From IMG/VR virus record IMGVR_UViG_3300010370_000029, positions 23,474 through 87,473 of that record: a DNA stretch of 64,000 bases. The stretch is one strand, 5' to 3'. Shown here one piece after another: positions 1 to 64,000 of the stretch; positions within the stretch are counted from its first letter, which is position 1, and every line of letters starts with the position of its first letter. The DNA comes from a virus. The notes under the pieces are model-generated. The model was not told the origin of the DNA and did no database searches. It saw only the letters and a program-made list of their open reading frames with translations. The position numbers and the translations under genes were made by a program.

Positions 1-252
1 AATATTGTTGTGGGGTCATTGAAGGCTGGACACCAACCTCCGGCTTCCACTATTTCCGTACATCGGAAAAAGCAAACCAATACAATATACACCATTAATG
101 CATTAAATGCTCTTATCGCAAGTAAGAATGGTGGTATTATTGATAAGGCGTATAGGGTAAATTGGGATGAATTAAAGAATTCTATTCTAGTTACGGCCCA
201 CGGCCAATTAAAAATAGTTCGTACTAAAATACAACAAATTCTGAATTTCTAA
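1..252 (+). CDS. Partial hypothetical protein (C-terminal end)
   Basis: The reading frame is open to the left edge of the window, so only the C-terminal part is visible and the true start lies upstream. A GTG at 10 is available but nothing marks it as the start. The visible part is basic and ends in a helical stretch. I do not recognise a family. The gene ends just before the strong promoter of the SSB gene, so it belongs to a separate upstream transcription unit. Confidence 0.5.
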   Translation, partial: NIVVGSLKAGHQPPASTISVHRKKQTNTIYTINALNALIASKNGGIIDKAYRVNWDELKNSILVTAHGQLKIVRTKIQQILNF

Positions 253-259
253 ACTGCAC

Positions 260-288
260 TTGACAAACTAAATTTTTGGTAGTATACT
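260..288 (+). promoter_or_regulatory. Strong sigma70-type promoter of the SSB gene
   Basis: TTGACA at 260-265, 17-bp spacer, TATACT at 283-288. It lies about 70 bp before the SSB start, giving a leader that ends in an AAGGAG ribosome-binding site. The perfect -35 and near-perfect -10 fit a highly expressed single-strand binding protein. Confidence 0.75.
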
Positions 289-355
289 TCAAGACACTTG
301 GGGTAAACTACTTGTTATAAACACCCTAAACACTCTAAACACAAGGAGAAGTACA

Positions 356-1150
356 ATGGCGTTAGACATTAATGCACTAAAGAGCAAGCTGAACAGTTTC
401 AAGCGTACCGGCGGTGGGGACCGCGATACCGCTATCTGGAAGCCCAAGGAAGGCAAGACGGTCATCCGTATCGTCCCGTGGAAGGATAACCCCGCGAATC
501 CCTTTATCGAACTTTACTTCCACTATCTCGGCAACAAGACTTATCTTTCACCTCTCTCGTATGGTAATCGTGACCCGATTGCGGAGTTTGCTGATTCCGT
601 TCGGAATGATACCCAGCGTGAGCCCGATGCGAAGGCTCGGTATGCGGAGGCTCGTCCGTTTATGCCGAAGCTCCGTACCTACATTCCTGTCATCGTTCGT
701 GGTGAAGAGGATAAGGGTGTTCGCTTCTACTCGTTCGGTAAGACGGTCTATCAGGAACTTCTTTCCTACATCTCTGACCCCGATTACGGCGATATCACCG
801 ATGTTAAGACTGGTCGTGACATCGTAGTTGAGTACATTCCGAAGGAGAAGTCGGATACCAGTTTCGCCAAGACTTCGGTAAAGGTCAAGCCGTCACAGAC
901 TCCGCTTTCGTCGGACGCTTCACAGGCGAATCTGTGGATGACCACTCAGCCCGATATCAAGGAGCTTTATACGGAGCCGACCTACAACGAGCTGAAGGTC
1001 ACGCTTGAGAAGTATCTTGACCCTGATAATGCGGTCATCACTCCCGCTCGTGAGGCTGAGGAGCCGAAGGCTGTTACGGCTACCGCTGCCGCTCCAAAGG
1101 AGAACGTCAAGAACGCCGTTGATGCGTTTGACGAGCTGTTCAACGATTAA
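356..1150 (+). CDS. 32: Single-stranded DNA-binding protein, T4 gp32-like
   Basis: This protein would coat single-stranded DNA during replication and recombination and organise the replisome. The 264 residues begin with a basic LAST-like N-terminus. A central OB-fold-like region follows (about residues 25-215, with IVPWKDNP and PKLRTYIPVIV), then a low-complexity Ala/Glu/Pro linker and the acidic tail DAFDELFND, typical of gp32 interaction tails. T4 gp32 is a zinc protein, but I see no Cys cluster here, as in many gp32 relatives outside the T-even group. It has its own strong promoter and is followed by a hairpin before uvsX, which would allow high separate expression. Family assignment rests on tail, size and neighbourhood. 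Confidence 0.85.
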   Translation: MALDINALKSKLNSFKRTGGGDRDTAIWKPKEGKTVIRIVPWKDNPANPFIELYFHYLGNKTYLSPLSYGNRDPIAEFADSVRNDTQREPDAKARYAEARPFMPKLRTYIPVIVRGEEDKGVRFYSFGKTVYQELLSYISDPDYGDITDVKTGRDIVVEYIPKEKSDTSFAKTSVKVKPSQTPLSSDASQANLWMTTQPDIKELYTEPTYNELKVTLEKYLDPDNAVITPAREAEEPKAVTATAAAPKENVKNAVDAFDELFND

Positions 1151-1160
1151 TTAACCAAAG

Positions 1161-1212
1161 ACACGCTGTGGTGCTAGGTAGCCTTAAAACTACCTAGCCC
1201 CTGCGTGTTTTG
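1161..1212 (+). terminator. Hairpin terminator or attenuator after the SSB gene
   Basis: A perfect 9-bp stem (GCTAGGTAG at 1173-1181 with CTACCTAGC at 1190-1198) carries an 8-nt loop. An outer ACACGC/GCGTGT helix (1161-1166 with 1203-1208) encloses it, and a short T-run follows. It sits between the SSB gene and uvsX with no clear new promoter, so it probably acts as a partial terminator lowering uvsX expression relative to SSB. Confidence 0.6.
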
Positions 1213-1229
1213 TTACATAAAGGAACATT

Positions 1230-2393
1230 ATGGCTAAGGAAACAAAATCACCAAAGAAGCCAGTGCCATCCGCTGACCGCGATGAACTGGCCCAAGTTAT
1301 CGCAGATAGCTTGAACAAGTTGTACAAGGATGGACAAGTTGCCTACTTCCTTGATGGAGAAGAGGAAACCCCGACTGATTTGACCGATTTCATTTCAACG
1401 GGAAATACGATGTTGGATATCGCAATCAGTAATCGTCCGAACGGTGGTATTGCCGCCGGTCGTATCACAGAGTTGACGGGATTAGAAGCATCGGGTAAGT
1501 CGTTGGTCGGTGCACAACTTATTGCTACCACACAGAAGCGTGGTGGTGTTGCGGTTCTTATTGATACCGAAAATGCGGTCAATGATGAATTCTTCTCTGC
1601 CGTTGGTGTAGATATGAAGAAGTTGGTCTACGTTCAGCACGATACGGTTGAAGATATCTTTGATTCTATTGTGAACATCATCGAGAAGGTTCGTTCCGCT
1701 GCAAAGAAGGATAAGTTGGTCACTATCGTTGTTGACTCTGTTGCCGCCGCTTCGACCAAGACGGAAATGGCTGCGGACTTCAATAAGGATGGATACGCAA
1801 CGGCAAAGTCCATCATTATCAGTAAGGCGATGAGAAAGATTACGAATCTTTTGGGTCGTGAAAAGATTGCTCTCGTATTCACCAATCAGCTCCGTTTGAA
1901 GATGAACGCTCCTGCGTTCTCTGACCCCTACACCACTTCTGGTGGTAAGGCAATCGGATTCCACGCTTCGACTCGTATTCGTTTGTCACAAGTCGGTAAG
2001 TTGAAGGATTCGGCTGGGAACATCATTGGTATCACTACGAAGGCGGTCATCACCAAGAATCGTTTGGGCCCGCCATATCGTGAAGCTGAATTCAATATTT
2101 ACTTCAATCGTGGTATTGACGATTACAGCAGTTGGTTGGATGTCTTGAAAGAAAACGGCATCATCAAGCAATCTGGTGCATGGTATTCATACAATGATGA
2201 GAAGTTCCAAAGTAAGGAATTCCCAGCGTTCCTTGAAGCTGACCAAGAACGGAAGGCTGACTTGTACGATAAGATTTGTGAAGCGATGATTATGAAGTAC
2301 GAGAAGGACTTCGACCCATCTGCGGTCAACAAGGAATCAGCAGAGGATGAGGACGAGGTATCACCATCTAAAAAGCAACTATTAAATGACTGA
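1230..2393 (+). CDS. uvsX: UvsX/RecA-like recombinase
   Basis: ATP-dependent strand-exchange protein for recombination-dependent replication and repair. Walker A is GLEASGKS at residues 84-91. A RecA-core segment ends in LIDTENAV, and the Walker B region is TIVVDSVAA. A TNQLR motif follows, then the DNA-binding loop 2 region SGGKAIGFHAS. The C-terminus is long and acidic. The length of 387 aa matches T4 UvsX (about 390). The ribosome-binding site is AAAGGAAC. The stop codon overlaps the next gene start by a few bases, indicating translational coupling in a uvsX-nuclease-helicase operon. Confidence 0.93.
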   Translation: MAKETKSPKKPVPSADRDELAQVIADSLNKLYKDGQVAYFLDGEEETPTDLTDFISTGNTMLDIAISNRPNGGIAAGRITELTGLEASGKSLVGAQLIATTQKRGGVAVLIDTENAVNDEFFSAVGVDMKKLVYVQHDTVEDIFDSIVNIIEKVRSAAKKDKLVTIVVDSVAAASTKTEMAADFNKDGYATAKSIIISKAMRKITNLLGREKIALVFTNQLRLKMNAPAFSDPYTTSGGKAIGFHASTRIRLSQVGKLKDSAGNIIGITTKAVITKNRLGPPYREAEFNIYFNRGIDDYSSWLDVLKENGIIKQSGAWYSYNDEKFQSKEFPAFLEADQERKADLYDKICEAMIMKYEKDFDPSAVNKESAEDEDEVSPSKKQLLND

Positions 2394-3429
2394 TTTACTG
2401 AAGGTTTTCGATAGTATGAACTTCGATAGCGATAAGGGCACTGGATACAACTCCCGTGTCCTTATCGTAGATGCCCTTAACACATTCATGCGGAGTTATG
2501 CCGCTATTCCCACATTAGATGATGACGGGAATCATATCGGGGGAATGGCGGGATTTATGAAATCTTTGGGGTTTGCTATTCGTAGCTTCAAACCTACCAG
2601 AGTCGTGTTGGTATTTGATGGTAAGGGTGGGTCACAACGTCGGCGGAAGATTTACAAGAATTATAAGGCAAATCGGAAGCCACCCACTCGTTTGAATCGT
2701 TCGTATGATATGACTACGGATGAGCAAGAACGAGAGAATATGAAGTGGCAACTAGTGTCATTGGTAGAGATGGTAGAGTGCTTACCCGTATCTATTTTGG
2801 CATTAGATTATATTGAAGCAGATGATGCGATTGCCTATATGTCGGAGTTGGTTACAAAGAATGGTGGTACATCCATCATCTATTCTACTGACAAAGACTT
2901 TATGCAGATGGTCAATGAGAATGTCAAGGTCTATAATCCCGTCAAGAAAAAGACATTTGATATTGATATAATTCTGGAAACTTATGGCGTACACCCGTCA
3001 AACTTCGTATTCTATCGGTCACTGCTTGGAGATAAGAGTGACAACATTGATGGAATCAAGGGGGCTGGGGAAAAGACAATATTAAAGTATATTCCAGAGT
3101 TCGCTAACTCGACTGTTGAGGTCAATTTGGACTTGATTGAACAAAAATATGCTGATAGTAAAAAGAAGCCTAAGCTAATAGAAAACATTTTAGATAATAG
3201 TAGTATTGTAAATAGAAATTTGCAATTAATGAATTTGCGTGATGTAGATATTAACGTTGATGCAAAGATGAAAATCTTACATAAGTTTGAAGAAGGATGC
3301 CCACCGCTTCGGAAGGCGGACTTGACAAAGCTGATGTTTAAGACTAAGATTATATCATCTATCCAAAATTACGATGAATGGATTACTTTTTCATTTGGTC
3401 CACTAGCGAGATATTATGGTAAATCATAA
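2386..3429 (+). CDS. rnh: 5'-3' exonuclease / RNase H-type flap nuclease (FEN1 family)
   Basis: Likely removes RNA primers from lagging-strand fragments, as T4 RNase H does. Metal-binding acidic motifs are visible: LIVDALNTF near the N-terminus, VFDGKGGSQRR, EADDAIAYM and STDKDFMQM in the middle. A helix-hairpin-helix segment GDKSDNIDGIKGAGEKT follows. At 347 aa it is slightly longer than T4 RNase H (305). It overlaps uvsX upstream and the helicase gene downstream. The C-terminal third is A/T-richer and less conserved. Confidence 0.9.
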   Translation: MTDLLKVFDSMNFDSDKGTGYNSRVLIVDALNTFMRSYAAIPTLDDDGNHIGGMAGFMKSLGFAIRSFKPTRVVLVFDGKGGSQRRRKIYKNYKANRKPPTRLNRSYDMTTDEQERENMKWQLVSLVEMVECLPVSILALDYIEADDAIAYMSELVTKNGGTSIIYSTDKDFMQMVNENVKVYNPVKKKTFDIDIILETYGVHPSNFVFYRSLLGDKSDNIDGIKGAGEKTILKYIPEFANSTVEVNLDLIEQKYADSKKKPKLIENILDNSSIVNRNLQLMNLRDVDINVDAKMKILHKFEEGCPPLRKADLTKLMFKTKIISSIQNYDEWITFSFGPLARYYGKS

Positions 3430-4801
3430 GCAATACGATAAGAATGTAGATACGCTGGCAAAGTTCGGTCCTAGCTTCCAGTCCAAGGCTGTGGCTGCGA
3501 TGCTGAACTCGCCTGATTTCTTGGCACAATCGTTTGACGTTATCAACCCGAACTTCTTTGAGTTGGAAGCGAATCAATGGATTGTGGAAACGACTTTGGA
3601 ATATTTCAACGATTATAAGGTGCTTCCGACGTTGGAAGTCTTTAAGGTTGAGATGAACAAGTCGGTCAAGGATGATACTCTTCGCACATCAATCGTTGAA
3701 TCGCTCCGCGGTATTTTCCAGAAGATGAAGGACAATGATTTGGATTATATCAAGGATAGTTTCTTGGATTTCGCCAAAAACCAAACGCTCAAGTCTGCGA
3801 TTATCAAGTCAGTAGATTTGTTGCAGATGGGTCAGTATGGTGAAATCAAGACCATTATCGATGGTGCGATGCGAAGTGGTCAGCCCAAGACGGTCGGTCA
3901 CGATTGGAAGAAGGATATTGAACTTCGTCTAATGAAGAACGCCCGTAATACTATCGCTACGGGGTGGGATGCTATCGACGTTCTTATCGGTGGTGGATTG
4001 GCGGGCGGTGAGCTCGGCGTGGTCATCGCTCCGTCTGGTATTGGTAAGAGTTGGGCATTGGCAACTATTGGAGCTAATGCATTGAAGGCTGGGAAGAAAG
4101 TGGTTCATTATACCCTCGAATTAAATGAAAATTATGTCGGTCTACGATATGATACGATTTATACGGGGATTGAGCCGGGTAAGGTACCAGAACACCCAGA
4201 AATCATTCGGGAGCTGGTTGAGCAAATTAAGGGTGAAATTATTATTAAATATTATCCGGCTCGAACCATTACCTCACATACGATTCAGGCCCACGTTCAG
4301 CAGATGGCATCGCTGGGATTCAAGCCCGATGTTATTATCGTAGATTACGCTGATTTGATGAGTGCCACAGCCCGTACCGACGCCCGACATCAAGAGCTGG
4401 GTGCTATCTATGAAGAACTTCGTGGGTTGGCTGGTGAGTTGGGAGTTCCTATTTGGACGGCTTCACAAACTCAGCGGTCCAGTATCCAAGATGAAGTCAT
4501 TCAAGCAGATAAGATTGCTGAGTCCTATGCCAAGATTATGACCGCTGACTTGGTTATCTCTATCTCACGGAAGCTGGAAGACAAGGTTCATAAGACGGGT
4601 CGAGCACACGTTATTAAGAACCGATTTGGGGCCGATGGTCAGACGCTCCCGATGATTATTGACGCCGGTATCGGGAAGATTGAGATTTTTGATGAGGCGT
4701 CAGCAAAAGGTATTATGTTAAAGAAACAGATGCAAAATGGTGAAACGGTTACGAAACAAAATCTGGCTAAGAAGTTGTTGCAAATGGATTTAGAAGATTA
4801 A
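3416..4801 (+). CDS. 41: Replicative DNA helicase, DnaB/gp41-like
   Basis: Hexameric 5'-3' helicase that unwinds the fork and works with primase. An N-terminal helical domain (about residues 1-150) is followed by the RecA-like motor. Walker A is APSGIGKS at about residue 205. HYTLELNE is the DnaB catalytic-glutamate segment, and Walker B is VIIVDYADLM. A conserved TASQTQRS sensor and a KNRFGADG arginine-finger-like motif follow. The length of 461 aa agrees with T4 gp41 (475). The gene starts inside the end of the nuclease gene. No gp61-type primase is visible next to it. Confidence 0.92.
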   Translation: MVNHKQYDKNVDTLAKFGPSFQSKAVAAMLNSPDFLAQSFDVINPNFFELEANQWIVETTLEYFNDYKVLPTLEVFKVEMNKSVKDDTLRTSIVESLRGIFQKMKDNDLDYIKDSFLDFAKNQTLKSAIIKSVDLLQMGQYGEIKTIIDGAMRSGQPKTVGHDWKKDIELRLMKNARNTIATGWDAIDVLIGGGLAGGELGVVIAPSGIGKSWALATIGANALKAGKKVVHYTLELNENYVGLRYDTIYTGIEPGKVPEHPEIIRELVEQIKGEIIIKYYPARTITSHTIQAHVQQMASLGFKPDVIIVDYADLMSATARTDARHQELGAIYEELRGLAGELGVPIWTASQTQRSSIQDEVIQADKIAESYAKIMTADLVISISRKLEDKVHKTGRAHVIKNRFGADGQTLPMIIDAGIGKIEIFDEASAKGIMLKKQMQNGETVTKQNLAKKLLQMDLED

Positions 4802-4889
4802 AAAATATCGTTGGGTATTCACCGTATTTTTCGAGAAGCAGTATAGTATTTATTTAACCACTAACCCCTAACGATTTTGGAGTAGCAGT

Positions 4890-6740
4890 ATGCAATTAGA
4901 AGCAAAAATCCTTTCTGAAATCACGACCTTTATGAAGTACTCGAAGTACATTCCGAGTAAGCAACGCCGTGAAACGTGGAAAGAATTAGTTGACAGAAAC
5001 AAAGAGATGCATTTAAAGAAGTTCCCACAACTTACACAAGAAATTGAAGAAGCATATCAATTCGTTTACGATAAGAAGATTCTTCCATCCATGCGTTCAC
5101 TTCAATTTGCTGGTAAGCCAATTGAAATCAATAACGCTCGGTTATACAATTGCTGCTTCCTTCCAATCGACCACACGGATGCTTTCAGTGAAGTGATGTT
5201 CCTTCTTCTTTCTGGAACAGGTGTAGGTTATTCGGTACAGCGTGCACACGTAGAAAAGTTACCAGAAATTAATAAGCCAACCAAGTCCCGCCGTTACCTC
5301 GTCGGTGACAGTATCGAAGGTTGGGCAGATGCAGTGAAGGTGATGATTGCTGCATATATGAAGGGTAAGGCTCTTCCGATTTATGATTTTAGCGATGTTC
5401 GTCCAAAGGGCGCATTACTCTTGACCTCTGGTGGTAAGGCACCTGGTCCAGAACCGCTCAAGGATTGCTTACACAATATCCAAAAGATTTTCGACCGTAA
5501 GCAAAACGGCGATAAGCTCAGTACCCTTGAAGTACACGATATGTTGTGCTTCATCGCTGATGCAGTATTGTCTGGTGGTATTCGTCGTTCCGCAATGATT
5601 TCATTATTCGATTTGGACGATGATGATATGTTGACTTGTAAGTTCGGCAACTGGTGGGAAACCAATCCACAACGTGGTCGTTCAAACAATTCAGCAGTTA
5701 TCCTTCGTCACAAGGTTGAACAAGAAGTATTCTTAGACTTGTGGAAGAAGATTGAAATGAGTGGTTCAGGCGAACCAGGCTTCTTCTTTACGAACGATGC
5801 AAATTGGGGATTAAATCCTTGTGCAGAAATCAGTCTCCGTCCGTTCCAATTCTGTAACTTGACCACCATCAATGCTGGCGATATCAAGGACCAAGCTGAT
5901 TACAACGCCCGTGCAAAGGCAGCAGCGTTCATCGGAACACTTCAAGCAAGTTATACTAACTTCCATTATCTCCGTGATATTTGGAAACGCACCACAGAAA
6001 AGGAAGCACTTATCGGTGTTTCGATGACGGGTATTGCATCGGGTACTGTATTAAATTTGGATATGAAGGAAGCTGCTAATGTTGTGAAGGAAGAAAACGC
6101 ACGTGTGGCGGAAGTGATTGGGACCAACAAGGCTGCACGAACCACCACTGTCAAGCCCGAAGGAACCTCGTCACTAGTATTAGGAACTTCTTCTGGTATT
6201 CACGCTTGGCATAACGACTTCTATGTTCGTCGTGTCCGTGTTGGAAAGAACGAAAGTATCTACCAATACTTGGTTGACAATCATCCAGAAATTGTTGAGG
6301 ACGAATTCTTCAAGCCGAAGCAACAAGCAGTTATCTCCGTTCCACAAAAGGCTCCAAAGGGTGCTATCACTCGTCAAGAATCTGCACTCGACTTATTGGC
6401 TCGTACCAGTAAGGTCTGGAAGGAATGGGTAAAGGCTGGCCACCGTAAGGGTGAAAACAAGAATAACGTATCTGTCACCGTAACCATCAAGCCAGATGAA
6501 TGGGTTGGTGTTGGTGAATGGATGTGGGAGAATCGTGAGAACTTCACCGCATTGTCAGTTCTTCCATACTCAGACCACAGCTATATGCAAGCACCGTTCG
6601 AAGATATTGATGAAGCACAATACAACGAAATGGTTGGTCACTTACACAAGATTGACTTAACCAAGGTAGTTGAAGTCGAAGATAATACCGACCTTGCAGG
6701 TGAAGTTGCTTGTGGTGGCGGTGGGTGTGAGGTGCAATAA
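4890..6740 (+). CDS. nrdJ: Adenosylcobalamin-dependent (class II) ribonucleoside-triphosphate reductase
   Basis: Reduces ribonucleotides to deoxyribonucleotides with a B12-derived radical and no oxygen requirement. The sequence resembles the monomeric RTPR group: NNARLYNCC holds the N-terminal redox Cys, then GTGVGYSVQ and SGGIRRSA. NPCAEISL carries the thiyl Cys at about residue 311. PEGTSSLVLGTSSGIH is the substrate-phosphate loop, and the C-terminal redox pair is CGGGGC. At 616 aa it is shorter than the Lactobacillus enzyme (about 740), as is common in phages. The next two genes are thioredoxins, the natural electron donors. The upstream gap shows no cobalamin riboswitch. Confidence 0.9.
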   Translation: MQLEAKILSEITTFMKYSKYIPSKQRRETWKELVDRNKEMHLKKFPQLTQEIEEAYQFVYDKKILPSMRSLQFAGKPIEINNARLYNCCFLPIDHTDAFSEVMFLLLSGTGVGYSVQRAHVEKLPEINKPTKSRRYLVGDSIEGWADAVKVMIAAYMKGKALPIYDFSDVRPKGALLLTSGGKAPGPEPLKDCLHNIQKIFDRKQNGDKLSTLEVHDMLCFIADAVLSGGIRRSAMISLFDLDDDDMLTCKFGNWWETNPQRGRSNNSAVILRHKVEQEVFLDLWKKIEMSGSGEPGFFFTNDANWGLNPCAEISLRPFQFCNLTTINAGDIKDQADYNARAKAAAFIGTLQASYTNFHYLRDIWKRTTEKEALIGVSMTGIASGTVLNLDMKEAANVVKEENARVAEVIGTNKAARTTTVKPEGTSSLVLGTSSGIHAWHNDFYVRRVRVGKNESIYQYLVDNHPEIVEDEFFKPKQQAVISVPQKAPKGAITRQESALDLLARTSKVWKEWVKAGHRKGENKNNVSVTVTIKPDEWVGVGEWMWENRENFTALSVLPYSDHSYMQAPFEDIDEAQYNEMVGHLHKIDLTKVVEVEDNTDLAGEVACGGGGCEVQ

Positions 6741-7045
6741 TGCAGGAGTTGACGTTACAACAGTTTGAAGAAAAGTTGGCATCCAAGGAACCCTTTGTCG
6801 TAGATTTTTGGGCTCCTTGGTGCCCAACCTGCATCGAAATGTTACCAACCGTAGAGGAATTAGCAAAGGAGTCAGAGATTCCTTTTTATAAGGTCAATGT
6901 TGATGAGCAACCAGAATTGAAAGAAAAGAACCGAATTAAGGCTATTCCAATGTTGATGTTCTATAAGGAAGGCCGGACAAGAGAATTCTTATACGGTAAG
7001 AATGAAAAGACCAAGATAGAGCAGAAGCTAAATCGCATCAAGTGA
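6740..7045 (+). CDS. Thioredoxin
   Basis: Small dithiol electron carrier, most likely re-reducing the RNR encoded immediately upstream, whose stop codon overlaps this ATG. The 101 residues have a thioredoxin fold. VVDFWAPWCPTC carries the redox motif CPTC instead of the usual CGPC. VNVDEQPEL and the cis-Pro segment IKAIPMLMFYKEG are also present. The altered middle residues of the active site suggest a tuned redox potential. Confidence 0.9.
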   Translation: MQELTLQQFEEKLASKEPFVVDFWAPWCPTCIEMLPTVEELAKESEIPFYKVNVDEQPELKEKNRIKAIPMLMFYKEGRTREFLYGKNEKTKIEQKLNRIK

Positions 7046-7052
7046 GGTTATT

Positions 7053-7442
7053 ATGATAATTGATTTAACGCCAGAAACCTTCTTTCAGCACATAAAGAAA
7101 GAAGGACCGCTTCACGTGGTAATGCATTATGGAGCAACGTGTAATCCATGCAAAGTTACCATGCCTCAATATGAATTATTGGCGAATCATTTTGATGAAC
7201 ACAATATTACTAATGTGAAGTTTTATAGATTTCATCAATGGGAGCAGGAGTATAGACCCTTTATTGATGAACATAATCTAAATACAAAAGGTGTTCCAAC
7301 TTTTAGATATTTTTATTATGGTGATATCTTGGATGAAGAAACGCGAGTATATCACGATGCAAATCATATTAAAGAAAAAATAGTAGAAGTAGTAAAAGGA
7401 ATTGAAGATACAATGGGAGGTTTTAATTTACATGAAAGTTAA
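7053..7442 (+). CDS. Thioredoxin-like protein with CNPC active site
   Basis: A second thioredoxin-fold protein, 129 aa. HYGATCNPCKVTMPQY contains a CxxC redox pair (CNPC), and NTKGVPTFRYF provides the cis-Pro loop. It is longer and more divergent than the thioredoxin just before it and is A/T-richer. It could be a dedicated partner of the phage RNR or a glutaredoxin/thioredoxin hybrid. It overlaps the dUTPase start by about 11 bp. Confidence 0.75.
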   Translation: MIIDLTPETFFQHIKKEGPLHVVMHYGATCNPCKVTMPQYELLANHFDEHNITNVKFYRFHQWEQEYRPFIDEHNLNTKGVPTFRYFYYGDILDEETRVYHDANHIKEKIVEVVKGIEDTMGGFNLHES

Positions 7443-7878
7443 ACGATTATCACAAAATGCAACACCGCCACAAAAAGCACACGCTGGAGATTTAGGATAT
7501 GATTTATTTGCCAGTGAAGGCGCTGCAATTTTTCCAAGTGAAACGAAAGTGGTTAAAACAGGAATCGCTATTCAGTTTCCAGCAGGATATGGTGGGATTA
7601 TCAAGGACCGCTCCTCTGTGGCTACGAAGAAAGGATTGTTTACTGTGGCTGGGGTTATTGATAATGGGTATATTGGTGAAATTTGCATAGCTCTTCACAA
7701 CGGAACCGATAGCTTAGTTCATATAGCGCCTGGTGAAAAGATTGCACAACTTGTTCTTATTCCTACGGTAAGTTTTGATATAGAAGAAGTAGACGAGTTA
7801 GTATCGGCAGACCAACGTGGTGTTGGTGGGTTTGGGTCTACGGGTACCACGGCAGTCCCGCATGATTTATACAAGTGA
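7432..7878 (+). CDS. dut: Deoxyuridine 5'-triphosphate nucleotidohydrolase (dUTPase)
   Basis: Hydrolyses dUTP to dUMP, keeping uracil out of DNA and feeding thymidylate synthesis (ThyX is encoded at 50.8 kb). All five trimeric dUTPase motifs are visible: GDLGYDLFAS, KDRSSVATKKG, GVIDNGYIGEI, GEKIAQLVL and the C-terminal RGVGGFGSTG. I chose the ATG at 7432 because the sequence MKVKRLSQ begins the family there. An earlier in-frame ATG at 7402 would overlap the previous gene more. Confidence 0.93.
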   Translation: MKVKRLSQNATPPQKAHAGDLGYDLFASEGAAIFPSETKVVKTGIAIQFPAGYGGIIKDRSSVATKKGLFTVAGVIDNGYIGEICIALHNGTDSLVHIAPGEKIAQLVLIPTVSFDIEEVDELVSADQRGVGGFGSTGTTAVPHDLYK

Positions 7879-7928
7879 GTAGACACTACTTATAGGAAAC
7901 CCCCAACCGAGATGTCGCATGAGAGTTT

Positions 7929-8309
7929 ATGTCACGGCGTAAGAATGGTAAGAAGGTTTCCAAGGTCAATACCATAGAAACAAAGGTTGCGACAATATTA
8001 GAATCAATGAACGTCCCGTTCGAACAACAAGTATCGATTGATAGATATACAGTAGATTTTCTCGTAGACAAGAAGTATATTGTGGAGTGTTATGGTGACT
8101 TTTGGCACTGTAATCCCCATCAATATACTTCTTCGTATTTTAATAGAGGTAAAAAGAAAACCGCAGAAGAAATCTGGGAACGTGATAATCAACGGAAAGA
8201 ACACTTCCAAAAATTGGGATATAAATTCCTTTGTTTGTGGGAAAGTGACATTCGTAACAACCCAAAGATTGTGCGGTCTAAAATAAAACGTAATATTAAG
8301 CTGGATTGA
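7929..8309 (+). CDS. Vsr/DUF559-like PD-(D/E)XK endonuclease
   Basis: A 126-aa single-domain nuclease. TVDFLVDKKYIVECYGDFWHCNP matches the Asp-x(n)-Glu-x core and FWH signature of very-short-patch repair and DUF559 endonucleases. A basic helix (RDNQRKEHFQKLGY) and LWESDI follow, as in Vsr-type enzymes. It could be a mismatch nicking enzyme or a free-standing homing endonuclease, which commonly sit beside phage DNA polymerase genes. No intron is visible in the polymerase gene. Confidence 0.75.
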   Translation: MSRRKNGKKVSKVNTIETKVATILESMNVPFEQQVSIDRYTVDFLVDKKYIVECYGDFWHCNPHQYTSSYFNRGKKKTAEEIWERDNQRKEHFQKLGYKFLCLWESDIRNNPKIVRSKIKRNIKLD

Positions 8310-8334
8310 CAAACGGATGTGAAGCCGTTATACT
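8306..8334 (+). promoter_or_regulatory. Sigma70-type promoter of the DNA polymerase gene
   Basis: TTGACA at 8306-8311, 17-bp spacer, TATACT at 8329-8334, 23 bp before the polymerase start. The -35 overlaps the end of the preceding nuclease gene. An inverted repeat AACGG/CCGTT (8312-8316 and 8325-8329) fills the spacer and could be an operator. Confidence 0.7.
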
Positions 8335-8356
8335 TAAAGGATAACGGAGGTTATTT

Positions 8357-10882
8357 ATGTATCAGGCAATTTACATTGAACGTGGTGAAGGATTTGGCAA
8401 CGATACCGTGCATTTATGGGATGACGAGCTAGGGTATCAGACCATTCCTTATAATAAATTTGATTATGCGTATAAGCCCGACCGCAATGGGCAATTCATC
8501 AGCATGACTGGTGTGCGGTTGGCAAAGGTCAAGCGCTATAAGCGAGATGACCCATCATTATTTGAGAGCGACCTTCCCCAAGAGACTCGCGTGCTCACCG
8601 ATTTATATCTGAACGAGGATAACGTTTCCCAAGGGCATAAGACGATGTTTTTCGACATCGAAGTGTCTATGGAAAATGGCGTGCCAAATATTGAGAATCC
8701 GAACAATGAAATTACGTCCATTGCGGTATATGACTCGGTGACGCAGGAATATACGGTATTGGTACTGGACAAGGCGGGAGTTCAACCAAGTCGTGAGTAT
8801 GATAATGTTAAGGTCGTAATGTATACATCGGAATTGGACTTGCTCTATGGATTTTTGGACCTGTATGAGCAGATTGGACCGACGATTGTTACTGGATGGA
8901 ATAGTGACTTTTTCGACATCCCATATCTCTATCATCGTATCAAGCAGCAGTGTGGACCAAATACCGCCGGTCGGTTGAGTCCGATTGGAAAGATTAAGTA
9001 TTCCAAGTTCCGTAGTCGGTACCAGATTGCGGGCGTATCTTCTCTAGACTATTTGACATTATATAAGAAGTTCACCTACACTCAACAGCCGAATTATCGT
9101 TTAGATACGATTGGTCGGTTGGAGGTGGGCATGGGAAAGGTCGAATATCAAGGGTCGCTCGATGAATTGTTCCGTAATGATTTGGAGAAGTTCATTGAGT
9201 ACAATCTTCAAGACGTACGCATCATCGTAGAGATGGACAAGAAGCTCAAGCTGATTGAGCTCGTTCGTGGTATTTGTCATTTGGGTCACGTTTCATATGA
9301 AGATTATTGGTTTAGTTCGAAGTTCTTGGAAGGCACGATTGTAACCTATCTTCATAGAAAGGGCATCATTGTAACAAACCGACCCGCTGGTGGTCGTGAG
9401 ATGATGGATAACAAGGTAGAAAATGATGAAGAAGGATTCGCTGGTGCGTTTGTGAAGGAACCGAATCCCGGTCTATATGAATGGGTCTATTCCCTCGACT
9501 TACAATCGCTGTATCCATCTATCATTATGAGTCTCAATATCAGCCCCGAAACCAAGATTGGATTTGTGACCAATTGGAATGTGGACAAGCATGCGGCTGG
9601 TGATATGCAGGAATATTTGATTCGTGGTACAACTGATGAGGAAGTGGTACGGTTGAGCCGTGAAGCGTTCTTGAAATATATGAAGATGGAAAGTCTGATG
9701 ATTAGTTCCAACGGCGTTCTATATAATGGAGGTGCGGTGGGGATTATTCCCGAAGTACTCGACAAGTGGTTCGCAGAACGCGTGGAATATAAGAATCTGA
9801 TGAAGAAATATAAGAATGAGGGTAATACCGAATTGGCTGAGTTCTACGACCGCCGACAGCACATTCAAAAGATTTTCTTGAATTCATTGTATGGTGTTCT
9901 TGGGCTGCCCATCTTCCGTTTCTTTGATATTGACAATGCACTTGCCGTCACCGCGTCTGGTCAAGATGTGATTAAGAAGTCTGCGGCGTTTGCCAATGAC
10001 TTGTATTGTTCAAAGCTGGAAGAGCAGAAAGATTATTGTACGTATATCGATACAGATTCGTTGTACTTCTCAGCAACTCCATTAATGCCAGAAACAGCAT
10101 CACAGAAAGAATTTACTATCAAGTTGGCTCGTGCGATGGAGAAGAAGCTGAACGAGTATTATAACGAAATGGCTGAACAGCTGTTCTTCTGTAAGAATCA
10201 TCGGTTGTATATCAAGGGTGAATCCGTTGCTCAGACCGCTATCTGGATTGCGAAGAAGCGGTATGCGATGAACGTGGTTTATGATTTGGAATCCAATCTT
10301 GAAGTGGCAAACAAGATGAAGGTCAAGGGATTGGATGTGGTTCGTTCATCGTTCCCGCCGGCGTTCCGTGACTTTATGAATAAGATGATGAAGGACATCT
10401 TGAATAAGGCAACGAAGGAAGAGATTGACCAAAAGGTACTGACGTTCCGTGATTCGATGGATAGTATGTCGTATCTGGAAGTCGCCAGAAACACGGCGGT
10501 CAAGAATATCTCTGAATATGATTTACGGACGGGGAAGCTAAACGATTTCCGTAAGGGAACTCCCGCCCACGTAAAGGCAGCAATCACCTATAATTCTTTG
10601 TTGAAGCATTTCAAGATTCAAAATAAATATGAAGCTATTTCGGATGGGGAAAAAGTGAAATGGTTATATCTGAAACAGAATCCGTGGAATCTCGAAGCGG
10701 TCGCTGTCAAGGGATATAATGACCCTCAGGAAATCGTTGAGATAGTAAATACTTATATTGATTATAATGCATTATTTGAGAACGAATTGCAGAAGAAATT
10801 AGAAGATTTTTATTCGGCATTGAAATGGGGTAATATACCCACCGAAGTTAATCAGAATGCTCAGGAATGGTTTAGTTTTTGA
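8357..10882 (+). CDS. 43: DNA polymerase, family B (T4 gp43-like)
   Basis: Replicative polymerase with 3'-5' proofreading, 841 aa. Exo I is FFDIEVSMENG at about residues 97-107. Exo II is in the VTGWNSDFFDIPY region and Exo III is EYNLQDVRII. Polymerase motif A is SLDLQSLYPSIIMS at about residue 378. Motif B is QHIQKIFLNSLYGVLG and motif C is YIDTDSLYF at about residue 565. A short C-terminus probably docks on the gp45 clamp. All catalytic Asp residues are intact. It has its own promoter, and the Oar-like receptor gene follows after 65 bp. Confidence 0.95.
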   Translation: MYQAIYIERGEGFGNDTVHLWDDELGYQTIPYNKFDYAYKPDRNGQFISMTGVRLAKVKRYKRDDPSLFESDLPQETRVLTDLYLNEDNVSQGHKTMFFDIEVSMENGVPNIENPNNEITSIAVYDSVTQEYTVLVLDKAGVQPSREYDNVKVVMYTSELDLLYGFLDLYEQIGPTIVTGWNSDFFDIPYLYHRIKQQCGPNTAGRLSPIGKIKYSKFRSRYQIAGVSSLDYLTLYKKFTYTQQPNYRLDTIGRLEVGMGKVEYQGSLDELFRNDLEKFIEYNLQDVRIIVEMDKKLKLIELVRGICHLGHVSYEDYWFSSKFLEGTIVTYLHRKGIIVTNRPAGGREMMDNKVENDEEGFAGAFVKEPNPGLYEWVYSLDLQSLYPSIIMSLNISPETKIGFVTNWNVDKHAAGDMQEYLIRGTTDEEVVRLSREAFLKYMKMESLMISSNGVLYNGGAVGIIPEVLDKWFAERVEYKNLMKKYKNEGNTELAEFYDRRQHIQKIFLNSLYGVLGLPIFRFFDIDNALAVTASGQDVIKKSAAFANDLYCSKLEEQKDYCTYIDTDSLYFSATPLMPETASQKEFTIKLARAMEKKLNEYYNEMAEQLFFCKNHRLYIKGESVAQTAIWIAKKRYAMNVVYDLESNLEVANKMKVKGLDVVRSSFPPAFRDFMNKMMKDILNKATKEEIDQKVLTFRDSMDSMSYLEVARNTAVKNISEYDLRTGKLNDFRKGTPAHVKAAITYNSLLKHFKIQNKYEAISDGEKVKWLYLKQNPWNLEAVAVKGYNDPQEIVEIVNTYIDYNALFENELQKKLEDFYSALKWGNIPTEVNQNAQEWFSF

Positions 10883-10913
10883 TATTTATTTATTCACCCC
10901 TAGCGTCGAGCCA

Positions 10914-10940
10914 CCCACAGACGGGGCTCGGTTATAGAGA
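10914..10940 (+). other. Hairpin between the polymerase and receptor genes
   Basis: CGAGCC near the start of this interval can pair with GGCTCG about 12 nt downstream, giving a 6-bp stem in the leader of the TonB-dependent receptor gene. No T-run follows, so it is not a typical terminator. It may affect translation of the receptor. Confidence 0.3.
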
Positions 10941-10947
10941 CTCTCTT

Positions 10948-13900
10948 ATGAGAAAAATGTTGGAAATTCTTTTAGCAACTGCGATGTTGTCTACCTCCGC
11001 TTATGCGCAAATCACCAGCGGAATCCTTCGTGGTACGGTTAAAGATTTTACAGGTAGTACAATTGAAAATGCAAATGTTACTGTGGTCTTTGTTCCAACC
11101 AATCAACGAATTGTTACGAAAACGACAACAGAAGGTCGGTTCACATTATCCAACTTAAAACCAGGTGGTCCATATACTGTATCGGTGACCGCATTGGGGT
11201 TCCGTCCAAAGTTTACGGATAATCTCACAGTTCGTTTGGGTGAAGCAACAAGCACAGATATTGAAATGGAAAAAATTGTTGTAGTATTAAATCAAGTATC
11301 GGTTATTGCAGACGTAGCAGCACAGGCACGTAAAGATGGTGCGGTGGCACAACTCAATCAAGAGAAGTTGCAAGTGCTTCCCACCCTATCTCGTAGTCTC
11401 CAAGATATGACCCGTATGACCCCACAAGGTAACGGGGTTTCTTTTGCGGGTTCCAACTATCGGTATAACAACTTGACGATTGATGGAGCAGCATCGAATG
11501 ATGCGTTCGGATTCAGTCAATCATCAGGTCAATCCACCGCATCAGTTCCAACGGGAACACCTGGTTCTCTTTCACGTTCACAACCTATTTCGCTTGACGC
11601 CATCGAACAAGTATCTGTGGTCATCGCACCCTATGATGTGAAGATTGGTAATTTCACAGGTGGTAGCGTGAATGCAGTTACTCGTTCAGGTACCAACACC
11701 ACCGAAGGTTCCATCTACTCATTCGGTCGTGTTCCACAATTTATCGGTGATGGTATCTCTGGTAAAATGCCAACCACCTTTAATGAATATCAAGCAGGTG
11801 GTCGTATCGGTGGTCCTATTATCAAGGACAAGTTGTTCTACTTTTTGAATTTTGAAATTGCACGTAGAGCAGACCCTATCCTATTTGCACCTGGTAATCC
11901 AGGCGTGTTAGCCACGGAAGCAGTTGCACAACAAGTTCGTGATAGTCTGGTGTCATTCGCAGCACGCTCTGGTGTTCCAAACTTTGATGCAGGAACCTTT
12001 GGGGCATATGATATTGAAGCAAATAGTGAAAAGTATTTCGGTCGTGTGGATTGGAATATTGGGAACTCTATCTTGACGGTTCGTAGTAATCTTGTCAATG
12101 CAGTCGCAGGAAACTTGGAACGTGGACAAGCGCTCACCAAGTTAGCCTCACAAGACTTCGACCATTTCAGTAGAGCTACCAACACCGTTGCTGAATTGAA
12201 ATCACAACTTGGAACAGGAGTATCTAATAGTTTGTTGTTAGGATATTCACTTGTTCGTGACCACAGAAATCCATATGGTAATGTGTTCGCACCACAAATT
12301 GAAATCCAAGATATTCAGTTTGGTCAAATCAATGCAGGTAGTGACCGTGAAGGGGTGGTGTATGGCACCAAAGTTCGCACCTATGAAGTGACTAACAATC
12401 TCACATGGTCTGTGGGGAAGCATACCCTTACCGCTGGTACTCACAATGAGTTCTACAATATTCAATACACCTTCGTGAATGGATACGCCGGTCGTTGGCA
12501 ATACGCAAATCTCGCATCGTTCTTCGCAAATCGTCCTAATCGTATCAGAGCAACATTTGATTTGACGGATAATAGTTTAGATTATGTATTGAACAACCCA
12601 GGAGCAAACTTTAATATCACCGTTCCAAGTGTGTATATCCAAGACGAAGTATCTGTCACCGACAACTTCAAGGTGACCGCAGGGGTTCGTGCAGACTGGA
12701 ATATGATGGATACACCAGTTCAAGCAGATGCGTTTACGAACATCACTCTCACGAACGGCACCAAACCATATAGTACCATCACCAACGATTATAGTAGAAG
12801 TTTGTTGATTGGTCCTCGTTTCGGATTCAACTGGCAAACAGACAGAGTGACTTATCGTGGTGGGGTTGGATATTTTCAAGGAAGAATGCCGTTCGCATGG
12901 TATGCCTATCCATTCATCCACAACGGATTGATTGTAGGAAACATTGATGCAAGACCAACCAATGTGGTTCCGTTGATTGTGGACCCACTTCGTCAAAGTT
13001 CATTGAGTAGCACCACGACATATGAAATGAATGTGATCGGGAACAAGTATGTTCAACCACAGATGCGTAGAATGAACTTGGCAACAGACATCAAGTTACC
13101 ATTTGATGCATTACTTGTACTGGATTGGACATTCACCAAGACATTAAACGACATCGTATTCACGAACATCGGATTACCCGCACCCGCAGGTAATCTCGCA
13201 GGTGGTGACCGCAGACCAGTCTACACCTCAACCAGATTAACAACCACTACAACTAATCCATACACATCAGTATTCGCACTCAATAATACTGATAAGGGTT
13301 ACAGATACAACGTCACAGCAAATCTCAGTAAGAAGTGGGACCACCTTGATGTGATGGCAGCATATAGTTATGGGGAAGCAAAGGATTTGGCAAACGGTCA
13401 ACGCAACTCGTTCCAATCACACGTGGAATACAATCAATTGGTGAAGGGTAACCAATATGACCTCACGTGGTCTAACTTTGATATTCGTCATCGTTTCGTG
13501 GTGAATGGTAGTTGGAACTGGAAGAACACCACCGTATCAGCAGTCTATACAGGTTCATCAGGTTCACCATTCTCCTATGTGTATTCTGGTGATTTAAATG
13601 GTGACGGGTCAAGTCATAATGATTTGTTGTATGTTCCACGCAATATTGATGAAATCAAGTTGGTTCCATCTGCTCGTCCTACGGGTCAAGTAGATACCAG
13701 AACAGCACAACAAATCTGGGAAGATTTAGATAGATTCATCAGTAATGACCCATATCTGTCCTCACATCGTGGTGAATACACCAAGAGAAACGGTGCAAGA
13801 ACTCCGTGGAATCACCGAGCAGATGTTCGTATCATCCAATCAGTCAAGAATGTAGATATTACATTTGACATCACTAACTTCGGTAATCTGTTGAACAAGG

Positions 13901-14085
13901 ATTGGGGTAAGTATTATTTCGTTCCAAATCTTAATAATCAAAATGTCTATCCACTCCAATATCGTTCAGGTCGTGGTGTGAATAGCGTTCCAACATTTAG
14001 TTTCGACCCACTAAATACCACTTATCAGACAGATGATTTAATGTCTCGTTGGCAGATGCAAGTGGGGATTCGAGTTAACTTCTAA
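10948..14085 (+). CDS. Oar-like TonB-dependent outer-membrane receptor
   Basis: Predicted outer-membrane beta-barrel, 1045 aa. I chose the ATG at 10948 because it opens a clean signal peptide (MRK, hydrophobic core, AYA cut site); the 23 residues from an in-frame ATG at 10879 are not part of it. The mature N-terminus is a carboxypeptidase-regulatory-like domain (GTVKDFTGSTIENANV, GRFTLSNLKPGG). The plug domain follows (NNLTIDGAASNDAFG, GSVNAVTRSGTN). A long barrel ends in the terminal Phe (VGIRVNF) recognised by the BAM machinery. Features match Oar-type receptors of Gram-negative bacteria. I cannot identify a classical TonB box. The gene is intact, on the same strand as phage replication genes, and phage-like in codon use, so this is not an obvious assembly chimera. 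Role (nutrient uptake, superinfection exclusion, surface remodelling) is unknown. Confidence 0.88.
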   Translation: MRKMLEILLATAMLSTSAYAQITSGILRGTVKDFTGSTIENANVTVVFVPTNQRIVTKTTTEGRFTLSNLKPGGPYTVSVTALGFRPKFTDNLTVRLGEATSTDIEMEKIVVVLNQVSVIADVAAQARKDGAVAQLNQEKLQVLPTLSRSLQDMTRMTPQGNGVSFAGSNYRYNNLTIDGAASNDAFGFSQSSGQSTASVPTGTPGSLSRSQPISLDAIEQVSVVIAPYDVKIGNFTGGSVNAVTRSGTNTTEGSIYSFGRVPQFIGDGISGKMPTTFNEYQAGGRIGGPIIKDKLFYFLNFEIARRADPILFAPGNPGVLATEAVAQQVRDSLVSFAARSGVPNFDAGTFGAYDIEANSEKYFGRVDWNIGNSILTVRSNLVNAVAGNLERGQALTKLASQDFDHFSRATNTVAELKSQLGTGVSNSLLLGYSLVRDHRNPYGNVFAPQIEIQDIQFGQINAGSDREGVVYGTKVRTYEVTNNLTWSVGKHTLTAGTHNEFYNIQYTFVNGYAGRWQYANLASFFANRPNRIRATFDLTDNSLDYVLNNPGANFNITVPSVYIQDEVSVTDNFKVTAGVRADWNMMDTPVQADAFTNITLTNGTKPYSTITNDYSRSLLIGPRFGFNWQTDRVTYRGGVGYFQGRMPFAWYAYPFIHNGLIVGNIDARPTNVVPLIVDPLRQSSLSSTTTYEMNVIGNKYVQPQMRRMNLATDIKLPFDALLVLDWTFTKTLNDIVFTNIGLPAPAGNLAGGDRRPVYTSTRLTTTTTNPYTSVFALNNTDKGYRYNVTANLSKKWDHLDVMAAYSYGEAKDLANGQRNSFQSHVEYNQLVKGNQYDLTWSNFDIRHRFVVNGSWNWKNTTVSAVYTGSSGSPFSYVYSGDLNGDGSSHNDLLYVPRNIDEIKLVPSARPTGQVDTRTAQQIWEDLDRFISNDPYLSSHRGEYTKRNGARTPWNHRADVRIIQSVKNVDITFDITNFGNLLNKDWGKYYFVPNLNNQNVYPLQYRSGRGVNSVPTFSFDPLNTTYQTDDLMSRWQMQVGIRVNF

Positions 14086-14108
14086 TTAATATGTTATAAT
14101 AGAAAGGC

Positions 14109-14153
14109 TTGACAGAACAGGGGGTGTATGATATATTTCATACATCCCCTTTT
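14109..14153 (+). terminator. Rho-independent terminator after the receptor gene, overlapping a promoter-like sequence
   Basis: An 11-bp stem with one G-T pair (14120-14130 with 14139-14149) has an 8-nt loop and TTTT after it. It would end transcription of the receptor gene. The same stretch holds TTGACA (14109-14114), a 17-bp spacer and TATATT (14132-14137, in the loop). A promoter for the downstream small genes and ligase may therefore be superimposed on it. Confidence 0.65.
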
Positions 14154-14167
14154 CTATGGAGATTGAT

Positions 14168-14290
14168 ATGTTGTTCAAGATTGGTGTGGTTCTCGTTTGT
14201 GCGTTCGCAATCTTTGTTATCTTTAGTGCAATCTACGCTCACATCTCTTACGCTCTTCTAAAGATTGACGAGGAGAGGAATAACCTATGA
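14168..14290 (+). CDS. Small membrane protein (40 aa)
   Basis: Short ORF with one strongly hydrophobic segment (VVLVCAFAIFVIFSAIYA) and a charged C-terminus, KIDEERNNL. Likely an inner-membrane single-pass peptide. It overlaps the next tiny gene through ATGA, which supports its being translated. No family recognised. Confidence 0.55.
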   Translation: MLFKIGVVLVCAFAIFVIFSAIYAHISYALLKIDEERNNL

Positions 14291-14358
14291 ACTTTGGACT
14301 AAAGATTTTCCTCATCAGTGTTGTGGTCATGTACATTCTTGACAAGGTAATCAAATGA
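14287..14358 (+). CDS. Tiny membrane peptide (23 aa)
   Basis: Starts at the ATGA overlap with the previous small gene and ends in an ATGA overlap with the ligase start. Nearly all of it is one hydrophobic helix (LKIFLISVVVMYIL) with a Lys-rich end. The coupled overlaps are the main support; function unknown. Confidence 0.4.
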   Translation: MNFGLKIFLISVVVMYILDKVIK

Positions 14359-15461
14359 AAATCGTAAAGTCTAGTGATTGGCTTATTTCGGAAAACAAGG
14401 CTGGTGGTGAGAAGTTCTGGCGGTTGCATATCCTCCAAGATAACAAAGAAGGAGGATTTTATACGCAGACGGAATGGTTTCAGATTAGTAAGACAGGCCG
14501 TGAAACCAAACGACAGTTCTCTTCACCCTATTATGCCGAACCCACGAATGTCGGTCGGTCAAACGAGCGTAACTCTGAGCAGCAGGCAGAGTTTGAGTTT
14601 GACGCCGTAATCAAGAAGCAGAAGGACAAGGGATTCCGTGCGAAGGGTGAGCGAAAGAATGTTCGTCCGATGCCGATGCTTGCACATAAGTTTACGGACC
14701 ACAAGAAGAAGGTAAATTTTCCTGCATACATTCAGCCCAAGTTGAATGGTATGCGTATGTTGTTTGACGGAGAGAACGGATGGAGCCGTGGAAATAAGGA
14801 AGTGATTCCCGAAGTCATTCAGCACTTGAAGTTTGACACAGGTGGGTTTATACTTGATGGTGAGTTGATGCTTCCGAACAATCAGCTCCTTCAAGAGAGT
14901 ATGAAGGCAATCAAGAAGTATCGCCCAGAGTTGTCCTCACAACTTCTCTATCACGTTTATGATATCGTAGATGAGGAACTTCCGTATGTGAAGCGTCATC
15001 AGTTGATTCTGGACATTTGTGCGAATGCACCGAAGAATGTCAAGATTGTCAAGACTGTTCGGGCAGATGATGAATCACAGGTATCTCACCTTCATAATCT
15101 CTTTGTCCAAGACGGATACGAGGGAACGATGATTCGTGATGAGGAAATGAAGTATGAGATTGGCAAGCGTTCGTATTCACTACTTAAACTAAAGGACTTT
15201 ACAGATGCAGAGTATCGTATTGTTGATGTTGTTGACGGCGACGGTAGTGATGTCGGCCTCGCCATTTTTGAATTGGAGACTGATTCTGGTGCACGTTTCA
15301 ATTGCCGTCCAGAGGGTTCGCAGGAGAATCGTGCAGACCTATTCAAGAATCGTCGTCAGTTGGTTGGCAAGTATCTGACGGTTAGGTACTTTGAGTTGAG
15401 TAAGGACGGTATTCCGATTTTCCCCGTGGGTGTATCTATTCGTGAGTGGGGTGAATTCTAA
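14355..15461 (+). CDS. ATP-dependent DNA ligase
   Basis: Seals nicks in lagging-strand DNA using ATP. The adenylation motif I is PKLNGMR, with the nucleophilic Lys at about residue 129. Motif III is FILDGELM. EGTMIRDEE and LLKLKDF cover motifs IV-V. An OB-fold C-terminus includes YLTVRYFELSKDGIPIFP. The N-terminal approximately 110 residues carry a WGR-like or DNA-binding extension (FWRLHIL, GGFYTQTEW). At 368 aa it is shorter than T4 gp30 (487). Its stop overlaps the next start (TAATG). Confidence 0.88.
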   Translation: MKIVKSSDWLISENKAGGEKFWRLHILQDNKEGGFYTQTEWFQISKTGRETKRQFSSPYYAEPTNVGRSNERNSEQQAEFEFDAVIKKQKDKGFRAKGERKNVRPMPMLAHKFTDHKKKVNFPAYIQPKLNGMRMLFDGENGWSRGNKEVIPEVIQHLKFDTGGFILDGELMLPNNQLLQESMKAIKKYRPELSSQLLYHVYDIVDEELPYVKRHQLILDICANAPKNVKIVKTVRADDESQVSHLHNLFVQDGYEGTMIRDEEMKYEIGKRSYSLLKLKDFTDAEYRIVDVVDGDGSDVGLAIFELETDSGARFNCRPEGSQENRADLFKNRRQLVGKYLTVRYFELSKDGIPIFPVGVSIREWGEF

Positions 15462-15931
15462 TGAGCACGACTCCCAACTGGGATTGTAGGTGTGGGGCTA
15501 TCCCGTGTTATACGCATCCACCGACACAATATGCACAGCAAATCGTAAATGAAATCCAACATCGGTATGACCGTGCTCTTGATACGATAAGTCATTTGCG
15601 TGATATGAATAGTAGGGCAAACGATGGTATAGAAGAATTACACAAAAAAATATCACGCCTTACAAACCTGTCGGAACATCACGAATGGGTTGCTAAAAAA
15701 TATAAGTTACAATACGAGAAGGTTGTTGCTGAGTTGGAGTTGGTCAAAGGTGCTATGAACGCAGATGACCAAAGATTGAGAGATGCAGAACGCAGAGTGT
15801 TCGGAGATATTACCTTTGGATGTGATGCCCCAGAACGGATGGCTGATGAGATAGAAGAATTACGGATACAATTAAACGTTGTGAGGAATTCTAATGAAAC
15901 AGTTCAAGATATACAGACCAAATATGAGTGA
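15461..15931 (+). CDS. Hypothetical coiled-coil protein with N-terminal Cys motif
   Basis: The N-terminus CRCGAIPCYTH could bind a metal. The remainder is a predicted coiled coil (residues 25-150) rich in Glu, Arg and Leu. It is coupled to the ligase stop and overlaps the next small ORF by about 38 bp. No function recognised. Confidence 0.65.
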   Translation: MSTTPNWDCRCGAIPCYTHPPTQYAQQIVNEIQHRYDRALDTISHLRDMNSRANDGIEELHKKISRLTNLSEHHEWVAKKYKLQYEKVVAELELVKGAMNADDQRLRDAERRVFGDITFGCDAPERMADEIEELRIQLNVVRNSNETVQDIQTKYE

Positions 15932-16061
15932 TTATAAAGTTGTAGAAGGAAACAGCATGACTGTAACCGAAGATGGTAAAACCAATATTTGGAAGGATGG
16001 TGTGATTGTCGCATCCATTCCAAATAACATGCCAGTTATTATGGAGTCGGGGGAATCCTAA
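15894..16061 (+). CDS. Hypothetical small protein (55 aa)
   Basis: ATG at 15894 follows a GAGGAAT ribosome-binding site inside the end of the preceding gene. The stop codon overlaps the next ATG (TAATG), as seen for real genes nearby. The sequence is beta-rich (MTVTEDGKTNIWKDGVIVAS). Family unknown. Confidence 0.5.
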   Translation: MKQFKIYRPNMSDYKVVEGNSMTVTEDGKTNIWKDGVIVASIPNNMPVIMESGES

Positions 16062-16396
16062 TGCTTGACCAAAACGTTATCATAGAACGACTGAGGTTTT
16101 ACGCCGACGCCTTCTACGGACTGCCGGGAAACCCGCAATTCTTGCGTCTCACCGAAGGTCAGGCCGAACTCCTTGCCGTTGATATTCGGAAGGTCTGTAA
16201 CGAACTGGAACGGGTCACCTGCACGTTGTGTGGTGGAACTGGTAAGAAAATCGTGGGAGAACACGAAACATTACAGGGTGAGTGGGTTTCCGATTATGCT
16301 CCGTGTAATCACAAGCCACCGCTCGGGAATACCATCCGATTGATGAATAATGCAAAAGGTGACTTGGGAAGCGATATCCAAAACAATCCGAGGTGA
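16061..16396 (+). CDS. Hypothetical protein with CxxCxGTG motif
   Basis: 111 aa. The middle contains CTLCGGTGKK, resembling one half of a DnaJ-type zinc-binding repeat, with a possible second Cys near YAPCNH. The N-terminus is helical. Likely a small metal-binding phage protein. It is part of a run of small early-type genes after the ligase. Confidence 0.65.
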   Translation: MLDQNVIIERLRFYADAFYGLPGNPQFLRLTEGQAELLAVDIRKVCNELERVTCTLCGGTGKKIVGEHETLQGEWVSDYAPCNHKPPLGNTIRLMNNAKGDLGSDIQNNPR

Positions 16397-16399
16397 CGT

Positions 16400-16609
16400 A
16401 TGAAACAGATTGACAAAGAAATGGCATATCATTACGCAAAAGAACTAGAAATGGATGCGATGTTTGATGGTACATCTAAGCAGAATCTTGCACGTGCCTA
16501 TCTACAACTTCTGGAAGATTATCGTTATAGTCACGAAAAGTTGACTGGACAAATTGCACGACTTCACGAACTCACACGACTTCAAGCGGCGAGGATATTG
16601 GATAAATGA
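16400..16609 (+). CDS. Hypothetical small helical protein (69 aa)
   Basis: Mostly alpha-helical and charged, preceded by GAGGTG at a good ribosome-binding distance. It overlaps the next gene by ATGA. It resembles other small phage proteins of this run in its EKLTGQIARLHELTR-type helix. Function unknown. Confidence 0.55.
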   Translation: MKQIDKEMAYHYAKELEMDAMFDGTSKQNLARAYLQLLEDYRYSHEKLTGQIARLHELTRLQAARILDK

Positions 16610-16791
16610 CAAATAATATTTCAGTTGAAGATTATGCACGACAGATACTACGAGAACCAACACCAGACAATCTTATGTTATTTGAACTTGCCGCTTCGTA
16701 TATAGCATTGTACGAAGAACGAAAAGAACACGAAAAGGACTTGTCGGAATTGGTTGAACACGCCATTCGTGTGTACAATTCAAGATGGTAA
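16606..16791 (+). CDS. Hypothetical small protein (61 aa)
   Basis: ATGA-coupled to the preceding gene. Acidic helical protein (FELAASYIALYEERKEHEK). Its composition is similar to the neighbour and the two may be distant duplicates. Function unknown. Confidence 0.55.
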   Translation: MTNNISVEDYARQILREPTPDNLMLFELAASYIALYEERKEHEKDLSELVEHAIRVYNSRW

Positions 16792-16796
16792 ACTAA

Positions 16797-17084
16797 ATGA
16801 ACATACACTACCGAGTCTATTACAAGGGATATTCTTCATATGTTGAGTTTTCCCTTGCGTCCGATGTAGTTGACCGACACGAACGAGATATGGTGATGAC
16901 TTTAGCAATCAAGTATGACCCATATTTCAACGGATTGGGTGTTGATTATTCACGGGTGTCGAGGGTGATGCGAAAGGTCAAGGATACGTGGGAGCCTCGT
17001 CAATGGGTTATTCCACGACCGTTACAAATGCAGGAGAGTCCGTTGGCAACAACGACTGACCCTGTACTGCGATGGCCTGTATGA
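16797..17084 (+). CDS. Hypothetical protein (95 aa)
   Basis: Begins NIHYRVYYKGYSSYVEFSL, a beta-rich start, with a basic middle (RVMRKVKDTWEPRQW). It lies in the same operon-like run and its end overlaps the next tiny ORF by 4 bp (ATGA). No family recognised. Confidence 0.55.
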   Translation: MNIHYRVYYKGYSSYVEFSLASDVVDRHERDMVMTLAIKYDPYFNGLGVDYSRVSRVMRKVKDTWEPRQWVIPRPLQMQESPLATTTDPVLRWPV

Positions 17085-17182
17085 GTGTATTTTGGGTAGA
17101 GGTTTTGAAAATTATAATACTTTTCTTCGCAGTATATATTACCGTTTGGTTTATCTGGAATTGGTTTGACAATAAAATATAG
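17081..17182 (+). CDS. Tiny membrane peptide (33 aa)
   Basis: ATGA-coupled start at 17081. One transmembrane helix (VLKIIILFFAVYITVWFIW) ends in a short polar tail. Many phages carry such small inner-membrane peptides, but its role is unknown. Confidence 0.45.
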   Translation: MSVFWVEVLKIIILFFAVYITVWFIWNWFDNKI

Positions 17183-17192
17183 GATAACTAGT

Positions 17193-17411
17193 ATGTCTAA
17201 AATTATGGTAGAGATAAGTGGAGAAATGGTAGATAATATTATTCTGCAAGAGATACAAGACACCAAAGAGATGTTGACTGAACAGTTAGAACGGGTTAAA
17301 CTAAATGGTAAAGGTGATGTTTTTGATTTGGATGTAAAGACAGATATCAAACTTATTAAGAAGCACATTGAAGCATGTGATTTGATTTACAAGTATTACG
17401 GCGGTAAGTAA
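17193..17411 (+). CDS. Hypothetical small protein (72 aa)
   Basis: The frame also offers an ATG at 17166. I place the start at 17193, where the soluble sequence MSKIMVEISGEMV begins after the upstream peptide's stop. It is helical, with a central Gln/Glu/Leu segment and Lys-rich end. Function unknown. It ends immediately before the tRNA-like element. Confidence 0.5.
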   Translation: MSKIMVEISGEMVDNIILQEIQDTKEMLTEQLERVKLNGKGDVFDLDVKTDIKLIKKHIEACDLIYKYYGGK

Positions 17412-17417
17412 TTATTC

Positions 17418-17536
17418 GGCACCGCAGTTGGTCGGGACAACGATAGTATGACACGGGCGCTACCCGAGGTTACAAGCATACTATGCTAGCCAAGGACTAG
17501 GTGAGAGCCTAGATGGGTTCGAATCCCACGGTGCCA
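17418..17536 (+). ncRNA. tRNA-like RNA of unusual length (about 119 nt)
   Basis: The ends form a perfect 7-bp acceptor-like helix (GGCACCG at 17418-17424 with CGGTGCC at 17529-17535). A D-arm-like stem GTTG/CAAC follows at 17427-17430 and 17438-17441. The T arm is near-canonical, with stem TGGG/CCCA and loop TTCGAAT. Between them lie an 8-bp helix ATAGTATG/CATACTAT with a 26-nt loop that itself contains CGGG/CCCG, and a variable-arm-like CTAGG/CCTAG hairpin. No normal 7-nt anticodon loop fits, and CCA is not encoded. It could be a degenerate tRNA, one with an insertion, or a tRNA-mimicking RNA. Confidence 0.45.
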
Positions 17537-17551
17537 CTTTACGAGGAAACT

Positions 17552-17917
17552 ATGGAAGATAAAAAGAATCCAAATGCGTTAACCTATGGGATATCCCCAA
17601 GTGCTCCCGCATCAATTAAACCAGTAGAAGTGGATAAGTGGGTCGGCAAAGTCGAACCCACTTTTAAGCATTATTATGAGGAACGATATAACGATTTGGT
17701 TAGACAATACGAAGAGTTGGTCAAGGATTACGAAATCAATAAGATGTGTTATGAAGCCTCGCTTGGGTTTGAACCAAATATAGGGCAGGTCTACCACTTG
17801 TATCGTAAGGGTGATGGTAGTACATTTCTATCAATCGTAGAACCACAATACGCATTTTGGGGTAATCATATTGGTAGTTATAGATTGAACGCTCAATATG
17901 CATGGGAACAAGTCTAA
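17552..17917 (+). CDS. Hypothetical protein (121 aa)
   Basis: A longer frame from 17513 would run through the T arm of the tRNA-like element. The ATG at 17552, preceded by GAGG, is the better start. The protein has a coiled segment (EERYNDLVRQYEELVKDYE) followed by a beta-rich end (GQVYHLYRKGDGSTFLSIV). Its stop overlaps the Mom-like gene start (TAATG). Function unknown. Confidence 0.6.
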   Translation: MEDKKNPNALTYGISPSAPASIKPVEVDKWVGKVEPTFKHYYEERYNDLVRQYEELVKDYEINKMCYEASLGFEPNIGQVYHLYRKGDGSTFLSIVEPQYAFWGNHIGSYRLNAQYAWEQV

Positions 17918-18501
17918 TGGCGTTACAAGGATACACCGTCGAGCACATCAGCTTTTCCGATACTGTCCGTTCTTTTTTACGGAAATGGCACTATTCGGAT
18001 TATGTCAATATTCAAGAAAAACACACTTTTGGATTATTTCGTGAGGGTGTGTTTTTACCTGAACTGGTTGGGATATGTATTTATACTAGGCCGGCAGGAC
18101 CAAGTGCCGCGCAGAAGTATTATCCACAAGACCCCGATAAATGTCTGGAACTCAGGCGATTGTGTTTAGTGGATGATACTCCAAAGAACGCTGAAAGTTT
18201 CTTTGTGAGTCGGACATTAAAGTGGTTACGAAAAAATACGGATTGGAAGTTTGTCGTAAGTTATGCTGACCCAGAGCAAGGACATAAAGGTATCATCTAT
18301 CGGGCAGCTAACTTTAAGTATGAAGGTATCACCGCGCCTGGGTCATCACTACTGGTAGATGGGAAACCTTTTCACATTAGAACCTTGACAATGTTGGACC
18401 GTCCGTATGGAGTAGAAATCAATCAACGATATAAAGCTGGCGACCCCGGCGTACAGATTATAAAGACGGAACCTAAGCATATTTACACATATCAACTCTA
18501 G
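17917..18501 (+). CDS. Mom-like DNA modification protein (paralogue 1)
   Basis: Resembles the phage Mu Mom family, GNAT-fold enzymes that convert adenine in DNA to N6-(1-acetamido)adenine and protect phage DNA from restriction. Diagnostic segments are ELRRLCLVDDTPKNAESFF, WLRKN and VVSYADPEQGHKGIIYRAAN, followed by a Tyr-Gly substrate-side segment. The length of 194 aa is close to Mom (about 230-240). The TAATG start at 17917 is preferred over ATG 17902. A second member lies at 24.9 kb. Catalysis is inferred from family resemblance only. Confidence 0.72.
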   Translation: MALQGYTVEHISFSDTVRSFLRKWHYSDYVNIQEKHTFGLFREGVFLPELVGICIYTRPAGPSAAQKYYPQDPDKCLELRRLCLVDDTPKNAESFFVSRTLKWLRKNTDWKFVVSYADPEQGHKGIIYRAANFKYEGITAPGSSLLVDGKPFHIRTLTMLDRPYGVEINQRYKAGDPGVQIIKTEPKHIYTYQL

Positions 18502-18510
18502 GAGGAAAGT

Positions 18511-18867
18511 ATGGGCATGTTCGACACACTAAAAGTAGAAACAAAGATTCCAGGACATTCAGATGTTCCTCTTGGAGAATTTCAAACGAAGAGTCTGGAC
18601 TGTACACTAGATTATTATGTTATAACAAATAATGGTGAATTATACAAGGAAGTTTGGGACTATGCATGGGTAGATGACCCCAACTCAGCGTTTAATGGGT
18701 ATTTTGATAAAGTAGAAGGTAGTTATCGCCGGGAGTACTTGACAAACTTCCACGGAGATATTATATTTTATAATGGTGAAGTGGTGGGTGGGAAGTGGAG
18801 AGATTATACCGCTCGATTCACCGAAGGTAAATTAACAAGAGTTTGGTACGAAGATAAACAACTTTAA
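18511..18867 (+). CDS. Conserved hypothetical phage protein (118 aa)
   Basis: Starts MGMFDTLKVE after AGGAGG, an excellent ribosome-binding site. The protein is beta-rich and acidic, with aromatic clusters (YEDKQL end, KWRDYTARF). This N-terminus (GMFDT) is common in small proteins of large phages and their hosts. No function known. Confidence 0.7.
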   Translation: MGMFDTLKVETKIPGHSDVPLGEFQTKSLDCTLDYYVITNNGELYKEVWDYAWVDDPNSAFNGYFDKVEGSYRREYLTNFHGDIIFYNGEVVGGKWRDYTARFTEGKLTRVWYEDKQL

Positions 18868-18881
18868 AGAGGTTAAAGGTT

Positions 18882-19601
18882 ATGGAAAAGTCAAAGCTGG
18901 AAAGGTTCATTTCAAAGTATAACATCGGCGGAGCATGTGAGAGCGTCAAGTGTGTATCTAATGGTACAGAGATGACTGTTCGCTCTATTTCTGATGACAA
19001 GAATGTATTGGCTGAGGTGACCAGCCACGATATCGGATTCCCCGAGGGTGAGTTCAGTATCTATGAGACGAAGAAGCTTCGTTCGCTTCTTGGTGTACTT
19101 GGAGAGAAGCTGAAGGTCGCTGCAAATAGTTCGTCGAATAAGGTTATCGGATTGAATCTTTCTGACTCCGATACGAAGGTGACGTTCGTTCTGGCGGATG
19201 AGTCGGTCATTCCGAAGGTTCCCGACTTAAAGAAGCTCCCGCCGGTGGATATCGAAATTGTCCTTGATGACAAGTTTGTGAACACGTTCGCTCGTGCGAA
19301 GGGCGCTCTGTCTGAGGTGGATACGTTCACCGTGATGAGTGATGGTACGGATGCGACTGTTGTAATCGGCTACTCGACGTTGAATACGAACCGCGTCAAT
19401 ATCAAGACTACGACCAAGACGAATACGAAGATTGACCCGATTAGTTTCTCCGCTAACTATTTGAAGGAAGTGCTACTGTCGAACAAGGAAATCAAGGATG
19501 GTATCTTGAAGGTCAGTTCGAAGGGTATCGCTGTTGCGGAATTCGTGGGTGAGGCGTTCACCTCGAAGTATTTCCTCGTCCAAATTGACACGAAGGACTA
19601 A
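18882..19601 (+). CDS. 45: DNA polymerase sliding clamp (T4 gp45-like)
   Basis: Trimeric processivity ring for the polymerase, also used by T4-type phages to activate late transcription. The 239 aa match gp45 length (228) and composition: two PCNA-like domains joined near residues 110-125 (VPDLKKLPPVDIEIVL) and basic residues facing the DNA. It ends within one base of the next start (TAATGG). Clamp-loader genes follow at 23.7 and 25.7 kb. Assigned from size, domain pattern and neighbourhood. Confidence 0.82.
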   Translation: MEKSKLERFISKYNIGGACESVKCVSNGTEMTVRSISDDKNVLAEVTSHDIGFPEGEFSIYETKKLRSLLGVLGEKLKVAANSSSNKVIGLNLSDSDTKVTFVLADESVIPKVPDLKKLPPVDIEIVLDDKFVNTFARAKGALSEVDTFTVMSDGTDATVVIGYSTLNTNRVNIKTTTKTNTKIDPISFSANYLKEVLLSNKEIKDGILKVSSKGIAVAEFVGEAFTSKYFLVQIDTKD

Positions 19602-20782
19602 TGGCCGGCTTCGACGATTTCTTTGATACACCCAAGTTTGATTTCGACAAGGAGAAACAGCTCTTTGTCGAAAACTTGGACATGCTTAAGAGTATGTCTG
19701 TTCAAGAACAAACCTTGTACAAGAAGTATAAGGAAGTAAATGGGTATTATCAGAATTCGTTTGATAAGGCTCGTATTGTCAAGGCGAAGATTTGGACGCC
19801 TACTGACCTGAACAATAAGGAACAGACTGTCAAGGAAATACAAGCCCTTCAGCCCCGTATCCGTCTGGTGATGTCAAAGACCACCGACGAAATGGATTGG
19901 AATATGATTCGGGTGTTCTCGCATACAATGGAGTTTGACCAGAATCCCGGTCGGTTTGTGCGATTCCTTGTTTATGATGAGGTAACGGGGAAGTATCTTG
20001 GTGCGACTTCTTTGGGGAGTGACGTTATCGCTATCGGCTGCCGTGATGAATGGATTGGATGGGATAAGGATACGAAGCTGAAGGGGAAGTTGAATAATTC
20101 CGCCATCGGTACTTGTATTATGGCTACCCAGCCGTTCGGATATAATTTCTTGGGCGGGAAGCTTGTTGCTTCGATGTTGACTACGAAGGTTGTTGCCGAT
20201 ACGTGGGAAAAGATGTACAACAACGTTTTGGCTGGACTCACCACGACTTCACTGTATGGGTCTGAGTCTATGTACAATTCTATTCCGTTCTGGAAGAAGT
20301 TGGGGTCAAGTACTGGTGCGATTGGTATCAAGCCCGATGATGATGTCTATGGCAAGTGGCATGACTATCTGAAGCAGAACAAGCCCGACGAGTATAAGGA
20401 ACGATTCGTCAAGGATGACCCATCGAAGGGACCGGTCACTGGTATTAAGCAACAAATCATTTCGATGATTTTCCGTGAAGTGGGAGTCGGTGCGAGTAAG
20501 TACAAGCACGGCTTTGAACGTGGTGTATATTACGCTCCCCTTTACGAGAATACCCGTGAATTCCTGCGTGGGGAAATTGAGAAGGATAAGCTCATTCCCT
20601 TGACAAAGCTGAAGGACGATGTAGATTCCGTATTGAATTGGTGGAAGCCGAAGGCTATCGCCCGATATGAGAAGTTACATGAAGAAGGTCGGACAAAGGA
20701 TGGTATTCTGTATTATACTAATATGATTGGAATTAGTTGGGATGAGGCAAAGCGTATCTATCTTCCAGAGGTCGGCAGATGA
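19601..20782 (+). CDS. DruA-like DUF4338 protein
   Basis: 393 aa. The central part (residues about 100-260) fits the DUF4338 pattern of Druantia DruA: RFVRFLVYDEVTGKYLGATSLGS, CRDEWIGWD, LNNSAIGT and FLGGKLVASM. An N-terminal helical domain and a Lys/Arg-rich C-terminus surround it. DruA is a component of a bacterial anti-phage system, but homologues occur in phages with unknown role. Coupled to the clamp gene on one side and a glycosyltransferase on the other (4-bp overlap), it may act on DNA at the fork. Catalysis unknown. Confidence 0.6.
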   Translation: MAGFDDFFDTPKFDFDKEKQLFVENLDMLKSMSVQEQTLYKKYKEVNGYYQNSFDKARIVKAKIWTPTDLNNKEQTVKEIQALQPRIRLVMSKTTDEMDWNMIRVFSHTMEFDQNPGRFVRFLVYDEVTGKYLGATSLGSDVIAIGCRDEWIGWDKDTKLKGKLNNSAIGTCIMATQPFGYNFLGGKLVASMLTTKVVADTWEKMYNNVLAGLTTTSLYGSESMYNSIPFWKKLGSSTGAIGIKPDDDVYGKWHDYLKQNKPDEYKERFVKDDPSKGPVTGIKQQIISMIFREVGVGASKYKHGFERGVYYAPLYENTREFLRGEIEKDKLIPLTKLKDDVDSVLNWWKPKAIARYEKLHEEGRTKDGILYYTNMIGISWDEAKRIYLPEVGR

Positions 20783-21888
20783 GTTTTTTTGAAACAACGG
20801 TTGACATATCAAAATGTAAAAAGGTATTGGTAATCCCCAATATTACTAATTCTGCGAATATCGAAAAGGACTCCTTCGTGGATGTTATCTATAATCATAT
20901 TCGAGCATTAGAAAAGCTTGGGGATTATTATTGGCACATCCTACTTCCAGAGCCCGTAGCAAAGCTCAATTTGGAAAACGTCAAGCAACATATCGTAGAC
21001 ATCTCTGGCGATATGATTCATATGCGGGTAACGTTTCCACGAAAGGCTATCACGCTAATTCAAGAGCTGGAGTATGATGTAGTCTATTCACATCTTCCTG
21101 ACTGGTTTATGGTCAAGCGATATACCGATAAACCAATCGTCGGATATGCACATTGGTGGGAAATGAAATCGTGTAATGCTGAAGATAGAAAGAATCGTCA
21201 GCGGAATATCGTGGCAGAATTGCTGGGTGTGATGGGGATGAAGGTGTGTTATCTGAATACCCAAGACCAAAAGAATCGGGTATTGGATGAGGCTCGGCAA
21301 TGGTTTAATGATGAAAAGGTTCAAGAGCTGGACAGAATTCTCCAAGTCTGGCATTTGGGTGTTCCCGAAGGAAAGATTATTTCCGCTCCTACTGAAAAGG
21401 AAAAGATTATTGTATTCAATCATCGTGCCGCTGCATACAAGGGATATCCGCAATTTATTGAGCTAATAAAAGAGTATCGTGAGTCCAGACAAGACTTTGT
21501 GGTATGGGTTCCACAGCTGGAAGGAAAGCCGGAAGAATCGTGGATTGACAATACCAAAGTCCCGAAGCATGAGTACTATACCCGACTCCAGCGTTGCTCC
21601 GTAGGAATCCAAATGCGCCAATCAAACTATGGATGGAGCGTGGCAGCCACGGATTGTATGATGAATGGTACTGCGGTTATTTTCCAAGAGTCTGACTGCT
21701 ATCACGAAATTGACCCCGATGGTCTATTCTTCAAGTTTAAAAAGGATTTATTTGCTACGCTGGATAAGTTTTTGGACGATACGACATTTCGTCACGAACA
21801 AGGTGTACGAAGTATCCAACGTACAAAGGAATTGCAAGATAAAGAAAATAATATGTTATTATTGTTAAACGATAATTTAAGTACTTGA
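20779..21888 (+). CDS. GT-B glycosyltransferase
   Basis: 369 aa with the two-Rossmann layout. The acceptor-side half (VLVIPNITNSANIEKDSF) precedes a nucleotide-sugar half with IIVFNHRAAAYKGYPQFIELIK and the DCMMNGTAVIFQESDCYHEI segment typical of GT4-like enzymes. It is embedded among replication genes rather than in the 31-50 kb sugar island, so a DNA base or defence-related substrate is possible. Unlike T4 alpha/beta-glucosyltransferases in length and motifs. Substrate unknown. Confidence 0.72.
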   Translation: MSFFETTVDISKCKKVLVIPNITNSANIEKDSFVDVIYNHIRALEKLGDYYWHILLPEPVAKLNLENVKQHIVDISGDMIHMRVTFPRKAITLIQELEYDVVYSHLPDWFMVKRYTDKPIVGYAHWWEMKSCNAEDRKNRQRNIVAELLGVMGMKVCYLNTQDQKNRVLDEARQWFNDEKVQELDRILQVWHLGVPEGKIISAPTEKEKIIVFNHRAAAYKGYPQFIELIKEYRESRQDFVVWVPQLEGKPEESWIDNTKVPKHEYYTRLQRCSVGIQMRQSNYGWSVAATDCMMNGTAVIFQESDCYHEIDPDGLFFKFKKDLFATLDKFLDDTTFRHEQGVRSIQRTKELQDKENNMLLLLNDNLST

Positions 21889-21913
21889 CAATAGCCAACA
21901 ATTGTATTAGATT
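21885..21913 (+). promoter_or_regulatory. Sigma70-like promoter of the DUF262-HNH gene
   Basis: TTGACA at 21885-21890 (overlapping the upstream stop codon), 17-bp spacer, TAGATT at 21908-21913. The TAGATTTAATA core is shared with the promoter-like site at 61480. It serves the gene starting at 21993. Confidence 0.55.
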
Positions 21914-21992
21914 TAATATGTTACAAAGATTACTCTTTTTGTGCCACAGAGCAATCTTCTAAATCAACGGCACTAAAACAAAAGGAGAAGTT

Positions 21993-23660
21993 ATGGCTGG
22001 GCTGACCCTCGTATCATCAGGAGCAAACGTCAAGTCGTGGACGTTTGATAAAATTTCTAAGGAGTATAGTACTACTCTCGTAGACACGCCAAAGTATCAG
22101 CGACCGGATGTGTTCGGCTTTGTACGGAACGGCAGCGGTAGTAATTGGCAGCGTAATCTCATCCGTTCTATTTTGATGGGCAATCCCATCCCTCAGCTCC
22201 ACTTTCGCTACGTATTCTCAAAGGGGCCAAATGGTCTAGAGTGGAAGTATGAGATTGTGGACGGAGGACATCGCACACGTACTGTATATTACTTTCTAAA
22301 CAATTGCATTAAAACTCCAATTGACTGTACGCTTACCGATGTTGACGGGAACCAGTACAACATTGGTGCTATGCATCTTTCACAGATTATACAGAAGTAT
22401 CCTGTGCTAGAGGATTACATCTATAATCTTTCTCTTAGCGTTGTAGAGTATGAAAATCTCACCGATGATGATGCAGAAACACTTTTTCTTACTCTTAATG
22501 ATTTGAACAAGATGTCTCCCGCTGACAAGCGGAACGCTATTAATAATATTATTGCGGATACGAACCGTAATCTTGGTGCGGTTGACTCCCCTAACGCTTT
22601 TTCGATGTTCACCAGCCGTTCATTCATTAAGAACGATTGGAAGGCTGACTACACCAGCTTGGATGCAGTCAGCCGAGAGTCGGATGAAATTGTATCGTGG
22701 GCGATGTACTATCTATACAGCGGTGGTATATTTGCAAAAGACTCCAGCGGAAAGCCGCGGTTCGCGGGTATGGACGCCCAATCAGTTCTCGACAAGATGT
22801 ATCGTGACGAGTATCTTATGAGGGAGTTGGCGGTACCGGGGTCTAAGATGGAAAAGAATCTGCGGTCACTACTGTCAATTGTTAATAATATTGTCGTTAA
22901 GAATCCGCGTCTTGATATTTTTAAAAAGGGCGGAAAGTGGTTCGCTGGTCCTCTAAAGAAGCTTATTATGCTAGTCGCTGAGATGCACAATGTAAACGGT
23001 ACTTTTAACTTTAGTAAAGTTAAAATTAATACCGACGACTTCTTTACCTCTTTCAATCGAGCGACCAGCGAACTGAAGAACGACAAGAACGTAAAGCCAC
23101 ACCTGCCATACCAGTCGTATATGCTGGTAAACAACAAGGTTCACGTAAATAGCGTTCAGCCGGATAATGTTGGTGATACAATATATCCGTTCCATAAAGT
23201 GTTTACGGGAGGCGCTCGACTTGACGATATGCTGTACATCTATTATCATTACGTCACCAAGGGTTATATGAATTTTGGAGTTACGAAATTGGATAAGCGT
23301 CGAGACTTTAATAAGGATATCGTAGATACTCTACTCACGGAACAGAAGAATTGCTGCCGGTTTTGCTCAAAGTTACTCACGGATGGTAATTACGCGGTAG
23401 ACCACATTGCTCCGCATTCTTTTGGTGGACCTACAATTCTGGAAAACAGCCAGATTCTCTGTTCTTCTTGTAACGGTCAGAAGTCGAATGGCATGACACT
23501 CCAAGATGTGGTACATCTCTGTGAGAGAATGAACGTAGACGTTCAACTTAAGGAAGTTGTAGTTGGACTGGCTCACGCAGTTATTACCTCTGGCGCAACT
23601 GACCGACTCTCGGAAGGTGATATCCGTACAGTAATTAAGCTGGTATTTGGCAAACAATAA
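21993..23660 (+). CDS. DUF262 (ParB/GmrS-like) fused to an HNH endonuclease
   Basis: 555 aa. The N-terminal third has the DUF262 signature EIVDGGHRTRTVYYF, a ParB/sulfiredoxin-like NTP-handling fold also found in GmrS and SspE. The middle is a helical region. The C-terminus is a classical HNH finger: CCRFCSKLL, NYAVDHIAPHSFGG, NSQILCSSCNGQKS. Such fusions cut modified or unmodified DNA in bacterial defence. Here, inside a phage replication block with its own promoter, it may attack host or competitor DNA while phage DNA is protected. Not a homing-type arrangement, because no split gene is seen. Confidence 0.8.
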   Translation: MAGLTLVSSGANVKSWTFDKISKEYSTTLVDTPKYQRPDVFGFVRNGSGSNWQRNLIRSILMGNPIPQLHFRYVFSKGPNGLEWKYEIVDGGHRTRTVYYFLNNCIKTPIDCTLTDVDGNQYNIGAMHLSQIIQKYPVLEDYIYNLSLSVVEYENLTDDDAETLFLTLNDLNKMSPADKRNAINNIIADTNRNLGAVDSPNAFSMFTSRSFIKNDWKADYTSLDAVSRESDEIVSWAMYYLYSGGIFAKDSSGKPRFAGMDAQSVLDKMYRDEYLMRELAVPGSKMEKNLRSLLSIVNNIVVKNPRLDIFKKGGKWFAGPLKKLIMLVAEMHNVNGTFNFSKVKINTDDFFTSFNRATSELKNDKNVKPHLPYQSYMLVNNKVHVNSVQPDNVGDTIYPFHKVFTGGARLDDMLYIYYHYVTKGYMNFGVTKLDKRRDFNKDIVDTLLTEQKNCCRFCSKLLTDGNYAVDHIAPHSFGGPTILENSQILCSSCNGQKSNGMTLQDVVHLCERMNVDVQLKEVVVGLAHAVITSGATDRLSEGDIRTVIKLVFGKQ

Positions 23661-23674
23661 AATAGGAATATTCT

Positions 23675-24589
23675 ATGACAGAAAACACGTTGTGGATTGA
23701 GAAGTATCGCCCGAACACATTGGAAAACTATATTGGGAACGATGCCCTAAAGGCGAAGTTGGCTGATTATATTTCCAAGCAGGATATCCCGCATCTTTTA
23801 TTCTATGGAACTGCGGGTACGGGTAAGACCACCGCTGCCAAGATTTTATTAAAGAATATTGAGTGTGATTCGCTCAGTATCAACGCTTCTGATGAGCGTG
23901 GTATTGATGTGATTCGGGAAAAGATTAAGAACTTTGCGTCCACATCGGGGTTTGCTCCGTTGAAGATTGTATTCTTGGATGAGGCCGATTATCTGACACC
24001 AGACGCTCAGGCCGCACTTCGTAATATGATGGAAGTGTTCAGTCACCGTACAAGGTTTGTGCTGACTTGTAATTATGTGGAACGTATTATTCCTGCGATT
24101 ATCAGTCGGTGTCAGACCTCGGCATTGATTCCACCGTCGAAGAAAGATGTGGCGGTACATCTCACTCACATCTTGACGAAGGAGCAGGTGACATTCGAGA
24201 AACAGGCGATTGCTACCTTGGTTAATGCTTATTATCCTGATATTCGTCGGATTATTGGTACCGCTCAGTTACAGACCCGTGATGGGAAGCTGGTCATCAA
24301 TGTTCACGAAGTTATCGCTGGAGATAGTAAGTTGAAGATTCTGGATACTTTGACCAGTAATCAACCATCCGCTAGTAAGATGAATGAGATTCGTCAGATT
24401 GTGACTGACGCTGGGATTCGTGACTTTACTGAACTGTATCGGCTGCTTTATGATAAGGTTCAAGAGTATGCGTCCGACCGAATCCCACAGACGATTCTCG
24501 CTCTCGCAGAAGGTCAATATCGTGACGCATTTGTAGTAGATAAAGAAATTAATTTTATGGCAACGATGTATAACATTTTAATGTACTAA
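23675..24589 (+). CDS. 44: Clamp-loader large subunit (T4 gp44-like AAA+ ATPase)
   Basis: Opens the gp45 clamp and loads it on primer-template DNA. Walker A is GTAGTGKTTAA (about residues 44-54) and Walker B is VFLDEADYL. SRC (IISRCQTS) carries the arginine finger and sensor 1 is LTCNYVERI. The length of 304 aa is close to T4 gp44 (319). The start MTENTLWIEKYRP is the standard RFC-box opening. Confidence 0.93.
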   Translation: MTENTLWIEKYRPNTLENYIGNDALKAKLADYISKQDIPHLLFYGTAGTGKTTAAKILLKNIECDSLSINASDERGIDVIREKIKNFASTSGFAPLKIVFLDEADYLTPDAQAALRNMMEVFSHRTRFVLTCNYVERIIPAIISRCQTSALIPPSKKDVAVHLTHILTKEQVTFEKQAIATLVNAYYPDIRRIIGTAQLQTRDGKLVINVHEVIAGDSKLKILDTLTSNQPSASKMNEIRQIVTDAGIRDFTELYRLLYDKVQEYASDRIPQTILALAEGQYRDAFVVDKEINFMATMYNILMY

Positions 24590-24598
24590 GAGGAAATT

Positions 24599-24928
24599 AT
24601 GACCAGTAAGTTTATCCCGCCCGACCCGCGCCAGATGCGTAATCAGCAGGCACCTGACCTTTCATTGGCTACCGATATTGTCTGTGAGAATTGCGGTAAT
24701 CTGACTTTCCAAGAAGTTCTCTTGATGAAGAAGGTATCCGCTCTCGTCTCACCAAACGGTAAGGAAGGAATTGTTCCTATTCCGACATTTTCTTGCGTAG
24801 CATGTGGATATGTGAACAAGATGTTCCGTCCGGTGACTCCGGCCGGCGCAGAAGAGCCGACCGAAGCGACTCGTACAGAAGCGGCTGAACCAGAGCCCAC
24901 TCGTCCGAAGCTCGTATTAGAGGACTAA
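24599..24928 (+). CDS. Zinc-ribbon protein between clamp-loader genes
   Basis: 109 aa with two CxxC knuckles (CENCGN and CVACGY) about 35 residues apart, consistent with one zinc ribbon, plus an Ala/Glu/Pro-rich C-terminal tail. Similar small proteins accompany clamp genes in T4-like phages, but I cannot name it. The AGAGGAAATT ribosome-binding site is strong, and the stop overlaps the next start (TAATGG). Confidence 0.65.
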   Translation: MTSKFIPPDPRQMRNQQAPDLSLATDIVCENCGNLTFQEVLLMKKVSALVSPNGKEGIVPIPTFSCVACGYVNKMFRPVTPAGAEEPTEATRTEAAEPEPTRPKLVLED

Positions 24929-25773
24929 TGGAAACAACCTTCGTTGAGACTTCCCGTGTCACGGTGCGAGAAATATCGAAATCCGTGGCACGAGATTTCA
25001 TTCAGACTCATCACTATACACATAAGTTCAGTTCCACCCGATATGCCCTTGGGGTATTTTATGTGGAAGATGCCGAACATATATTCTTTGCTGGTGCGAA
25101 CGAGAAGCTCATTGGGTGTATGACCTATGGGCATCCCGTCAGCAATAGAACGGTGGATAGTATTGTGGATGGATTGGAACTTGACGAAGTGCTAGAATTG
25201 ACCCGCTTGGTGTGCTTGGACGGATATGGAAAGAATCTGGAAAGTTTTGTGATTTCCAAATCGTTTGAGTGGATGAAGAAGCATGACCCCAAGGTGAAAG
25301 TCTTGGTCAGTTATGCTGACCCCGAACAAGCACATACCGGCGGGATTTATCGGGCAACGAATTGGCTGTATCAAGGATGTGGGTATTCCAAGTTGATGCC
25401 AGATTTCAGTATCCGAATCAATGAAGATGACCTCTGGACGCATAGCCGTACCGTTGGAGCCCGTTGGGGTAATAAGTCGGTGGATAATCTGGCAAAGACT
25501 ATTGGTCAAACCTTCTATAGAAAAGAAGAAACGGCAAAACATCGGTATATCTATTTCCTTTGTGGGAAGAAGGAACGGAAACGGATGATAAAGGAATTAA
25601 AGATTCCCGTGTTCGGATATTCAGAAATCAAGCCGTATACCCAACTGATTCAGAAGGTGCATGTAAAGGATGGAGTAGTTGAACGTATTGAAATCCTGCA
25701 AGGGGTTGACAATGGCTGGTCAAACAAACAGATTGTAATGCAGGAGGATGAAGATGGCGAAGACTCTATTTGA
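24928..25773 (+). CDS. Mom-like DNA modification protein (paralogue 2)
   Basis: 281 aa, larger than paralogue 1 (17917). The shared core is ELTRLVCLDGYGKNLESFV, then FEWMKKH, then VSYADPEQAHTGGIYRATN. That is the same order and spacing as in paralogue 1 and Mom. The N-terminus has QTHHYTHKFSS and an extra C-terminal region of about 80 aa follows. Such proteins acetamidate adenine in DNA in phage Mu. Position between the two clamp-loader genes suggests co-expression with replication. Two members could modify different sequence contexts or form a pair. Confidence 0.7.
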   Translation: METTFVETSRVTVREISKSVARDFIQTHHYTHKFSSTRYALGVFYVEDAEHIFFAGANEKLIGCMTYGHPVSNRTVDSIVDGLELDEVLELTRLVCLDGYGKNLESFVISKSFEWMKKHDPKVKVLVSYADPEQAHTGGIYRATNWLYQGCGYSKLMPDFSIRINEDDLWTHSRTVGARWGNKSVDNLAKTIGQTFYRKEETAKHRYIYFLCGKKERKRMIKELKIPVFGYSEIKPYTQLIQKVHVKDGVVERIEILQGVDNGWSNKQIVMQEDEDGEDSI

Positions 25774-26185
25774 CCACATTAATGCAATTTATCAAGACCA
25801 GAAGAAGAACTATTTCGCTGGATTGGACGATGGGGAGAAACGGACCTATAGTAACTATATGGTCAACCGATTCCTCAGTATGAACATTCATCAGCTTCCG
25901 CTGGTCAATGAGATACAAAAATACAATTTACCATCCGATGTTCACTATTTATTCTTTGCGACCACGATTCCTCGCGGGAAGCAATATAACAAATATGTAA
26001 AGTCAAAGAACGAAACCAAGTATGAAGGTTGGTTAGTCACACTGGTTTCGAAGCATTTTACTGTGTCTGAAAGTGAAGCGATGATGTATTTGGATATTTA
26101 TTATGGGGAACATAAGGACGCCCTTCGGAGTTTATGTGAGGGGTATGGAATCGATAACAAAACACTAAAGAAAGCTAAGCTATGA
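25754..26185 (+). CDS. 62: Clamp-loader small subunit (T4 gp62-like)
   Basis: Partner of gp44 in loading the sliding clamp. KTYSNYMVNRF-type sequence (RTYSNYMVNRFLSMN) and LPLVNEIQKYNLP match gp62 proteins, as does the KYEGWLVTLVSKHF segment. I chose ATG 25754 (MAKTLF), because the GAGG ribosome-binding site abuts the alternative ATG at 25748. Length 143 aa versus 187 for T4. The start overlaps the end of the Mom-like gene. Confidence 0.82.
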   Translation: MAKTLFDHINAIYQDQKKNYFAGLDDGEKRTYSNYMVNRFLSMNIHQLPLVNEIQKYNLPSDVHYLFFATTIPRGKQYNKYVKSKNETKYEGWLVTLVSKHFTVSESEAMMYLDIYYGEHKDALRSLCEGYGIDNKTLKKAKL

Positions 26186-26700
26186 CAGTAGCAACAGCAG
26201 AGAGAATGGTTACTATGGTTAAATTGACTTGGGCAGAATACTTCCGAAAAATCGCACATACAGTTAAACTGAAGTCGAAGGATAAGACTACCCAGATTGG
26301 TGCGGTTATTGTCGGTTCCAATAATGAAATCCGTTCTACGGGATACAATTCATTTCCACGTGGGATTGAAGATTTCCGTGAAGAACGGCAGGAACGTCCA
26401 GAGAAATATTATTGGATGGAACATGCTGAGCGAAATGCAATTATCAACGCCGCTCGTATTGGTGTATCAACCGACCGTTGTATTTTATTCCTAACGTGTG
26501 ACATTCCATGCGTTGATTGCACTCGTGCGATTATCAATTCTGGAATCAAGATTATATTCTGTGAACGTGGTGAAGGGGCAAAGGGTGACCACTGGAACGA
26601 ACATACCCAACGTAGTATACAGATGTTACAAGAAGCAAAGTGCACCGTTCATTATTATGGTGAAATAAAACCTTTTATTAATATTGGTGAACTACAATGA
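26182..26700 (+). CDS. Deoxycytidylate (dCMP) deaminase
   Basis: Converts dCMP to dUMP, feeding thymidylate synthase. The zinc and catalytic motif HAERNAI is at about residue 80, with PCVDCTRAI supplying the two Cys ligands. CILFLTCDIPC and KIIFCERGEG also fit. An upstream ATG gives an extra 11 residues; ATG 26215 (MVKLTWAEYF) is an alternative start. ATGA-coupled to gp62. Confidence 0.9.
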   Translation: MTVATAERMVTMVKLTWAEYFRKIAHTVKLKSKDKTTQIGAVIVGSNNEIRSTGYNSFPRGIEDFREERQERPEKYYWMEHAERNAIINAARIGVSTDRCILFLTCDIPCVDCTRAIINSGIKIIFCERGEGAKGDHWNEHTQRSIQMLQEAKCTVHYYGEIKPFINIGELQ

Positions 26701-26930
26701 GTAACGGAAAAGGTGATAGCCCACGCCCGCTGAGCGTGGACGCTGAGACATATAAGAGCAATTGGGAACAAACATTTGGAAACACACCAGAAAAAGCACA
26801 AGCTCGTATATCAGAATCATTACACGAAATTCAACAAGAAATTAATCGACTCAGAGATATAGTTGATAACTGTGAATATAGCGGATTACCCAACACCTCA
26901 TCATACGAGGTTCACGGTGAACCTTTATAG
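26697..26930 (+). CDS. Hypothetical protein (77 aa)
   Basis: ATGA-coupled to the deaminase gene. MSNGKGDSPRPLSVD at the start is a common opening of small phage proteins with a KGDxxRP motif. It continues as a helical segment (ESLHEIQQEINRLRD). Function unknown. Confidence 0.6.
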   Translation: MSNGKGDSPRPLSVDAETYKSNWEQTFGNTPEKAQARISESLHEIQQEINRLRDIVDNCEYSGLPNTSSYEVHGEPL

Positions 26931-27141
26931 AAATCGTAAAGTAGAAAAAACATCTAAAGGTTATCGGTATGTATTGTTACAAGATGCACCAAACTCTATT
27001 CATCTTACGATACAAGATGGAGACAAGGCAATCTATGACCATCTTGCTAATTTACAATCCGAAGAAGATTTAAACAATAGAATTTCCACATTAGAAACAG
27101 AATTCACCGCATGGGTAACCAAAAATGAAGCCATTAGTTAA
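26863..27141 (+). CDS. Hypothetical protein (about 92 aa, start uncertain)
   Basis: The frame opens at ATG 26863 inside the previous gene; a GTG at 26921 is a plausible later start. Acidic coiled tail (LQSEEDLNNRISTLETEF). Its stop overlaps the following ATG region. Little else can be said. Confidence 0.45.
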   Translation: MITVNIADYPTPHHTRFTVNLYRNRKVEKTSKGYRYVLLQDAPNSIHLTIQDGDKAIYDHLANLQSEEDLNNRISTLETEFTAWVTKNEAIS

Positions 27142-27454
27142 ATACCTCACCGAAGAAGATGCAATCGCCCGTGTAGGCAAGGGATGGGAGTCTCTTGTTC
27201 GTCGTGTTTATAATGCAAAGGTTGGGTTGGGGGTTCCTGTAGGAATTATCCAAGTAAAGGAAAAATGGGGTGGCCTTCGTATATATACTGAATATTACGT
27301 CCGTGAAATAGAAGATGTTATTACCGAAGTGGGACGAAAGAGTTTAGAGATTTGTGAACAATGTGGTTCTCCTGCGGGATTGGTGAAGAAGGGAACGTGG
27401 TATCAGACCCGATGCGAAGAGCACAGAGGCGATTGGACACCAGTAGAACAGTAA
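27125..27454 (+). CDS. Hypothetical protein with a CxxC zinc motif
   Basis: 109 aa. N-terminal LTEEDAIARVGKGW then KEKWGGLRIYTE, a segment shared by small phage proteins. CEQCGSPAG with a downstream RCEEH supplies zinc ligands. It overlaps the previous gene. A hairpin terminator follows. Confidence 0.6.
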   Translation: MKPLVKYLTEEDAIARVGKGWESLVRRVYNAKVGLGVPVGIIQVKEKWGGLRIYTEYYVREIEDVITEVGRKSLEICEQCGSPAGLVKKGTWYQTRCEEHRGDWTPVEQ

Positions 27455-27468
27455 TAATAGTTTATAAT

Positions 27469-27491
27469 AGACCCCGAAAGGGGTCTTGACT
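27469..27491 (+). terminator. Hairpin terminator abutting a promoter
   Basis: AGACCCC (27469-27475) pairs with GGGGTCT (27480-27486) around a GAAA tetraloop, followed by TTGACTTTT. It likely ends the upstream unit, while the same T-rich tail is the -35 of the next promoter. Confidence 0.55.
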
Positions 27492-27514
27492 TTTACGCCT
27501 CATTTGAGTATATT
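27486..27514 (+). promoter_or_regulatory. Sigma70-like promoter of the Fe-S nuclease gene
   Basis: TTGACT at 27486-27491, 17-bp spacer, TATATT at 27509-27514, 28 bp before the ATG at 27543. It also argues that the nuclease starts at 27543 and not at the in-frame ATG 27486. Confidence 0.6.
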
Positions 27515-27542
27515 TCATGTGTCTATTATCCAAAGGTTATTT

Positions 27543-28412
27543 ATGAACAAAGTATCGTACAGTCAGTATACAACGTGGGCAAATTGCCCAGAGTCTTGGC
27601 GCTTGAAGTATGTCGAGGGTCACAAGATTGATGATTCCTCCATCCATACCATTTTTGGTACCGCCATGCACGAAGTCATTCAAGAGTGGCTCGACATTCT
27701 TTTCAACAAGAGTGAATCATTTGCAAATGGTATAGACCTTGATGACAATCTAAAGACCAAGTTTCATGCGCTTTTCAAGGAAGCCGTCAAGGAAGTTGAT
27801 GGGGTCAAGGTGTTTCCGTGTGACCGCCCAACATTAGAAGAGTTCTACCACCAAGGCACACAGATTTTGTCGTATGTTCAGGCGAATCAGAAGAAGCTGT
27901 TCCCGAATCAGAATACCACGCTTGTTGGCATCGAATATCCGATTGATGTAGAGGTTCGTCCCGGCGTGAAGTATGTGGGGTTCGTAGACATCGTTACGAA
28001 GAACGAACGGACAGAACTCATTACTCTTTATGATTTAAAGACCAGTCGTGCCGGATGGACGCAGGCACAGAAGTCCGACAAGACTAAGATTAGTCAGTTG
28101 CTTCTCTACAAGAAGTTTATCTCTGAGCATTTCAACGTACCGCTAGAATCGGTTCGAGTTGAGTATATTATTCTGAAGCGTACCATTTCTGAGAATTCTC
28201 CGTATCCGATTCCGCGTGTCAGTCCGTTCGAACCGCCGCACGGAAAGCCGTCAATCAATCGGGCATGGACAGACTTTGAGAATTTCTTGACAGATTGTTT
28301 CAACGAGTCTGGTCAGTATAAGACTGATACGATTAAACATAAGGCAAGTAAGAGTGCCTGTAAGTATTGTGTATTCCGTGAACGTAAAGACCTTTGCAAG
28401 TACGGGGTGTAA
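27543..28412 (+). CDS. Cas4/RecB-like PD-(D/E)XK exonuclease with Fe-S cysteines
   Basis: 289 aa. The nuclease core shows FGTAMHEVIQ (His), GFVDIVTKN (Asp) and LYDLKTSRAGW (Asp-Lys), the RecB-family motifs. One Cys near the N-terminus (WANCPESW) and three at the C-terminus (CKYCVFRERKDLC) match the 4Fe-4S clamp of Cas4/AddB nucleases. Likely processes DNA ends in recombination. The start is set by the promoter at 27486-27514. The end overlaps the next coding start region closely. Confidence 0.85.
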   Translation: MNKVSYSQYTTWANCPESWRLKYVEGHKIDDSSIHTIFGTAMHEVIQEWLDILFNKSESFANGIDLDDNLKTKFHALFKEAVKEVDGVKVFPCDRPTLEEFYHQGTQILSYVQANQKKLFPNQNTTLVGIEYPIDVEVRPGVKYVGFVDIVTKNERTELITLYDLKTSRAGWTQAQKSDKTKISQLLLYKKFISEHFNVPLESVRVEYIILKRTISENSPYPIPRVSPFEPPHGKPSINRAWTDFENFLTDCFNESGQYKTDTIKHKASKSACKYCVFRERKDLCKYGV

Positions 28413-28413
28413 A

Positions 28414-29024
28414 ATGGAAAACCCGATGGTGAACTATAGCAAGATTATCGCTAATACGGCTAGTAACCATTACAATGTGCGGGATGAGTACAAGAACAAT
28501 ACAGTTGAACAGAATGTTGCCATCACGATGAGTGAGCAACGCAGGTTTTCCGTGGGATGTATCAATATCACGGGGGAACTGAATATCGGAATGATGATTC
28601 GTTCGGCGTGTCTTTTAGGTGCAGAAAACTTTTATATCTTTGGGCGAAAGAAATTTGATAGCGGTCTACCGTAGGTGCCGAGAAATACATTAATATCGTC
28701 CAATATAATTTTGATGACCCGATACACGCTGACGAATCAATCAACGAACGGTTGGAATATCTGTTGAAGTGGAATAGTGTCGTATTGTGTGAACACGGTG
28801 GTACAGAGATTGGGTCACATAAGGCTCGTCTATTGTACAAGGAAGAACTGGAAAATCCGTTGTTTATCTTCGGTTCAGAAAGTCACGGATTACCTATCGC
28901 CGTTGCAGAGAATCCGCACTTCTACAAGATGTCCATTCCGCAACGTGGTGTTCTCAGGTCGTTCAATGTGAGTGCCGCGATGAACATCATCGTGTGGGAT
29001 TATGTCAAGGAGATGTATCTGTGA
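28414..29024 (+). pseudogene. SpoU/TrmH-family RNA methyltransferase with an internal frameshift
   Basis: The N-terminal part (28414-28674, from MENPMVNY) reads through GELNIGMMIRSACLLGAENFYIFGRKKFD and then hits a stop at 28672-28674. The C-terminal part continues in another frame from about 28660 to 29024 with STVGAEKY, PLFIFGSESHGLP and NVSAAMNIIVW, the three SpoU SAM-binding knot motifs. A one-base change near 28657-28665 joins the two halves into a normal SpoU enzyme of about 200 aa. It could be a recent inactivating mutation, a sequencing error or a programmed frameshift. Confidence 0.8.
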
Positions 29025-29419
29025 AGAAACGTTATAAGCAAATGATTGATACCCGTCGAGTGTATCAACTTGAAACAGATATGTACTATGACCGCCGTTT
29101 TGCGTATATCACGAAGCAACGGTCATTGGGTTATCTGGTACGATATGCCAAGAAGATTTGGAAGGCGGAGAAGATTAAAAAGGAAATACCTCTTATCCGA
29201 TTCGGTAAGGGGTTGCAGAAGTATAGTTGGTGTGATGGGGAGATATTAGAACTTGCCCCAACCCAACGGGACATCTTGACTCTCATACATGAGTTGGTTC
29301 ATGCGATTGGATATGATGACCACGATAAGAACTTTGCGGCAAAAGAGTTGGTCTTACTTGCGAAGTATACCTCTGTGAAGGTTGACGCATTACATGAAAT
29401 GTTTGAGGTTATGATATGA
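29021..29419 (+). CDS. Zinc metalloprotease-like protein (SprT-like)
   Basis: 132 aa from the GTG at 29021, which overlaps the TGA of the methyltransferase (GTGA). HELVHAIGYDDHDKNF gives the HExxH zinc motif plus a further His, as in SprT-like and related minimal peptidases. Basic N-terminus. Substrate unknown. The stop overlaps the next start. Confidence 0.7.
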   Translation: MKKRYKQMIDTRRVYQLETDMYYDRRFAYITKQRSLGYLVRYAKKIWKAEKIKKEIPLIRFGKGLQKYSWCDGEILELAPTQRDILTLIHELVHAIGYDDHDKNFAAKELVLLAKYTSVKVDALHEMFEVMI

Positions 29420-29685
29420 TGAAGAAGTTAAAGGAAGCATCAGTACTGTTCTTTATCCAGATATTGAGTTATTCTATCTGGTGTATTAACTTTCGTGCTG
29501 TTGCCGATACCCATTACCACACAGCGGCAGTAAGTGATTTCTTAATCGCTTCTATTCAGTTCTTTGTGATTCGTAAGATTGCACACGGACAAGACCAATT
29601 CCACCAATGGGCAGGATATGCACTTGGGTCGGTGGTCGGAAGTTATGTAGGGATCTGGATTTCGGCAACCTTCCTCGGGGGATAA
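29416..29685 (+). CDS. Small multi-pass membrane protein (89 aa)
   Basis: Hydrophobic helices at residues 8-28, about 42-58 and 66-86, with a Gly-rich end (GYALGSVVGSYVGIWIS). His-rich loops. ATGA-coupled to the protease. Function unknown. Confidence 0.65.
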   Translation: MMKKLKEASVLFFIQILSYSIWCINFRAVADTHYHTAAVSDFLIASIQFFVIRKIAHGQDQFHQWAGYALGSVVGSYVGIWISATFLGG

Positions 29686-29686
29686 G

Positions 29687-29842
29687 ATGGATATCTTTGT
29701 CGCAATAGGAATAATATTACTTGCAATATTTTTGACCCGTTGGATTATGGGTCCAAGTTATTGTATATGTCCATATTGCGGTCATACAATACGTCCATAT
29801 GTAGTTCATAAGTGTAAGGGTCACAGAGTTACGTGTAAGTAA
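29687..29842 (+). CDS. Small membrane-anchored zinc protein (51 aa)
   Basis: One N-terminal transmembrane helix (VAIGIILLAIFLTRWIM) is followed by CICPYCG and CKGHRVTC, a likely zinc knuckle. It begins right after the previous stop and ends before an AAGGAG site of the next gene. Confidence 0.55.
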   Translation: MDIFVAIGIILLAIFLTRWIMGPSYCICPYCGHTIRPYVVHKCKGHRVTCK

Positions 29843-29851
29843 GGAGACAGT

Positions 29852-30085
29852 ATGCCCCGTAAAAAGAAATTGGAACGTGTAGATTCGCTACGGTTGGACT
29901 TCAACGGAAAAATGCTCATACTGATTGATACTGATGAGTGGGGTCCGATTGAATTTAACGTGAACGATAAGGAAACCGTACTGGAAGTCATGCGGACATT
30001 AATTAACTGTAGCGATAATAATTGGTCAGTTGATTCGTATACTAAGACTGAAGCAAAGAAACTTAAAAAGATGGTAGACAAATGA
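29852..30085 (+). CDS. Hypothetical protein (77 aa)
   Basis: Preceded by AAGGAGACAG, a good ribosome-binding site. Basic start (PRKKKLERVD), central DTDEWGPIEFNV and a Lys-rich end. ATGA-coupled to the phosphoesterase. Unknown. Confidence 0.6.
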   Translation: MPRKKKLERVDSLRLDFNGKMLILIDTDEWGPIEFNVNDKETVLEVMRTLINCSDNNWSVDSYTKTEAKKLKKMVDK

Positions 30086-30747
30086 ATTTACTATTAGGCG
30101 ATATTCACGGGAATGCTGGAGTATTAAAAGAAGCGATAGCAGTCGCTAAAGAAGCACACGCTACCTCTATTGTTCAGCTTGGAGACTTTGGGTTGTTCCC
30201 AGATACCGAAGCGTGGTTCCGTGAAAATACAAAAGATGCACATATTCCAATTTATTTTATTGATGGGAATCACGACGATTGCCAACGCTGGGTAGAGTGT
30301 GACACCATAACCCAAGTATGGGATGACCGTAATTTGTTTTACATTCCACGCGGTACCGTAATGGAGTTAGACCATAGAACGGTCGCCGTGATGGGCGGGG
30401 CGTCTAGTATTAATAAGGCTTGGCTACTTCGTGATGGGCAGCATTGGGATGCAAACGAGGATATCACAGAAGCTCAGATTTCTCGTTTATTGAAGAATGC
30501 TGAAGGGAAAACGATTGATATGTTTTTTACTCATTGTCCACCACATTCAGTTATCCAACAAAACTTTGACCCGCTATGGAAGTTACACTTTGAAGTGAGC
30601 ATTGACTGGACTGACCCAAATCAACTTATCATAGAGGATTTGTGGCATAAATTGGGTACTACTGACATATACTCTGGGCATATGCATAAACGGGTGCAGG
30701 GTATAAATTATAGAATTGTAAATATAAATGAGCTTTTGGCAGTTTAA
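30082..30747 (+). CDS. Calcineurin-like metallophosphoesterase
   Basis: 221 aa. Metal-binding motifs in order: GDIHGN, GDFG, GNHDD, THCPPH and SGHMH. Family members are protein phosphatases, nucleases or nucleotide hydrolases; in phages the substrate is usually unknown. A short gap with an 18-bp palindrome follows. Confidence 0.88.
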   Translation: MNLLLGDIHGNAGVLKEAIAVAKEAHATSIVQLGDFGLFPDTEAWFRENTKDAHIPIYFIDGNHDDCQRWVECDTITQVWDDRNLFYIPRGTVMELDHRTVAVMGGASSINKAWLLRDGQHWDANEDITEAQISRLLKNAEGKTIDMFFTHCPPHSVIQQNFDPLWKLHFEVSIDWTDPNQLIIEDLWHKLGTTDIYSGHMHKRVQGINYRIVNINELLAV

Positions 30748-30758
30748 GATGATACTTA

Positions 30759-30776
30759 TCTATAGAATTCTATAGA
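30759..30776. promoter_or_regulatory. Perfect 18-bp palindrome, probable operator
   Basis: TCTATAGAATTCTATAGA is an exact palindrome 12 bp upstream of the small protein at 30789. It fits a dimeric repressor site, likely autoregulatory. A related TTCTATAGAA occurs at 61774-61783. Confidence 0.5.
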
Positions 30777-30788
30777 AAGGTAATTGTT

Positions 30789-30956
30789 ATGGCTAAAAAG
30801 AAAATCAACAAAAATACTACCATTCAAGTTAAGACTGATATCTACGAACACGTTAAGCAGTTCTGTAGTCAACGTGGGATGCTTATTTCCTCACAAACAG
30901 AATTCTTGTGGGTTAATCTGATATCATCTAGTATGAGCGGCAGTATTTCTTTATAA
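30789..30956 (+). CDS. Small possible ribbon-helix-helix DNA-binding protein (55 aa)
   Basis: Basic N-terminus (AKKKINKNT) then a short beta-like strand TTIQVKTDIYEHVKQF and two helices, the layout of Arc/MetJ-type repressors. AAAGG ribosome-binding site. The palindrome just upstream supports a regulator, but the fold call is tentative. Confidence 0.5.
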   Translation: MAKKKINKNTTIQVKTDIYEHVKQFCSQRGMLISSQTEFLWVNLISSSMSGSISL

Positions 30957-30958
30957 GG

Positions 30959-32362
30959 ATGAAATATATGAGACAAGGTTATTTACCAAAAAATGAACGC
31001 AAGAAAATCCTCCTACTCTCGGATGACCTACGGGTTACATCTGGCGTAGGAGTAATGTCAAGAGAAATAGTCGAAGGTACTTGCCATCGGTATAATTGGA
31101 TACAAGTTGGTGCAGGCGTAAACCATCCCGATGCCGGCAAAATCCTAGACCTTTCAGAAGCACTAAAGAGTGAAGTGGGAGTAGATGACCCCTATGTTCG
31201 CATTTATCCATATAACGGATATGGTGATAGTCGGTTGATTCGCACATTAATTGAAACAGAAAAGCCAGATGCTATTCTGCACTTCACCGACCCCCGCTAT
31301 TGGATTTGGCTCTACCAGATGGAACACGAACTCCGTCAAAAGATGCCGCTGATGTATTACAACATTTGGGACGACCTTCCATATCCTATGTACAATCAAG
31401 GGTATTATATGTCGTGCGATTCACTATTCTCAATTAGTAAGCAGACATATAATATTAACAAGCAAGTACTCGGACCACGGAACCCGCGGCATCTTGCTTA
31501 TATCCCACACGGCATTAACACCAAGCGGTATCACTCACTTCCAGTTGATGACGCTGGTATGTTGGAAACTCGTAAGAAGTTATTTGGTGAAGCCGAAGTC
31601 GATTATGTTATCTTCTATAATAGTCGGAACATTCGCCGGAAGCAGACATCGGATATCATCTACGCCTTCAAGGTATTTATGTCGAAGCTCACACCAGAGC
31701 AACGTGAAAAAGTACGCTTAGTTCTCCATACACAGCCCGTGGATGACAACGGGACGGATTTACCAGCGGTCATTCGGGATGTGACGCCTGAAGTGCAGAA
31801 GTATATCATATTCTCTGCTGATAGAGTGGAAGCAGGATTCCTCAACCATCTGTATAATATCGCTGACGTATCTATCAATATGTCCAGTAACGAAGGATTC
31901 GGATTGGGTACGTGTGAAAGTATTGTGGCAGGTACTCCTATCATTGTCAACGTGACCGGTGGATTACAAGACCAATGTGGATTTATGGACGAGGAAGGAA
32001 ACTACCTTGACCCAGATAAGCATTTCACCTACGAATGGGGTAGCAATCACGATGGTCGGTACAAGAAGCACGGGGAATGGGCGTTCCCAATGTTCCCATC
32101 GAATCGCTCATTACAAGGGTCACCGTTGACTCCATATATCTTCGACGACCGTGCCTCGTTCGAAGACGCAGCAGACCGTATGATGGAAGTCTATAATATG
32201 TCACGTGAAGAACGTAAGCGCCGTGGTGAGCTCGGCCGTCAGTACGCTTTGGGAGCTGGTCAATTTACCGCAGAACGTATGTGTGAATTGTTTATAGAAA
32301 ATATTGATAAGGGATTCCAAGAATGGGTTCCAAGAAGTAAGTTTGAATTAGTTAAGGCATAA
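30959..32362 (+). CDS. GT-B glycosyltransferase (GT4-like)
   Basis: 467 aa. N-terminal half: ILLLSDDLRVTSGVGVMSREIV, a glycine-rich acceptor-side loop. C-terminal half: IFYNSRNIRRKQ, YNIADVSINMSSNEGFGLGTCESIVAGTPIIVNVTGG, the GT4 nucleotide-sugar signature with the ExFG-like EGFGLG. Begins the sugar island. The next gene is a similar enzyme, suggesting stepwise glycan synthesis. Substrate unknown. Confidence 0.82.
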   Translation: MKYMRQGYLPKNERKKILLLSDDLRVTSGVGVMSREIVEGTCHRYNWIQVGAGVNHPDAGKILDLSEALKSEVGVDDPYVRIYPYNGYGDSRLIRTLIETEKPDAILHFTDPRYWIWLYQMEHELRQKMPLMYYNIWDDLPYPMYNQGYYMSCDSLFSISKQTYNINKQVLGPRNPRHLAYIPHGINTKRYHSLPVDDAGMLETRKKLFGEAEVDYVIFYNSRNIRRKQTSDIIYAFKVFMSKLTPEQREKVRLVLHTQPVDDNGTDLPAVIRDVTPEVQKYIIFSADRVEAGFLNHLYNIADVSINMSSNEGFGLGTCESIVAGTPIIVNVTGGLQDQCGFMDEEGNYLDPDKHFTYEWGSNHDGRYKKHGEWAFPMFPSNRSLQGSPLTPYIFDDRASFEDAADRMMEVYNMSREERKRRGELGRQYALGAGQFTAERMCELFIENIDKGFQEWVPRSKFELVKA

Positions 32363-32387
32363 TAATTTTTACGATAGAGAGTATATT

Positions 32388-33719
32388 ATGAATACCGAAG
32401 TTAAACCGTTATGTATAGTCCGTGCTCCATGCGCCACCCGTTCTGGTTACGGAGATATGAGTCGTGACATCATCCGACATCTTATTGAATATGATAAGTA
32501 TGATGTTAAGGTTATCTCTGTGAATTGGGGTGAGACTCCAATGAACGCACTGAATCCAGATAATCCAAAGGATAAGATGATTATTGACCGTATCCTTACT
32601 CAAAATCTTATTCAAAAGCCAGACTTGTTTGTTACGATTACCATTCCTACAGAATTTGAAGCGTTAGGTAAATATAATATCGGTATCACGGCTGGTATCG
32701 AAACCACTGCCGCCTCTGCTCAATGGGTTGATGCTTGTAACCGAATGGATGCCGTGTTTACTATATCTGAGCATTCTAAGAATGTACTCCTTACTTCAAA
32801 GTATATGAGAACGGGCCCAAATGGAGAAAAGTTGGGTACACTTGAAGTAACCAAGCCAATCGAAGTTTTACATAATTGTATAGACCAATCAATTATGAAG
32901 AAGTTGGAATACGAAGCTGATATTCTTCCTTCGATTAAAACCGTGATGGAAACCATACCAGAAAAGTTCTGTTATCTTTTCGTTGGTCATTGGCTCCGTG
33001 GGGACTTTGGAGAAGATAGAAAGAATGTATCATTCTTGGTACGGGTATTCCTTGAAACATTTAAGCAAACCAAGGTAGCACCCCCGGCTCTTATTCTAAA
33101 GACCAGTGGTGGTGGGTTCTCCATTCTTGATAAGCGAGAAATGTTGAATAAGATAGACACTATCCGTAAGCAAGTAGTATTAGAAGAAGGTCAACCTATG
33201 CCAAATATTTATTTATTGCATGGTGAATTGACCGATGATGAAATGAATTCGTTGTATAATCACCCGAAGGTAAAGGCACACGTTAGTTTGACGAAGGGCG
33301 AAGGGTTTGGTCGTCCATTACTTGAAGCATCTATTAGTGGTAAGCCAGTTATCGCTTCGGGCTGGAGTGGTCATATGGACTTTTTAAACCCAGAAGATGC
33401 TGTACTGGTCGGCGGTGAACTTAAGCCTATCCACGAAAGTTCAGTATGGGATAATGTCTTGATTAAGGAATCGTCTTGGTTCGCTCCAGACTTACAACAG
33501 TCTGCTAATGCACTCGCTGCAGTCTTTATGGAATATGATGCGTTCCATAAGAGAGCAAAGAAGTTGGGGAAGGAAAACTTTAAGAAGTTCTCCTACAAGG
33601 CAATTCAAAAGCGTACGTGGGAACTCCTCGACAAGTACGTACCAGAATTCCCTAAGCAAGTTCAATTGGTTTTACCGAAGTTAAAAAAGATTGAATTACC
33701 CAAAAAGCAAGGTGAATAA
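32388..33719 (+). CDS. GT-B glycosyltransferase (GT4-like)
   Basis: 443 aa, paralogue-like to the preceding gene: RAPCATRSGYGDMSRDII at the start, KGEGFGRPLLEASISGKPVIASGWSGH as the donor-binding signature. Related to phage and bacterial mannosyl/glucosyl transferases of GT4. The stop overlaps the next start (TAATG). Confidence 0.82.
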   Translation: MNTEVKPLCIVRAPCATRSGYGDMSRDIIRHLIEYDKYDVKVISVNWGETPMNALNPDNPKDKMIIDRILTQNLIQKPDLFVTITIPTEFEALGKYNIGITAGIETTAASAQWVDACNRMDAVFTISEHSKNVLLTSKYMRTGPNGEKLGTLEVTKPIEVLHNCIDQSIMKKLEYEADILPSIKTVMETIPEKFCYLFVGHWLRGDFGEDRKNVSFLVRVFLETFKQTKVAPPALILKTSGGGFSILDKREMLNKIDTIRKQVVLEEGQPMPNIYLLHGELTDDEMNSLYNHPKVKAHVSLTKGEGFGRPLLEASISGKPVIASGWSGHMDFLNPEDAVLVGGELKPIHESSVWDNVLIKESSWFAPDLQQSANALAAVFMEYDAFHKRAKKLGKENFKKFSYKAIQKRTWELLDKYVPEFPKQVQLVLPKLKKIELPKKQGE

Positions 33720-34123
33720 TGCCACTACGTAGTGAACGCAGATTTATCAGTCTCAGTAACGTACAATCTGGGATGATGATTCAATTTAACTACTCCAAGA
33801 AGTCCGGTGGGAGCGGTCAGTATGTTGTATTGGTCGTAGACCCGAATCGTAAAAATGACCGAGCTACGGAACCACAACTACACGGGTTCGTCATAGATGA
33901 ATTGTCTGACACTGAATTGCTAGAATTCTTTGCATCTTTTCGTAAGAGTACTTCTCTGGACTATGAAGATAGAAAGAAGAGTGTGGTCGAGGGATTAAAC
34001 ACAGATGAAGCATACGAAACATTTGCGGCGTCGAAGTATGTTAAAGACCGCTCATACAGAACATTTAATTTAAGTGGGATGACTCAAGTACGTCAGATTT
34101 TGATTGGTTCAGTTGAAGATTAG
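33719..34123 (+). CDS. Conserved hypothetical protein (134 aa)
   Basis: Starts MPLRSERRFISLSNVQSGMMIQFNY and contains QYVVLVVDPNRK, a pattern I associate with small proteins of T4-like phages near structural genes. Beta-rich. No function assigned. Coupled to the upstream glycosyltransferase. Confidence 0.65.
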   Translation: MPLRSERRFISLSNVQSGMMIQFNYSKKSGGSGQYVVLVVDPNRKNDRATEPQLHGFVIDELSDTELLEFFASFRKSTSLDYEDRKKSVVEGLNTDEAYETFAASKYVKDRSYRTFNLSGMTQVRQILIGSVED

Positions 34124-34157
34124 TCTATTTATAGATATACCCTTTAACGGTACCGAC

Positions 34158-34301
34158 ATGCTGAATTCTGATAAGGAACGACCAAAGAAGTTTCCGATTT
34201 TAGATTTAGATGTATTGACTGAAAAGAAAACTTGGTGGGTGGTCTGGGAATATATTTTCTCTGGAAAACTCCGCCAACCGGATGATATAGATAAAAGTTG
34301 A
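34158..34301 (+). CDS. Hypothetical small protein (47 aa)
   Basis: A longer frame from 34104 overlaps the previous gene; ATG 34158 (MLNSDKERPKK) is the likelier start. Contains WWVVWEYIFSGKL, a short hydrophobic aromatic segment. Unknown. Confidence 0.4.
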   Translation: MLNSDKERPKKFPILDLDVLTEKKTWWVVWEYIFSGKLRQPDDIDKS

Positions 34302-34308
34302 GAGTGTT

Positions 34309-34596
34309 ATGATTGATGAGAACGAGCAGATATGTCCACAAGAGGATTGTGTACCTGCGGAAGAGCTACCTTCGGTTATGCAGATGGCAAAGAATTTGTT
34401 TAACGATGGTAGTAAAATCGTTGGTAATGCAGTAAAAGGAAATAAAACGTTAGTTGAGGATGTGGTTCGTAACGAGCGATGGTCTACTTGTTTGAGTTGT
34501 CCTAAACTAAAAAATGATAGATGCGTGGAGTGTGGATGCTTTATGAAGGTTAAAGTGGCGTTCGTCACCTCCAAATGTCCAATAAATAATTGGTAA
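34309..34596 (+). CDS. Zinc-finger-like hypothetical protein (95 aa)
   Basis: The C-terminal third has CLSCPKLKNDRCVECGCFM, then SKCP: five or six Cys arranged like a zinc ribbon. N-terminus acidic with a helical middle. Similar small Cys proteins occur beside tail-synthesis genes in T4-like phages. Function unknown. Confidence 0.6.
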   Translation: MIDENEQICPQEDCVPAEELPSVMQMAKNLFNDGSKIVGNAVKGNKTLVEDVVRNERWSTCLSCPKLKNDRCVECGCFMKVKVAFVTSKCPINNW

Positions 34597-34602
34597 TATA
34601 TT

Positions 34603-35481
34603 ATGAAAAAGGTTACATTTATATATGCGTACGAGCCGACTGAAGTTTGGTCTACGCCGTTGTCCTTGATTGAAGAATTCAAGGGCAGAGGATGGGAGGT
34701 TGAGATAGTATCCATAGGAAGTAATCGCACGGGTATCTATCACGATAACAATCTCCGTGAATGGGTAGAGTCCAAGCCGCACACTGATATGGTATTATTT
34801 ATGGATTGGGGACGGTTTGATTCCCCATATTTAAATAAGGACTTGGTTCCCGCTGTGTGGGTACAAGAAAGTGGAGATGACCCACAGAATTATGCTAGAA
34901 ATTTTCCCAAAGCATCCAGATTCCACTTAACACTTACTCCTGATTATACTTCCTATCAATCCTACACAGTGGCTGGTATTAATGCTCTGTGGTGGACACA
35001 TTTTGCGGATACCAGACTCCACGTTCCTATGGATGTGGATATAGAGTACATAGCCGTTACTAGTCGTGGATTAGGCGGCAGTCAATTCCTTGACCATCTT
35101 ACTCACCATTCGGATGGCATGATTGGTAATAAAAACGGTATGATTGGTATAGAACATACTAAATTCCTACAAAGTGGCTTGATGGTAGTACAAAACAGCC
35201 GTTGGGGAGAAGTTACCCGTCGTCTCTTTGAAGCTATGGCGTGCGGCAGAATGGTATTAACGGATAGATTAGATACCTCACGTAAATTAGATGAATTATT
35301 TACAGATAAGGTAGATATCGTATATTACAATGATATGGCGGATTGTATCAACTTAATGAACTATTATGCAGAGAATCACGAAGAACGTGAGGCTATAGCA
35401 CAACGTGGTAGACTTAAAGTTTTGAACGGACATACGCAGGTTCAGCGGGTAGACACGTTACTGAGGGCTGTCGGGTTATGA
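34603..35481 (+). CDS. Glycosyltransferase (GT-B, DUF3880/Glyco_trans_1_2-like)
   Basis: 292 aa. KVTFIYAYEPTEVWSTPLSLIEEF opens the Rossmann-like half, and SRWGEVTRRLFEAMACGRMVLTDR is the C-terminal donor-binding signature of the spore-maturation-like glycosyltransferases. A VWVQESGDDPQNYARNF segment is typical of that family. Overlaps the next gene by ATGA. Confidence 0.75.
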   Translation: MKKVTFIYAYEPTEVWSTPLSLIEEFKGRGWEVEIVSIGSNRTGIYHDNNLREWVESKPHTDMVLFMDWGRFDSPYLNKDLVPAVWVQESGDDPQNYARNFPKASRFHLTLTPDYTSYQSYTVAGINALWWTHFADTRLHVPMDVDIEYIAVTSRGLGGSQFLDHLTHHSDGMIGNKNGMIGIEHTKFLQSGLMVVQNSRWGEVTRRLFEAMACGRMVLTDRLDTSRKLDELFTDKVDIVYYNDMADCINLMNYYAENHEEREAIAQRGRLKVLNGHTQVQRVDTLLRAVGL

Positions 35482-36221
35482 ACAAATTACCTATCGGATT
35501 AGGCATATTAGCTTGGCGGTCTGGACAAACGCTTATTGATACTCTAGCGACCTATCACGAAAATGGATTGTTTACGATGGTGGAAGATGCAGTAATCTTA
35601 TTTCAAGAGTTCTCTGAAACTGATAAGATGATTGCGGAACACTTTGAGGTACGGTATATTCCATTAGAAAATAACATCGGTATAGGAAAGGGATTTATTG
35701 AACTAGCTAAGAACACCAATCAGCCGTATTTTATGACATTGGAGCATGATTGGAATCTTATCGAAAACTTTATTACAACATTCGGTCGGCTACAATCTGG
35801 TATACACTTACTACAGAACGGATTTGATTGTGTACGGTATCGGCATCGAAAGTCTCCTGGATTCCCGCACTTCAGTTTCCGTCATCAAGGAAATGAACTC
35901 ACATACTACGATGAAGAGATTGGATGTACCTCTCCGCATCTATTAGACGCAGTACATTGGACAGAACATCCTAACGTTGCATTCTCTCCACTAATTGATA
36001 AACAAGAAGAGTACTATACTACAACAAGTAGATATGGTAACTGGACTAATAATCCATGCTTGTACAGTACGCAATTTTATATGGACACGGTTTCTCAGTT
36101 CTCTGGCGATGGTATTGCTCTCGAAGGTAACATCTCTAAATGGTGGGCACAACAACAATTCAAGGTTGCTCACGGAGAGGGGTTGTTTATGCATCTGGAT
36201 AAAGTAAAGTATGGCAGATAA
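35478..36221 (+). CDS. Glycosyltransferase family 2-like protein (GT-A)
   Basis: 247 aa. LGILAWRSGQTLIDTLATY at the start and MTLEHDWNLI (an acidic motif in the DxD position) point to a GT-A fold. Phage and cyanobacterial homologues with this WR-S-TL opening are usually annotated only as hypothetical. It overlaps the following gene by 11 bp. Confidence 0.6.
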   Translation: MNKLPIGLGILAWRSGQTLIDTLATYHENGLFTMVEDAVILFQEFSETDKMIAEHFEVRYIPLENNIGIGKGFIELAKNTNQPYFMTLEHDWNLIENFITTFGRLQSGIHLLQNGFDCVRYRHRKSPGFPHFSFRHQGNELTYYDEEIGCTSPHLLDAVHWTEHPNVAFSPLIDKQEEYYTTTSRYGNWTNNPCLYSTQFYMDTVSQFSGDGIALEGNISKWWAQQQFKVAHGEGLFMHLDKVKYGR

Positions 36222-36897
36222 ACGTATAGCATTAATATTGTCTGGTAAGTCTCGGAGTGGAATGTTCTGTTTTCCGTATATCTACGACGCCTTCTTAAAC
36301 AACAATTATAATGTAGATGTGTTCGTTCACACGTGGGATGATTATCGGGTATTGGACTTATATAAACCAAAGCAAATATTGATTGAACGTAATGAACAAG
36401 AAATTTTAGAATACTTGTTTCGGCAATTAACGTTATCAAACACTATGAGTTTTGAAGGAAGAATTGACAACGTTTTGCTAATGTATTATTCTTTAAAGCG
36501 GTCATTCGATATTATTGATGAACCATATGATTATGTAATTCGTAGCAGATTCGATGTCATTATTCAAGATAAATTTAATATCGAACCAATCATTACCGAA
36601 TTAGAAGAAGATAAATATGACATCTTCATTCCAGATGAAGTGTTTAATTTCGGTGGATATCAAGATAGAGTAGCAATTGGTAAGTTCGAAGCAATGAAAA
36701 CATATTGCGATACCATAGTAAATATCAACAGTATTGCTACCAGCATCAATCGGTGGCACCCAGAAACTTTCTTAAAGCACCAACTAGATTCAGAACAAAT
36801 TCGAGTAATGCAGCGTGATATCAATCACCGACTAGTACGTAGTAGTAGTGTTGTTACCAATTGGCCAGAAAATCCATTTAAATTCTTAGATTTATAA
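36211..36897 (+). CDS. Putative glycosyltransferase (Lgt/WaaM-like group, 228 aa)
   Basis: Opens with RIALILSGKSRSGMFCFPYIYDAFLNN and contains YDYVIRSRFDVII, the same layout as the genes at 38886 (LLLSGLARKVEDG, FVIRSRYDMGV) and 41236 (VISTRYDINF). These three form a paralogous group of presumed glycosyltransferases that are common in phage sugar islands. Catalytic residues are not certain. Confidence 0.6.
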   Translation: MADKRIALILSGKSRSGMFCFPYIYDAFLNNNYNVDVFVHTWDDYRVLDLYKPKQILIERNEQEILEYLFRQLTLSNTMSFEGRIDNVLLMYYSLKRSFDIIDEPYDYVIRSRFDVIIQDKFNIEPIITELEEDKYDIFIPDEVFNFGGYQDRVAIGKFEAMKTYCDTIVNINSIATSINRWHPETFLKHQLDSEQIRVMQRDINHRLVRSSSVVTNWPENPFKFLDL

Positions 36898-36908
36898 TTG
36901 AGGGAAGT

Positions 36909-37520
36909 ATGAAAGTAAAAATCGATGTCGGTGCAAATAGAGGCGCAGAAACAAAAGAGATGGCAGCAGATGGGTCAATCGTTTATGCGTTTGAACCAAC
37001 GTGGGAATTAATTACACAACATTTATGGCCACTTTCTTTTGAGAACTCTAATATTAGAATCATACCATTTGCAGTAGATGTGGAAAATTCATTTAAGAAG
37101 TTCAATGTTGCTGGATTTGGAGATTGGGGCTGCAGTAGCTTGCATGATTTTGCAAAGGACATTCATCAGAAGTGGCCCGACCGCCCAGACTTTCAAGTGA
37201 CACATGCATATATTGTTCCGACGATAACCCTATTCGATTTCTGTACATTGTATCAAATTGATGAGATTGATGAATTGCATATTGATGCACAAGGTAATGA
37301 TTTGAATGTTTTAAAGAGTCTGGGAAGTAAGGTCGATATAGTAAAGCAAGGCGTGGTTGAGGCAGCTAATGCGGTCAACCTTTACGACAACGTAAACAAT
37401 CGAATCGAAGATGTCAGAAAGTTTTTAACTGACAACGGGTTTGAAATTTATAGTGAAACTCAAAATGATTGGTTATCTGCTGAGATGAACGTACACTTTA
37501 AGAGGAAGTCTCATGACTAA
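36909..37520 (+). CDS. FkbM-family SAM-dependent methyltransferase
   Basis: 203 aa. KIDVGANRGAETKEMAADG is the SAM-binding motif I. VYAFEPTWELI and PTITLFDFC continue the FkbM pattern, and ELHIDAQGNDLNVLKSLG is the family motif with the catalytic acidic residue. FkbM enzymes methylate sugars in glycans. Adjacent genes suggest it caps an O-methylated sugar. Confidence 0.82.
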   Translation: MKVKIDVGANRGAETKEMAADGSIVYAFEPTWELITQHLWPLSFENSNIRIIPFAVDVENSFKKFNVAGFGDWGCSSLHDFAKDIHQKWPDRPDFQVTHAYIVPTITLFDFCTLYQIDEIDELHIDAQGNDLNVLKSLGSKVDIVKQGVVEAANAVNLYDNVNNRIEDVRKFLTDNGFEIYSETQNDWLSAEMNVHFKRKSHD

Positions 37521-38880
37521 ATTAATTATATTTGATTTGGATGGGGTATTAGTAGAAGCGAAAGAGATTCATTATGAAACTCTAAATTCTGCTATTGTTG
37601 ATGTGACCGGCAATTCTAATATGGCAATTTCGTGGGATGAGCATCTCTCAACATATGACGGATTAAAAACTAATGAGAAGCTAGAAATGCTCACCGAACG
37701 GAAGCAGTTAGACTCATCATTCCATAAGCAAATTTGGGAACGTAAGCAAAAGTACACGCTAGACGCATTATCTGACCTCCCACAAGATAAACGGCTCCAA
37801 GAGATATTCGCTTCATTAAAATCTGACGGATATATGACTGCATGCTGTTCGAACTCTATTCGTCGGTCTGTATTGACGATGTTATCCAAACTAGGATTAA
37901 TAGAGTATATGGACTTAATCATTTCTAATGAAGATGTCAAAAACAGCAAGCCTCATCCAGAAATGTACTGGAAAGCGATGAGTATGATGGGTGTTCTTCC
38001 AGAAGAAACGTTAATAGTTGAAGATTCTCCTCCTGGGTTATTAGCGGCATCCAGAAGTCGTGCAAATATATTAAGAGTAAATAACCCGCGTGACTTGACA
38101 AAAGAAAAATTATATGATAAGTTACAAGAGAAGAAGTCTTTTACAATTCCTAAATGGCAAGGTGGTAAGATGAACGTATTAATTCCAATGGCAGGTGCAG
38201 GTAGTAGATTCCAACAGGCCGGCTATACATTTCCAAAACCCTTAATTGATGTTCGTGGAAAGCCAATGATTCAAGTGGTTGCTGAGAACTTGAATATTGA
38301 CGCCACATTTATTTATGTGGTGCAAAAGGAACATCGTGAGAAGTATAATCTTGATACGTTACTCAATCTCATTACACCAAATTGCAAAATTGTGGAAGTG
38401 AATGGCATGACCGAGGGCGCGGCATGTACTACCTTACTCGCCAAAGAACACATCAATACAGATGAACCCTTATTGATGGCAAACTCCGACCAGTTTGTTG
38501 AGTGGGATTCTAACGAGTTTATGTACAAGATGGTGGAACAAAACCTTGATGGGGGTATTGTAACATTTAGAGCTACCCACCCTAAGTGGTCATTTGCTAA
38601 GGTGGATTCCCAAGGGTATGTGACCGAAGTTGCCGAAAAGAATCCCATTTCGGATATAGCGACGGTTGGTATCTATTATTGGAAGCGGGGGTCTGATTAC
38701 GTAAAGTTTGCCGAACAGATGATTGAAAAGAACATTCGAGTAAATAACGAATTCTATGTCTGCCCCGTGTTCAACCAGGCACTTGAATCTGGTTTGAAGG
38801 TTAAGCCATTTGATGTACCCAAAATGTGGGGACTCGGAACCCCAGAAGATTTGAAGTATTTCTTAGAAAACCAGCAGTAA
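37513..38880 (+). CDS. Bifunctional HAD phosphatase - sugar nucleotidyltransferase fusion
   Basis: 455 aa in two clear halves. Residues 1-220 form a HAD hydrolase (IFDLDGVLVEAKEIHYE, CCSNS, SKPHPEMYW, VEDSPPGLLAA). Residues 220-455 are an NTP-sugar transferase (VLIPMAGAGSRFQQAGYTFPKPL, then ANSDQFVEW and EFYVCPVFN). Phosphatase plus nucleotidyltransferase suggests a two-step making of an activated sugar, as in CDP- or GDP-sugar routes. The junction is at about residue 218, near KWQGGKMNVLIPM. Overlaps the FkbM gene slightly. Confidence 0.82.
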   Translation: MTKLIIFDLDGVLVEAKEIHYETLNSAIVDVTGNSNMAISWDEHLSTYDGLKTNEKLEMLTERKQLDSSFHKQIWERKQKYTLDALSDLPQDKRLQEIFASLKSDGYMTACCSNSIRRSVLTMLSKLGLIEYMDLIISNEDVKNSKPHPEMYWKAMSMMGVLPEETLIVEDSPPGLLAASRSRANILRVNNPRDLTKEKLYDKLQEKKSFTIPKWQGGKMNVLIPMAGAGSRFQQAGYTFPKPLIDVRGKPMIQVVAENLNIDATFIYVVQKEHREKYNLDTLLNLITPNCKIVEVNGMTEGAACTTLLAKEHINTDEPLLMANSDQFVEWDSNEFMYKMVEQNLDGGIVTFRATHPKWSFAKVDSQGYVTEVAEKNPISDIATVGIYYWKRGSDYVKFAEQMIEKNIRVNNEFYVCPVFNQALESGLKVKPFDVPKMWGLGTPEDLKYFLENQQ

Positions 38881-38885
38881 TTTGT

Positions 38886-39593
38886 ATGAAAGTAGCATTA
38901 CTGTTGTCAGGGTTAGCCCGTAAGGTAGAAGATGGATATAATGCAACGTGGAAGCATGTTATAGAAAATTATGACACCGATGTTTATCTACACGCATGGA
39001 AAGATGAGGAATGGGAAAGGGTACCACAGATATACGACAACAAGGTGAAATCATTACAAATACAAGACCCATTCAAATTTACCCATTTTAAGCAAGGTAT
39101 TTCATTACCACACAAAGATACATCAAGACCGCTTCCACAATACGATGTGATGAGTTGTTTTAGACAGTTCCCTATGGTCTATAGTTGGCAAAAGACATAT
39201 CAGAATCTATATGACACAAATATTTCATACGATTTTGTTATACGGAGTCGGTATGATATGGGAGTAAATAGTCCGATTGATTTACATTTGCTTGACAACG
39301 ACTTAATATATCACGGACTTGGTGGGGCACATTACGATGACAATCTCTGCATAGCAAATCATATGCACTCAGAAATATTATTCCATAATGTATTTGATAA
39401 ATTAATAGAATATTCTAGAGAAACTGGAATTTTAAATAGTGCAGAATCAAGCTGGACTATGATACTCAATAGAGCTGGACTACTTGATAAAGTACGTTCA
39501 ACCCATCTACTGGCATTCAAATTGTTTAGAGATAACTGGTTATGGTGGGGCGATGAGAATGGAAATATAATTTCGGAAAGGAAACTTACCTAA
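38886..39593 (+). CDS. Putative glycosyltransferase (paralogue of 36211)
   Basis: 235 aa from the ATG at 38886 (MKVALLLSG). An in-frame ATG at 38826 would add residues encoded within the previous gene. FVIRSRYDMG and LHAWKDEEW match the 36211 and 41236 proteins. Role presumed: transfer of a sugar in the island's glycan. Not assigned to a numbered GT family here. Confidence 0.6.
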   Translation: MKVALLLSGLARKVEDGYNATWKHVIENYDTDVYLHAWKDEEWERVPQIYDNKVKSLQIQDPFKFTHFKQGISLPHKDTSRPLPQYDVMSCFRQFPMVYSWQKTYQNLYDTNISYDFVIRSRYDMGVNSPIDLHLLDNDLIYHGLGGAHYDDNLCIANHMHSEILFHNVFDKLIEYSRETGILNSAESSWTMILNRAGLLDKVRSTHLLAFKLFRDNWLWWGDENGNIISERKLT

Positions 39594-39612
39594 GCTTAAG
39601 AGAAAACAGATT

Positions 39613-40785
39613 ATGGTATCAAACAATATCCCTTTATTTAAAGTTTGGATGAACCCACTAGCGAAAGAAGAAGTCGCAAAGGTATTAGACAGTGGATACA
39701 TTGGACAGGGCCCTAAGGTCGATGAATTTGAAGAACAACTTCGTCAGTACTTGGGGGTCGAGCATTTAGTTACACTGAACTCTGGTACATCTGGACTACA
39801 TTTAGCGTTACATATGTTAAAGCAACCATACGTGCTGGTAGACGGATATAGTGAAATTGATTGGCCGGGATTGAATGTCGGTGATGAAGTACTTACCACC
39901 TCGTTGACCTGTACCGCTACAAACTTTCCGATATTAGCCAACGGGTTAAATATTAAATGGGTTGACCTCGACCCGACTACGTTGAATATGGACTTGGATG
40001 ATTTGGAACGTAAGCTCTCTCCAACCACCAAAGTAATCATAGCCATGCATTGGGGAGGATACCCATTAGATTTGGACAGATTACAACTTATCAAGAAAAA
40101 GTGTAAAGAGAAGTTTGGGTTCTCACCAGTTATTTTACAAGACTGTGCTCATGCGATGGGTTCTTTATATAAGAACAAGAGTCTCGCAACTTACGGTGAC
40201 TTAACTATGTACAGTCTCCAAGCTATTAAGCATATAACATCGGTGGATGGTGGTATCTTAGTAGTTCCTCCTCACTTGAATAAGCGGGCACGGCTTTTAC
40301 GTTGGTATGGAATTGACCGTGATGAAAAGGGACGTACGGATTTTAGATGCGAGGCAGATATCCCAGAGTGGGGATTCAAGTTCCATATGAATGACGTATG
40401 TGCTACTGTTGGTATGGCAAACTTACAAGATGTAAATCATATTGTCGATACCCATAAGAGTAACGCAAAATACTACGACACAAATCTTTCGGATGTCTCT
40501 GGAGTGACGACCTTAACTAGACATCCAGAACGGGATTCAGCATTCTGGATTTATAGTATGTTGGTGCAAGATAGACCTGGGTTTTACCGCTGGATGAAAG
40601 AGTGCAACATCACGGTATCTCAGGTACACGAACGAAACGATAAGCACAGTGGATTACAACAGTTTAAGACTGAGCTTCCAGTATTGGATAGAACTATTGG
40701 TAATGTTGTTTCTATTCCGGTCGGCTGGTGGGTAACCGAGGAACAACGTGAATATATCGTTGATTGTATAAAGAAGGGCTGGTAA
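39613..40785 (+). CDS. DegT/DnrJ/EryC1/StrS-type sugar aminotransferase
   Basis: PLP-dependent enzyme that converts a keto-sugar nucleotide to an amino sugar, 390 aa. LNSGTSGLHLALHML is the N-terminal PLP-phosphate loop, QDCAHAMGSLY the Asp-binding region and MYSLQAIKHIT carries the Schiff-base Lys. It ends DCIKKGW. Works with a dehydratase such as RmlB (47.6 kb) and the GNAT next door, suggesting an N-acetylated amino sugar. Confidence 0.9.
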   Translation: MVSNNIPLFKVWMNPLAKEEVAKVLDSGYIGQGPKVDEFEEQLRQYLGVEHLVTLNSGTSGLHLALHMLKQPYVLVDGYSEIDWPGLNVGDEVLTTSLTCTATNFPILANGLNIKWVDLDPTTLNMDLDDLERKLSPTTKVIIAMHWGGYPLDLDRLQLIKKKCKEKFGFSPVILQDCAHAMGSLYKNKSLATYGDLTMYSLQAIKHITSVDGGILVVPPHLNKRARLLRWYGIDRDEKGRTDFRCEADIPEWGFKFHMNDVCATVGMANLQDVNHIVDTHKSNAKYYDTNLSDVSGVTTLTRHPERDSAFWIYSMLVQDRPGFYRWMKECNITVSQVHERNDKHSGLQQFKTELPVLDRTIGNVVSIPVGWWVTEEQREYIVDCIKKGW

Positions 40786-41252
40786 TGTTGTTATTTCGTC
40801 CAATCACCGTAGACGATGCCCCGTTTATTAATAGGGTTCGTAATGGGTATGCTAAAGAATTCTTACACACTGACAAGACATTCACGTTGGAAGAAACCGT
40901 TGCGTGGATAGGACTGGCAACCAATAACATTCCATACTGGATAATAGAGTTGGATAGAATTGTCGTAGGATATTTTAGATTGAGTATCCAAGAAGATAAA
41001 CTTTATATTGGCGCGGACATAGCACCAGAACACACGGGAAAGGGTATAGCAAAACAATCTTATAAATTCTTCATTCCATTTGTTTTGGAAAAGTACAATA
41101 CAAACGAGTTGTATTTAGAAGTATTATCAACCAATCACAGAGCAAAACGTTTGTATGATTCATTGGGGTTTGTTGAAATCAGCAGATACCCTATGGAAAA
41201 AAATGGTGAATCTATTGAATCTATCGTAATGAAATATGAAAATAGGAATTAA
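40785..41252 (+). CDS. GNAT N-acetyltransferase
   Basis: 155 aa from ATG 40785 (TAATG overlap with the aminotransferase). LFRPITVDDAPFINRVRN and IGADIAPEHTGKGIAKQSYKF (acetyl-CoA pyrophosphate loop, GKGIAKQ) and YDSLGFVEISRYPM define the GNAT fold. Probably acetylates the amino sugar made by the neighbour. Confidence 0.85.
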   Translation: MLLFRPITVDDAPFINRVRNGYAKEFLHTDKTFTLEETVAWIGLATNNIPYWIIELDRIVVGYFRLSIQEDKLYIGADIAPEHTGKGIAKQSYKFFIPFVLEKYNTNELYLEVLSTNHRAKRLYDSLGFVEISRYPMEKNGESIESIVMKYENRN

Positions 41253-41907
41253 TTTAGTAGGCGTTTCTTACAATGACGGGATGTTTGGTCGGTATAGAAA
41301 CTATGAAGATGCCGTAGGTGGATTTTTTGCAAATGTGGTGACCCCTTTACGTGACGAGGGGCACGACATATATTTCTATTTGTATAGCTACGATAGCCAA
41401 AAGAAGAATGACATCTTGAATACGTACACACCAGTAAAAAAGTCTGTGTTTGTTGATGCTGGGTTGAATAAAGTTGGTGGTGGGGATAAGCTACCGAATG
41501 GACTTAAGGTTATTTCTAACTCGTACATTAATAGTTTAAATCAATTACTTGGCGAAGATTTAGATTTAGTAATCTCTACCAGATATGATATCAACTTCTT
41601 CAAGAACCCATTTAAAGAATACCACTACGATTTCACAAAGTGTAACTTTTTGTGGAGAGAGCCGGAGTTCATGCATATCCCGATTGTCAACGACACGTTC
41701 ATCGTATTTCCATATAGCATGACACAGAACTTAATAAATGCTATTTTTGAAATGGAGGTCAATCCGCCGTATGGAGTTGGAGTGGCTATGCACAATATCT
41801 TTGTTACAATGGCAAATCAAGTCGGTATAGAAAACGTCAGATGGGTATGTGACGAATTTAAAACCGCAACACAAAACAATCTTTATAAATTGATGAGAAA
41901 CGAATAA
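41236..41907 (+). CDS. Putative glycosyltransferase (paralogue of 36211)
   Basis: 223 aa. VISTRYDINFFKNP parallels the RSRFD and RSRYD motifs of the proteins at 36211 and 38886. Overlaps the acetyltransferase end by 17 bp and shares a TAATG junction with the next gene. Substrate unknown. Confidence 0.55.
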   Translation: MKIGINLVGVSYNDGMFGRYRNYEDAVGGFFANVVTPLRDEGHDIYFYLYSYDSQKKNDILNTYTPVKKSVFVDAGLNKVGGGDKLPNGLKVISNSYINSLNQLLGEDLDLVISTRYDINFFKNPFKEYHYDFTKCNFLWREPEFMHIPIVNDTFIVFPYSMTQNLINAIFEMEVNPPYGVGVAMHNIFVTMANQVGIENVRWVCDEFKTATQNNLYKLMRNE

Positions 41908-42671
41908 TGAGTAAACCGATTAGTGCGTTCTTGTGGGCATGGAGAAACTATGAAGCGGGGTCAAAGTCTTTACGTAGTTTACGGAGATTTTATCCAGACG
42001 CAGATTTGTTTATTCAAGTTGACTACGAAGGTGATGTAGAAAATTATACAAAGATAGCTGAACAACTTGATGCTACTGTAAATCGTAATGCGTTTCAATT
42101 AGGGTATTGTGGTGATTTCGGTTATGTAACGGTCGGTCGTACTCATTGGCCAAGAACCCATTCGTTTGAATGGTTAAATAATTTGTATAAGGCTTGTTGT
42201 TCTACGGATTCAAAGTATATGATTATTCTTGAAGAGGATGATTTTATTTTACGTCCGATAACTTTACTCCAGCAAGACTTATCAATTGCTATACATCCTA
42301 CTTGTCCTTCACCCACCGGTATTAACAGACCAAACAAGATTGATGGGAGACTGTTAGAATATTCTAAGCAACGAGGTGGGATAAGCGAAGCGCCTGGGTA
42401 TGGGGCAGGAGGCGGTGCCTTTGTTAACCGAGAGCATTACATATCCGCATGGGAACGCTGTAAGGAAGAGTTGTGGAATGATTATGATACCTTAGCGGGG
42501 TATAGTCATATAGTTGGATGGCAAGACTTTATCGTTCAATATGTAATGATGTTGGGTGGATACCCAGTAATACAAAATCCATATCTTGCCGAGCATTGGG
42601 AAGTTGGAGAACGGTGGGACACATTCGAAATCATCACGGGATTTAAAAACCATACATTGGTAGAAATATAA
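41907..42671 (+). CDS. GT-A-type glycosyltransferase (254 aa)
   Basis: SAFLWAWRNYEAGSKSLRSLRRFYPDADLFI is a GT-A-like start with donor-binding residues. MIILEEDDFILRP contains an acidic DxD-like element (EEDD) expected to bind a metal-nucleotide sugar. GGAFVNREH is also present. The stop overlaps the next start. Confidence 0.65.
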   Translation: MSKPISAFLWAWRNYEAGSKSLRSLRRFYPDADLFIQVDYEGDVENYTKIAEQLDATVNRNAFQLGYCGDFGYVTVGRTHWPRTHSFEWLNNLYKACCSTDSKYMIILEEDDFILRPITLLQQDLSIAIHPTCPSPTGINRPNKIDGRLLEYSKQRGGISEAPGYGAGGGAFVNREHYISAWERCKEELWNDYDTLAGYSHIVGWQDFIVQYVMMLGGYPVIQNPYLAEHWEVGERWDTFEIITGFKNHTLVEI

Positions 42672-43471
42672 TGAAAATAGCCATAATAGGATGTATAACA
42701 AAATACGGTGTGGATGATATCAAACCTTACGTAAATTCCATCGCAAAGTCTGGATTTACGGGAAAGAAGATTATGTTGGTATATGATGTTCCAGAAGCCA
42801 CCACACAGTTTTTAAATGACAGTGGTTGGGAAGTCTATGAGGGACAACTACAGCAACACATCATCGTACAGCGGTTCCACGATGTTAGCCAGCTGTGTAA
42901 CTTATTGGATGATGATGTTCTCATATGGACCGATGTTAAGGACGTTATATTCCAACAAGACCCCACGGAATGGTTAGCGAAGAATATGAAAAAGCCCATA
43001 CTAGCTACGTCAGAAGCCATCACCTTCAAAGATGAAGAGTGGGCAGTAGTAAATGCTGGGACATCCTTCCCAGAGGAATGGGAGTCTCTACAACACAAGC
43101 CTTCGTATTGTGCTGGAACCATCGTTGGTCAGCGTGAATATATCAGAGATTTATTCAATGAAATATATCGGTGGTCATTAACCACCAGTAACCCATCTCA
43201 ACTAAGTGACCAAGCCGCATACAATGTGTTAATTAACTTAAAACACTTTGAGAATGATGTACAATTTGTAAAACAGAATGAGGGGCTAGTGGTTCATATG
43301 GGAGTGTCGTGGATTAAACGGCATACCCATACGGATAAACTTTTAGAGACACCACCTTTTGTTTCTGTTGATTGGACGGTAACCTCTGAAAACTCTGATA
43401 CGTTTTGTATCGTGCATCAGTACGACCGTGACCCACAATTAAAACAATATTTACTTAAAAAGTATGCTTGA
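42671..43471 (+). CDS. Putative glycosyltransferase (266 aa)
   Basis: VLIWTDVKDVIFQQDP contains a DxxD metal-binding motif of GT-A-like enzymes. The N-terminus KIAIIGCITKYGVDDIKPY and the central ATSEAITFKDEEWAVVNAGTSF fit a sugar transferase of the phage/cyanobacterial type. Overlaps the next gene. Confidence 0.65.
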   Translation: MKIAIIGCITKYGVDDIKPYVNSIAKSGFTGKKIMLVYDVPEATTQFLNDSGWEVYEGQLQQHIIVQRFHDVSQLCNLLDDDVLIWTDVKDVIFQQDPTEWLAKNMKKPILATSEAITFKDEEWAVVNAGTSFPEEWESLQHKPSYCAGTIVGQREYIRDLFNEIYRWSLTTSNPSQLSDQAAYNVLINLKHFENDVQFVKQNEGLVVHMGVSWIKRHTHTDKLLETPPFVSVDWTVTSENSDTFCIVHQYDRDPQLKQYLLKKYA

Positions 43472-44372
43472 GATTGTTATCTTTATCCTGCCCACGGAGT
43501 TAAGTGAACTACGAACTACTATTAAACGGTTGCGGGAATCTGCCAAGTTATTATTTCCACAACACCGACATCGATTTAATGTAATTATGGGCGTATCTGA
43601 TGAAATCGTGGATTGGTCACGGAGTGAATGGACACGGCAACAATGTAAAGAAGAATTTGAAGATATCGCTAAATTGGTAGATTGGACAGAATCAAAGTTC
43701 ACGGTGTCTACCACTATCAACGGATGTACCACAGCTAGAAAGCACAAGGCGTTTGACACTAACGCAACTTGGTATTTGTGGTTGGATGTCGATATTATTT
43801 TCCCAGAAGAAACATTATATACAACATTTAATTCTGTTGAAATAATAGAGGATGCTGGAATTAATAAATTTGTATTGACTCCATCAACGGTTCGGCTGTG
43901 GGACAGTACATGGGATTGTCTGGTATCTCCCAGATTCCTTGATAAGCCATTGGGGTATGAACGGCAAAACAATCCATATGAAGATGCCGTCTTGTCTAAT
44001 ATAACAGAATTTACTTTATCAGAAGTGCGTAACACTTCACAAGGGCAACCCTATATGAAATTTGCGGGTGGGTGGTTTACGATAATATCGCATGCCCTCT
44101 TGACAACCGTTCCAATTCCAGATAGCTTTAGTCATTATGGATTAGAAGATACATATATTATGTGGGGAACGCACATACTCAGCGACCCCAATATAAAGCA
44201 ATTTAGAAATGAAGAACTTGTTGTGTGTGAGAATTATTTTGACCGTGATGTTTATTTAAAAAATAAGATTAAATTAATTGACCGGCGTGAAGAATATAAG
44301 AATCACAACACACAAATGTTTAATATAGAGTTGAACAATCTTTTAAGAGGTTATAATGCAAATAGACTATGA
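43464..44372 (+). CDS. Putative GT-A glycosyltransferase (302 aa)
   Basis: WYLWLDVDIIFPEETLY holds the DVD metal-binding motif. Later DSFSHYGLEDTYIMWG is typical of GT2-like enzymes with an ED catalytic pair. End overlaps the DUF1599 gene start. Substrate unknown. Confidence 0.65.
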   Translation: MLEIVIFILPTELSELRTTIKRLRESAKLLFPQHRHRFNVIMGVSDEIVDWSRSEWTRQQCKEEFEDIAKLVDWTESKFTVSTTINGCTTARKHKAFDTNATWYLWLDVDIIFPEETLYTTFNSVEIIEDAGINKFVLTPSTVRLWDSTWDCLVSPRFLDKPLGYERQNNPYEDAVLSNITEFTLSEVRNTSQGQPYMKFAGGWFTIISHALLTTVPIPDSFSHYGLEDTYIMWGTHILSDPNIKQFRNEELVVCENYFDRDVYLKNKIKLIDRREEYKNHNTQMFNIELNNLLRGYNANRL

Positions 44373-44718
44373 TTTCAAAAATCCAGATATCGTTGCACAA
44401 ATAGAACGAGAATACCCTGAAATGATGGGCATGTACAAGCAGATTATGATGGAACAATATGAAACGTTCTGTCTGAAACAGTCCAACTATGGTCCCGGTA
44501 ATATCTCTGTTGGTACCTCTCTCGTAACCCAAGAAGATATTAAGTTGTCGTTGACGGGACTCTGGTTCCGTATGAACGATAAGATTCAGCGGTTGAAGCA
44601 GCTAGTCGTATTAGGTAAGCAGGACAATGTGGGAGAGGCAGTGGAAGATACCTTCCAAGACCTATCGGTATACGGGGTCATCTGTCAGTTGGTTAATCGT
44701 GGTAAGTGGGCAAAATAA
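44356..44718 (+). CDS. DUF1599 protein (nucleotide-modification-associated)
   Basis: 120 aa. YETFCLKQSNYGPGNI, LSLTGLWFRMNDKIQRLKQLV and VEDTFQDLSVYGVICQL match DUF1599 (Nmad1), a family predicted to work with modified DNA bases or nucleotides. In phages it often accompanies hypermodification genes, here consistent with the two Mom-like proteins. Evidence is motif resemblance only. Confidence 0.7.
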   Translation: MQIDYDFKNPDIVAQIEREYPEMMGMYKQIMMEQYETFCLKQSNYGPGNISVGTSLVTQEDIKLSLTGLWFRMNDKIQRLKQLVVLGKQDNVGEAVEDTFQDLSVYGVICQLVNRGKWAK

Positions 44719-44740
44719 CTTTATAATAGGAGAATACGTA

Positions 44741-44926
44741 ATGCCGAAGTGGAGTTTTAATGGACGAATTGACGATGATGACTTTGAATTCGAAGATGAT
44801 TTCAATGTAGACGAACAATACACGGGATTCCAAAAGATTGGCCGCCGGAGTCGTCAAGAGGAAGAGGCACGTGGTCAAAAGAAAAAGTCCAGCGTGAAAC
44901 ACCAAAAGCGTCCAGATAAAGAATAA
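44741..44926 (+). CDS. Hypothetical acidic/basic small protein (61 aa)
   Basis: ATG 44741 follows AGGAGAAT. An acidic N-terminus (DDDDFEFEDDF) is followed by a Lys/Arg-rich tail (RRSRQEEEARGQKKKSS). Possibly nucleic-acid or protein interacting. The in-frame start at 44627 lies inside the previous gene and is unlikely. Confidence 0.5.
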   Translation: MPKWSFNGRIDDDDFEFEDDFNVDEQYTGFQKIGRRSRQEEEARGQKKKSSVKHQKRPDKE

Positions 44927-44963
44927 TATTACTATTTATTATAGTATCCTTTTCTGGTGAAAT

Positions 44964-46535
44964 ATGCGAAAGCTCCTAAAAGAATTCTTATCATACATTC
45001 GAGAAGAAAAAGTAGAACGTAAGCCTGGCACCGCTTGGCAAACGGCAGGTGGTATTTGGTATGGAAAAAATACCTCTGGGGAAACTCTAAAGACGGGTCG
45101 CGGGGAAACTGCAAAGGCAGCGGCTGAACGATTTGCAAAAGGTCTTGCTGCTCCAACTCAGGCCAAGGGGGAAGAACCCTCTACTGATAAAAAGGCGACG
45201 GCGGCTACCACACAGCCGACCACGACAAAAGTTGCGCAACCGCAACCTACGGCAAAGCCGGACGTACCACAAAGTCAAGAAGTTCCGATGTCCAACGCTC
45301 CCGGTAATATTCCCCCAAAGCCACTAACCAAGGGGTCTGCTGCCCGTGATGAGCAAATCTTAAAAGATACAGAAGTTGCGATGGAATCACGTGGATTTGA
45401 TAGTCCTGATGAATCTACACGGTTCCAAACATTTACCAAATTGTGGAGAGCCTTTCTTGGTGCCCCATCATACGAAGAACAAGTTAACGCAGTCAGAGAA
45501 ATGGCGAACTTGAAGATGATTGAGGGTGGAGCAAGTGGTAAAAAGATTTATATGACTCCTACCACCGGACTTACTCCAAAACATATGTGTGGACAAGCCG
45601 GAACCGCAGTCACCAAGCTAATGAGTCAAATTATCGCAGACGAAGGTATTGAAATTGGTATGCGTGGAAACGCTGCGGATAGAGCATTAGCAGATTTAAG
45701 TGGTAAGCATAATGAAGCAGGGGTAGCCGCACATTTATTCCCCAGTAAAGAAAATGAAGATGCGTATAAGAGCGTCGAAAGTAGATATAGTCAACTAGGC
45801 GGTGATGCTAAGGCAGCGGATGAACGTAACAAGCTTGCGGCGCAGGCTGTTCGTAATGCATTACCCCAAGGTGCAAAGATTACTAATTGTCTGCAAGTCG
45901 GAGGTGTAGGTAAAACTCGTTTGAAAGAATTGGGTATTGACCCAAAAACCGACCCAACGGATATTTTATTAGATTATGAAGTTGGTGGTAAGAAGGGTAT
46001 TATGAAAATCTCGGCAAAGATTTATACCGACCCACGCAACATCACAATGAAAAATTCTGGCGTTAAGAAAGCTGGTGTGGACTATTTAGGAGAACCAGAA
46101 GGTGGTGCTATTGACCGAGCATGGCCTGATATGTTACGAAAGTATAAGTGGACTCCCGATACTCCAGACGAAGAAAAGGTAAAGTTAAAGTCAGCATTAA
46201 AGCAAGAATATCTTAAAAAGTACGCTGGAGAGATGGAAAAGCTTGCTAATACAAATGAAGGTCAAAAGCGTTTATTAAAAATGTGGAGAGCAGTTCACGG
46301 GTGTGGTAAAAACGTCCACACTTTAGTTATCAATAAATCTACAAACCAATCAGAGCTAAAGTCTCCATCACATTATTGCGAACCAAAGATTCCATTCAAA
46401 GTAAAATACGATGGAGTAAAGGTAGTGATTGAGATGAATACCGGTGGTCCACAGACATTACAAATTGATTTAAAGACTGAGGATAAGGGCAGTCCGAAAT
46501 TATTGTTTAGACATATTGTAAGAGACAAAAAGTAA
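44964..46535 (+). CDS. Hypothetical protein with PD-(D/E)XK-like motif (523 aa)
   Basis: The N-terminus VERKPGTAWQTAGGIWYGKN is a short Gly/Trp segment shared with other phage-structural-type proteins. A Pro/Ala/Thr linker follows (residues about 60-120). The C-terminal body includes DILLDYEVGGKKGIMKISAK, where Asp, Glu and Lys are spaced like a PD-(D/E)XK site, and several Cys. It could be a virion-associated nuclease. Both assignment and motif are tentative. Confidence 0.5.
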   Translation: MRKLLKEFLSYIREEKVERKPGTAWQTAGGIWYGKNTSGETLKTGRGETAKAAAERFAKGLAAPTQAKGEEPSTDKKATAATTQPTTTKVAQPQPTAKPDVPQSQEVPMSNAPGNIPPKPLTKGSAARDEQILKDTEVAMESRGFDSPDESTRFQTFTKLWRAFLGAPSYEEQVNAVREMANLKMIEGGASGKKIYMTPTTGLTPKHMCGQAGTAVTKLMSQIIADEGIEIGMRGNAADRALADLSGKHNEAGVAAHLFPSKENEDAYKSVESRYSQLGGDAKAADERNKLAAQAVRNALPQGAKITNCLQVGGVGKTRLKELGIDPKTDPTDILLDYEVGGKKGIMKISAKIYTDPRNITMKNSGVKKAGVDYLGEPEGGAIDRAWPDMLRKYKWTPDTPDEEKVKLKSALKQEYLKKYAGEMEKLANTNEGQKRLLKMWRAVHGCGKNVHTLVINKSTNQSELKSPSHYCEPKIPFKVKYDGVKVVIEMNTGGPQTLQIDLKTEDKGSPKLLFRHIVRDKK

Positions 46536-46771
46536 TGGAAATTAAAAAAGAAATATTCAAGCGAGTCCCGCCGGGTGATCGGTGGGTAGCAGTTGACATC
46601 CCCGATGGATTGGTTTATACTCCATTAACAGAAGCCTTAGAGGCACATTTTCAACAGCACGGAACACGACAATTTTATATTGACGCGGTAGCAGGATATA
46701 TTTATAAGGTAGACACCGCTCCAGACCCGGCGCCGGTAGTCAAACAATTTTCGATTTACGGGGATTATTAA
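46535..46771 (+). CDS. Hypothetical protein (78 aa)
   Basis: TAATG-coupled to the preceding gene. Opens MEIKKEIFKRVPPGDRWVAVD, followed by YIDAVAGYIYKV. Possibly a small accessory of the preceding protein. Unknown. Confidence 0.5.
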   Translation: MEIKKEIFKRVPPGDRWVAVDIPDGLVYTPLTEALEAHFQQHGTRQFYIDAVAGYIYKVDTAPDPAPVVKQFSIYGDY

Positions 46772-46773
46772 AA

Positions 46774-47622
46774 ATGAATATAATGGTTACGGGTGGAGCA
46801 GGATTCATTGGTACTAACTTAATTAAAAGATTACTCCGCGACGGGCATACAATAATCTCCGTTGACAATTATGATAGTGGATTGAAGAATAACGAACAGA
46901 CTGGGGCTGCCTACGTAGCCGCAGATATAACCGATATCGTACGGTTAACATCAATAAAAGTTGATTTGTGTTATCATCTGGCAGCACTATCACGCATTCA
47001 ACCATCATTTAAAAATCCATCAGAAACCTTCCGCGTCAATGTCAAAGGAACGGAAGCGGTGGCTGAATGGTGCCGCATCAATAATACAAAGTTAGTATAT
47101 GCTGGGTCATCCTCTCGTTGGCATAATCCATACCAGTCCCCCTATGCGATGTACAAGCATTTGGGAGAAGAAGTTCTAAAGATGTATAGAACTATTTACA
47201 AGACTAATTTTGAAATCGCTAGGTTCTACAATGTCTATGGTCCGCATGAAATTGTGGATGGAGACTGGGCAGCTGTAATTGGTATCTGGCGCCGTCAAGT
47301 CCGCGATGGATTGCCAATCACAATTGTCGGTGATGGAGAACAACGGCGTGATTTTACACACGTTGATGATATTGTTGATGGTCTAGTTCGTATTGGTATG
47401 TACGATGAACATCATACCGATGCATGGGAGTTGGGAACTGGAATGAACTATTCGATTAACGAAGTATACGAAATGTTTAAACAACATTTTGGAGCTGAGA
47501 AAGTCCACATTGCCGACCAACCCGGTAACTATAGACAAACATTACGAGAGAATGATGATTCATTAACACGGTTGAATTGGAAACCGTCTGATAAACTTAG
47601 GGAGTACATCAATAGTCTATGA
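46774..47622 (+). CDS. NAD-dependent sugar epimerase/dehydratase (SDR)
   Basis: 282 aa. MVTGGAGFIGTNLI is the NAD-binding Gly motif. The active-site region SSSRW, then YAMYKHLGEEVL with the YxxxK pair is intact. Extended SDR of the UDP/GDP-sugar type, e.g. a 4-epimerase. It lies directly before rmlB, so may supply a further sugar. Confidence 0.88.
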   Translation: MNIMVTGGAGFIGTNLIKRLLRDGHTIISVDNYDSGLKNNEQTGAAYVAADITDIVRLTSIKVDLCYHLAALSRIQPSFKNPSETFRVNVKGTEAVAEWCRINNTKLVYAGSSSRWHNPYQSPYAMYKHLGEEVLKMYRTIYKTNFEIARFYNVYGPHEIVDGDWAAVIGIWRRQVRDGLPITIVGDGEQRRDFTHVDDIVDGLVRIGMYDEHHTDAWELGTGMNYSINEVYEMFKQHFGAEKVHIADQPGNYRQTLRENDDSLTRLNWKPSDKLREYINSL

Positions 47623-48587
47623 AAATTTTAGTAACAGGCGGAAACGGGTTCATTGGTAGTAATTTTATAGAATATATTTTAGAGAATACGGATATGGAGG
47701 TCATTAATATAGACCTCTTGACGTATGCGGGTGTCTCTCCACATCCTAAATCATCCAGATATACTTTCTATCAGATGGACATTGCCTATGATGAAGTATA
47801 TGACCTCCTCGTAAAGCACCAGCCAGATTATATTGTAAACTTTGCAGCGGAAACTCACGTTGACCGCTCAATTGAATTTCCCGATGCGTTTGTTCAAACG
47901 AATGTATTTGGAACCTATAATTTATTGCGGTGTTTATTAAAGTACCACAAGACTAATAAATTTAAATTCATACATATTTCAACTGATGAAGTCTTTGGTC
48001 AATTAAAATTAAACGATACGCCGTTTTCCGAAAAGACTCCATATTCGCCTAACAGTCCATATTCCGCTACGAAGGCATCAGCCGACCACTTGGTACGCGC
48101 GTTTCACCATACTTACGGACTTCCGGCGATTGTTACGAATTGTTCAAACAACTACGGCCCACGGCAGTTTCCAGAGAAGTTCATTCCCGTGGTTATCTTG
48201 AACGCTTATATGGACAAGCGTATTCCTGTTTATGGGTCTGGTTTTAATGTAAGAGATTGGTTACACGTAACTGACCACTGTAATGCTATTCTACGTGTTT
48301 TAGAGAGTGGTAAAATTGGTGATACGTATGTCATCGGCGGTGAATCCGAACGTACTAACATTGATGTAGCCCGACATATCTTGACGATTATGAGAAAGCC
48401 AATTTCGTTAATAGACCACGTGTTGGATAGAAAAGGACACGACTTCAGATATGCAGTTGACATTTGCCACATCAAGCACGAATTGGGATGGAGGCCTTCA
48501 ATTAAATTTCAAGATGGGTTAGTAAAAACTATTGATTGGTACTTAAACAATATGGAGTGGGTAAGGTCATGCGTAAACTTGGGATAA
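47619..48587 (+). CDS. rmlB: dTDP-glucose 4,6-dehydratase
   Basis: First NAD-dependent step after RmlA in dTDP-L-rhamnose synthesis. ILVTGGNGFIGSNF (NAD site), TDEVFGQL, YSATKASADHLVRAF (YxxxK) and NCSNNYGPRQFPEK are the RmlB signatures. 322 aa, close to bacterial RmlB (about 350). Starts inside the end of the previous epimerase. Confidence 0.93.
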   Translation: MKILVTGGNGFIGSNFIEYILENTDMEVINIDLLTYAGVSPHPKSSRYTFYQMDIAYDEVYDLLVKHQPDYIVNFAAETHVDRSIEFPDAFVQTNVFGTYNLLRCLLKYHKTNKFKFIHISTDEVFGQLKLNDTPFSEKTPYSPNSPYSATKASADHLVRAFHHTYGLPAIVTNCSNNYGPRQFPEKFIPVVILNAYMDKRIPVYGSGFNVRDWLHVTDHCNAILRVLESGKIGDTYVIGGESERTNIDVARHILTIMRKPISLIDHVLDRKGHDFRYAVDICHIKHELGWRPSIKFQDGLVKTIDWYLNNMEWVRSCVNLG

Positions 48588-49474
48588 TCTTAGCGGGTGG
48601 TAAGTCTACACGATTGTATCCATCCACGTTAGTTACCACAAAACAATTACTTCCTGTCTATGACAAGCCGTTGATTTATTATCCGTTGACCACATTGATG
48701 TTAGCGGGTATTCGTGATGTCATTATAATTTCTTCTACACATGAAAAGGAACGCTTTAAGGAATTATTCAGCAATTGTAAGACGGAGTTAGGGATTGATG
48801 TGACGGTATTGGAACAAAAGATACCACTTGGTATTGCCGATGCCTTTAATATTGTAAGAGAAGAGATGGGACATAAGTATGTCTCTAACTTTGACAGACA
48901 CGTGCTGATATTGGGAGATAATATATTCTACGGAGCAGGATTTAGTGACCAACTATTGCACGCTGGAAACAATATCAATGCGCATGTCTTTTTACATACG
49001 GTGTCCGATTCAGAACGATTTGGTGTTGCTGAACTTGGTGAAAATAATGTAGTGGTTCACGTAGAAGAGAAACCAAAATCACCTAGAAGTAATTTGGCAA
49101 TTACTGGACTTTACTTTTATCCTCCCGACGTATACGATAAGGTAAAACGTCTACACCCCTCAGCGCGTGGTGAATTAGAAATTACTGATGTAAACGAATT
49201 ATATCTACGTGAAGGAAAATTGTTCGCTACCAAGTTACAACGCGGAATGGTATGGTTTGACGCTGGAACTCCCGATGCCTTGTTAGAATCGTCTAACTTT
49301 ATTAAGTTTATTCAGTCCTATCAAAGTATTTTAATAGGAAGTCCTCACGAAATTTCTATTCGAAAAAAGTGGGTGACTCAACTGGATATAACTGGATTTC
49401 TTAGCGCATGCAAGAACACACAATACGGCAAATACCTAATTAACTTATTTGACAATGAAAGTAGAACACACTAA
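48569..49474 (+). CDS. rmlA: Glucose-1-phosphate thymidylyltransferase
   Basis: Makes dTDP-glucose, the pathway entry. ATG 48569 (MRKLGIILAGGKSTRLYPST) supplies the nucleotide-binding GG-x-TRL motif. KPLIYYPLTTLMLAGI, NLAITGLYFYPPDV and TDVNELYLREGKL continue the family. About 301 aa against 290 typical. Overlaps the ends of rmlB and rmlC. Confidence 0.93.
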   Translation: MRKLGIILAGGKSTRLYPSTLVTTKQLLPVYDKPLIYYPLTTLMLAGIRDVIIISSTHEKERFKELFSNCKTELGIDVTVLEQKIPLGIADAFNIVREEMGHKYVSNFDRHVLILGDNIFYGAGFSDQLLHAGNNINAHVFLHTVSDSERFGVAELGENNVVVHVEEKPKSPRSNLAITGLYFYPPDVYDKVKRLHPSARGELEITDVNELYLREGKLFATKLQRGMVWFDAGTPDALLESSNFIKFIQSYQSILIGSPHEISIRKKWVTQLDITGFLSACKNTQYGKYLINLFDNESRTH

Positions 49475-49997
49475 ATTACCAGAAGTATATGTACTCCATC
49501 CGTCTGTTCATAACGACCTGCGGGGTATGTTTTTCGAAAGTTTCAATCTTAATAAGTTTTTAGAGTTGACTAACACCGATGTTACATTTGTGCAAGACAA
49601 TCAAAGTGTGTCCTATAAAAACGTTCTTCGTGGGCTGCACTATCAAAAACCAAACGGACAAGGCAAATTGGTACGAGTCACACATGGTTCGATATTTGAT
49701 GTTGCGGTAGATATACGAAAGGAGTCTCCAACATTTAAACAATGGGTAGGAGTAGAACTATCAGCTGATAATAAAAAACAATTATGGGTTCCCGATGGAT
49801 TCGCTCACGGATTTCTTGCATTAACTGATATGGTGACAGTGCAATACAAAGTCACAGAGTATTATAATAAAGCACATGAAAAGTCTATCAGATGGGATGA
49901 CCCTACCATAAACATAAAATGGCCATTATCGGATAACCCTATCTTATCAGAAAAAGATGCGGCCGCCCCTTTACTAAATGACATAGAGATGTTATAA
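49455..49997 (+). CDS. rmlC: dTDP-4-dehydrorhamnose 3,5-epimerase
   Basis: Third step. RGMFFESFN, QDNQSVSYKNVLRGLHYQKPNGQGKLVR and WVPDGFAHGFLAL are the RmlC cupin signatures, including the His and Tyr of the active site. 180 aa matches RmlC (about 183). The start at 49455 overlaps the rmlA end. Confidence 0.93.
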   Translation: MKVEHTKLPEVYVLHPSVHNDLRGMFFESFNLNKFLELTNTDVTFVQDNQSVSYKNVLRGLHYQKPNGQGKLVRVTHGSIFDVAVDIRKESPTFKQWVGVELSADNKKQLWVPDGFAHGFLALTDMVTVQYKVTEYYNKAHEKSIRWDDPTINIKWPLSDNPILSEKDAAAPLLNDIEML

Positions 49998-50012
49998 TAC
50001 TAGGATACGTAA

Positions 50013-50798
50013 ATGAAAGTTTTAATAGTTGGTAGTGGATGGATTGGAACAAGAATGCAAAATGAGTTGAATCGTCGTGGTCACACCATTACGATAAGCA
50101 CTCACACAAATGTATTTGACATTTTAGCACAAGAAGAATTTGATTGGGTTATAAATTGTGCAGGGGTTACTGGAATTCCTAACATAGATGCGTGTGAAAA
50201 GAACAAGTCAGAAACCTATCTAGGTAATGCAGTGTTTCCAATTCAATTACATCATATTGTAAGTAAGACCCGTGCTAGATTGGCCCACGTATCAAGTGGG
50301 TGCATCTATGAAGGGACCATTGATGATATCAACGCCTTACCTAACTTTTTTGGAAGTACATACTCCATTAGTAAAGGCATTTCCGATGCCTATTTAAAGG
50401 ACAAGGCACAAGTCTATCGTATTCGACTACCATTTACTGGTATTGATGAACCAAAGAATTTCCTTGCTAAAATTCTGAAGTATGCTAAGACTGGAAAGTT
50501 ATTCGATGGAGGTCACAACTCCATAACCGATTTAGACGAGGCAATTGAAGTGGCCTGTACCTTGATTGAAACGGATGCACCAAACGGCCCGTATAACTTG
50601 GTTAATCGTGGTTCTATTACTATGCATGAGATTGTTGATATGATTGGGGTTACGGCAAATTGGTATACCGAAGAAGAGTTTAAAAACGCTTCGGCAGCAT
50701 CTCGACCAAATTGTATAATCCCCTCACATCCAGCTATGAGTTCGGTTAAAGACGCACTACAAAAAGCATTATCCACATTACTTGAAAAGACAATTTAA
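50013..50798 (+). CDS. rmlD: dTDP-4-dehydrorhamnose reductase
   Basis: Final step giving dTDP-L-rhamnose. VLIVGSGWIGTRMQNEL is the NAD(P) motif, WVINCAGVTG the substrate loop, HVSSGCIYEG and YSISKGISDAYLK hold the Ser-Tyr-Lys triad. 261 aa. Completes the B-A-C-D set, so this phage can make dTDP-rhamnose itself. Confidence 0.85.
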   Translation: MKVLIVGSGWIGTRMQNELNRRGHTITISTHTNVFDILAQEEFDWVINCAGVTGIPNIDACEKNKSETYLGNAVFPIQLHHIVSKTRARLAHVSSGCIYEGTIDDINALPNFFGSTYSISKGISDAYLKDKAQVYRIRLPFTGIDEPKNFLAKILKYAKTGKLFDGGHNSITDLDEAIEVACTLIETDAPNGPYNLVNRGSITMHEIVDMIGVTANWYTEEEFKNASAASRPNCIIPSHPAMSSVKDALQKALSTLLEKTI

Positions 50799-50808
50799 GA
50801 GAGGTTGT

Positions 50809-51477
50809 ATGAAAGCAAAACTAGTTTCCTTTACAGTACCGTGTACGGAAGATTTACCATTAGATTCCGATGTATTGGACTTAATCGCATATTGTGCTCG
50901 GGTGAGTAATCCCAGCAATCAACAGAACACCGACACTTCTGATAAGTTGATTAAGTATCTGGTCAAGCATAAGCATTGGTCACCGTTCGAGATGGCAAAC
51001 GCCACTATTGAAATTGAGACGACCCGTGATATCGCTCGTCAGATTCTTCGTCATCGTTCGTTCACATTCCAAGAGTTCAGTCAGCGTTACGCCGACCCAG
51101 TGAAGGAATTGACGTTCGAGACGCGGGAGGCAAGACTCCAAGACCAAAAGAATCGTCAGAATTCTATTGAGACTGATGACACTCAATTACAAGAAATGTG
51201 GGAAAAGATGCAATGGGAACTTATTGAAAAGTCCAAGGGGCTGTATACGTGGGCCATCAGCCAAGGTATCGCAAAGGAAGTCGCTCGGGCAGTCTTACCC
51301 GAAGGTCTTACGATGTCCCGTATGTACGTAAATGGGACGATTCGTTCGTGGATTCACTATATCGATATCCGTTCCGATATGGCTACTCAAAAGGAACATC
51401 GGGACATCGCCTTGGCATGTGCAAAGGCAATTAGTGAAATCTTCCCGATGATTAACGATTTCGCACACAATGCCTAA
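50809..51477 (+). CDS. thyX: Flavin-dependent thymidylate synthase
   Basis: Methylates dUMP to dTMP with FAD and folate. RHRSFTFQEFSQRYADP near residue 81 is the ThyX signature (RHRxxSxxExSxR-like). VLPEGLTMSRMYVNGTIRSWIHYIDIR is the second conserved block. ATG 50809 follows AGAGGTTG; an in-frame ATG at 50782 lies in rmlD. About 222 aa. Confidence 0.9.
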   Translation: MKAKLVSFTVPCTEDLPLDSDVLDLIAYCARVSNPSNQQNTDTSDKLIKYLVKHKHWSPFEMANATIEIETTRDIARQILRHRSFTFQEFSQRYADPVKELTFETREARLQDQKNRQNSIETDDTQLQEMWEKMQWELIEKSKGLYTWAISQGIAKEVARAVLPEGLTMSRMYVNGTIRSWIHYIDIRSDMATQKEHRDIALACAKAISEIFPMINDFAHNA

Positions 51478-52126
51478 ACGAATTGGAGCTGGTAATAAAG
51501 GCGGTCGAGCACTCCCGATATCACGGGCGGAAATCGAACATGCCCAAGCCAACACCAAGAGTAATATGGAAGCCGCCCGATTCCTTGGGGTTGGGTTTGA
51601 ACGATACAAGCGATACGCCAAAATATACCAGCTCTTTGATTCTCATGCCAATCCCACAGGAATCGGTACTCCAAAAGGATTTGGTTCTAGAGCCAGTGTG
51701 GTCAAACTTAAAGATATCTTTGCGAATAAATACCCTGGGTATAATTTGGTTCGGTTGAAGAATCGAATGATTGCCAGAAACCTTCTACGAGAAGAATGTG
51801 CGTTATGTGGGTTTAAAGAAAAGCGTATCACCGATAGTAAGTCACCTTTATTAATCACATTTAAAAACGGTGTGAAGGATTTCGCCCAAAACAATCTTCA
51901 ATTATTATGTTATAATTGTTTATTCTTGACTACTGGCGCACCTACGGTAGCTCATAAAGGATATATAGAAAAGTCGTTTGGTGACCCCGAAAAGATACCT
52001 AAAGTCTGGCAGGTTGACCCAAGACCCGGCGATATGAAAGAGCTCGATGCGGACGAACCTGACAATACGGAAGATGGGTTTGATGACATCCGTGACGAAA
52101 TCATGCGAGAGCTTGGTCGAGAATAA
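51470..52126 (+). CDS. Hypothetical Zn-binding protein with degenerate HNH-like finger
   Basis: 218 aa. CALCGFKEKRI and CYNCLF form paired CxxC motifs separated by LLITFKNGVKDFAQNNLQ, an HNH-type layout in which the catalytic His is not evident. The N-terminus is basic, with a helix-turn-helix-like segment (SNMEAARFLGVGFERYKRYAK). Overlaps thyX by a few bases. Could be an inactive HNH/NUMOD-like DNA binder. Confidence 0.6.
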   Translation: MPKRIGAGNKGGRALPISRAEIEHAQANTKSNMEAARFLGVGFERYKRYAKIYQLFDSHANPTGIGTPKGFGSRASVVKLKDIFANKYPGYNLVRLKNRMIARNLLREECALCGFKEKRITDSKSPLLITFKNGVKDFAQNNLQLLCYNCLFLTTGAPTVAHKGYIEKSFGDPEKIPKVWQVDPRPGDMKELDADEPDNTEDGFDDIRDEIMRELGRE

Positions 52127-52146
52127 TAGCTTATATTAAACCCCAC

Positions 52147-52175
52147 TTGACAATGCGGGGTGTATTCGTTATACT
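52147..52175 (+). promoter_or_regulatory. Sigma70-type promoter
   Basis: TTGACA at 52147-52152, 17-bp spacer, TATACT at 52170-52175. The -35 sits in the loop of a CCCC/GGGG inverted repeat. It drives the small gene at 52256. Confidence 0.7.
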
Positions 52176-52255
52176 ATATACATACCTCTGGTGACGGTGC
52201 ATTATCCGATAAGCGGGTACACCAACAGAGATAACATCCCTACAGGGAGATTAGT

Positions 52256-52405
52256 ATGACTAACACTGTTACGACCCCGAAGGCCACGAATACCCCGAAG
52301 AAGTCTGCTGGGTGGGGACGCGGCTGGCATCTGAAGAAGGAGTTTATCGCTCCTACGGGTGAGAAGTACAGCTTCGGTAAGCTCATCACTGTCGAGAGCA
52401 AGTAA
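52256..52405 (+). CDS. Small hypothetical protein (49 aa)
   Basis: Follows a strong promoter and CAGGGAG ribosome-binding site. Basic, with a Trp/Lys centre (SAGWGRGWHLKKEF). Unknown. Confidence 0.55.
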   Translation: MTNTVTTPKATNTPKKSAGWGRGWHLKKEFIAPTGEKYSFGKLITVESK

Positions 52406-52408
52406 CAC

Positions 52409-52436
52409 TTGACGGTTTCCAACATTCCGTTATATT
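52409..52436 (+). promoter_or_regulatory. Sigma70-like promoter with ACGG/CCGT spacer repeat
   Basis: TTGACG at 52409-52414, 16-bp spacer, TATATT at 52431-52436. The CCGTTATA context is shared with the polymerase promoter at 8329. It precedes the gene at 52471. Confidence 0.6.
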
Positions 52437-52470
52437 TATTGTACCCACCTCAAATGTGACGGAGTGTTTT

Positions 52471-52644
52471 ATGGAATTCGTTGAAGAGCTAGTTGCCGAG
52501 CTATCTCTTTCAGAATTTCGGTCTACGGTTCAAAAAGTCTTTTTGGGAAACTGGAATGTCCAGATGTACTACGAAGCGATGGGACTTGATTGGGATGATG
52601 AGATAGAAGCAGCGGAGGCAAAAGAAAACGACGACCTGAACTAG
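52471..52644 (+). CDS. Small acidic hypothetical protein (57 aa)
   Basis: ATG 52471 follows GGAG. Helical, acidic C-terminus (DDEIEAAEAKENDDLN). The terminator hairpin begins within its last codons. Confidence 0.55.
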   Translation: MEFVEELVAELSLSEFRSTVQKVFLGNWNVQMYYEAMGLDWDDEIEAAEAKENDDLN

Positions 52645-52660
52645 GTCGTCGTTTTTATTT
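52628..52660. terminator. Bidirectional Rho-independent terminator
   Basis: 10-bp stem ACGACGACCT/AGGTCGTCGT (52628-52637 and 52643-52652) with a 5-nt loop and T-run on the plus side and A-run on the minus side. It separates the plus-strand genes from the minus-strand fibre cluster. Confidence 0.8.
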
Positions 52661-52669
52661 TATATACTG

Positions 52670-53113
52670 TTATGTTGTACAACCACCAGTACTGGTTACT
52701 GTTCCCGAGGAGTTAGTACACCAATATGAACTAAAGTCTGTGAAGCAGTATACGTTAAAGTTTCCGCTACATGCTCCACCGCCACTACTATATAAGTTAC
52801 AACTACTAGCTAAAGCTCCGCAATTATTACTATAAACTGTTTGTGTAAACGAGTATGCTCCGCCACCACAATCTGATCCTGCCGTTCCACTACTGTCTAC
52901 ATAATACGTCCCCGTGTTACAACATTGGGTATACGAATACCATTCACTCATACTCGCGGGATTCGTCGAGGACGGCGGGGTAGAGCACCCACTATTTAAC
53001 GTAATATATCCACCATTTTCTGCGGTATCTAATGATATTTCTGCAGTAGAGGACCGTCCTAGTTCTCCATTAATTTGAGACATTGCGATTTGTCCTGATG
53101 CTGGTAACGTCAT
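52670..53113 (-). CDS. Cys-rich virion/tail-fibre-like protein (147 aa)
   Basis: N-terminus [19 protein letters not shown] followed by Thr/Ser/Gly-rich, Cys-rich repeats ([13 protein letters not shown]). Similar openings occur in phage tail-fibre or minor-tail proteins. Last gene of a three-gene minus-strand set ending at the terminator. Confidence 0.6.
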
Positions 53114-53129
53114 AAGATTAACCCAGATA

Positions 53130-54134
53130 TTATGGTATTAGTTGTACAAACTGGTTTGTACTGGTGTATTCGCACGAGTTTGGTCCATATACAGCAGATG
53201 AAGTACATGGCGAAATACAACCTGTGTATGTTGCATCTCTAAAATATGCTGTGAGTGTTAGCTTATATCCTCCAGCTGGCATGGTATTGGCAAAAATTCT
53301 TCCTGTGAACGACAAAGCTCCACCCGATAAATCAATAGACTGACCATCTAAATTATTATTAGATGTATCTTTTAATTTATAAATAGGAAGAGAGGAGCCA
53401 GTTGGACTGAGTTCCGCTTGTTGAATGTATAACGTTCCAGCTCGATCACTTACGAAATTTGTGCTAAAATTAAATGTTATGTCGTTGTTTACCGTTCTAA
53501 TAAGACCTGTTTGTTGTGTGAAATTAAACGTTGGGTCTCCTGGTTGAAAATCATCCCATGCAAAATAACTAAAATCATAATCATAATTTATACTTGTATT
53601 TCTCTGGTTGGTTTTTCCAAAACATGCGTCACGTTGGAATGGCCCTGCGTTTGTAGTATTACCAACTGCTACTTGAATTTTATTACGCAATAATTCATTA
53701 ACCGCTGCTCCGGCATTTGTATAATACGAATTAAGTATAGACCCAGAATCTCCTGTGGCATAAAGTCTTGGGTCAGACGAACTAATAAATGTATCGGCCG
53801 GTCTGGTCAGCGGATTAGCAGGATGCACCACCCCAGAAATACTACTGGTGTATACGTTACTGAATACAAGATTAGACCCACTTGTAGTTAATGAGTCATA
53901 TGGGATAATAATACCTTTACTACCGTCTTCGTTTGATGAATCCATCTGCGCATACATTTCACTAGAAAGTATTGACTGAGAAGCCATCAATCCATTTCTC
54001 AATAGCGCAGCACTCGCGGACAGTGCTGAGGATGTTCCTGCATTTGCCCCAATATATCTTTTCTCGTAAAAATACGGAGAGCTACCTATAGCTGCGGTTG
54101 TATTCGGGTCAAAAACTGCATAAAATCTAGCCAT
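53130..54134 (-). CDS. Putative virion structural protein (334 aa)
   Basis: Ser/Thr/Asn-rich with a basic opening ([19 protein letters not shown]) and a C-terminal CISPCTSS segment. Lies between two fibre-like genes. Beta-rich composition fits a tail or fibre component. No homology recognised. Confidence 0.6.
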
Positions 54135-54156
54135 AATAATTCCTCAAATATATTTG

Positions 54157-55680
54157 TTATGCACAAGCGTCATTTAAGTCTAAACACTTCCATTCTGCTT
54201 GATTCGTATTACAATTCCACGTTAAATAATATACACCAGTTCCGCATGGGTTGGATGGGACACCAGAACCAGAAGGTCCGGTTAGTCCTTGGTTACCTTG
54301 CGCACCAGTATCCCCTTGTGCTCCTGGTGGGCCGGTTGGTCCGGGTGACCCTGGTGCACCAGTAGCACCTTGTGGACCAGTTGTACCCGTGTTACCAGTT
54401 GGTCCTTGATTACCTTGTGAACCTGTCGGGCCCGTTAATCCAGTAAATCCTTGGAATCCTTGTGGGCCTGTTGGGCCGGTAGGTCCGGTAGGTCCGGTTG
54501 GGCCTTGGTTTCCTTGTGGGCCTTGTCTGCCCTGTGCACCGGTGTCACCTTGCGTACCTTCTGAACCTTGCCGCCCTTGTGGACCCTGATTACCTTGCGG
54601 TCCCTGTCTACCTTGTGGACCAGTTGGACCTGGGTTACCTATATCACCTTGAACACCTTGCGGCCCCTGATTGCCTTGTGGGCCTTGACGGCCTTGTGGA
54701 CCCAAATTGCCTTGTGGTCCCAAATTTCCTTGTGGTCCAAGCGGTCCTTGATTACCTTGTAGTCCAAGCGGTCCTTGGTTGCCCTGAGGGCCTTGTAATC
54801 CTTGATAACCTTGTATACCAGGAAGACCCATTACACCCGCAACACCTTGTGGGCCTTGTCTACCCTGTGGACCTTGGTTACCTTGTGTACCCGCACTTCC
54901 TGGTACACCAGGAAGACCCATAACACCTACATCACCCTGTGGTCCCTGCGGCCCTGCTGGTCCTTGCATACCTTGTACACCAGGAAGACCCATAACACCT
55001 ACATCACCTTGCGGACCTTGACTACCTTGCGGTCCAAATGGTCCTTGGCTACCCTGCATTCCAGGAAGACCCATTACACCAGCAACACCTTGCGAACCAA
55101 TGCCTTGCGGTCCAAATGGTCCTTGTGGTCCTTGGGTACCCTGTATACCAGGAAGACCCATTACACCCGCAACACCTTGTGGACCTTGAATACCTTGTGG
55201 ACCCAAGGGCCCTTGATAACCTTGTATACCAGGAAGACCCATCACGCCAACATCACCTTGACTACCTTGTGGCCCTGTGGGCCCCTGGATGCCTTGATGT
55301 CCTTGTGGGCCTTGTAATCCTTGATATCCTCTTACCCCTTGATGTCCTTGGTCACCTTGAACACCCTGTGGCCCCAGCGGTCCTTGTACGCCAGGCAACC
55401 CCATAACACCGGATTGGCCTTGGGGCCCACTAGAGCCCGTTGAGCCTTGTGCGCCCTGTGGTCCACCTGACGGTCCTTGTGCACCTTGTGGACCTGTATT
55501 TCCTTGTGGTCCGATGCCACCACCGCCAATGATGTGCCCGCCGGGGGTGGTACCATCATGCAATCTTAGTTCATATAAACTAATATCTGCTGATAATTCA
55601 CCCGGCCGGCCAGTATATACATCATTCTGGCCTTGACTACCTCTCAATATTTGAAATTGCGTGATATTATTATCTGGCAT
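54157..55680 (-). CDS. Collagen-like tail-fibre protein
   Basis: 507 aa. The N-terminal about 60 residues ([27 protein letters not shown]) resemble a phage fibre attachment domain. Residues about 60-470 are Gly-X-Y triplets (GPQGPQG-type) with at least seven copies of GVMGLPG at regular spacing. The C-terminus is Cys-rich ([17 protein letters not shown]). Collagen-like repeats in phage fibres form stiff trimers. Long antisense frames opposite this gene result from the repeat. Confidence 0.85.
54350..55530 (-). repeat. Collagen-like triplet repeats
   Basis: Low-complexity (CCTTG-rich) DNA encoding the Gly-X-Y tract of the fibre gene. Repetitive DNA of this kind can vary in copy number between phage isolates. 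Confidence 0.7.
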
Positions 55681-55766
55681 AGTATTATAATTAAATTATT
55701 ACCTCTATATAAATATCTGATTATACTGGGTTTAACCAATTATTACCCTTTTATGGAACCAGAATA

Positions 55767-55820
55767 TTAATGAAATCTTAATGTTTCTTCACTTTACTTT
55801 TACGTACGGCGGGTTATATT
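55767..55820 (+). promoter_or_regulatory. CobT-like gene promoter with 11-bp-period direct repeats
   Basis: TTAATG at 55767-55772 and again at 55778-55783 (11-bp period), then TTCACTTTAC at 55788-55797. TATATT lies at 55815-55820. The same TTAATG-AAATC-TTAATG block and TTCACTTTAC precede the AAA+ gene at 59.9 kb. It looks like a response-regulator-type tandem site. Confidence 0.6.
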
Positions 55821-55849
55821 TCATATATAACCTCAAACGACAGGAAACT

Positions 55850-57997
55850 ATGGCTACCAAACATCACAGCTCGTATTGGATTGATGACAACTCTGTGTTC
55901 GATTTCGATTCAACCGACATTAACAAAGAGAATGATGTAAGTTCTGGTATTGACCGCGTGGTGAAGCTTGCTACGATTCGTCGAGCTATTACCAATTTCG
56001 TTCGTATTCTTACGAATGATTCGTCCATCATTGTTAAGTATTCGTCTGGTAAGGAATCGTATACGGATGGTAAGCAGGTGATTATTTCCGCCGACGATAA
56101 TCCGAAAAACTTTGACCCGATGGTGGGACTCGCTCTGCATGAGGGGTCACATTGTCTCCTTTCTGATTTCCCGTTTCTGGCACATATTTCTACGCACCAA
56201 GATGTGTTCTATGCCGCGCTTCATCCGAAGCTTCGGAAGATGGTTAAGTTGCACAAGCTGGATGCGAGTGCTTCCGATTATTATGAGAAGGAGCACCAGA
56301 ACCAGTCGGCGCTTCGTACTTTGTTCCGTCATATCAAGACGTTGATGAATGTTATTGAGGACCGCCGTATTGACTCTTATGTATATAAGATGGCACCGGG
56401 GTATCGTCCGTATTATGACGCGATGTACACCAAGTATTTCTTCAATACGGATGTGGAGAAGAATCTGAAGTATAATCGCGATTGGCGGAAGCCGACTGTT
56501 GAGAATTATGTGAATTGGCTTCTGATGATTTTTTCCCCGCACTTCGACAAGAAGGCGTTGCCGGGTCTTGGCAAGATGGTGAAGATGATTGACTTGCCGA
56601 ACATTCACCGCTTCGATGAGAAGAAGATGCCAGAGTGGACTACGTGGCGGCTGTCTCGTGATGATTCGTTAATCAACCCGATTCTCTCTTTGCGGCATCC
56701 GTCCGATACTCTGCAAGCGTATGACTATGAGCAGTTCCCGCTTCTGTGGAAGATGTCGAATGAGCTGATGATTGAGATTCTAAAGCGTGCAAAGTTCCAC
56801 GCCGATATTGAGGAAGATAGTGAGTCTAACGCGATGGATGGTCTATCTATTGAGTCCGACGAGGATACTGATGATATAAAGAATGAGGGAATGCCGAATT
56901 ACGATCTTCCCCAGAATCGATACAATGAAAAGAAGGCGAATAGTGCGATTGAAAAGATGAAGGATATGATGGACCAGACTGCGAAGAAGAAGAAGCTCAA
57001 GAAGAATGAGCAGACGCAGATTGATTCGATTGATTCTGCTTCGGCGGATATGACGGAAAACTCTGACCCGATTTATGGAAAGATTCCGTGTCTCGTCACG
57101 AAGAAGCTTACGAAGGAGATTATGGTCGCTGATTGGTTCCCGTTCGCTAATAGCTGGGCAATTCGTGACCGCCGTACGTTGAACCACGATTATAATTATA
57201 GTTATCGTGGATTCCTCAATGGGTTGAAGATGGGGCAGATTCTCGCCCACAAGTTGCAAGTTCGTAACGAGCCGCAGATTACACACTTCACTCGTCAAGA
57301 GCACGGCAAGATTGACCGCCGTATCCTCTCACAGCTGGGAATGGATATTGAGAACGTGTTCAAGCGGACTACGGTGGATTCGTACAATCCCGTCCTTCTC
57401 TATCTCTCTGTTGATGCCTCTGGCTCGATGGGTGGCAGAAAGTGGGAACGTGTAATGACGGTGATGACGGCGCTCGCCTACGCTTCCGATAAGATTCGGA
57501 ATCTCGAAGTGGTGATTTCGCTTCGTGGGAATCTTGGAACGGGTATCCCGATGGTCGCCGTGGTGTATGACAGTCGAGTGGATAACTTTGTAAAGGCGAA
57601 GGCACTGTTCCCGTATCTGTGTTCGAATGGGTCTACGCCGGAAGGTCTGTGTTATCCCGCGACGATGGACTTGATTAAGGAGTGCGCTAAGACTCACACT
57701 ACGTACTTTATCAACTTCTCTGATGGTGAGCCGGGGTGCTCATTCAAGCACAATGGTCGGCACTTTGATTATGGTGGTGAGCAGGCGTTTAAGCAGACCA
57801 AGAATTGTGTTCGAGTGATGCGAGAGATGGGTGTTCGGATTATGAGTTATTTCATCAGCGATTATCAGCACCACGAACAGTCATATATCCGTAGAATGTT
57901 TCGTACTATGTACGGACAAGAAGCGGAGTTTGTGGATGTGGCGAGTGTGGTGAATGTCCTAAAAACCTTAAATAAGCTCCTACTGGTCAAGGAATAA
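55850..57997 (+). CDS. CobT-like VWA-domain protein
   Basis: 715 aa from ATG 55850, which follows CAGGAAAC and lies after the promoter (a frame from 55781 overlaps it). The N-terminal half has LALHEGSHCLLSDF, a zinc-like HExxH-type motif, and a long charged region (residues about 330-420). The C-terminal VWA domain has the MIDAS motif DASGSMGGRKW. Architecture resembles CobT, partner of CobS AAA+ in cobaltochelatase and MoxR-type complexes. Both genes of the pair share a promoter design. Confidence 0.78.
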   Translation: MATKHHSSYWIDDNSVFDFDSTDINKENDVSSGIDRVVKLATIRRAITNFVRILTNDSSIIVKYSSGKESYTDGKQVIISADDNPKNFDPMVGLALHEGSHCLLSDFPFLAHISTHQDVFYAALHPKLRKMVKLHKLDASASDYYEKEHQNQSALRTLFRHIKTLMNVIEDRRIDSYVYKMAPGYRPYYDAMYTKYFFNTDVEKNLKYNRDWRKPTVENYVNWLLMIFSPHFDKKALPGLGKMVKMIDLPNIHRFDEKKMPEWTTWRLSRDDSLINPILSLRHPSDTLQAYDYEQFPLLWKMSNELMIEILKRAKFHADIEEDSESNAMDGLSIESDEDTDDIKNEGMPNYDLPQNRYNEKKANSAIEKMKDMMDQTAKKKKLKKNEQTQIDSIDSASADMTENSDPIYGKIPCLVTKKLTKEIMVADWFPFANSWAIRDRRTLNHDYNYSYRGFLNGLKMGQILAHKLQVRNEPQITHFTRQEHGKIDRRILSQLGMDIENVFKRTTVDSYNPVLLYLSVDASGSMGGRKWERVMTVMTALAYASDKIRNLEVVISLRGNLGTGIPMVAVVYDSRVDNFVKAKALFPYLCSNGSTPEGLCYPATMDLIKECAKTHTTYFINFSDGEPGCSFKHNGRHFDYGGEQAFKQTKNCVRVMREMGVRIMSYFISDYQHHEQSYIRRMFRTMYGQEAEFVDVASVVNVLKTLNKLLLVKE

Positions 57998-58017
57998 AAG
58001 AATAAATCAGAAACAGG

Positions 58018-58050
58018 AAACCTCCACAGAAATGTGGGGGTTTTCTTTTA
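58018..58050 (+). terminator. Rho-independent terminator after the CobT-like gene
   Basis: An 11-bp stem with one G-T pair (58018-58028 with 58033-58043), GAAA loop and T-run (58041-58050). Confidence 0.85.
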
Positions 58051-58090
58051 TTATATTATATTTATATACTGACCTCAACTTGGTATACTG

Positions 58091-59455
58091 ATGACGCAAC
58101 ATAAGATTGTAAAGATTCCAGATTGGGTAACCCCAGAAAGTGAAGATTACCTAAATCAGATAGGTAAAGACGGATGGGAGCTGGTCCATCTTTATAATCA
58201 ACATGCATATATGAAGGCTACAACGGGTGGGTCACTTGAAAGTGGTTCACTCAATCCTGCATTAGACGCATTTGGTCGTCAACGCGTTTCTGATGTATTT
58301 ACACTTGGTGACTATAAGCATTTATATACCATCAATGATAACTTTATAGATTTCACCACGGCAAGTGCAGATATACAACACAATGTAAATCAATCATTAG
58401 TTACACTTTCCACTGGCGCAGTATCATCTAGTCGTGCAGTACATCAAACCAAAATGTATCACAACTATATGCCTGGAAAGAGTCAAATGATTCTTAGTAG
58501 TTTTGTGTTTGGTAATGCAGAAGCAGGAGTTACCAAGCGCACTGGGTACTATGATGACTATAATGGTATTTTCTTAGAACAAGACAGAACTGGAAGTTTG
58601 CAATTAGTCATTCGTTCTGCTACAAATGGTACCGCATCACTCACAGAAGAAAGAGTCAAACAAGAAAATTGGAATGTAAATACTTTGTTGTCTGGTAGTT
58701 TCCAATTAGATATGAGTAAAACACAATTATTTTACACTGACTTCCAATGGTTAGCAGTTGGTCGTGTTCGTTGTGGATTCGTATATAAAGGAACAACTAT
58801 TATCTGCCATGTGTTTGACCACACTAACGAATTAGCAATACCGTATATGAGTAATCCAAATCTTCCAGTACGTTGTGAAATATTTAACAACGGTGCAGAA
58901 GCTGGAAGTATGAAACAAATTTGTGCTACTGTTGGTAGTGAAGGTGGATATGCAGAAAGTGGTGTTGCATGGGAACTCAGTAGTCCAACACTTCGTAATG
59001 TTACGGCAAGTGCAACTATGCCAGTAATGGCAATACGATTGAAAAATTCGTATGGTGGATTACAAAATCGTGCATTCGTTCGATTAGAACAAGTTGCCGC
59101 ATTTACCGAAGACCAAACTGCGAGATACAACCTTGTTAAGATTCCAAACTCTGCTTCGCTTGTGGGTGGGTCTTGGGTATCTGTAAATGATGATTCTGTT
59201 GTAGAATATAATGTCGGTGCAACATCATACGTTTCTGGTTCAACTTTCTTAGGTGGATTCATCTTCGCAGGTGGTACTGGTGGTGGTAATAATATCGCAG
59301 GTCAACAACAAACACCCGCACCAAATGCAAAGGGTAACTTCATCGCACAAAATTTCCAAAGTAATGATAGTGAAATCTATGCACTGGTTATGAAGAATAT
59401 GACCGCTACCGCAACAGACGTTGGTTGTTCGATTACCTGGAAGGAAGTTTACTAA
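58091..59455 (+). CDS. Putative virion structural protein (454 aa)
   Basis: The N-terminus LNQIGKDGWELVHLYNQHAYMKA is DUF4177-like. The body is beta-rich, with Gly/Ser/Thr/Asn and aromatic patches, typical of tail-tube or decoration proteins. Followed by two small proteins sharing a C-terminal motif. Virion location is inferred from composition. Confidence 0.65.
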   Translation: MTQHKIVKIPDWVTPESEDYLNQIGKDGWELVHLYNQHAYMKATTGGSLESGSLNPALDAFGRQRVSDVFTLGDYKHLYTINDNFIDFTTASADIQHNVNQSLVTLSTGAVSSSRAVHQTKMYHNYMPGKSQMILSSFVFGNAEAGVTKRTGYYDDYNGIFLEQDRTGSLQLVIRSATNGTASLTEERVKQENWNVNTLLSGSFQLDMSKTQLFYTDFQWLAVGRVRCGFVYKGTTIICHVFDHTNELAIPYMSNPNLPVRCEIFNNGAEAGSMKQICATVGSEGGYAESGVAWELSSPTLRNVTASATMPVMAIRLKNSYGGLQNRAFVRLEQVAAFTEDQTARYNLVKIPNSASLVGGSWVSVNDDSVVEYNVGATSYVSGSTFLGGFIFAGGTGGGNNIAGQQQTPAPNAKGNFIAQNFQSNDSEIYALVMKNMTATATDVGCSITWKEVY

Positions 59456-59496
59456 TTTTCTTGATATATATAATCACACTTAACTGAGTACTTACT

Positions 59497-59703
59497 ATGC
59501 CGTGGAAATATTTTATTTCACCAATTCCATCATCGTCAGCAACAAACACTACCTGGTTAAATGCGGTTGGGTCTAATGTATCCCATTCGTATACTCTTGC
59601 TCCATCCGGAAGTTGGCAACTACTACAAGTAGTTCCGATGTCTCCAGTCATCGAAAACGGAAACGGTTCGGTGATGTGTTATTTTATATCGGGTTCATAC
59701 TAA
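59497..59703 (+). CDS. Small virion-type protein (68 aa)
   Basis: Ends NGNGSVMCYFISGSY, nearly the same as the end of the next tiny protein (GGQILCYMLSGSKY). A repeated C-terminal beta segment suggests a shared partner or fold. Beta-rich, no signal peptide. Confidence 0.55.
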   Translation: MPWKYFISPIPSSSATNTTWLNAVGSNVSHSYTLAPSGSWQLLQVVPMSPVIENGNGSVMCYFISGSY

Positions 59704-59711
59704 ATTAACAT

Positions 59712-59819
59712 ATGGCAAAACCTACAGTTAATGTTAGTGGTGGGGGTGATAGTTCAGTAACTAATATAAATGGTGGCGGCCAAATACTATGTTATATGTT
59801 ATCGGGTTCTAAATATTAA
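59712..59819 (+). CDS. Tiny Gly-rich protein (35 aa)
   Basis: KPTVNVSGGGDSSVTNINGGGQILCYMLSGSKY. Shares its C-terminal motif with the preceding gene. Ends just before the terminator. Confidence 0.45.
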   Translation: MAKPTVNVSGGGDSSVTNINGGGQILCYMLSGSKY

Positions 59820-59840
59820 TTTAAATTAATAATTTATAAT

Positions 59841-59868
59841 AAGGACACCTCCGGGTGTCCTTTTTTAT
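59841..59868 (+). terminator. Rho-independent terminator
   Basis: AAGGACACC/GGTGTCCTT (59841-59849 and 59854-59862), TCCG loop and T6 run. Ends the structural unit before the AAA+ gene. Confidence 0.85.
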
Positions 59869-59886
59869 TACTTTATATTAGGAATC

Positions 59887-59941
59887 TTAATGAAATCTTA
59901 ATGTTCGTTCACTTTACAAATACAATTGTGTGGTGTATATT
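59887..59941 (+). promoter_or_regulatory. AAA+ gene promoter with 11-bp-period direct repeats
   Basis: TTAATG at 59887-59892 and 59898-59903, TTCACTTTAC at 59908-59917, TATATT at 59936-59941. Same element as at 55767, so the two genes are probably co-controlled. The -10 is about 39 bp before the start at 59980. Confidence 0.6.
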
Positions 59942-59979
59942 TCAGTATAATGAAAAACTCCCCACACATTGAGGTAAGC

Positions 59980-61152
59980 ATGAACACGATGATTGTTAAG
60001 GTTCTCGACGATATGACCGCTGTTGACCCGACCGGAAAGGATGTGACCCGTAAGGTTCCTCTCCATTCCCGTAAGCGAGCACTTCAGAACGATTGTGCTC
60101 TCCGTCTGGCTACGACCAAGACAGGTAAGACGCAGTGGCGTGATACCGACCTTACCGACTACGAGGCATTGGTCAAGCAGGCCGTCCCTACCAAAAAGGT
60201 GAATAATGTGAAGAATGAGCTTGAGCAGGATGTCATTGATTTCCTCTCCAAGTGCGAGGAGTTGAAGCCCGACCATCTCATCATTTCCCCGCTCAAGTGG
60301 CGGTATCTGATGCGCTCGGTACTCCGTGGCAAGAATATTCTGATGACCGGCCCTTCGGGGTGTGGTAAGACTCTGGCGGCTCAGACTATCGCCGGTGCGC
60401 TTGACGGTCGTGAGTTCTTCTACTTCAATATCGGTGCCACCCAAGACCCGCGTTCGACGCTTATCGGTAATACCCATTATAGCAAGGACAAGGGTACGTT
60501 CGTCGCCGAGGCTCTGTTCGTCAAGGCGATTCAGACTCCGAACGCCATCATCCTTCTTGACGAGTTGACCCGTGGTCACGCTGACGCCTGGAATATTCTG
60601 ATGACGGTGCTCGACGAGAATCAGCGATATCTCCGAATTGACGAAATGCCGAATACTCCGACGATTAAGGTCGCCAATGGTGTCACCTTCATCGCTACGG
60701 CGAATATCGGAGCTGAGTATACCGCCACTCGCGTTCTTGACCGAGCGATGCTGGACCGATTCGCTTCGATTGTCGAGATGGAGCCGCTCAGTCGGTCGGA
60801 TGAGGTTACCCTTCTCCAGATGACGTATCCCGAGGTCGAGGTCAACCTTGTTGAGTCTATCGCTGAGATTGCCGACCATACCCGTCAGCAGGTTCGTAGT
60901 GAGGATCCGAAGGTCACTACCTCCATTTCGTCACGTATCACGGTCGAGATGGCTGGACTCTTGAATGACGGATTCTCGCTCGCTGAGACGGCTGAGGCCT
61001 GTATCTACCCCTTCTTCTCGAACGCCGGTGGGAACGACTCTGAGCGAACCTACATGCGACAGCTCGTCCAGAAGTACCTCCCCGTGGAGGGTGGGGCCGA
61101 GACTCCGTGGCAGTCGGTCACGGATACCACTAATAATAACTCTAATTTCTAA
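59980..61152 (+). CDS. CobS/MoxR-like AAA+ ATPase
   Basis: 390 aa from ATG 59980, preceded by GAGGTAAG (an upstream in-frame ATG at 59926 lies before the promoter -10). Walker A is GPSGCGKTLAAQ, Walker B is IILLDELTRG, with sensor TFIATANIG. GYTVLEENQ-type loop and YCVF-like C-terminal Cys are absent, as in short CobS. Expected to act with the VWA protein at 55850. In cobaltochelatase this pair drives cobalt insertion; MoxR/VWA pairs also act as chaperones. Confidence 0.82.
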   Translation: MNTMIVKVLDDMTAVDPTGKDVTRKVPLHSRKRALQNDCALRLATTKTGKTQWRDTDLTDYEALVKQAVPTKKVNNVKNELEQDVIDFLSKCEELKPDHLIISPLKWRYLMRSVLRGKNILMTGPSGCGKTLAAQTIAGALDGREFFYFNIGATQDPRSTLIGNTHYSKDKGTFVAEALFVKAIQTPNAIILLDELTRGHADAWNILMTVLDENQRYLRIDEMPNTPTIKVANGVTFIATANIGAEYTATRVLDRAMLDRFASIVEMEPLSRSDEVTLLQMTYPEVEVNLVESIAEIADHTRQQVRSEDPKVTTSISSRITVEMAGLLNDGFSLAETAEACIYPFFSNAGGNDSERTYMRQLVQKYLPVEGGAETPWQSVTDTTNNNSNF

Positions 61153-61164
61153 TACGAGGTCACA

Positions 61165-61431
61165 ATGAGTAATCACGAATTCAGTATCAAGGTTACCGCC
61201 TACGGCAAGACGGTCACTATCGCTCAGGTCGAGGACGCAGTAGATATCCACGAATTCCTTGATATGTGTAAGGCACTCGCTACAGGTATCGGGTTTCTGG
61301 ATGACAGTTGGCAGGATGCGGTGGTCCAACTGGCAGACGAGTATACTGCTGACCGCCGGGCTCCCAATAGGGGTGAGGAGCTTCTTATCCAAACGATGCT
61401 GGGAAAGCACGTCAACGGAACAGAGTGTTAA
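61165..61431 (+). CDS. Hypothetical protein (88 aa)
   Basis: Starts 13 bp after the AAA+ stop, with GAGG as ribosome-binding site. FSIKVTAYGKTVTIAQVEDAVDIHEF is beta-rich. Unknown but probably co-transcribed with the ATPase. Confidence 0.6.
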   Translation: MSNHEFSIKVTAYGKTVTIAQVEDAVDIHEFLDMCKALATGIGFLDDSWQDAVVQLADEYTADRRAPNRGEELLIQTMLGKHVNGTEC

Positions 61432-61455
61432 TAAATAGTATTTAACAAAACCCTA

Positions 61456-61485
61456 TTGACAACCTGTGGTCACCCCCACTAGATT
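61456..61485 (+). promoter_or_regulatory. Sigma70-like promoter
   Basis: TTGACA at 61456-61461, 18-bp spacer, TAGATT at 61480-61485, continuing TAATA. Same -10 context as 21908. Precedes the small gene at 61531 by about 45 bp. Confidence 0.5.
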
Positions 61486-61530
61486 TAATAATAATAGTAG
61501 TATAGATACCAGTATAACAGGAGAGACTAT

Positions 61531-61710
61531 ATGACACGCCATATCATAGCAGACCAATTCCCACATGAATGCAATAGCTGTCGGCGCTCAGTAGTCCCCA
61601 ATAGCAGGAGTGTATACGAAAAGGACGGCAGGTATTTCTGCAGTCTCCAGTGTATCTATACGTACTATGAAGGGGAAAGACCAGCAGAGAATGACGACCT
61701 TATACCATAA
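61531..61710 (+). CDS. Small zinc-binding protein (59 aa)
   Basis: Two CxxC-type motifs, CNSCRR and CSLQC, about 24 residues apart around GRYFC, fit a TRASH/YHS-like metal site. AGGAGAG ribosome-binding site and a promoter upstream support expression. Confidence 0.6.
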   Translation: MTRHIIADQFPHECNSCRRSVVPNSRSVYEKDGRYFCSLQCIYTYYEGERPAENDDLIP

Positions 61711-61763
61711 GAACAGTACCGTATATAATATAAAGTGTTATTAGATATCAAAGATATATCGGA

Positions 61764-61795
61764 GTGATATCATTTCTATAGAATAGGGATATCAC
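61764..61795. other. GTGATATC/GATATCAC inverted repeat with TTCTATAGAA centre
   Basis: An exact 8-bp inverted repeat (61764-61771 and 61788-61795) encloses a loop containing TTCTATAGAA (61774-61783), which matches half of the 30759 palindrome. Could be an operator or hairpin. About 180 bp here (61711-61891) hold no gene. Confidence 0.4.
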
Positions 61796-61891
61796 GCGCC
61801 GGAGATGCGCTCGTGTTCATCTATCGCGAGCAAAAAAATTTCTGTAGTAGAGCGTGTTTTCTATACAATCTTTTCAATGGAGTTGCGAGAT

Positions 61892-62074
61892 ATGTTCAAA
61901 GTGAATGACTATGTACAAATTATTAATCACTCTGAGCCCGCATGTAATGGGCAATATGGGACGATACATGAAATTCAAGTGGCCTATAATGGTCGTACGC
62001 TCTACTATATGGTCACGCTGGATGATTCCTTTGATGTATGTAGCTGTATTGACGATGAATTGATGGAAGCGTGA
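61892..62074 (+). CDS. Hypothetical protein (60 aa)
   Basis: ATG 61892 (MFKVNDYVQIINH) has GGAG 8 nt upstream. The in-frame ATG at 61805 overlaps the A/T-rich repeat region. KVNDYVQI and GQYGTIHEI look like an SH3/KOW-like small fold. Unknown. Confidence 0.5.
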   Translation: MFKVNDYVQIINHSEPACNGQYGTIHEIQVAYNGRTLYYMVTLDDSFDVCSCIDDELMEA

Positions 62075-62079
62075 CCGCT

Positions 62080-62160
62080 ATGAACTATGCCGTATTGTAT
62101 TTATTCCTAATTGTACTGGCCCTCGCATTCTTTGCGGGAGCCGATGGAGATGACGAGTAG
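62080..62160 (+). CDS. Tiny membrane peptide (26 aa)
   Basis: Follows the previous gene by 5 bp. One hydrophobic helix (YLFLIVLALAFFAGA) and an acidic end. Confidence 0.4.
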   Translation: MNYAVLYLFLIVLALAFFAGADGDDE

Positions 62161-62164
62161 TCTC

Positions 62165-62209
62165 CGTTTTATCACTTTTTGACCACGTTTTATCATTTTT
62201 GAGGTATTG
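62165..62209. repeat. TTTTATCA repeat unit 1
   Basis: TTTTATCA at 62167-62174 and 62188-62195, 21 bp apart (two helical turns), in a unit closely matching that at 62462-62506. A regulatory or replication-origin-type site is possible. Confidence 0.5.
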
Positions 62210-62211
62210 TT

Positions 62212-62382
62212 ATGAAAGCTGTAGACATTTATAATTCGCTAGGAAAAGCCGTTGCCGTGCATCCCCACCTGCCAATTGTGGTGCGGGGACTGGATGACAA
62301 TGGGAATGAGGTTGACATCAAGCTCAAGGGTATCGTGCAGTTGGGGAGCGAGCAGTGGGGACCGGTAATCGTACTAAAGTAG
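62212..62382 (+). CDS. Hypothetical small protein (56 aa)
   Basis: Starts directly after repeat unit 1. DIYNSLGKAVAVH and GLDDNGNEVDIKL are beta/alpha small-protein-like. Unknown. Confidence 0.5.
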   Translation: MKAVDIYNSLGKAVAVHPHLPIVVRGLDDNGNEVDIKLKGIVQLGSEQWGPVIVLK

Positions 62383-62396
62383 TCCCCATTCCCGTT

Positions 62397-62438
62397 AATA
62401 TGTTATAATGACAGGCCGGCTGACATTTTGACTTATTA
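62397..62438 (+). promoter_or_regulatory. Extended -10 promoter module A
   Basis: AATATGTTATAATGACAGGC (62397-62416) contains TG-T-TATAAT, an extended -10 (TATAAT 62404-62409). Followed by a GACATTTTGACTT leader. Nearly the same module recurs at 62742. A similar TTAATATGTTATAAT is at 14088-14102. Confidence 0.55.
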
Positions 62439-62461
62439 AATTGTTACAATATTGTTACATT

Positions 62462-62506
62462 CGTTTTATCATATTTTGACCCCGTTTTATCATTTTTTTG
62501 GGTATT
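62462..62506. repeat. TTTTATCA repeat unit 2
   Basis: TTTTATCA at 62464-62471 and 62485-62492, again 21 bp apart, near-copy of unit 1. Lies between promoter module A and the gene at 62516. Confidence 0.5.
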
Positions 62507-62515
62507 GACTTTTCT

Positions 62516-62689
62516 ATGATTAAAAACATCAAGCGGGACGAGCAGGGCCGTGTGGAGTCCGGCACCTGCCACTGCGGCCACAAGGTGTGGCTCGGTGAAT
62601 TCACCTGTGAGTGCGACCGCTGTGGTCGCCTCTATAACTGGGCAGGGCAGGAGCTCATGCCCGTCGAGCTCTGGGAGGAGGACTACTAG
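62516..62689 (+). CDS. Small Cys-rich zinc protein (57 aa)
   Basis: CHCGH then CECDRCGRLYNWAGQEL: a compact zinc finger seen in many phage proteins of unknown role. ATG 62516 is chosen; a TTG at 62498 could extend it. No strong ribosome-binding site is seen. Confidence 0.55.
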   Translation: MIKNIKRDEQGRVESGTCHCGHKVWLGEFTCECDRCGRLYNWAGQELMPVELWEEDY

Positions 62690-62725
62690 GACCTGTCCAG
62701 CTTTGACGCAGGGGGCTGTCCAGGT

Positions 62726-62784
62726 TTGACGGTCCCTAATAATATGTTATAATGACAGGCGGGTGCGACATTTTGACATTTAAG
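62726..62784 (+). promoter_or_regulatory. Promoter module B (duplicate of A)
   Basis: TTGACG at 62726-62731, 16-bp spacer, TATAAT at 62748-62753 in the same 20-bp block as module A. No gene follows on this strand, so it may make a short RNA or transcribe through the next minus-strand gene. Confidence 0.5.
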
Positions 62785-62839
62785 CATTAACGCCCCGAAC
62801 AGGTACCGAACTACCGATAACAAGTATTATGTAAAGTGG

Positions 62840-62860
62840 TTTTATCATTTTGTTTTATCA
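62840..62860. repeat. TTTTATCA repeat unit 3
   Basis: TTTTATCA at 62840-62847 and 62853-62860, 13 bp apart. Lies beside the end of the minus-strand operon. An inverted copy is at 63950-63957. Confidence 0.45.
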
Positions 62861-62864
62861 TTTT

Positions 62865-63059
62865 TCACGCCGGCCGTACATCGTCGGAACGGATGACGGC
62901 ACAGCGCCCCATCACCCCGAGGGCATCCCGATATCCCATGCGTCTCGCTTCCTTTATACTATTAGCGACCACAATGGTCTGCCACGTATAGTGCGCAGTC
63001 TTGCAGGTATAGACCCACTGCTTGCGCCCCGATAGGTGGGGGAGTTTTTTAGTTATCAT
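62865..63059 (-). CDS. Hypothetical small protein (64 aa)
   Basis: Start chosen at the ATG reading MITKKLPHLSGRKQW at 63059, since the longer frame reaches into the neighbouring gene. Beta-rich with Cys and Trp. Last gene of the minus-strand run. Confidence 0.55.
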   Translation of the reverse strand: MITKKLPHLSGRKQWVYTCKTAHYTWQTIVVANSIKEARRMGYRDALGVMGRCAVIRSDDVRPA

Positions 63060-63241
63060 GCACCCACCATCATGAGCAACTCCTCGGCCCCGTACACCTT
63101 GGGCTTGCCGCAGCTCTCGCATTCATACTTGCGGGCATCGGGCTCCACGCCGTACGCCTCATCGCCACACGCGAGGCAGAACCCCATATCCTCCCCAGAC
63201 TCTACGGCGTCGATAATCTGCTGCATGGAAATCTTCGGCAT
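63056..63241 (-). CDS. Small zinc-ribbon protein (61 aa)
   Basis: DMGFCLACGDEAYG and YECESCGKPKV provide two CxxC pairs of a zinc ribbon; VYGAEELL is a common phage end. Start at the ATG reading MPKISMQQ (63241). Coupled to the next minus-strand gene. Confidence 0.65.
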   Translation of the reverse strand: MPKISMQQIIDAVESGEDMGFCLACGDEAYGVEPDARKYECESCGKPKVYGAEELLMMVGA

Positions 63242-63243
63242 TT

Positions 63244-63387
63244 TTACTTTCCCTCCTGTTGGGCGATGAGCCGTTCGAGCACCTTGCCCTTCCACGGGGC
63301 CGGCTCGGGCTTGTGAGTCTCGTGCCACAGCGCGTCCTCTAGGAGCTGCTGGAAAAACTGCTCTGCGGTCATTTCCTTATTGCTCAT
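63244..63387 (-). CDS. Hypothetical small protein (47 aa)
   Basis: From the ATG reading MSNKEMTAEQFFQQ at 63387. Helical with Pro/Trp centre (HKPEPAPWKGKVLERL). Part of the same minus-strand operon. Confidence 0.5.
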   Translation of the reverse strand: MSNKEMTAEQFFQQLLEDALWHETHKPEPAPWKGKVLERLIAQQEGK

Positions 63388-63397
63388 TTTTTTCCTC

Positions 63398-63817
63398 TTA
63401 CTTGGTGAGAGTGTAGGGCTTGTTCCAGCTTCCCACATTGACATCGTAGTAGTACGCGGTGTCAAAGTAGTCCGTCTGAATGTCGGAGCGGTCGTACCAG
63501 TCCGCACCCTTCATCGCGGGGATGATTTCGGAAAGGAAGGCGAGAGCCGTGCCAGTGTAGTGCTCCTGATACCAGTAGGGATTAATGCTCAGCTCGTAAC
63601 GCTTCCGCATCTCGTCCTTATTCAGCTCGACGTTGACGTAGCCGAACATCCGCTGCGTCGAAAGGTCGCCGATGAAATCAATCGGACCAGCGGTCAGCTT
63701 GAGCACGATAGTGGAATGATTACGAACGGACAGCGAACCCTTCATGCCATACTTGGCGAGGATGGGCTTCACCTTCGCGGCGATGGTCTGCTTCTTGGTC
63801 TGATTCATGTAAGCCAC
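63398..63817 (-). CDS. LPD29-like conserved hypothetical protein (139 aa)
   Basis: GTG start at 63817, with GGAG about 9 nt upstream; the ATG at 63808 is a later choice. GSLSVRNHSTIVLKLTAGPIDFIG is the LPD29-like signature found in phage and plasmid proteins. The rest is polar with YWYQEHYTG. Role unknown. First gene of the minus-strand run, with its own promoter. Confidence 0.7.
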   Translation of the reverse strand: MAYMNQTKKQTIAAKVKPILAKYGMKGSLSVRNHSTIVLKLTAGPIDFIGDLSTQRMFGYVNVELNKDEMRKRYELSINPYWYQEHYTGTALAFLSEIIPAMKGADWYDRSDIQTDYFDTAYYYDVNVGSWNKPYTLTK

Positions 63818-63847
63818 TGCGTTGTTCTCCTTTGAGGTTATGGTCTA

Positions 63848-63875
63848 AATATAACCGATTATTGAATAGAATCAA
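63848..63875 (-). promoter_or_regulatory. Promoter of the minus-strand operon
   Basis: On the minus strand TTGATT (63875-63870), 16-bp spacer, TATATT (63853-63848), about 30 bp before the GTG start. The remaining 63876-64000 shows no gene, only an inverted TTTTATCA copy. Confidence 0.55.
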
Positions 63876-64000
63876 GAGCATTTGCGCATTTTCTTCATTT
63901 CGTTACAATTGGACAAGGTTAGGAATAAAAGCTGGACAAGCGGCGGCGGTGATAAAACATCGACATTTCGTATTCGGGGTTTGTTCGGTTTGTCCTATCA

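Follow-up and report, generated by a model that had tools for sequence, protein, structure and literature searches.

An Oar-like TonB-dependent receptor encoded by phages and its possible role as an exchangeable phosphorus transporter

An Oar-like TonB-dependent receptor (TBDR) gene lies at 10948-14085 (plus strand) of the DNA analyzed here, a 64,000-nucleotide window that belongs to an IMG/VR virus record of 87,473 bp in which the receptor has one match. We have high confidence that this receptor is phage-encoded, intact, widespread and under selection, and phages encode many other TBDRs. The best overall explanation, which we hold with moderate confidence, is that phages captured a functional transporter that is exchangeable among them and probably imports phosphorus.

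The open reading frame begins with an ATG and encodes 1045 aa without an internal stop. A TTG at 10879, overlapping the upstream polymerase gene, is a possible alternative start, but it is the ATG at 10948 that yields the signal peptide (MRKMLEILLATAMLSTSAYAQ, residues 1-21, 10948-11010), with a cleavage site placed by eye and a low-confidence helical N terminus in the structural model. There follow, all on the plus strand, a carboxypeptidase-regulatory-like domain at residues 27-108 (11026-11271; CarboxypepD_reg, PF13620, E = 8.9e-18), a modeled plug domain at residues 132-252 (11341-11703) that is the region most conserved across phage clades, and a beta-barrel (11704-14082) whose Pfam match, OMP_b-brl_4 (PF25183, E = 1e-39), covers residues 357-967. 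Both Pfam matches exceed the gathering score and stand in the PF13620-PF25183 order of Oar-like proteins. The intervening stretch LNQVSVIAD (residues 114-122, 11287-11313) aligns with an LxEVVV stretch of related proteins and may be the TonB box used in energy coupling.

The AlphaFold2 model (pLDDT 83, pTM 0.80) comprises a signal helix, a small beta domain, a plug and a barrel with roughly 22 strands whose last residue is the aromatic Phe1045; the strand count is approximate, since DSSP gives 23 candidate strands. Foldseek ranks TonB-dependent transporters (TBDTs) top among PDB structures, with FusA (4e-31) followed by YddB, PirA, PfeA and FepA, and the model has the plug-in-barrel architecture of these proteins. 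The original prediction of an intact Oar-like receptor with a signal peptide, regulatory-like domain, plug, long barrel and terminal Phe is thus borne out by the protein and its predicted structure. Features of the SusC/RagA type were not found, as the window protein has no TIGR04056 match and is flanked by polymerase and ligase genes with no SusD. The further claim that the gene matches the codon style of the phage stands for codon usage, which is mid-range (rank 10 among 19 long phage genes), but not for third-position GC skew, whose sign is opposite to the phage average. This skew is a residual trace of a separate history of the receptor gene.

The gene does lie between phage DNA polymerase and ligase genes, as had been described. 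A family-B DNA polymerase gene (polB; 8357-10882, plus strand, PHROG 262, E = 1.5e-184, Pfam DNA_pol_B) forms the upstream border of the slot and an ATP-dependent DNA ligase gene (14355-15461, plus strand, PHROG 114, E = 2.1e-67) the downstream border. The window also encodes gp32, RecA, a DnaB-type helicase and RNR. When the same gene was sought in related phage genomes, it was found in eight additional IMG/VR contigs (87-98% protein identity), and the same junctions recur in independent metagenomes: the polB-TBDR junction in five other contigs (L003, L004, L005, L006 and L009) and the TBDR-ligase junction in L003 and L004. A further relative with a different receptor, L179, also has polB upstream of the slot and shares the ligase border with L003 and L004. 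A second phage lineage (L002, L007 and L008) holds the window's receptor at a different genomic location, and DNA identity between L002 and the window begins about 50 bp upstream of the ATG and stops at the stop codon. Because this lineage shares the gene with identity limited to the module, the receptor module has moved between phages; the synonymous divergence between the window and L004, with a dS of 0.28 for the TBDR and 1.23 for polB, is consistent with such movement.

Several other features of these genomes were observed. The L002 copy, otherwise 97% identical, has a single nonsense codon at residue 176 (L002:10526-10528), which is either a mutation or a sequencing error. A permuted tmRNA with the tag GTYNTPLALAA, unusual-looking for a phage, lies directly 3' of the TBDR in all three members of this lineage (L002:13129-13449, L007:1148-1468 and L008:376-696). 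The window itself contains a full DruA (Druantia) domain match in the phage genome (19601-20782; PF14236, E = 1.6e-33), a GmrSD_N and HNH protein (21993-23660; PF03235, PF14279) and a tandem pair of glycosyltransferase genes (30959-33719; PHROG 2170), related genes of which occur in several other phages that carry a TBDR.

Phage TBDRs are not the rarity that had been implied. A profile-based scan of viral contigs finds at least 79 viral loci with an Oar-like TBDR, nearly all full-length, and the receptor has at least 950 aa in 75 viral rows among the matches listed. The T4-type portal family occurs in 21 of the 51 records tested, including contigs of 195-321 kb, and its absence from the remaining records is uninformative because they are fragments. 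Among 50,697 GenBank phage records, the only matches come from faecal scaffolds, and one of these clusters with Bacteroides. The sole full-length GenBank match labeled as a phage, MT837825, groups with Bacteroides gallinarum and was rejected as bacterial. A viral structure library gave one clear full-length match, the SusC of an uncultured marine phage (BFVD A0A8D9FQQ5), and a literature search for phage-encoded TonB receptors returned no dedicated paper and passing mentions in two (PMC9723777, PMC6302217).

The surroundings of the phage TBDR differ among loci. A GroEL-like chaperonin gene is located directly 3' of it in L037, L053, L057, L059, L074, L077, L080 and L084. In L018, L020 and L022, the TBDR gene has upstream a 239-aa secreted protein and downstream a secreted protein of about 500 aa with an Ala/Ser/Lys/Glu-rich low-complexity middle and a barrel-like C terminus, neither of which has a Pfam match.

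Phylogeny against bacterial Oar proteins, a comparison suggested with the original prediction, places the phage receptors in five clades nested among cellular Oar-like TBDRs. Supported branches force at least five label changes in both trees (FastTree on 135 rows and an IQ-TREE mixture model on 57 rows), which implies at least five separate captures from hosts, a number that could change given the limited cellular sampling. The window clade is sister to a gene with chromosomal surroundings from one Gemmatimonadota genome (support 100, identity 56-58%). A Bacteroidota source of the window copy was rejected, because the best matches in 396 genomes reach about 42-44% identity versus 58% for Gemmatimonadota. 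The alternative receptor of L179 has 66-73% identity to nine Gemmatimonadota genes and at most 36% to Bacteroidota genes. Since both the sister relationship and the L179 identities point there, the host of the window's phage group is probably a member of the Gemmatimonadota. The receptor gene also has the marks of an auxiliary gene or moron, being nested in cellular clades, found at differing positions and replaced in, or missing from, the slots of relatives.

Other genes can occupy the slot. The proteins neighboring it in L179 are 71-94% identical to those of the window (polB and ligase, 88%), and the slot between polB and ligase holds an unrelated TBDR (Plug, TonB_dep_Rec) together with a GT2 glycosyltransferase and a calcineurin-like phosphoesterase (Metallophos). 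Assignment of this metallophosphoesterase as LpxH is unsupported (score 55 versus a cut-off of 134). A second, unrelated T4-like phage group, with the T4 portal in most of its records, has a conserved slot with six alternative states: a clade C Oar-like TBDR, a clade B Oar-like TBDR (L064), another TBDR type with a 401-aa lipoprotein (L229-L232 and L238), a GT2 and Metallophos pair (L233), a small outer-membrane protein (OMP; L237), or no insert (L234-L236). Pairs of GT2 and phosphoesterase genes recur in L179, L233 and L083, and L041 and L047 have an Oar-like TBDR, a TBDR of the other type and the lipoprotein in adjacent positions. We give about an even chance to the view that the window receptor is one allele of an exchangeable outer-membrane uptake module.

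Noncoding elements flank the receptor gene on both sides. Its 5' leader (10903-10947, plus strand) is predicted by RNAalifold to form a covarying hairpin, GCGTC-stem-ACCCAYAG-stem-GGTTAWAGAGA, with 12 pairs of which 6 show compensatory change. The hairpin precedes the TBDR in the window, in L002-L006 and L009, and the unrelated TBDR of L179, although the L179 leader folded singly adopts a structure different from the consensus. Identity with a known riboswitch was rejected, as the leader matches no Rfam family and no similar motif is present at the host loci examined. Downstream of the gene, a promoter-like TTGACA-N17-TATATT overlaps a terminator- or operator-like 13-bp palindrome (14109-14150, plus strand, fold z = -6.8) such that the -10 sits in the palindrome loop. 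Counterparts with changed arms occur in L003, L004 and L179; the L179 version keeps the site and differs in its palindrome arms. These comparisons suggest an operator or terminator under constraint.

The receptor is under purifying selection. Twelve within-clade pairs, which cover five phage clades and exclude the L002 pair because its in-frame stop shifts the codon alignment, give dN/dS values of 0.05-0.16, close to those of polB and RNR from the phage itself. Within the receptor, variability is lowest in the plug. With loops and strands assigned from predicted secondary structure alone, loop versus strand variability is 0.144 versus 0.182 in clade A and 0.236 versus 0.225 in clade C; one cellular set used for comparison shows greater variability in loops than in strands (0.371 versus 0.294). 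A conserved plug and long extracellular loops that have not diversified are better explained by a working transporter whose ligand stays constant than by a decoy, and transport is quite likely the function of this receptor.

The proposal that phosphorus is the substrate was pieced together post hoc from the neighbors of relatives rather than of the window copy, which is adjoined by replication genes and by no phosphorus gene. The TBDR of L230 has the Pfam domains Plug (PF07715), CarbopepD_reg_2 (PF13715) and OMP_b-brl_3 (PF14905). Fjoh_0545 of Flavobacterium johnsoniae has the same three domains and is followed by the lipoprotein Fjoh_0546 in the phoBR operon, and both are induced 8-10 log2 upon phosphate depletion (PMC8115612). 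By domain set and gene order, not alignment, the L230 TBDR and lipoprotein appear to match Fjoh_0545-0546. Such a pair is found at phage loci L229-L232 and L238, plus L041 and L047, and the Flavobacterium pair Fjoh_3857-3856 (PMC8115612) offers the same likeness. A search of 297 Bacteroidota genomes with the L230 TBDR gave zero matches at E <= 1e-170, a threshold too strict to show absence. Phosphate depletion also strongly induces PlcP, extracellular nucleases and the orphan pf13620 TBDT Fjoh_3841 (PMC8115612), which, judged by its domain description, may be an Oar-like orthologue.

Cellular and phage neighborhoods provide additional links. In Gemmatimonadota, homologues of the L179 TBDR have a HAMP-type sensor kinase on one side and a lipoprotein on the other at 4 of 4 loci, and this lipoprotein is 37-39% identical to the phage lipoprotein. 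PHO4 or PhoU-like genes flank cellular Oar-like relatives at L087, L088, L112, L090 and L170, an adjacency spotted post hoc at about five loci from two or three lineages, and a two-component system is upstream of a Flavobacterium Oar-like gene. A secreted non-specific nuclease (Endonuclease_NS) is immediately 3' of the TBDR in several clade C and D loci. No partner lipoprotein or phosphatase stands beside the window copy; related slots contain a lipoprotein or Metallophos gene. The GT2 and Metallophos pair could carry out PlcP-like lipid remodeling, for which the published glycosyltransferase partners are GT4, GT21 and GT28 rather than GT2 (PMC8231724). Status as a phosphate-starvation (PUS) transporter is suggested by the replacement resembling Fjoh_0545-0546 and by these neighbors, and we regard phosphorus as the main substrate with middling confidence.

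The proposed sequence of events is as follows. A T4-like phage would have acquired the transporter gene from its host group, for the window clade probably Gemmatimonadota, and retained it as an accessory gene that can be exchanged and that encodes a functional TonB-dependent transporter. In the infected cell, the receptor would be made with its signal peptide, the host BAM machinery would presumably insert it into the outer membrane, and host TonB would energize it. The infected cell could then import a scarce nutrient, most likely a phosphorus compound because the DNA synthesis of large phages is phosphorus-hungry and these hosts scavenge phosphorus via TonB-dependent transporters.

The main rival to phosphorus uptake is superinfection exclusion or receptor replacement, in which a foreign TBDR or other envelope change on the host surface displaces or crowds out the receptor of competing phages, or else prevents adsorption to debris and to cells that are infected already. 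The original prediction had offered nutrient competition, exclusion of rival phages and receptor replacement side by side. Phages are known to use TBDRs as receptors, alleles are swapped among phages (as in the dS values for the window and L004), and a slot that also houses a small OMP and the GT2 and Metallophos pair fits exchange of envelope genes. However, the extracellular loops are undiversified, conservation is highest in the plug even though a decoy requires no working plug, and one slot allele comes with a surface lipoprotein as its partner, as is the case in transport pairs. The conserved plug and loops, the replacement by a type of TBDR with lipoprotein that is known from a phosphate-starvation regulon, and the phosphoesterase or nuclease neighbors of related copies favor phosphorus uptake over exclusion, which we consider unlikely but a serious contender.

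Import through the same mechanism of a nutrient unrelated to phosphorus, such as a sugar, peptide, vitamin or iron complex, ranks next and is also rather unlikely. TBDRs with this fold take up many ligands, ferredoxin and siderophore receptors and YddB/PqqU come closest in fold among solved structures, and carbohydrate uptake has been proposed for the putative phage SusC of Mar_Mega_1 (PMC9723777). Nevertheless, no SusD partner, siderophore gene or cobalamin gene is beside the phage copies examined, and phosphorus-related domain sets recur near them. A role in the envelope or lysis, in which the gene would belong to a lysis cassette and its large barrel would disturb the outer membrane at a late stage of infection, is very improbable. 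By inspection, genes for a putative endolysin, holin-like products and secreted proteins lie close to the clade B TBDR (L018, L020 and L022), but in other clades the TBDR has replication genes around it, GroEL next to it or structural genes nearby, and the conservation of plug and loops is unexpected for such a role. Least probable of all is an assembly chimera, host contamination or passive cargo, which the unusual GC skew, the many contigs that terminate within or shortly past the receptor gene and the nonsense codon in L002 might suggest, but which we rejected because identical junctions recur across independent metagenomes with phage hallmark genes, and against which also stand the second phage lineage, the T4 portal within the same records and the strong purifying selection.

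Phosphorus uptake remains the preferred reading, and the window receptor can be set beside known systems accordingly. It shares domains (PF13620 and PF25183), length and fold with the cellular Oar-like TBDRs of Bacteroidota and Gemmatimonadota, but its type occurs in phage genomes, forms separate clades and moves between phage loci. It differs from the Flavobacterium phosphate-starvation TBDT, which the alternative occupant resembles, in being Oar-like. The putative SusC proteins of megaphages Mar_Mega_1 and LR745206 (PMC9723777) are likewise TonB-dependent receptors in phage genomes, but they are of SusC type and are single reports. LR745206, which is within the searched collection, has no sequence match to the Oar-like family.

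Cyanophages carry the phosphate-uptake auxiliary metabolic genes pstS and phoA. The proposed logic here is similar, with more phosphorus for phage DNA synthesis, but the receptor would act at the outer membrane as a TonB-dependent transporter and in Bacteroidota or Gemmatimonadota hosts. We tentatively suggest that T4-like phages of these hosts may carry an exchangeable phosphorus-scavenging island of phosphate-starvation TBDTs, a PlcP-like phosphoesterase with a glycosyltransferase, and secreted nucleases. If this is true, its TBDTs would be either Oar-like or Fjoh_0545-like with a lipoprotein, its phosphoesterase and glycosyltransferase would release phosphorus from host phospholipids, and the island would be an outer-membrane counterpart to the cyanophage phosphate genes.

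TonB-dependent receptors are usually regarded as phage entry doors. Many large phages encode such receptors themselves, with repeated capture, purifying selection and exchange at fixed positions. If these receptors are phosphorus importers, then this is how phages of Bacteroidota and Gemmatimonadota deal with the phosphorus supply problem for which cyanophages have pstS and phoA. Should the receptors instead serve exclusion, they would be a new class of surface-remodeling genes. On either reading, a defined gene family and slot make the question directly testable.
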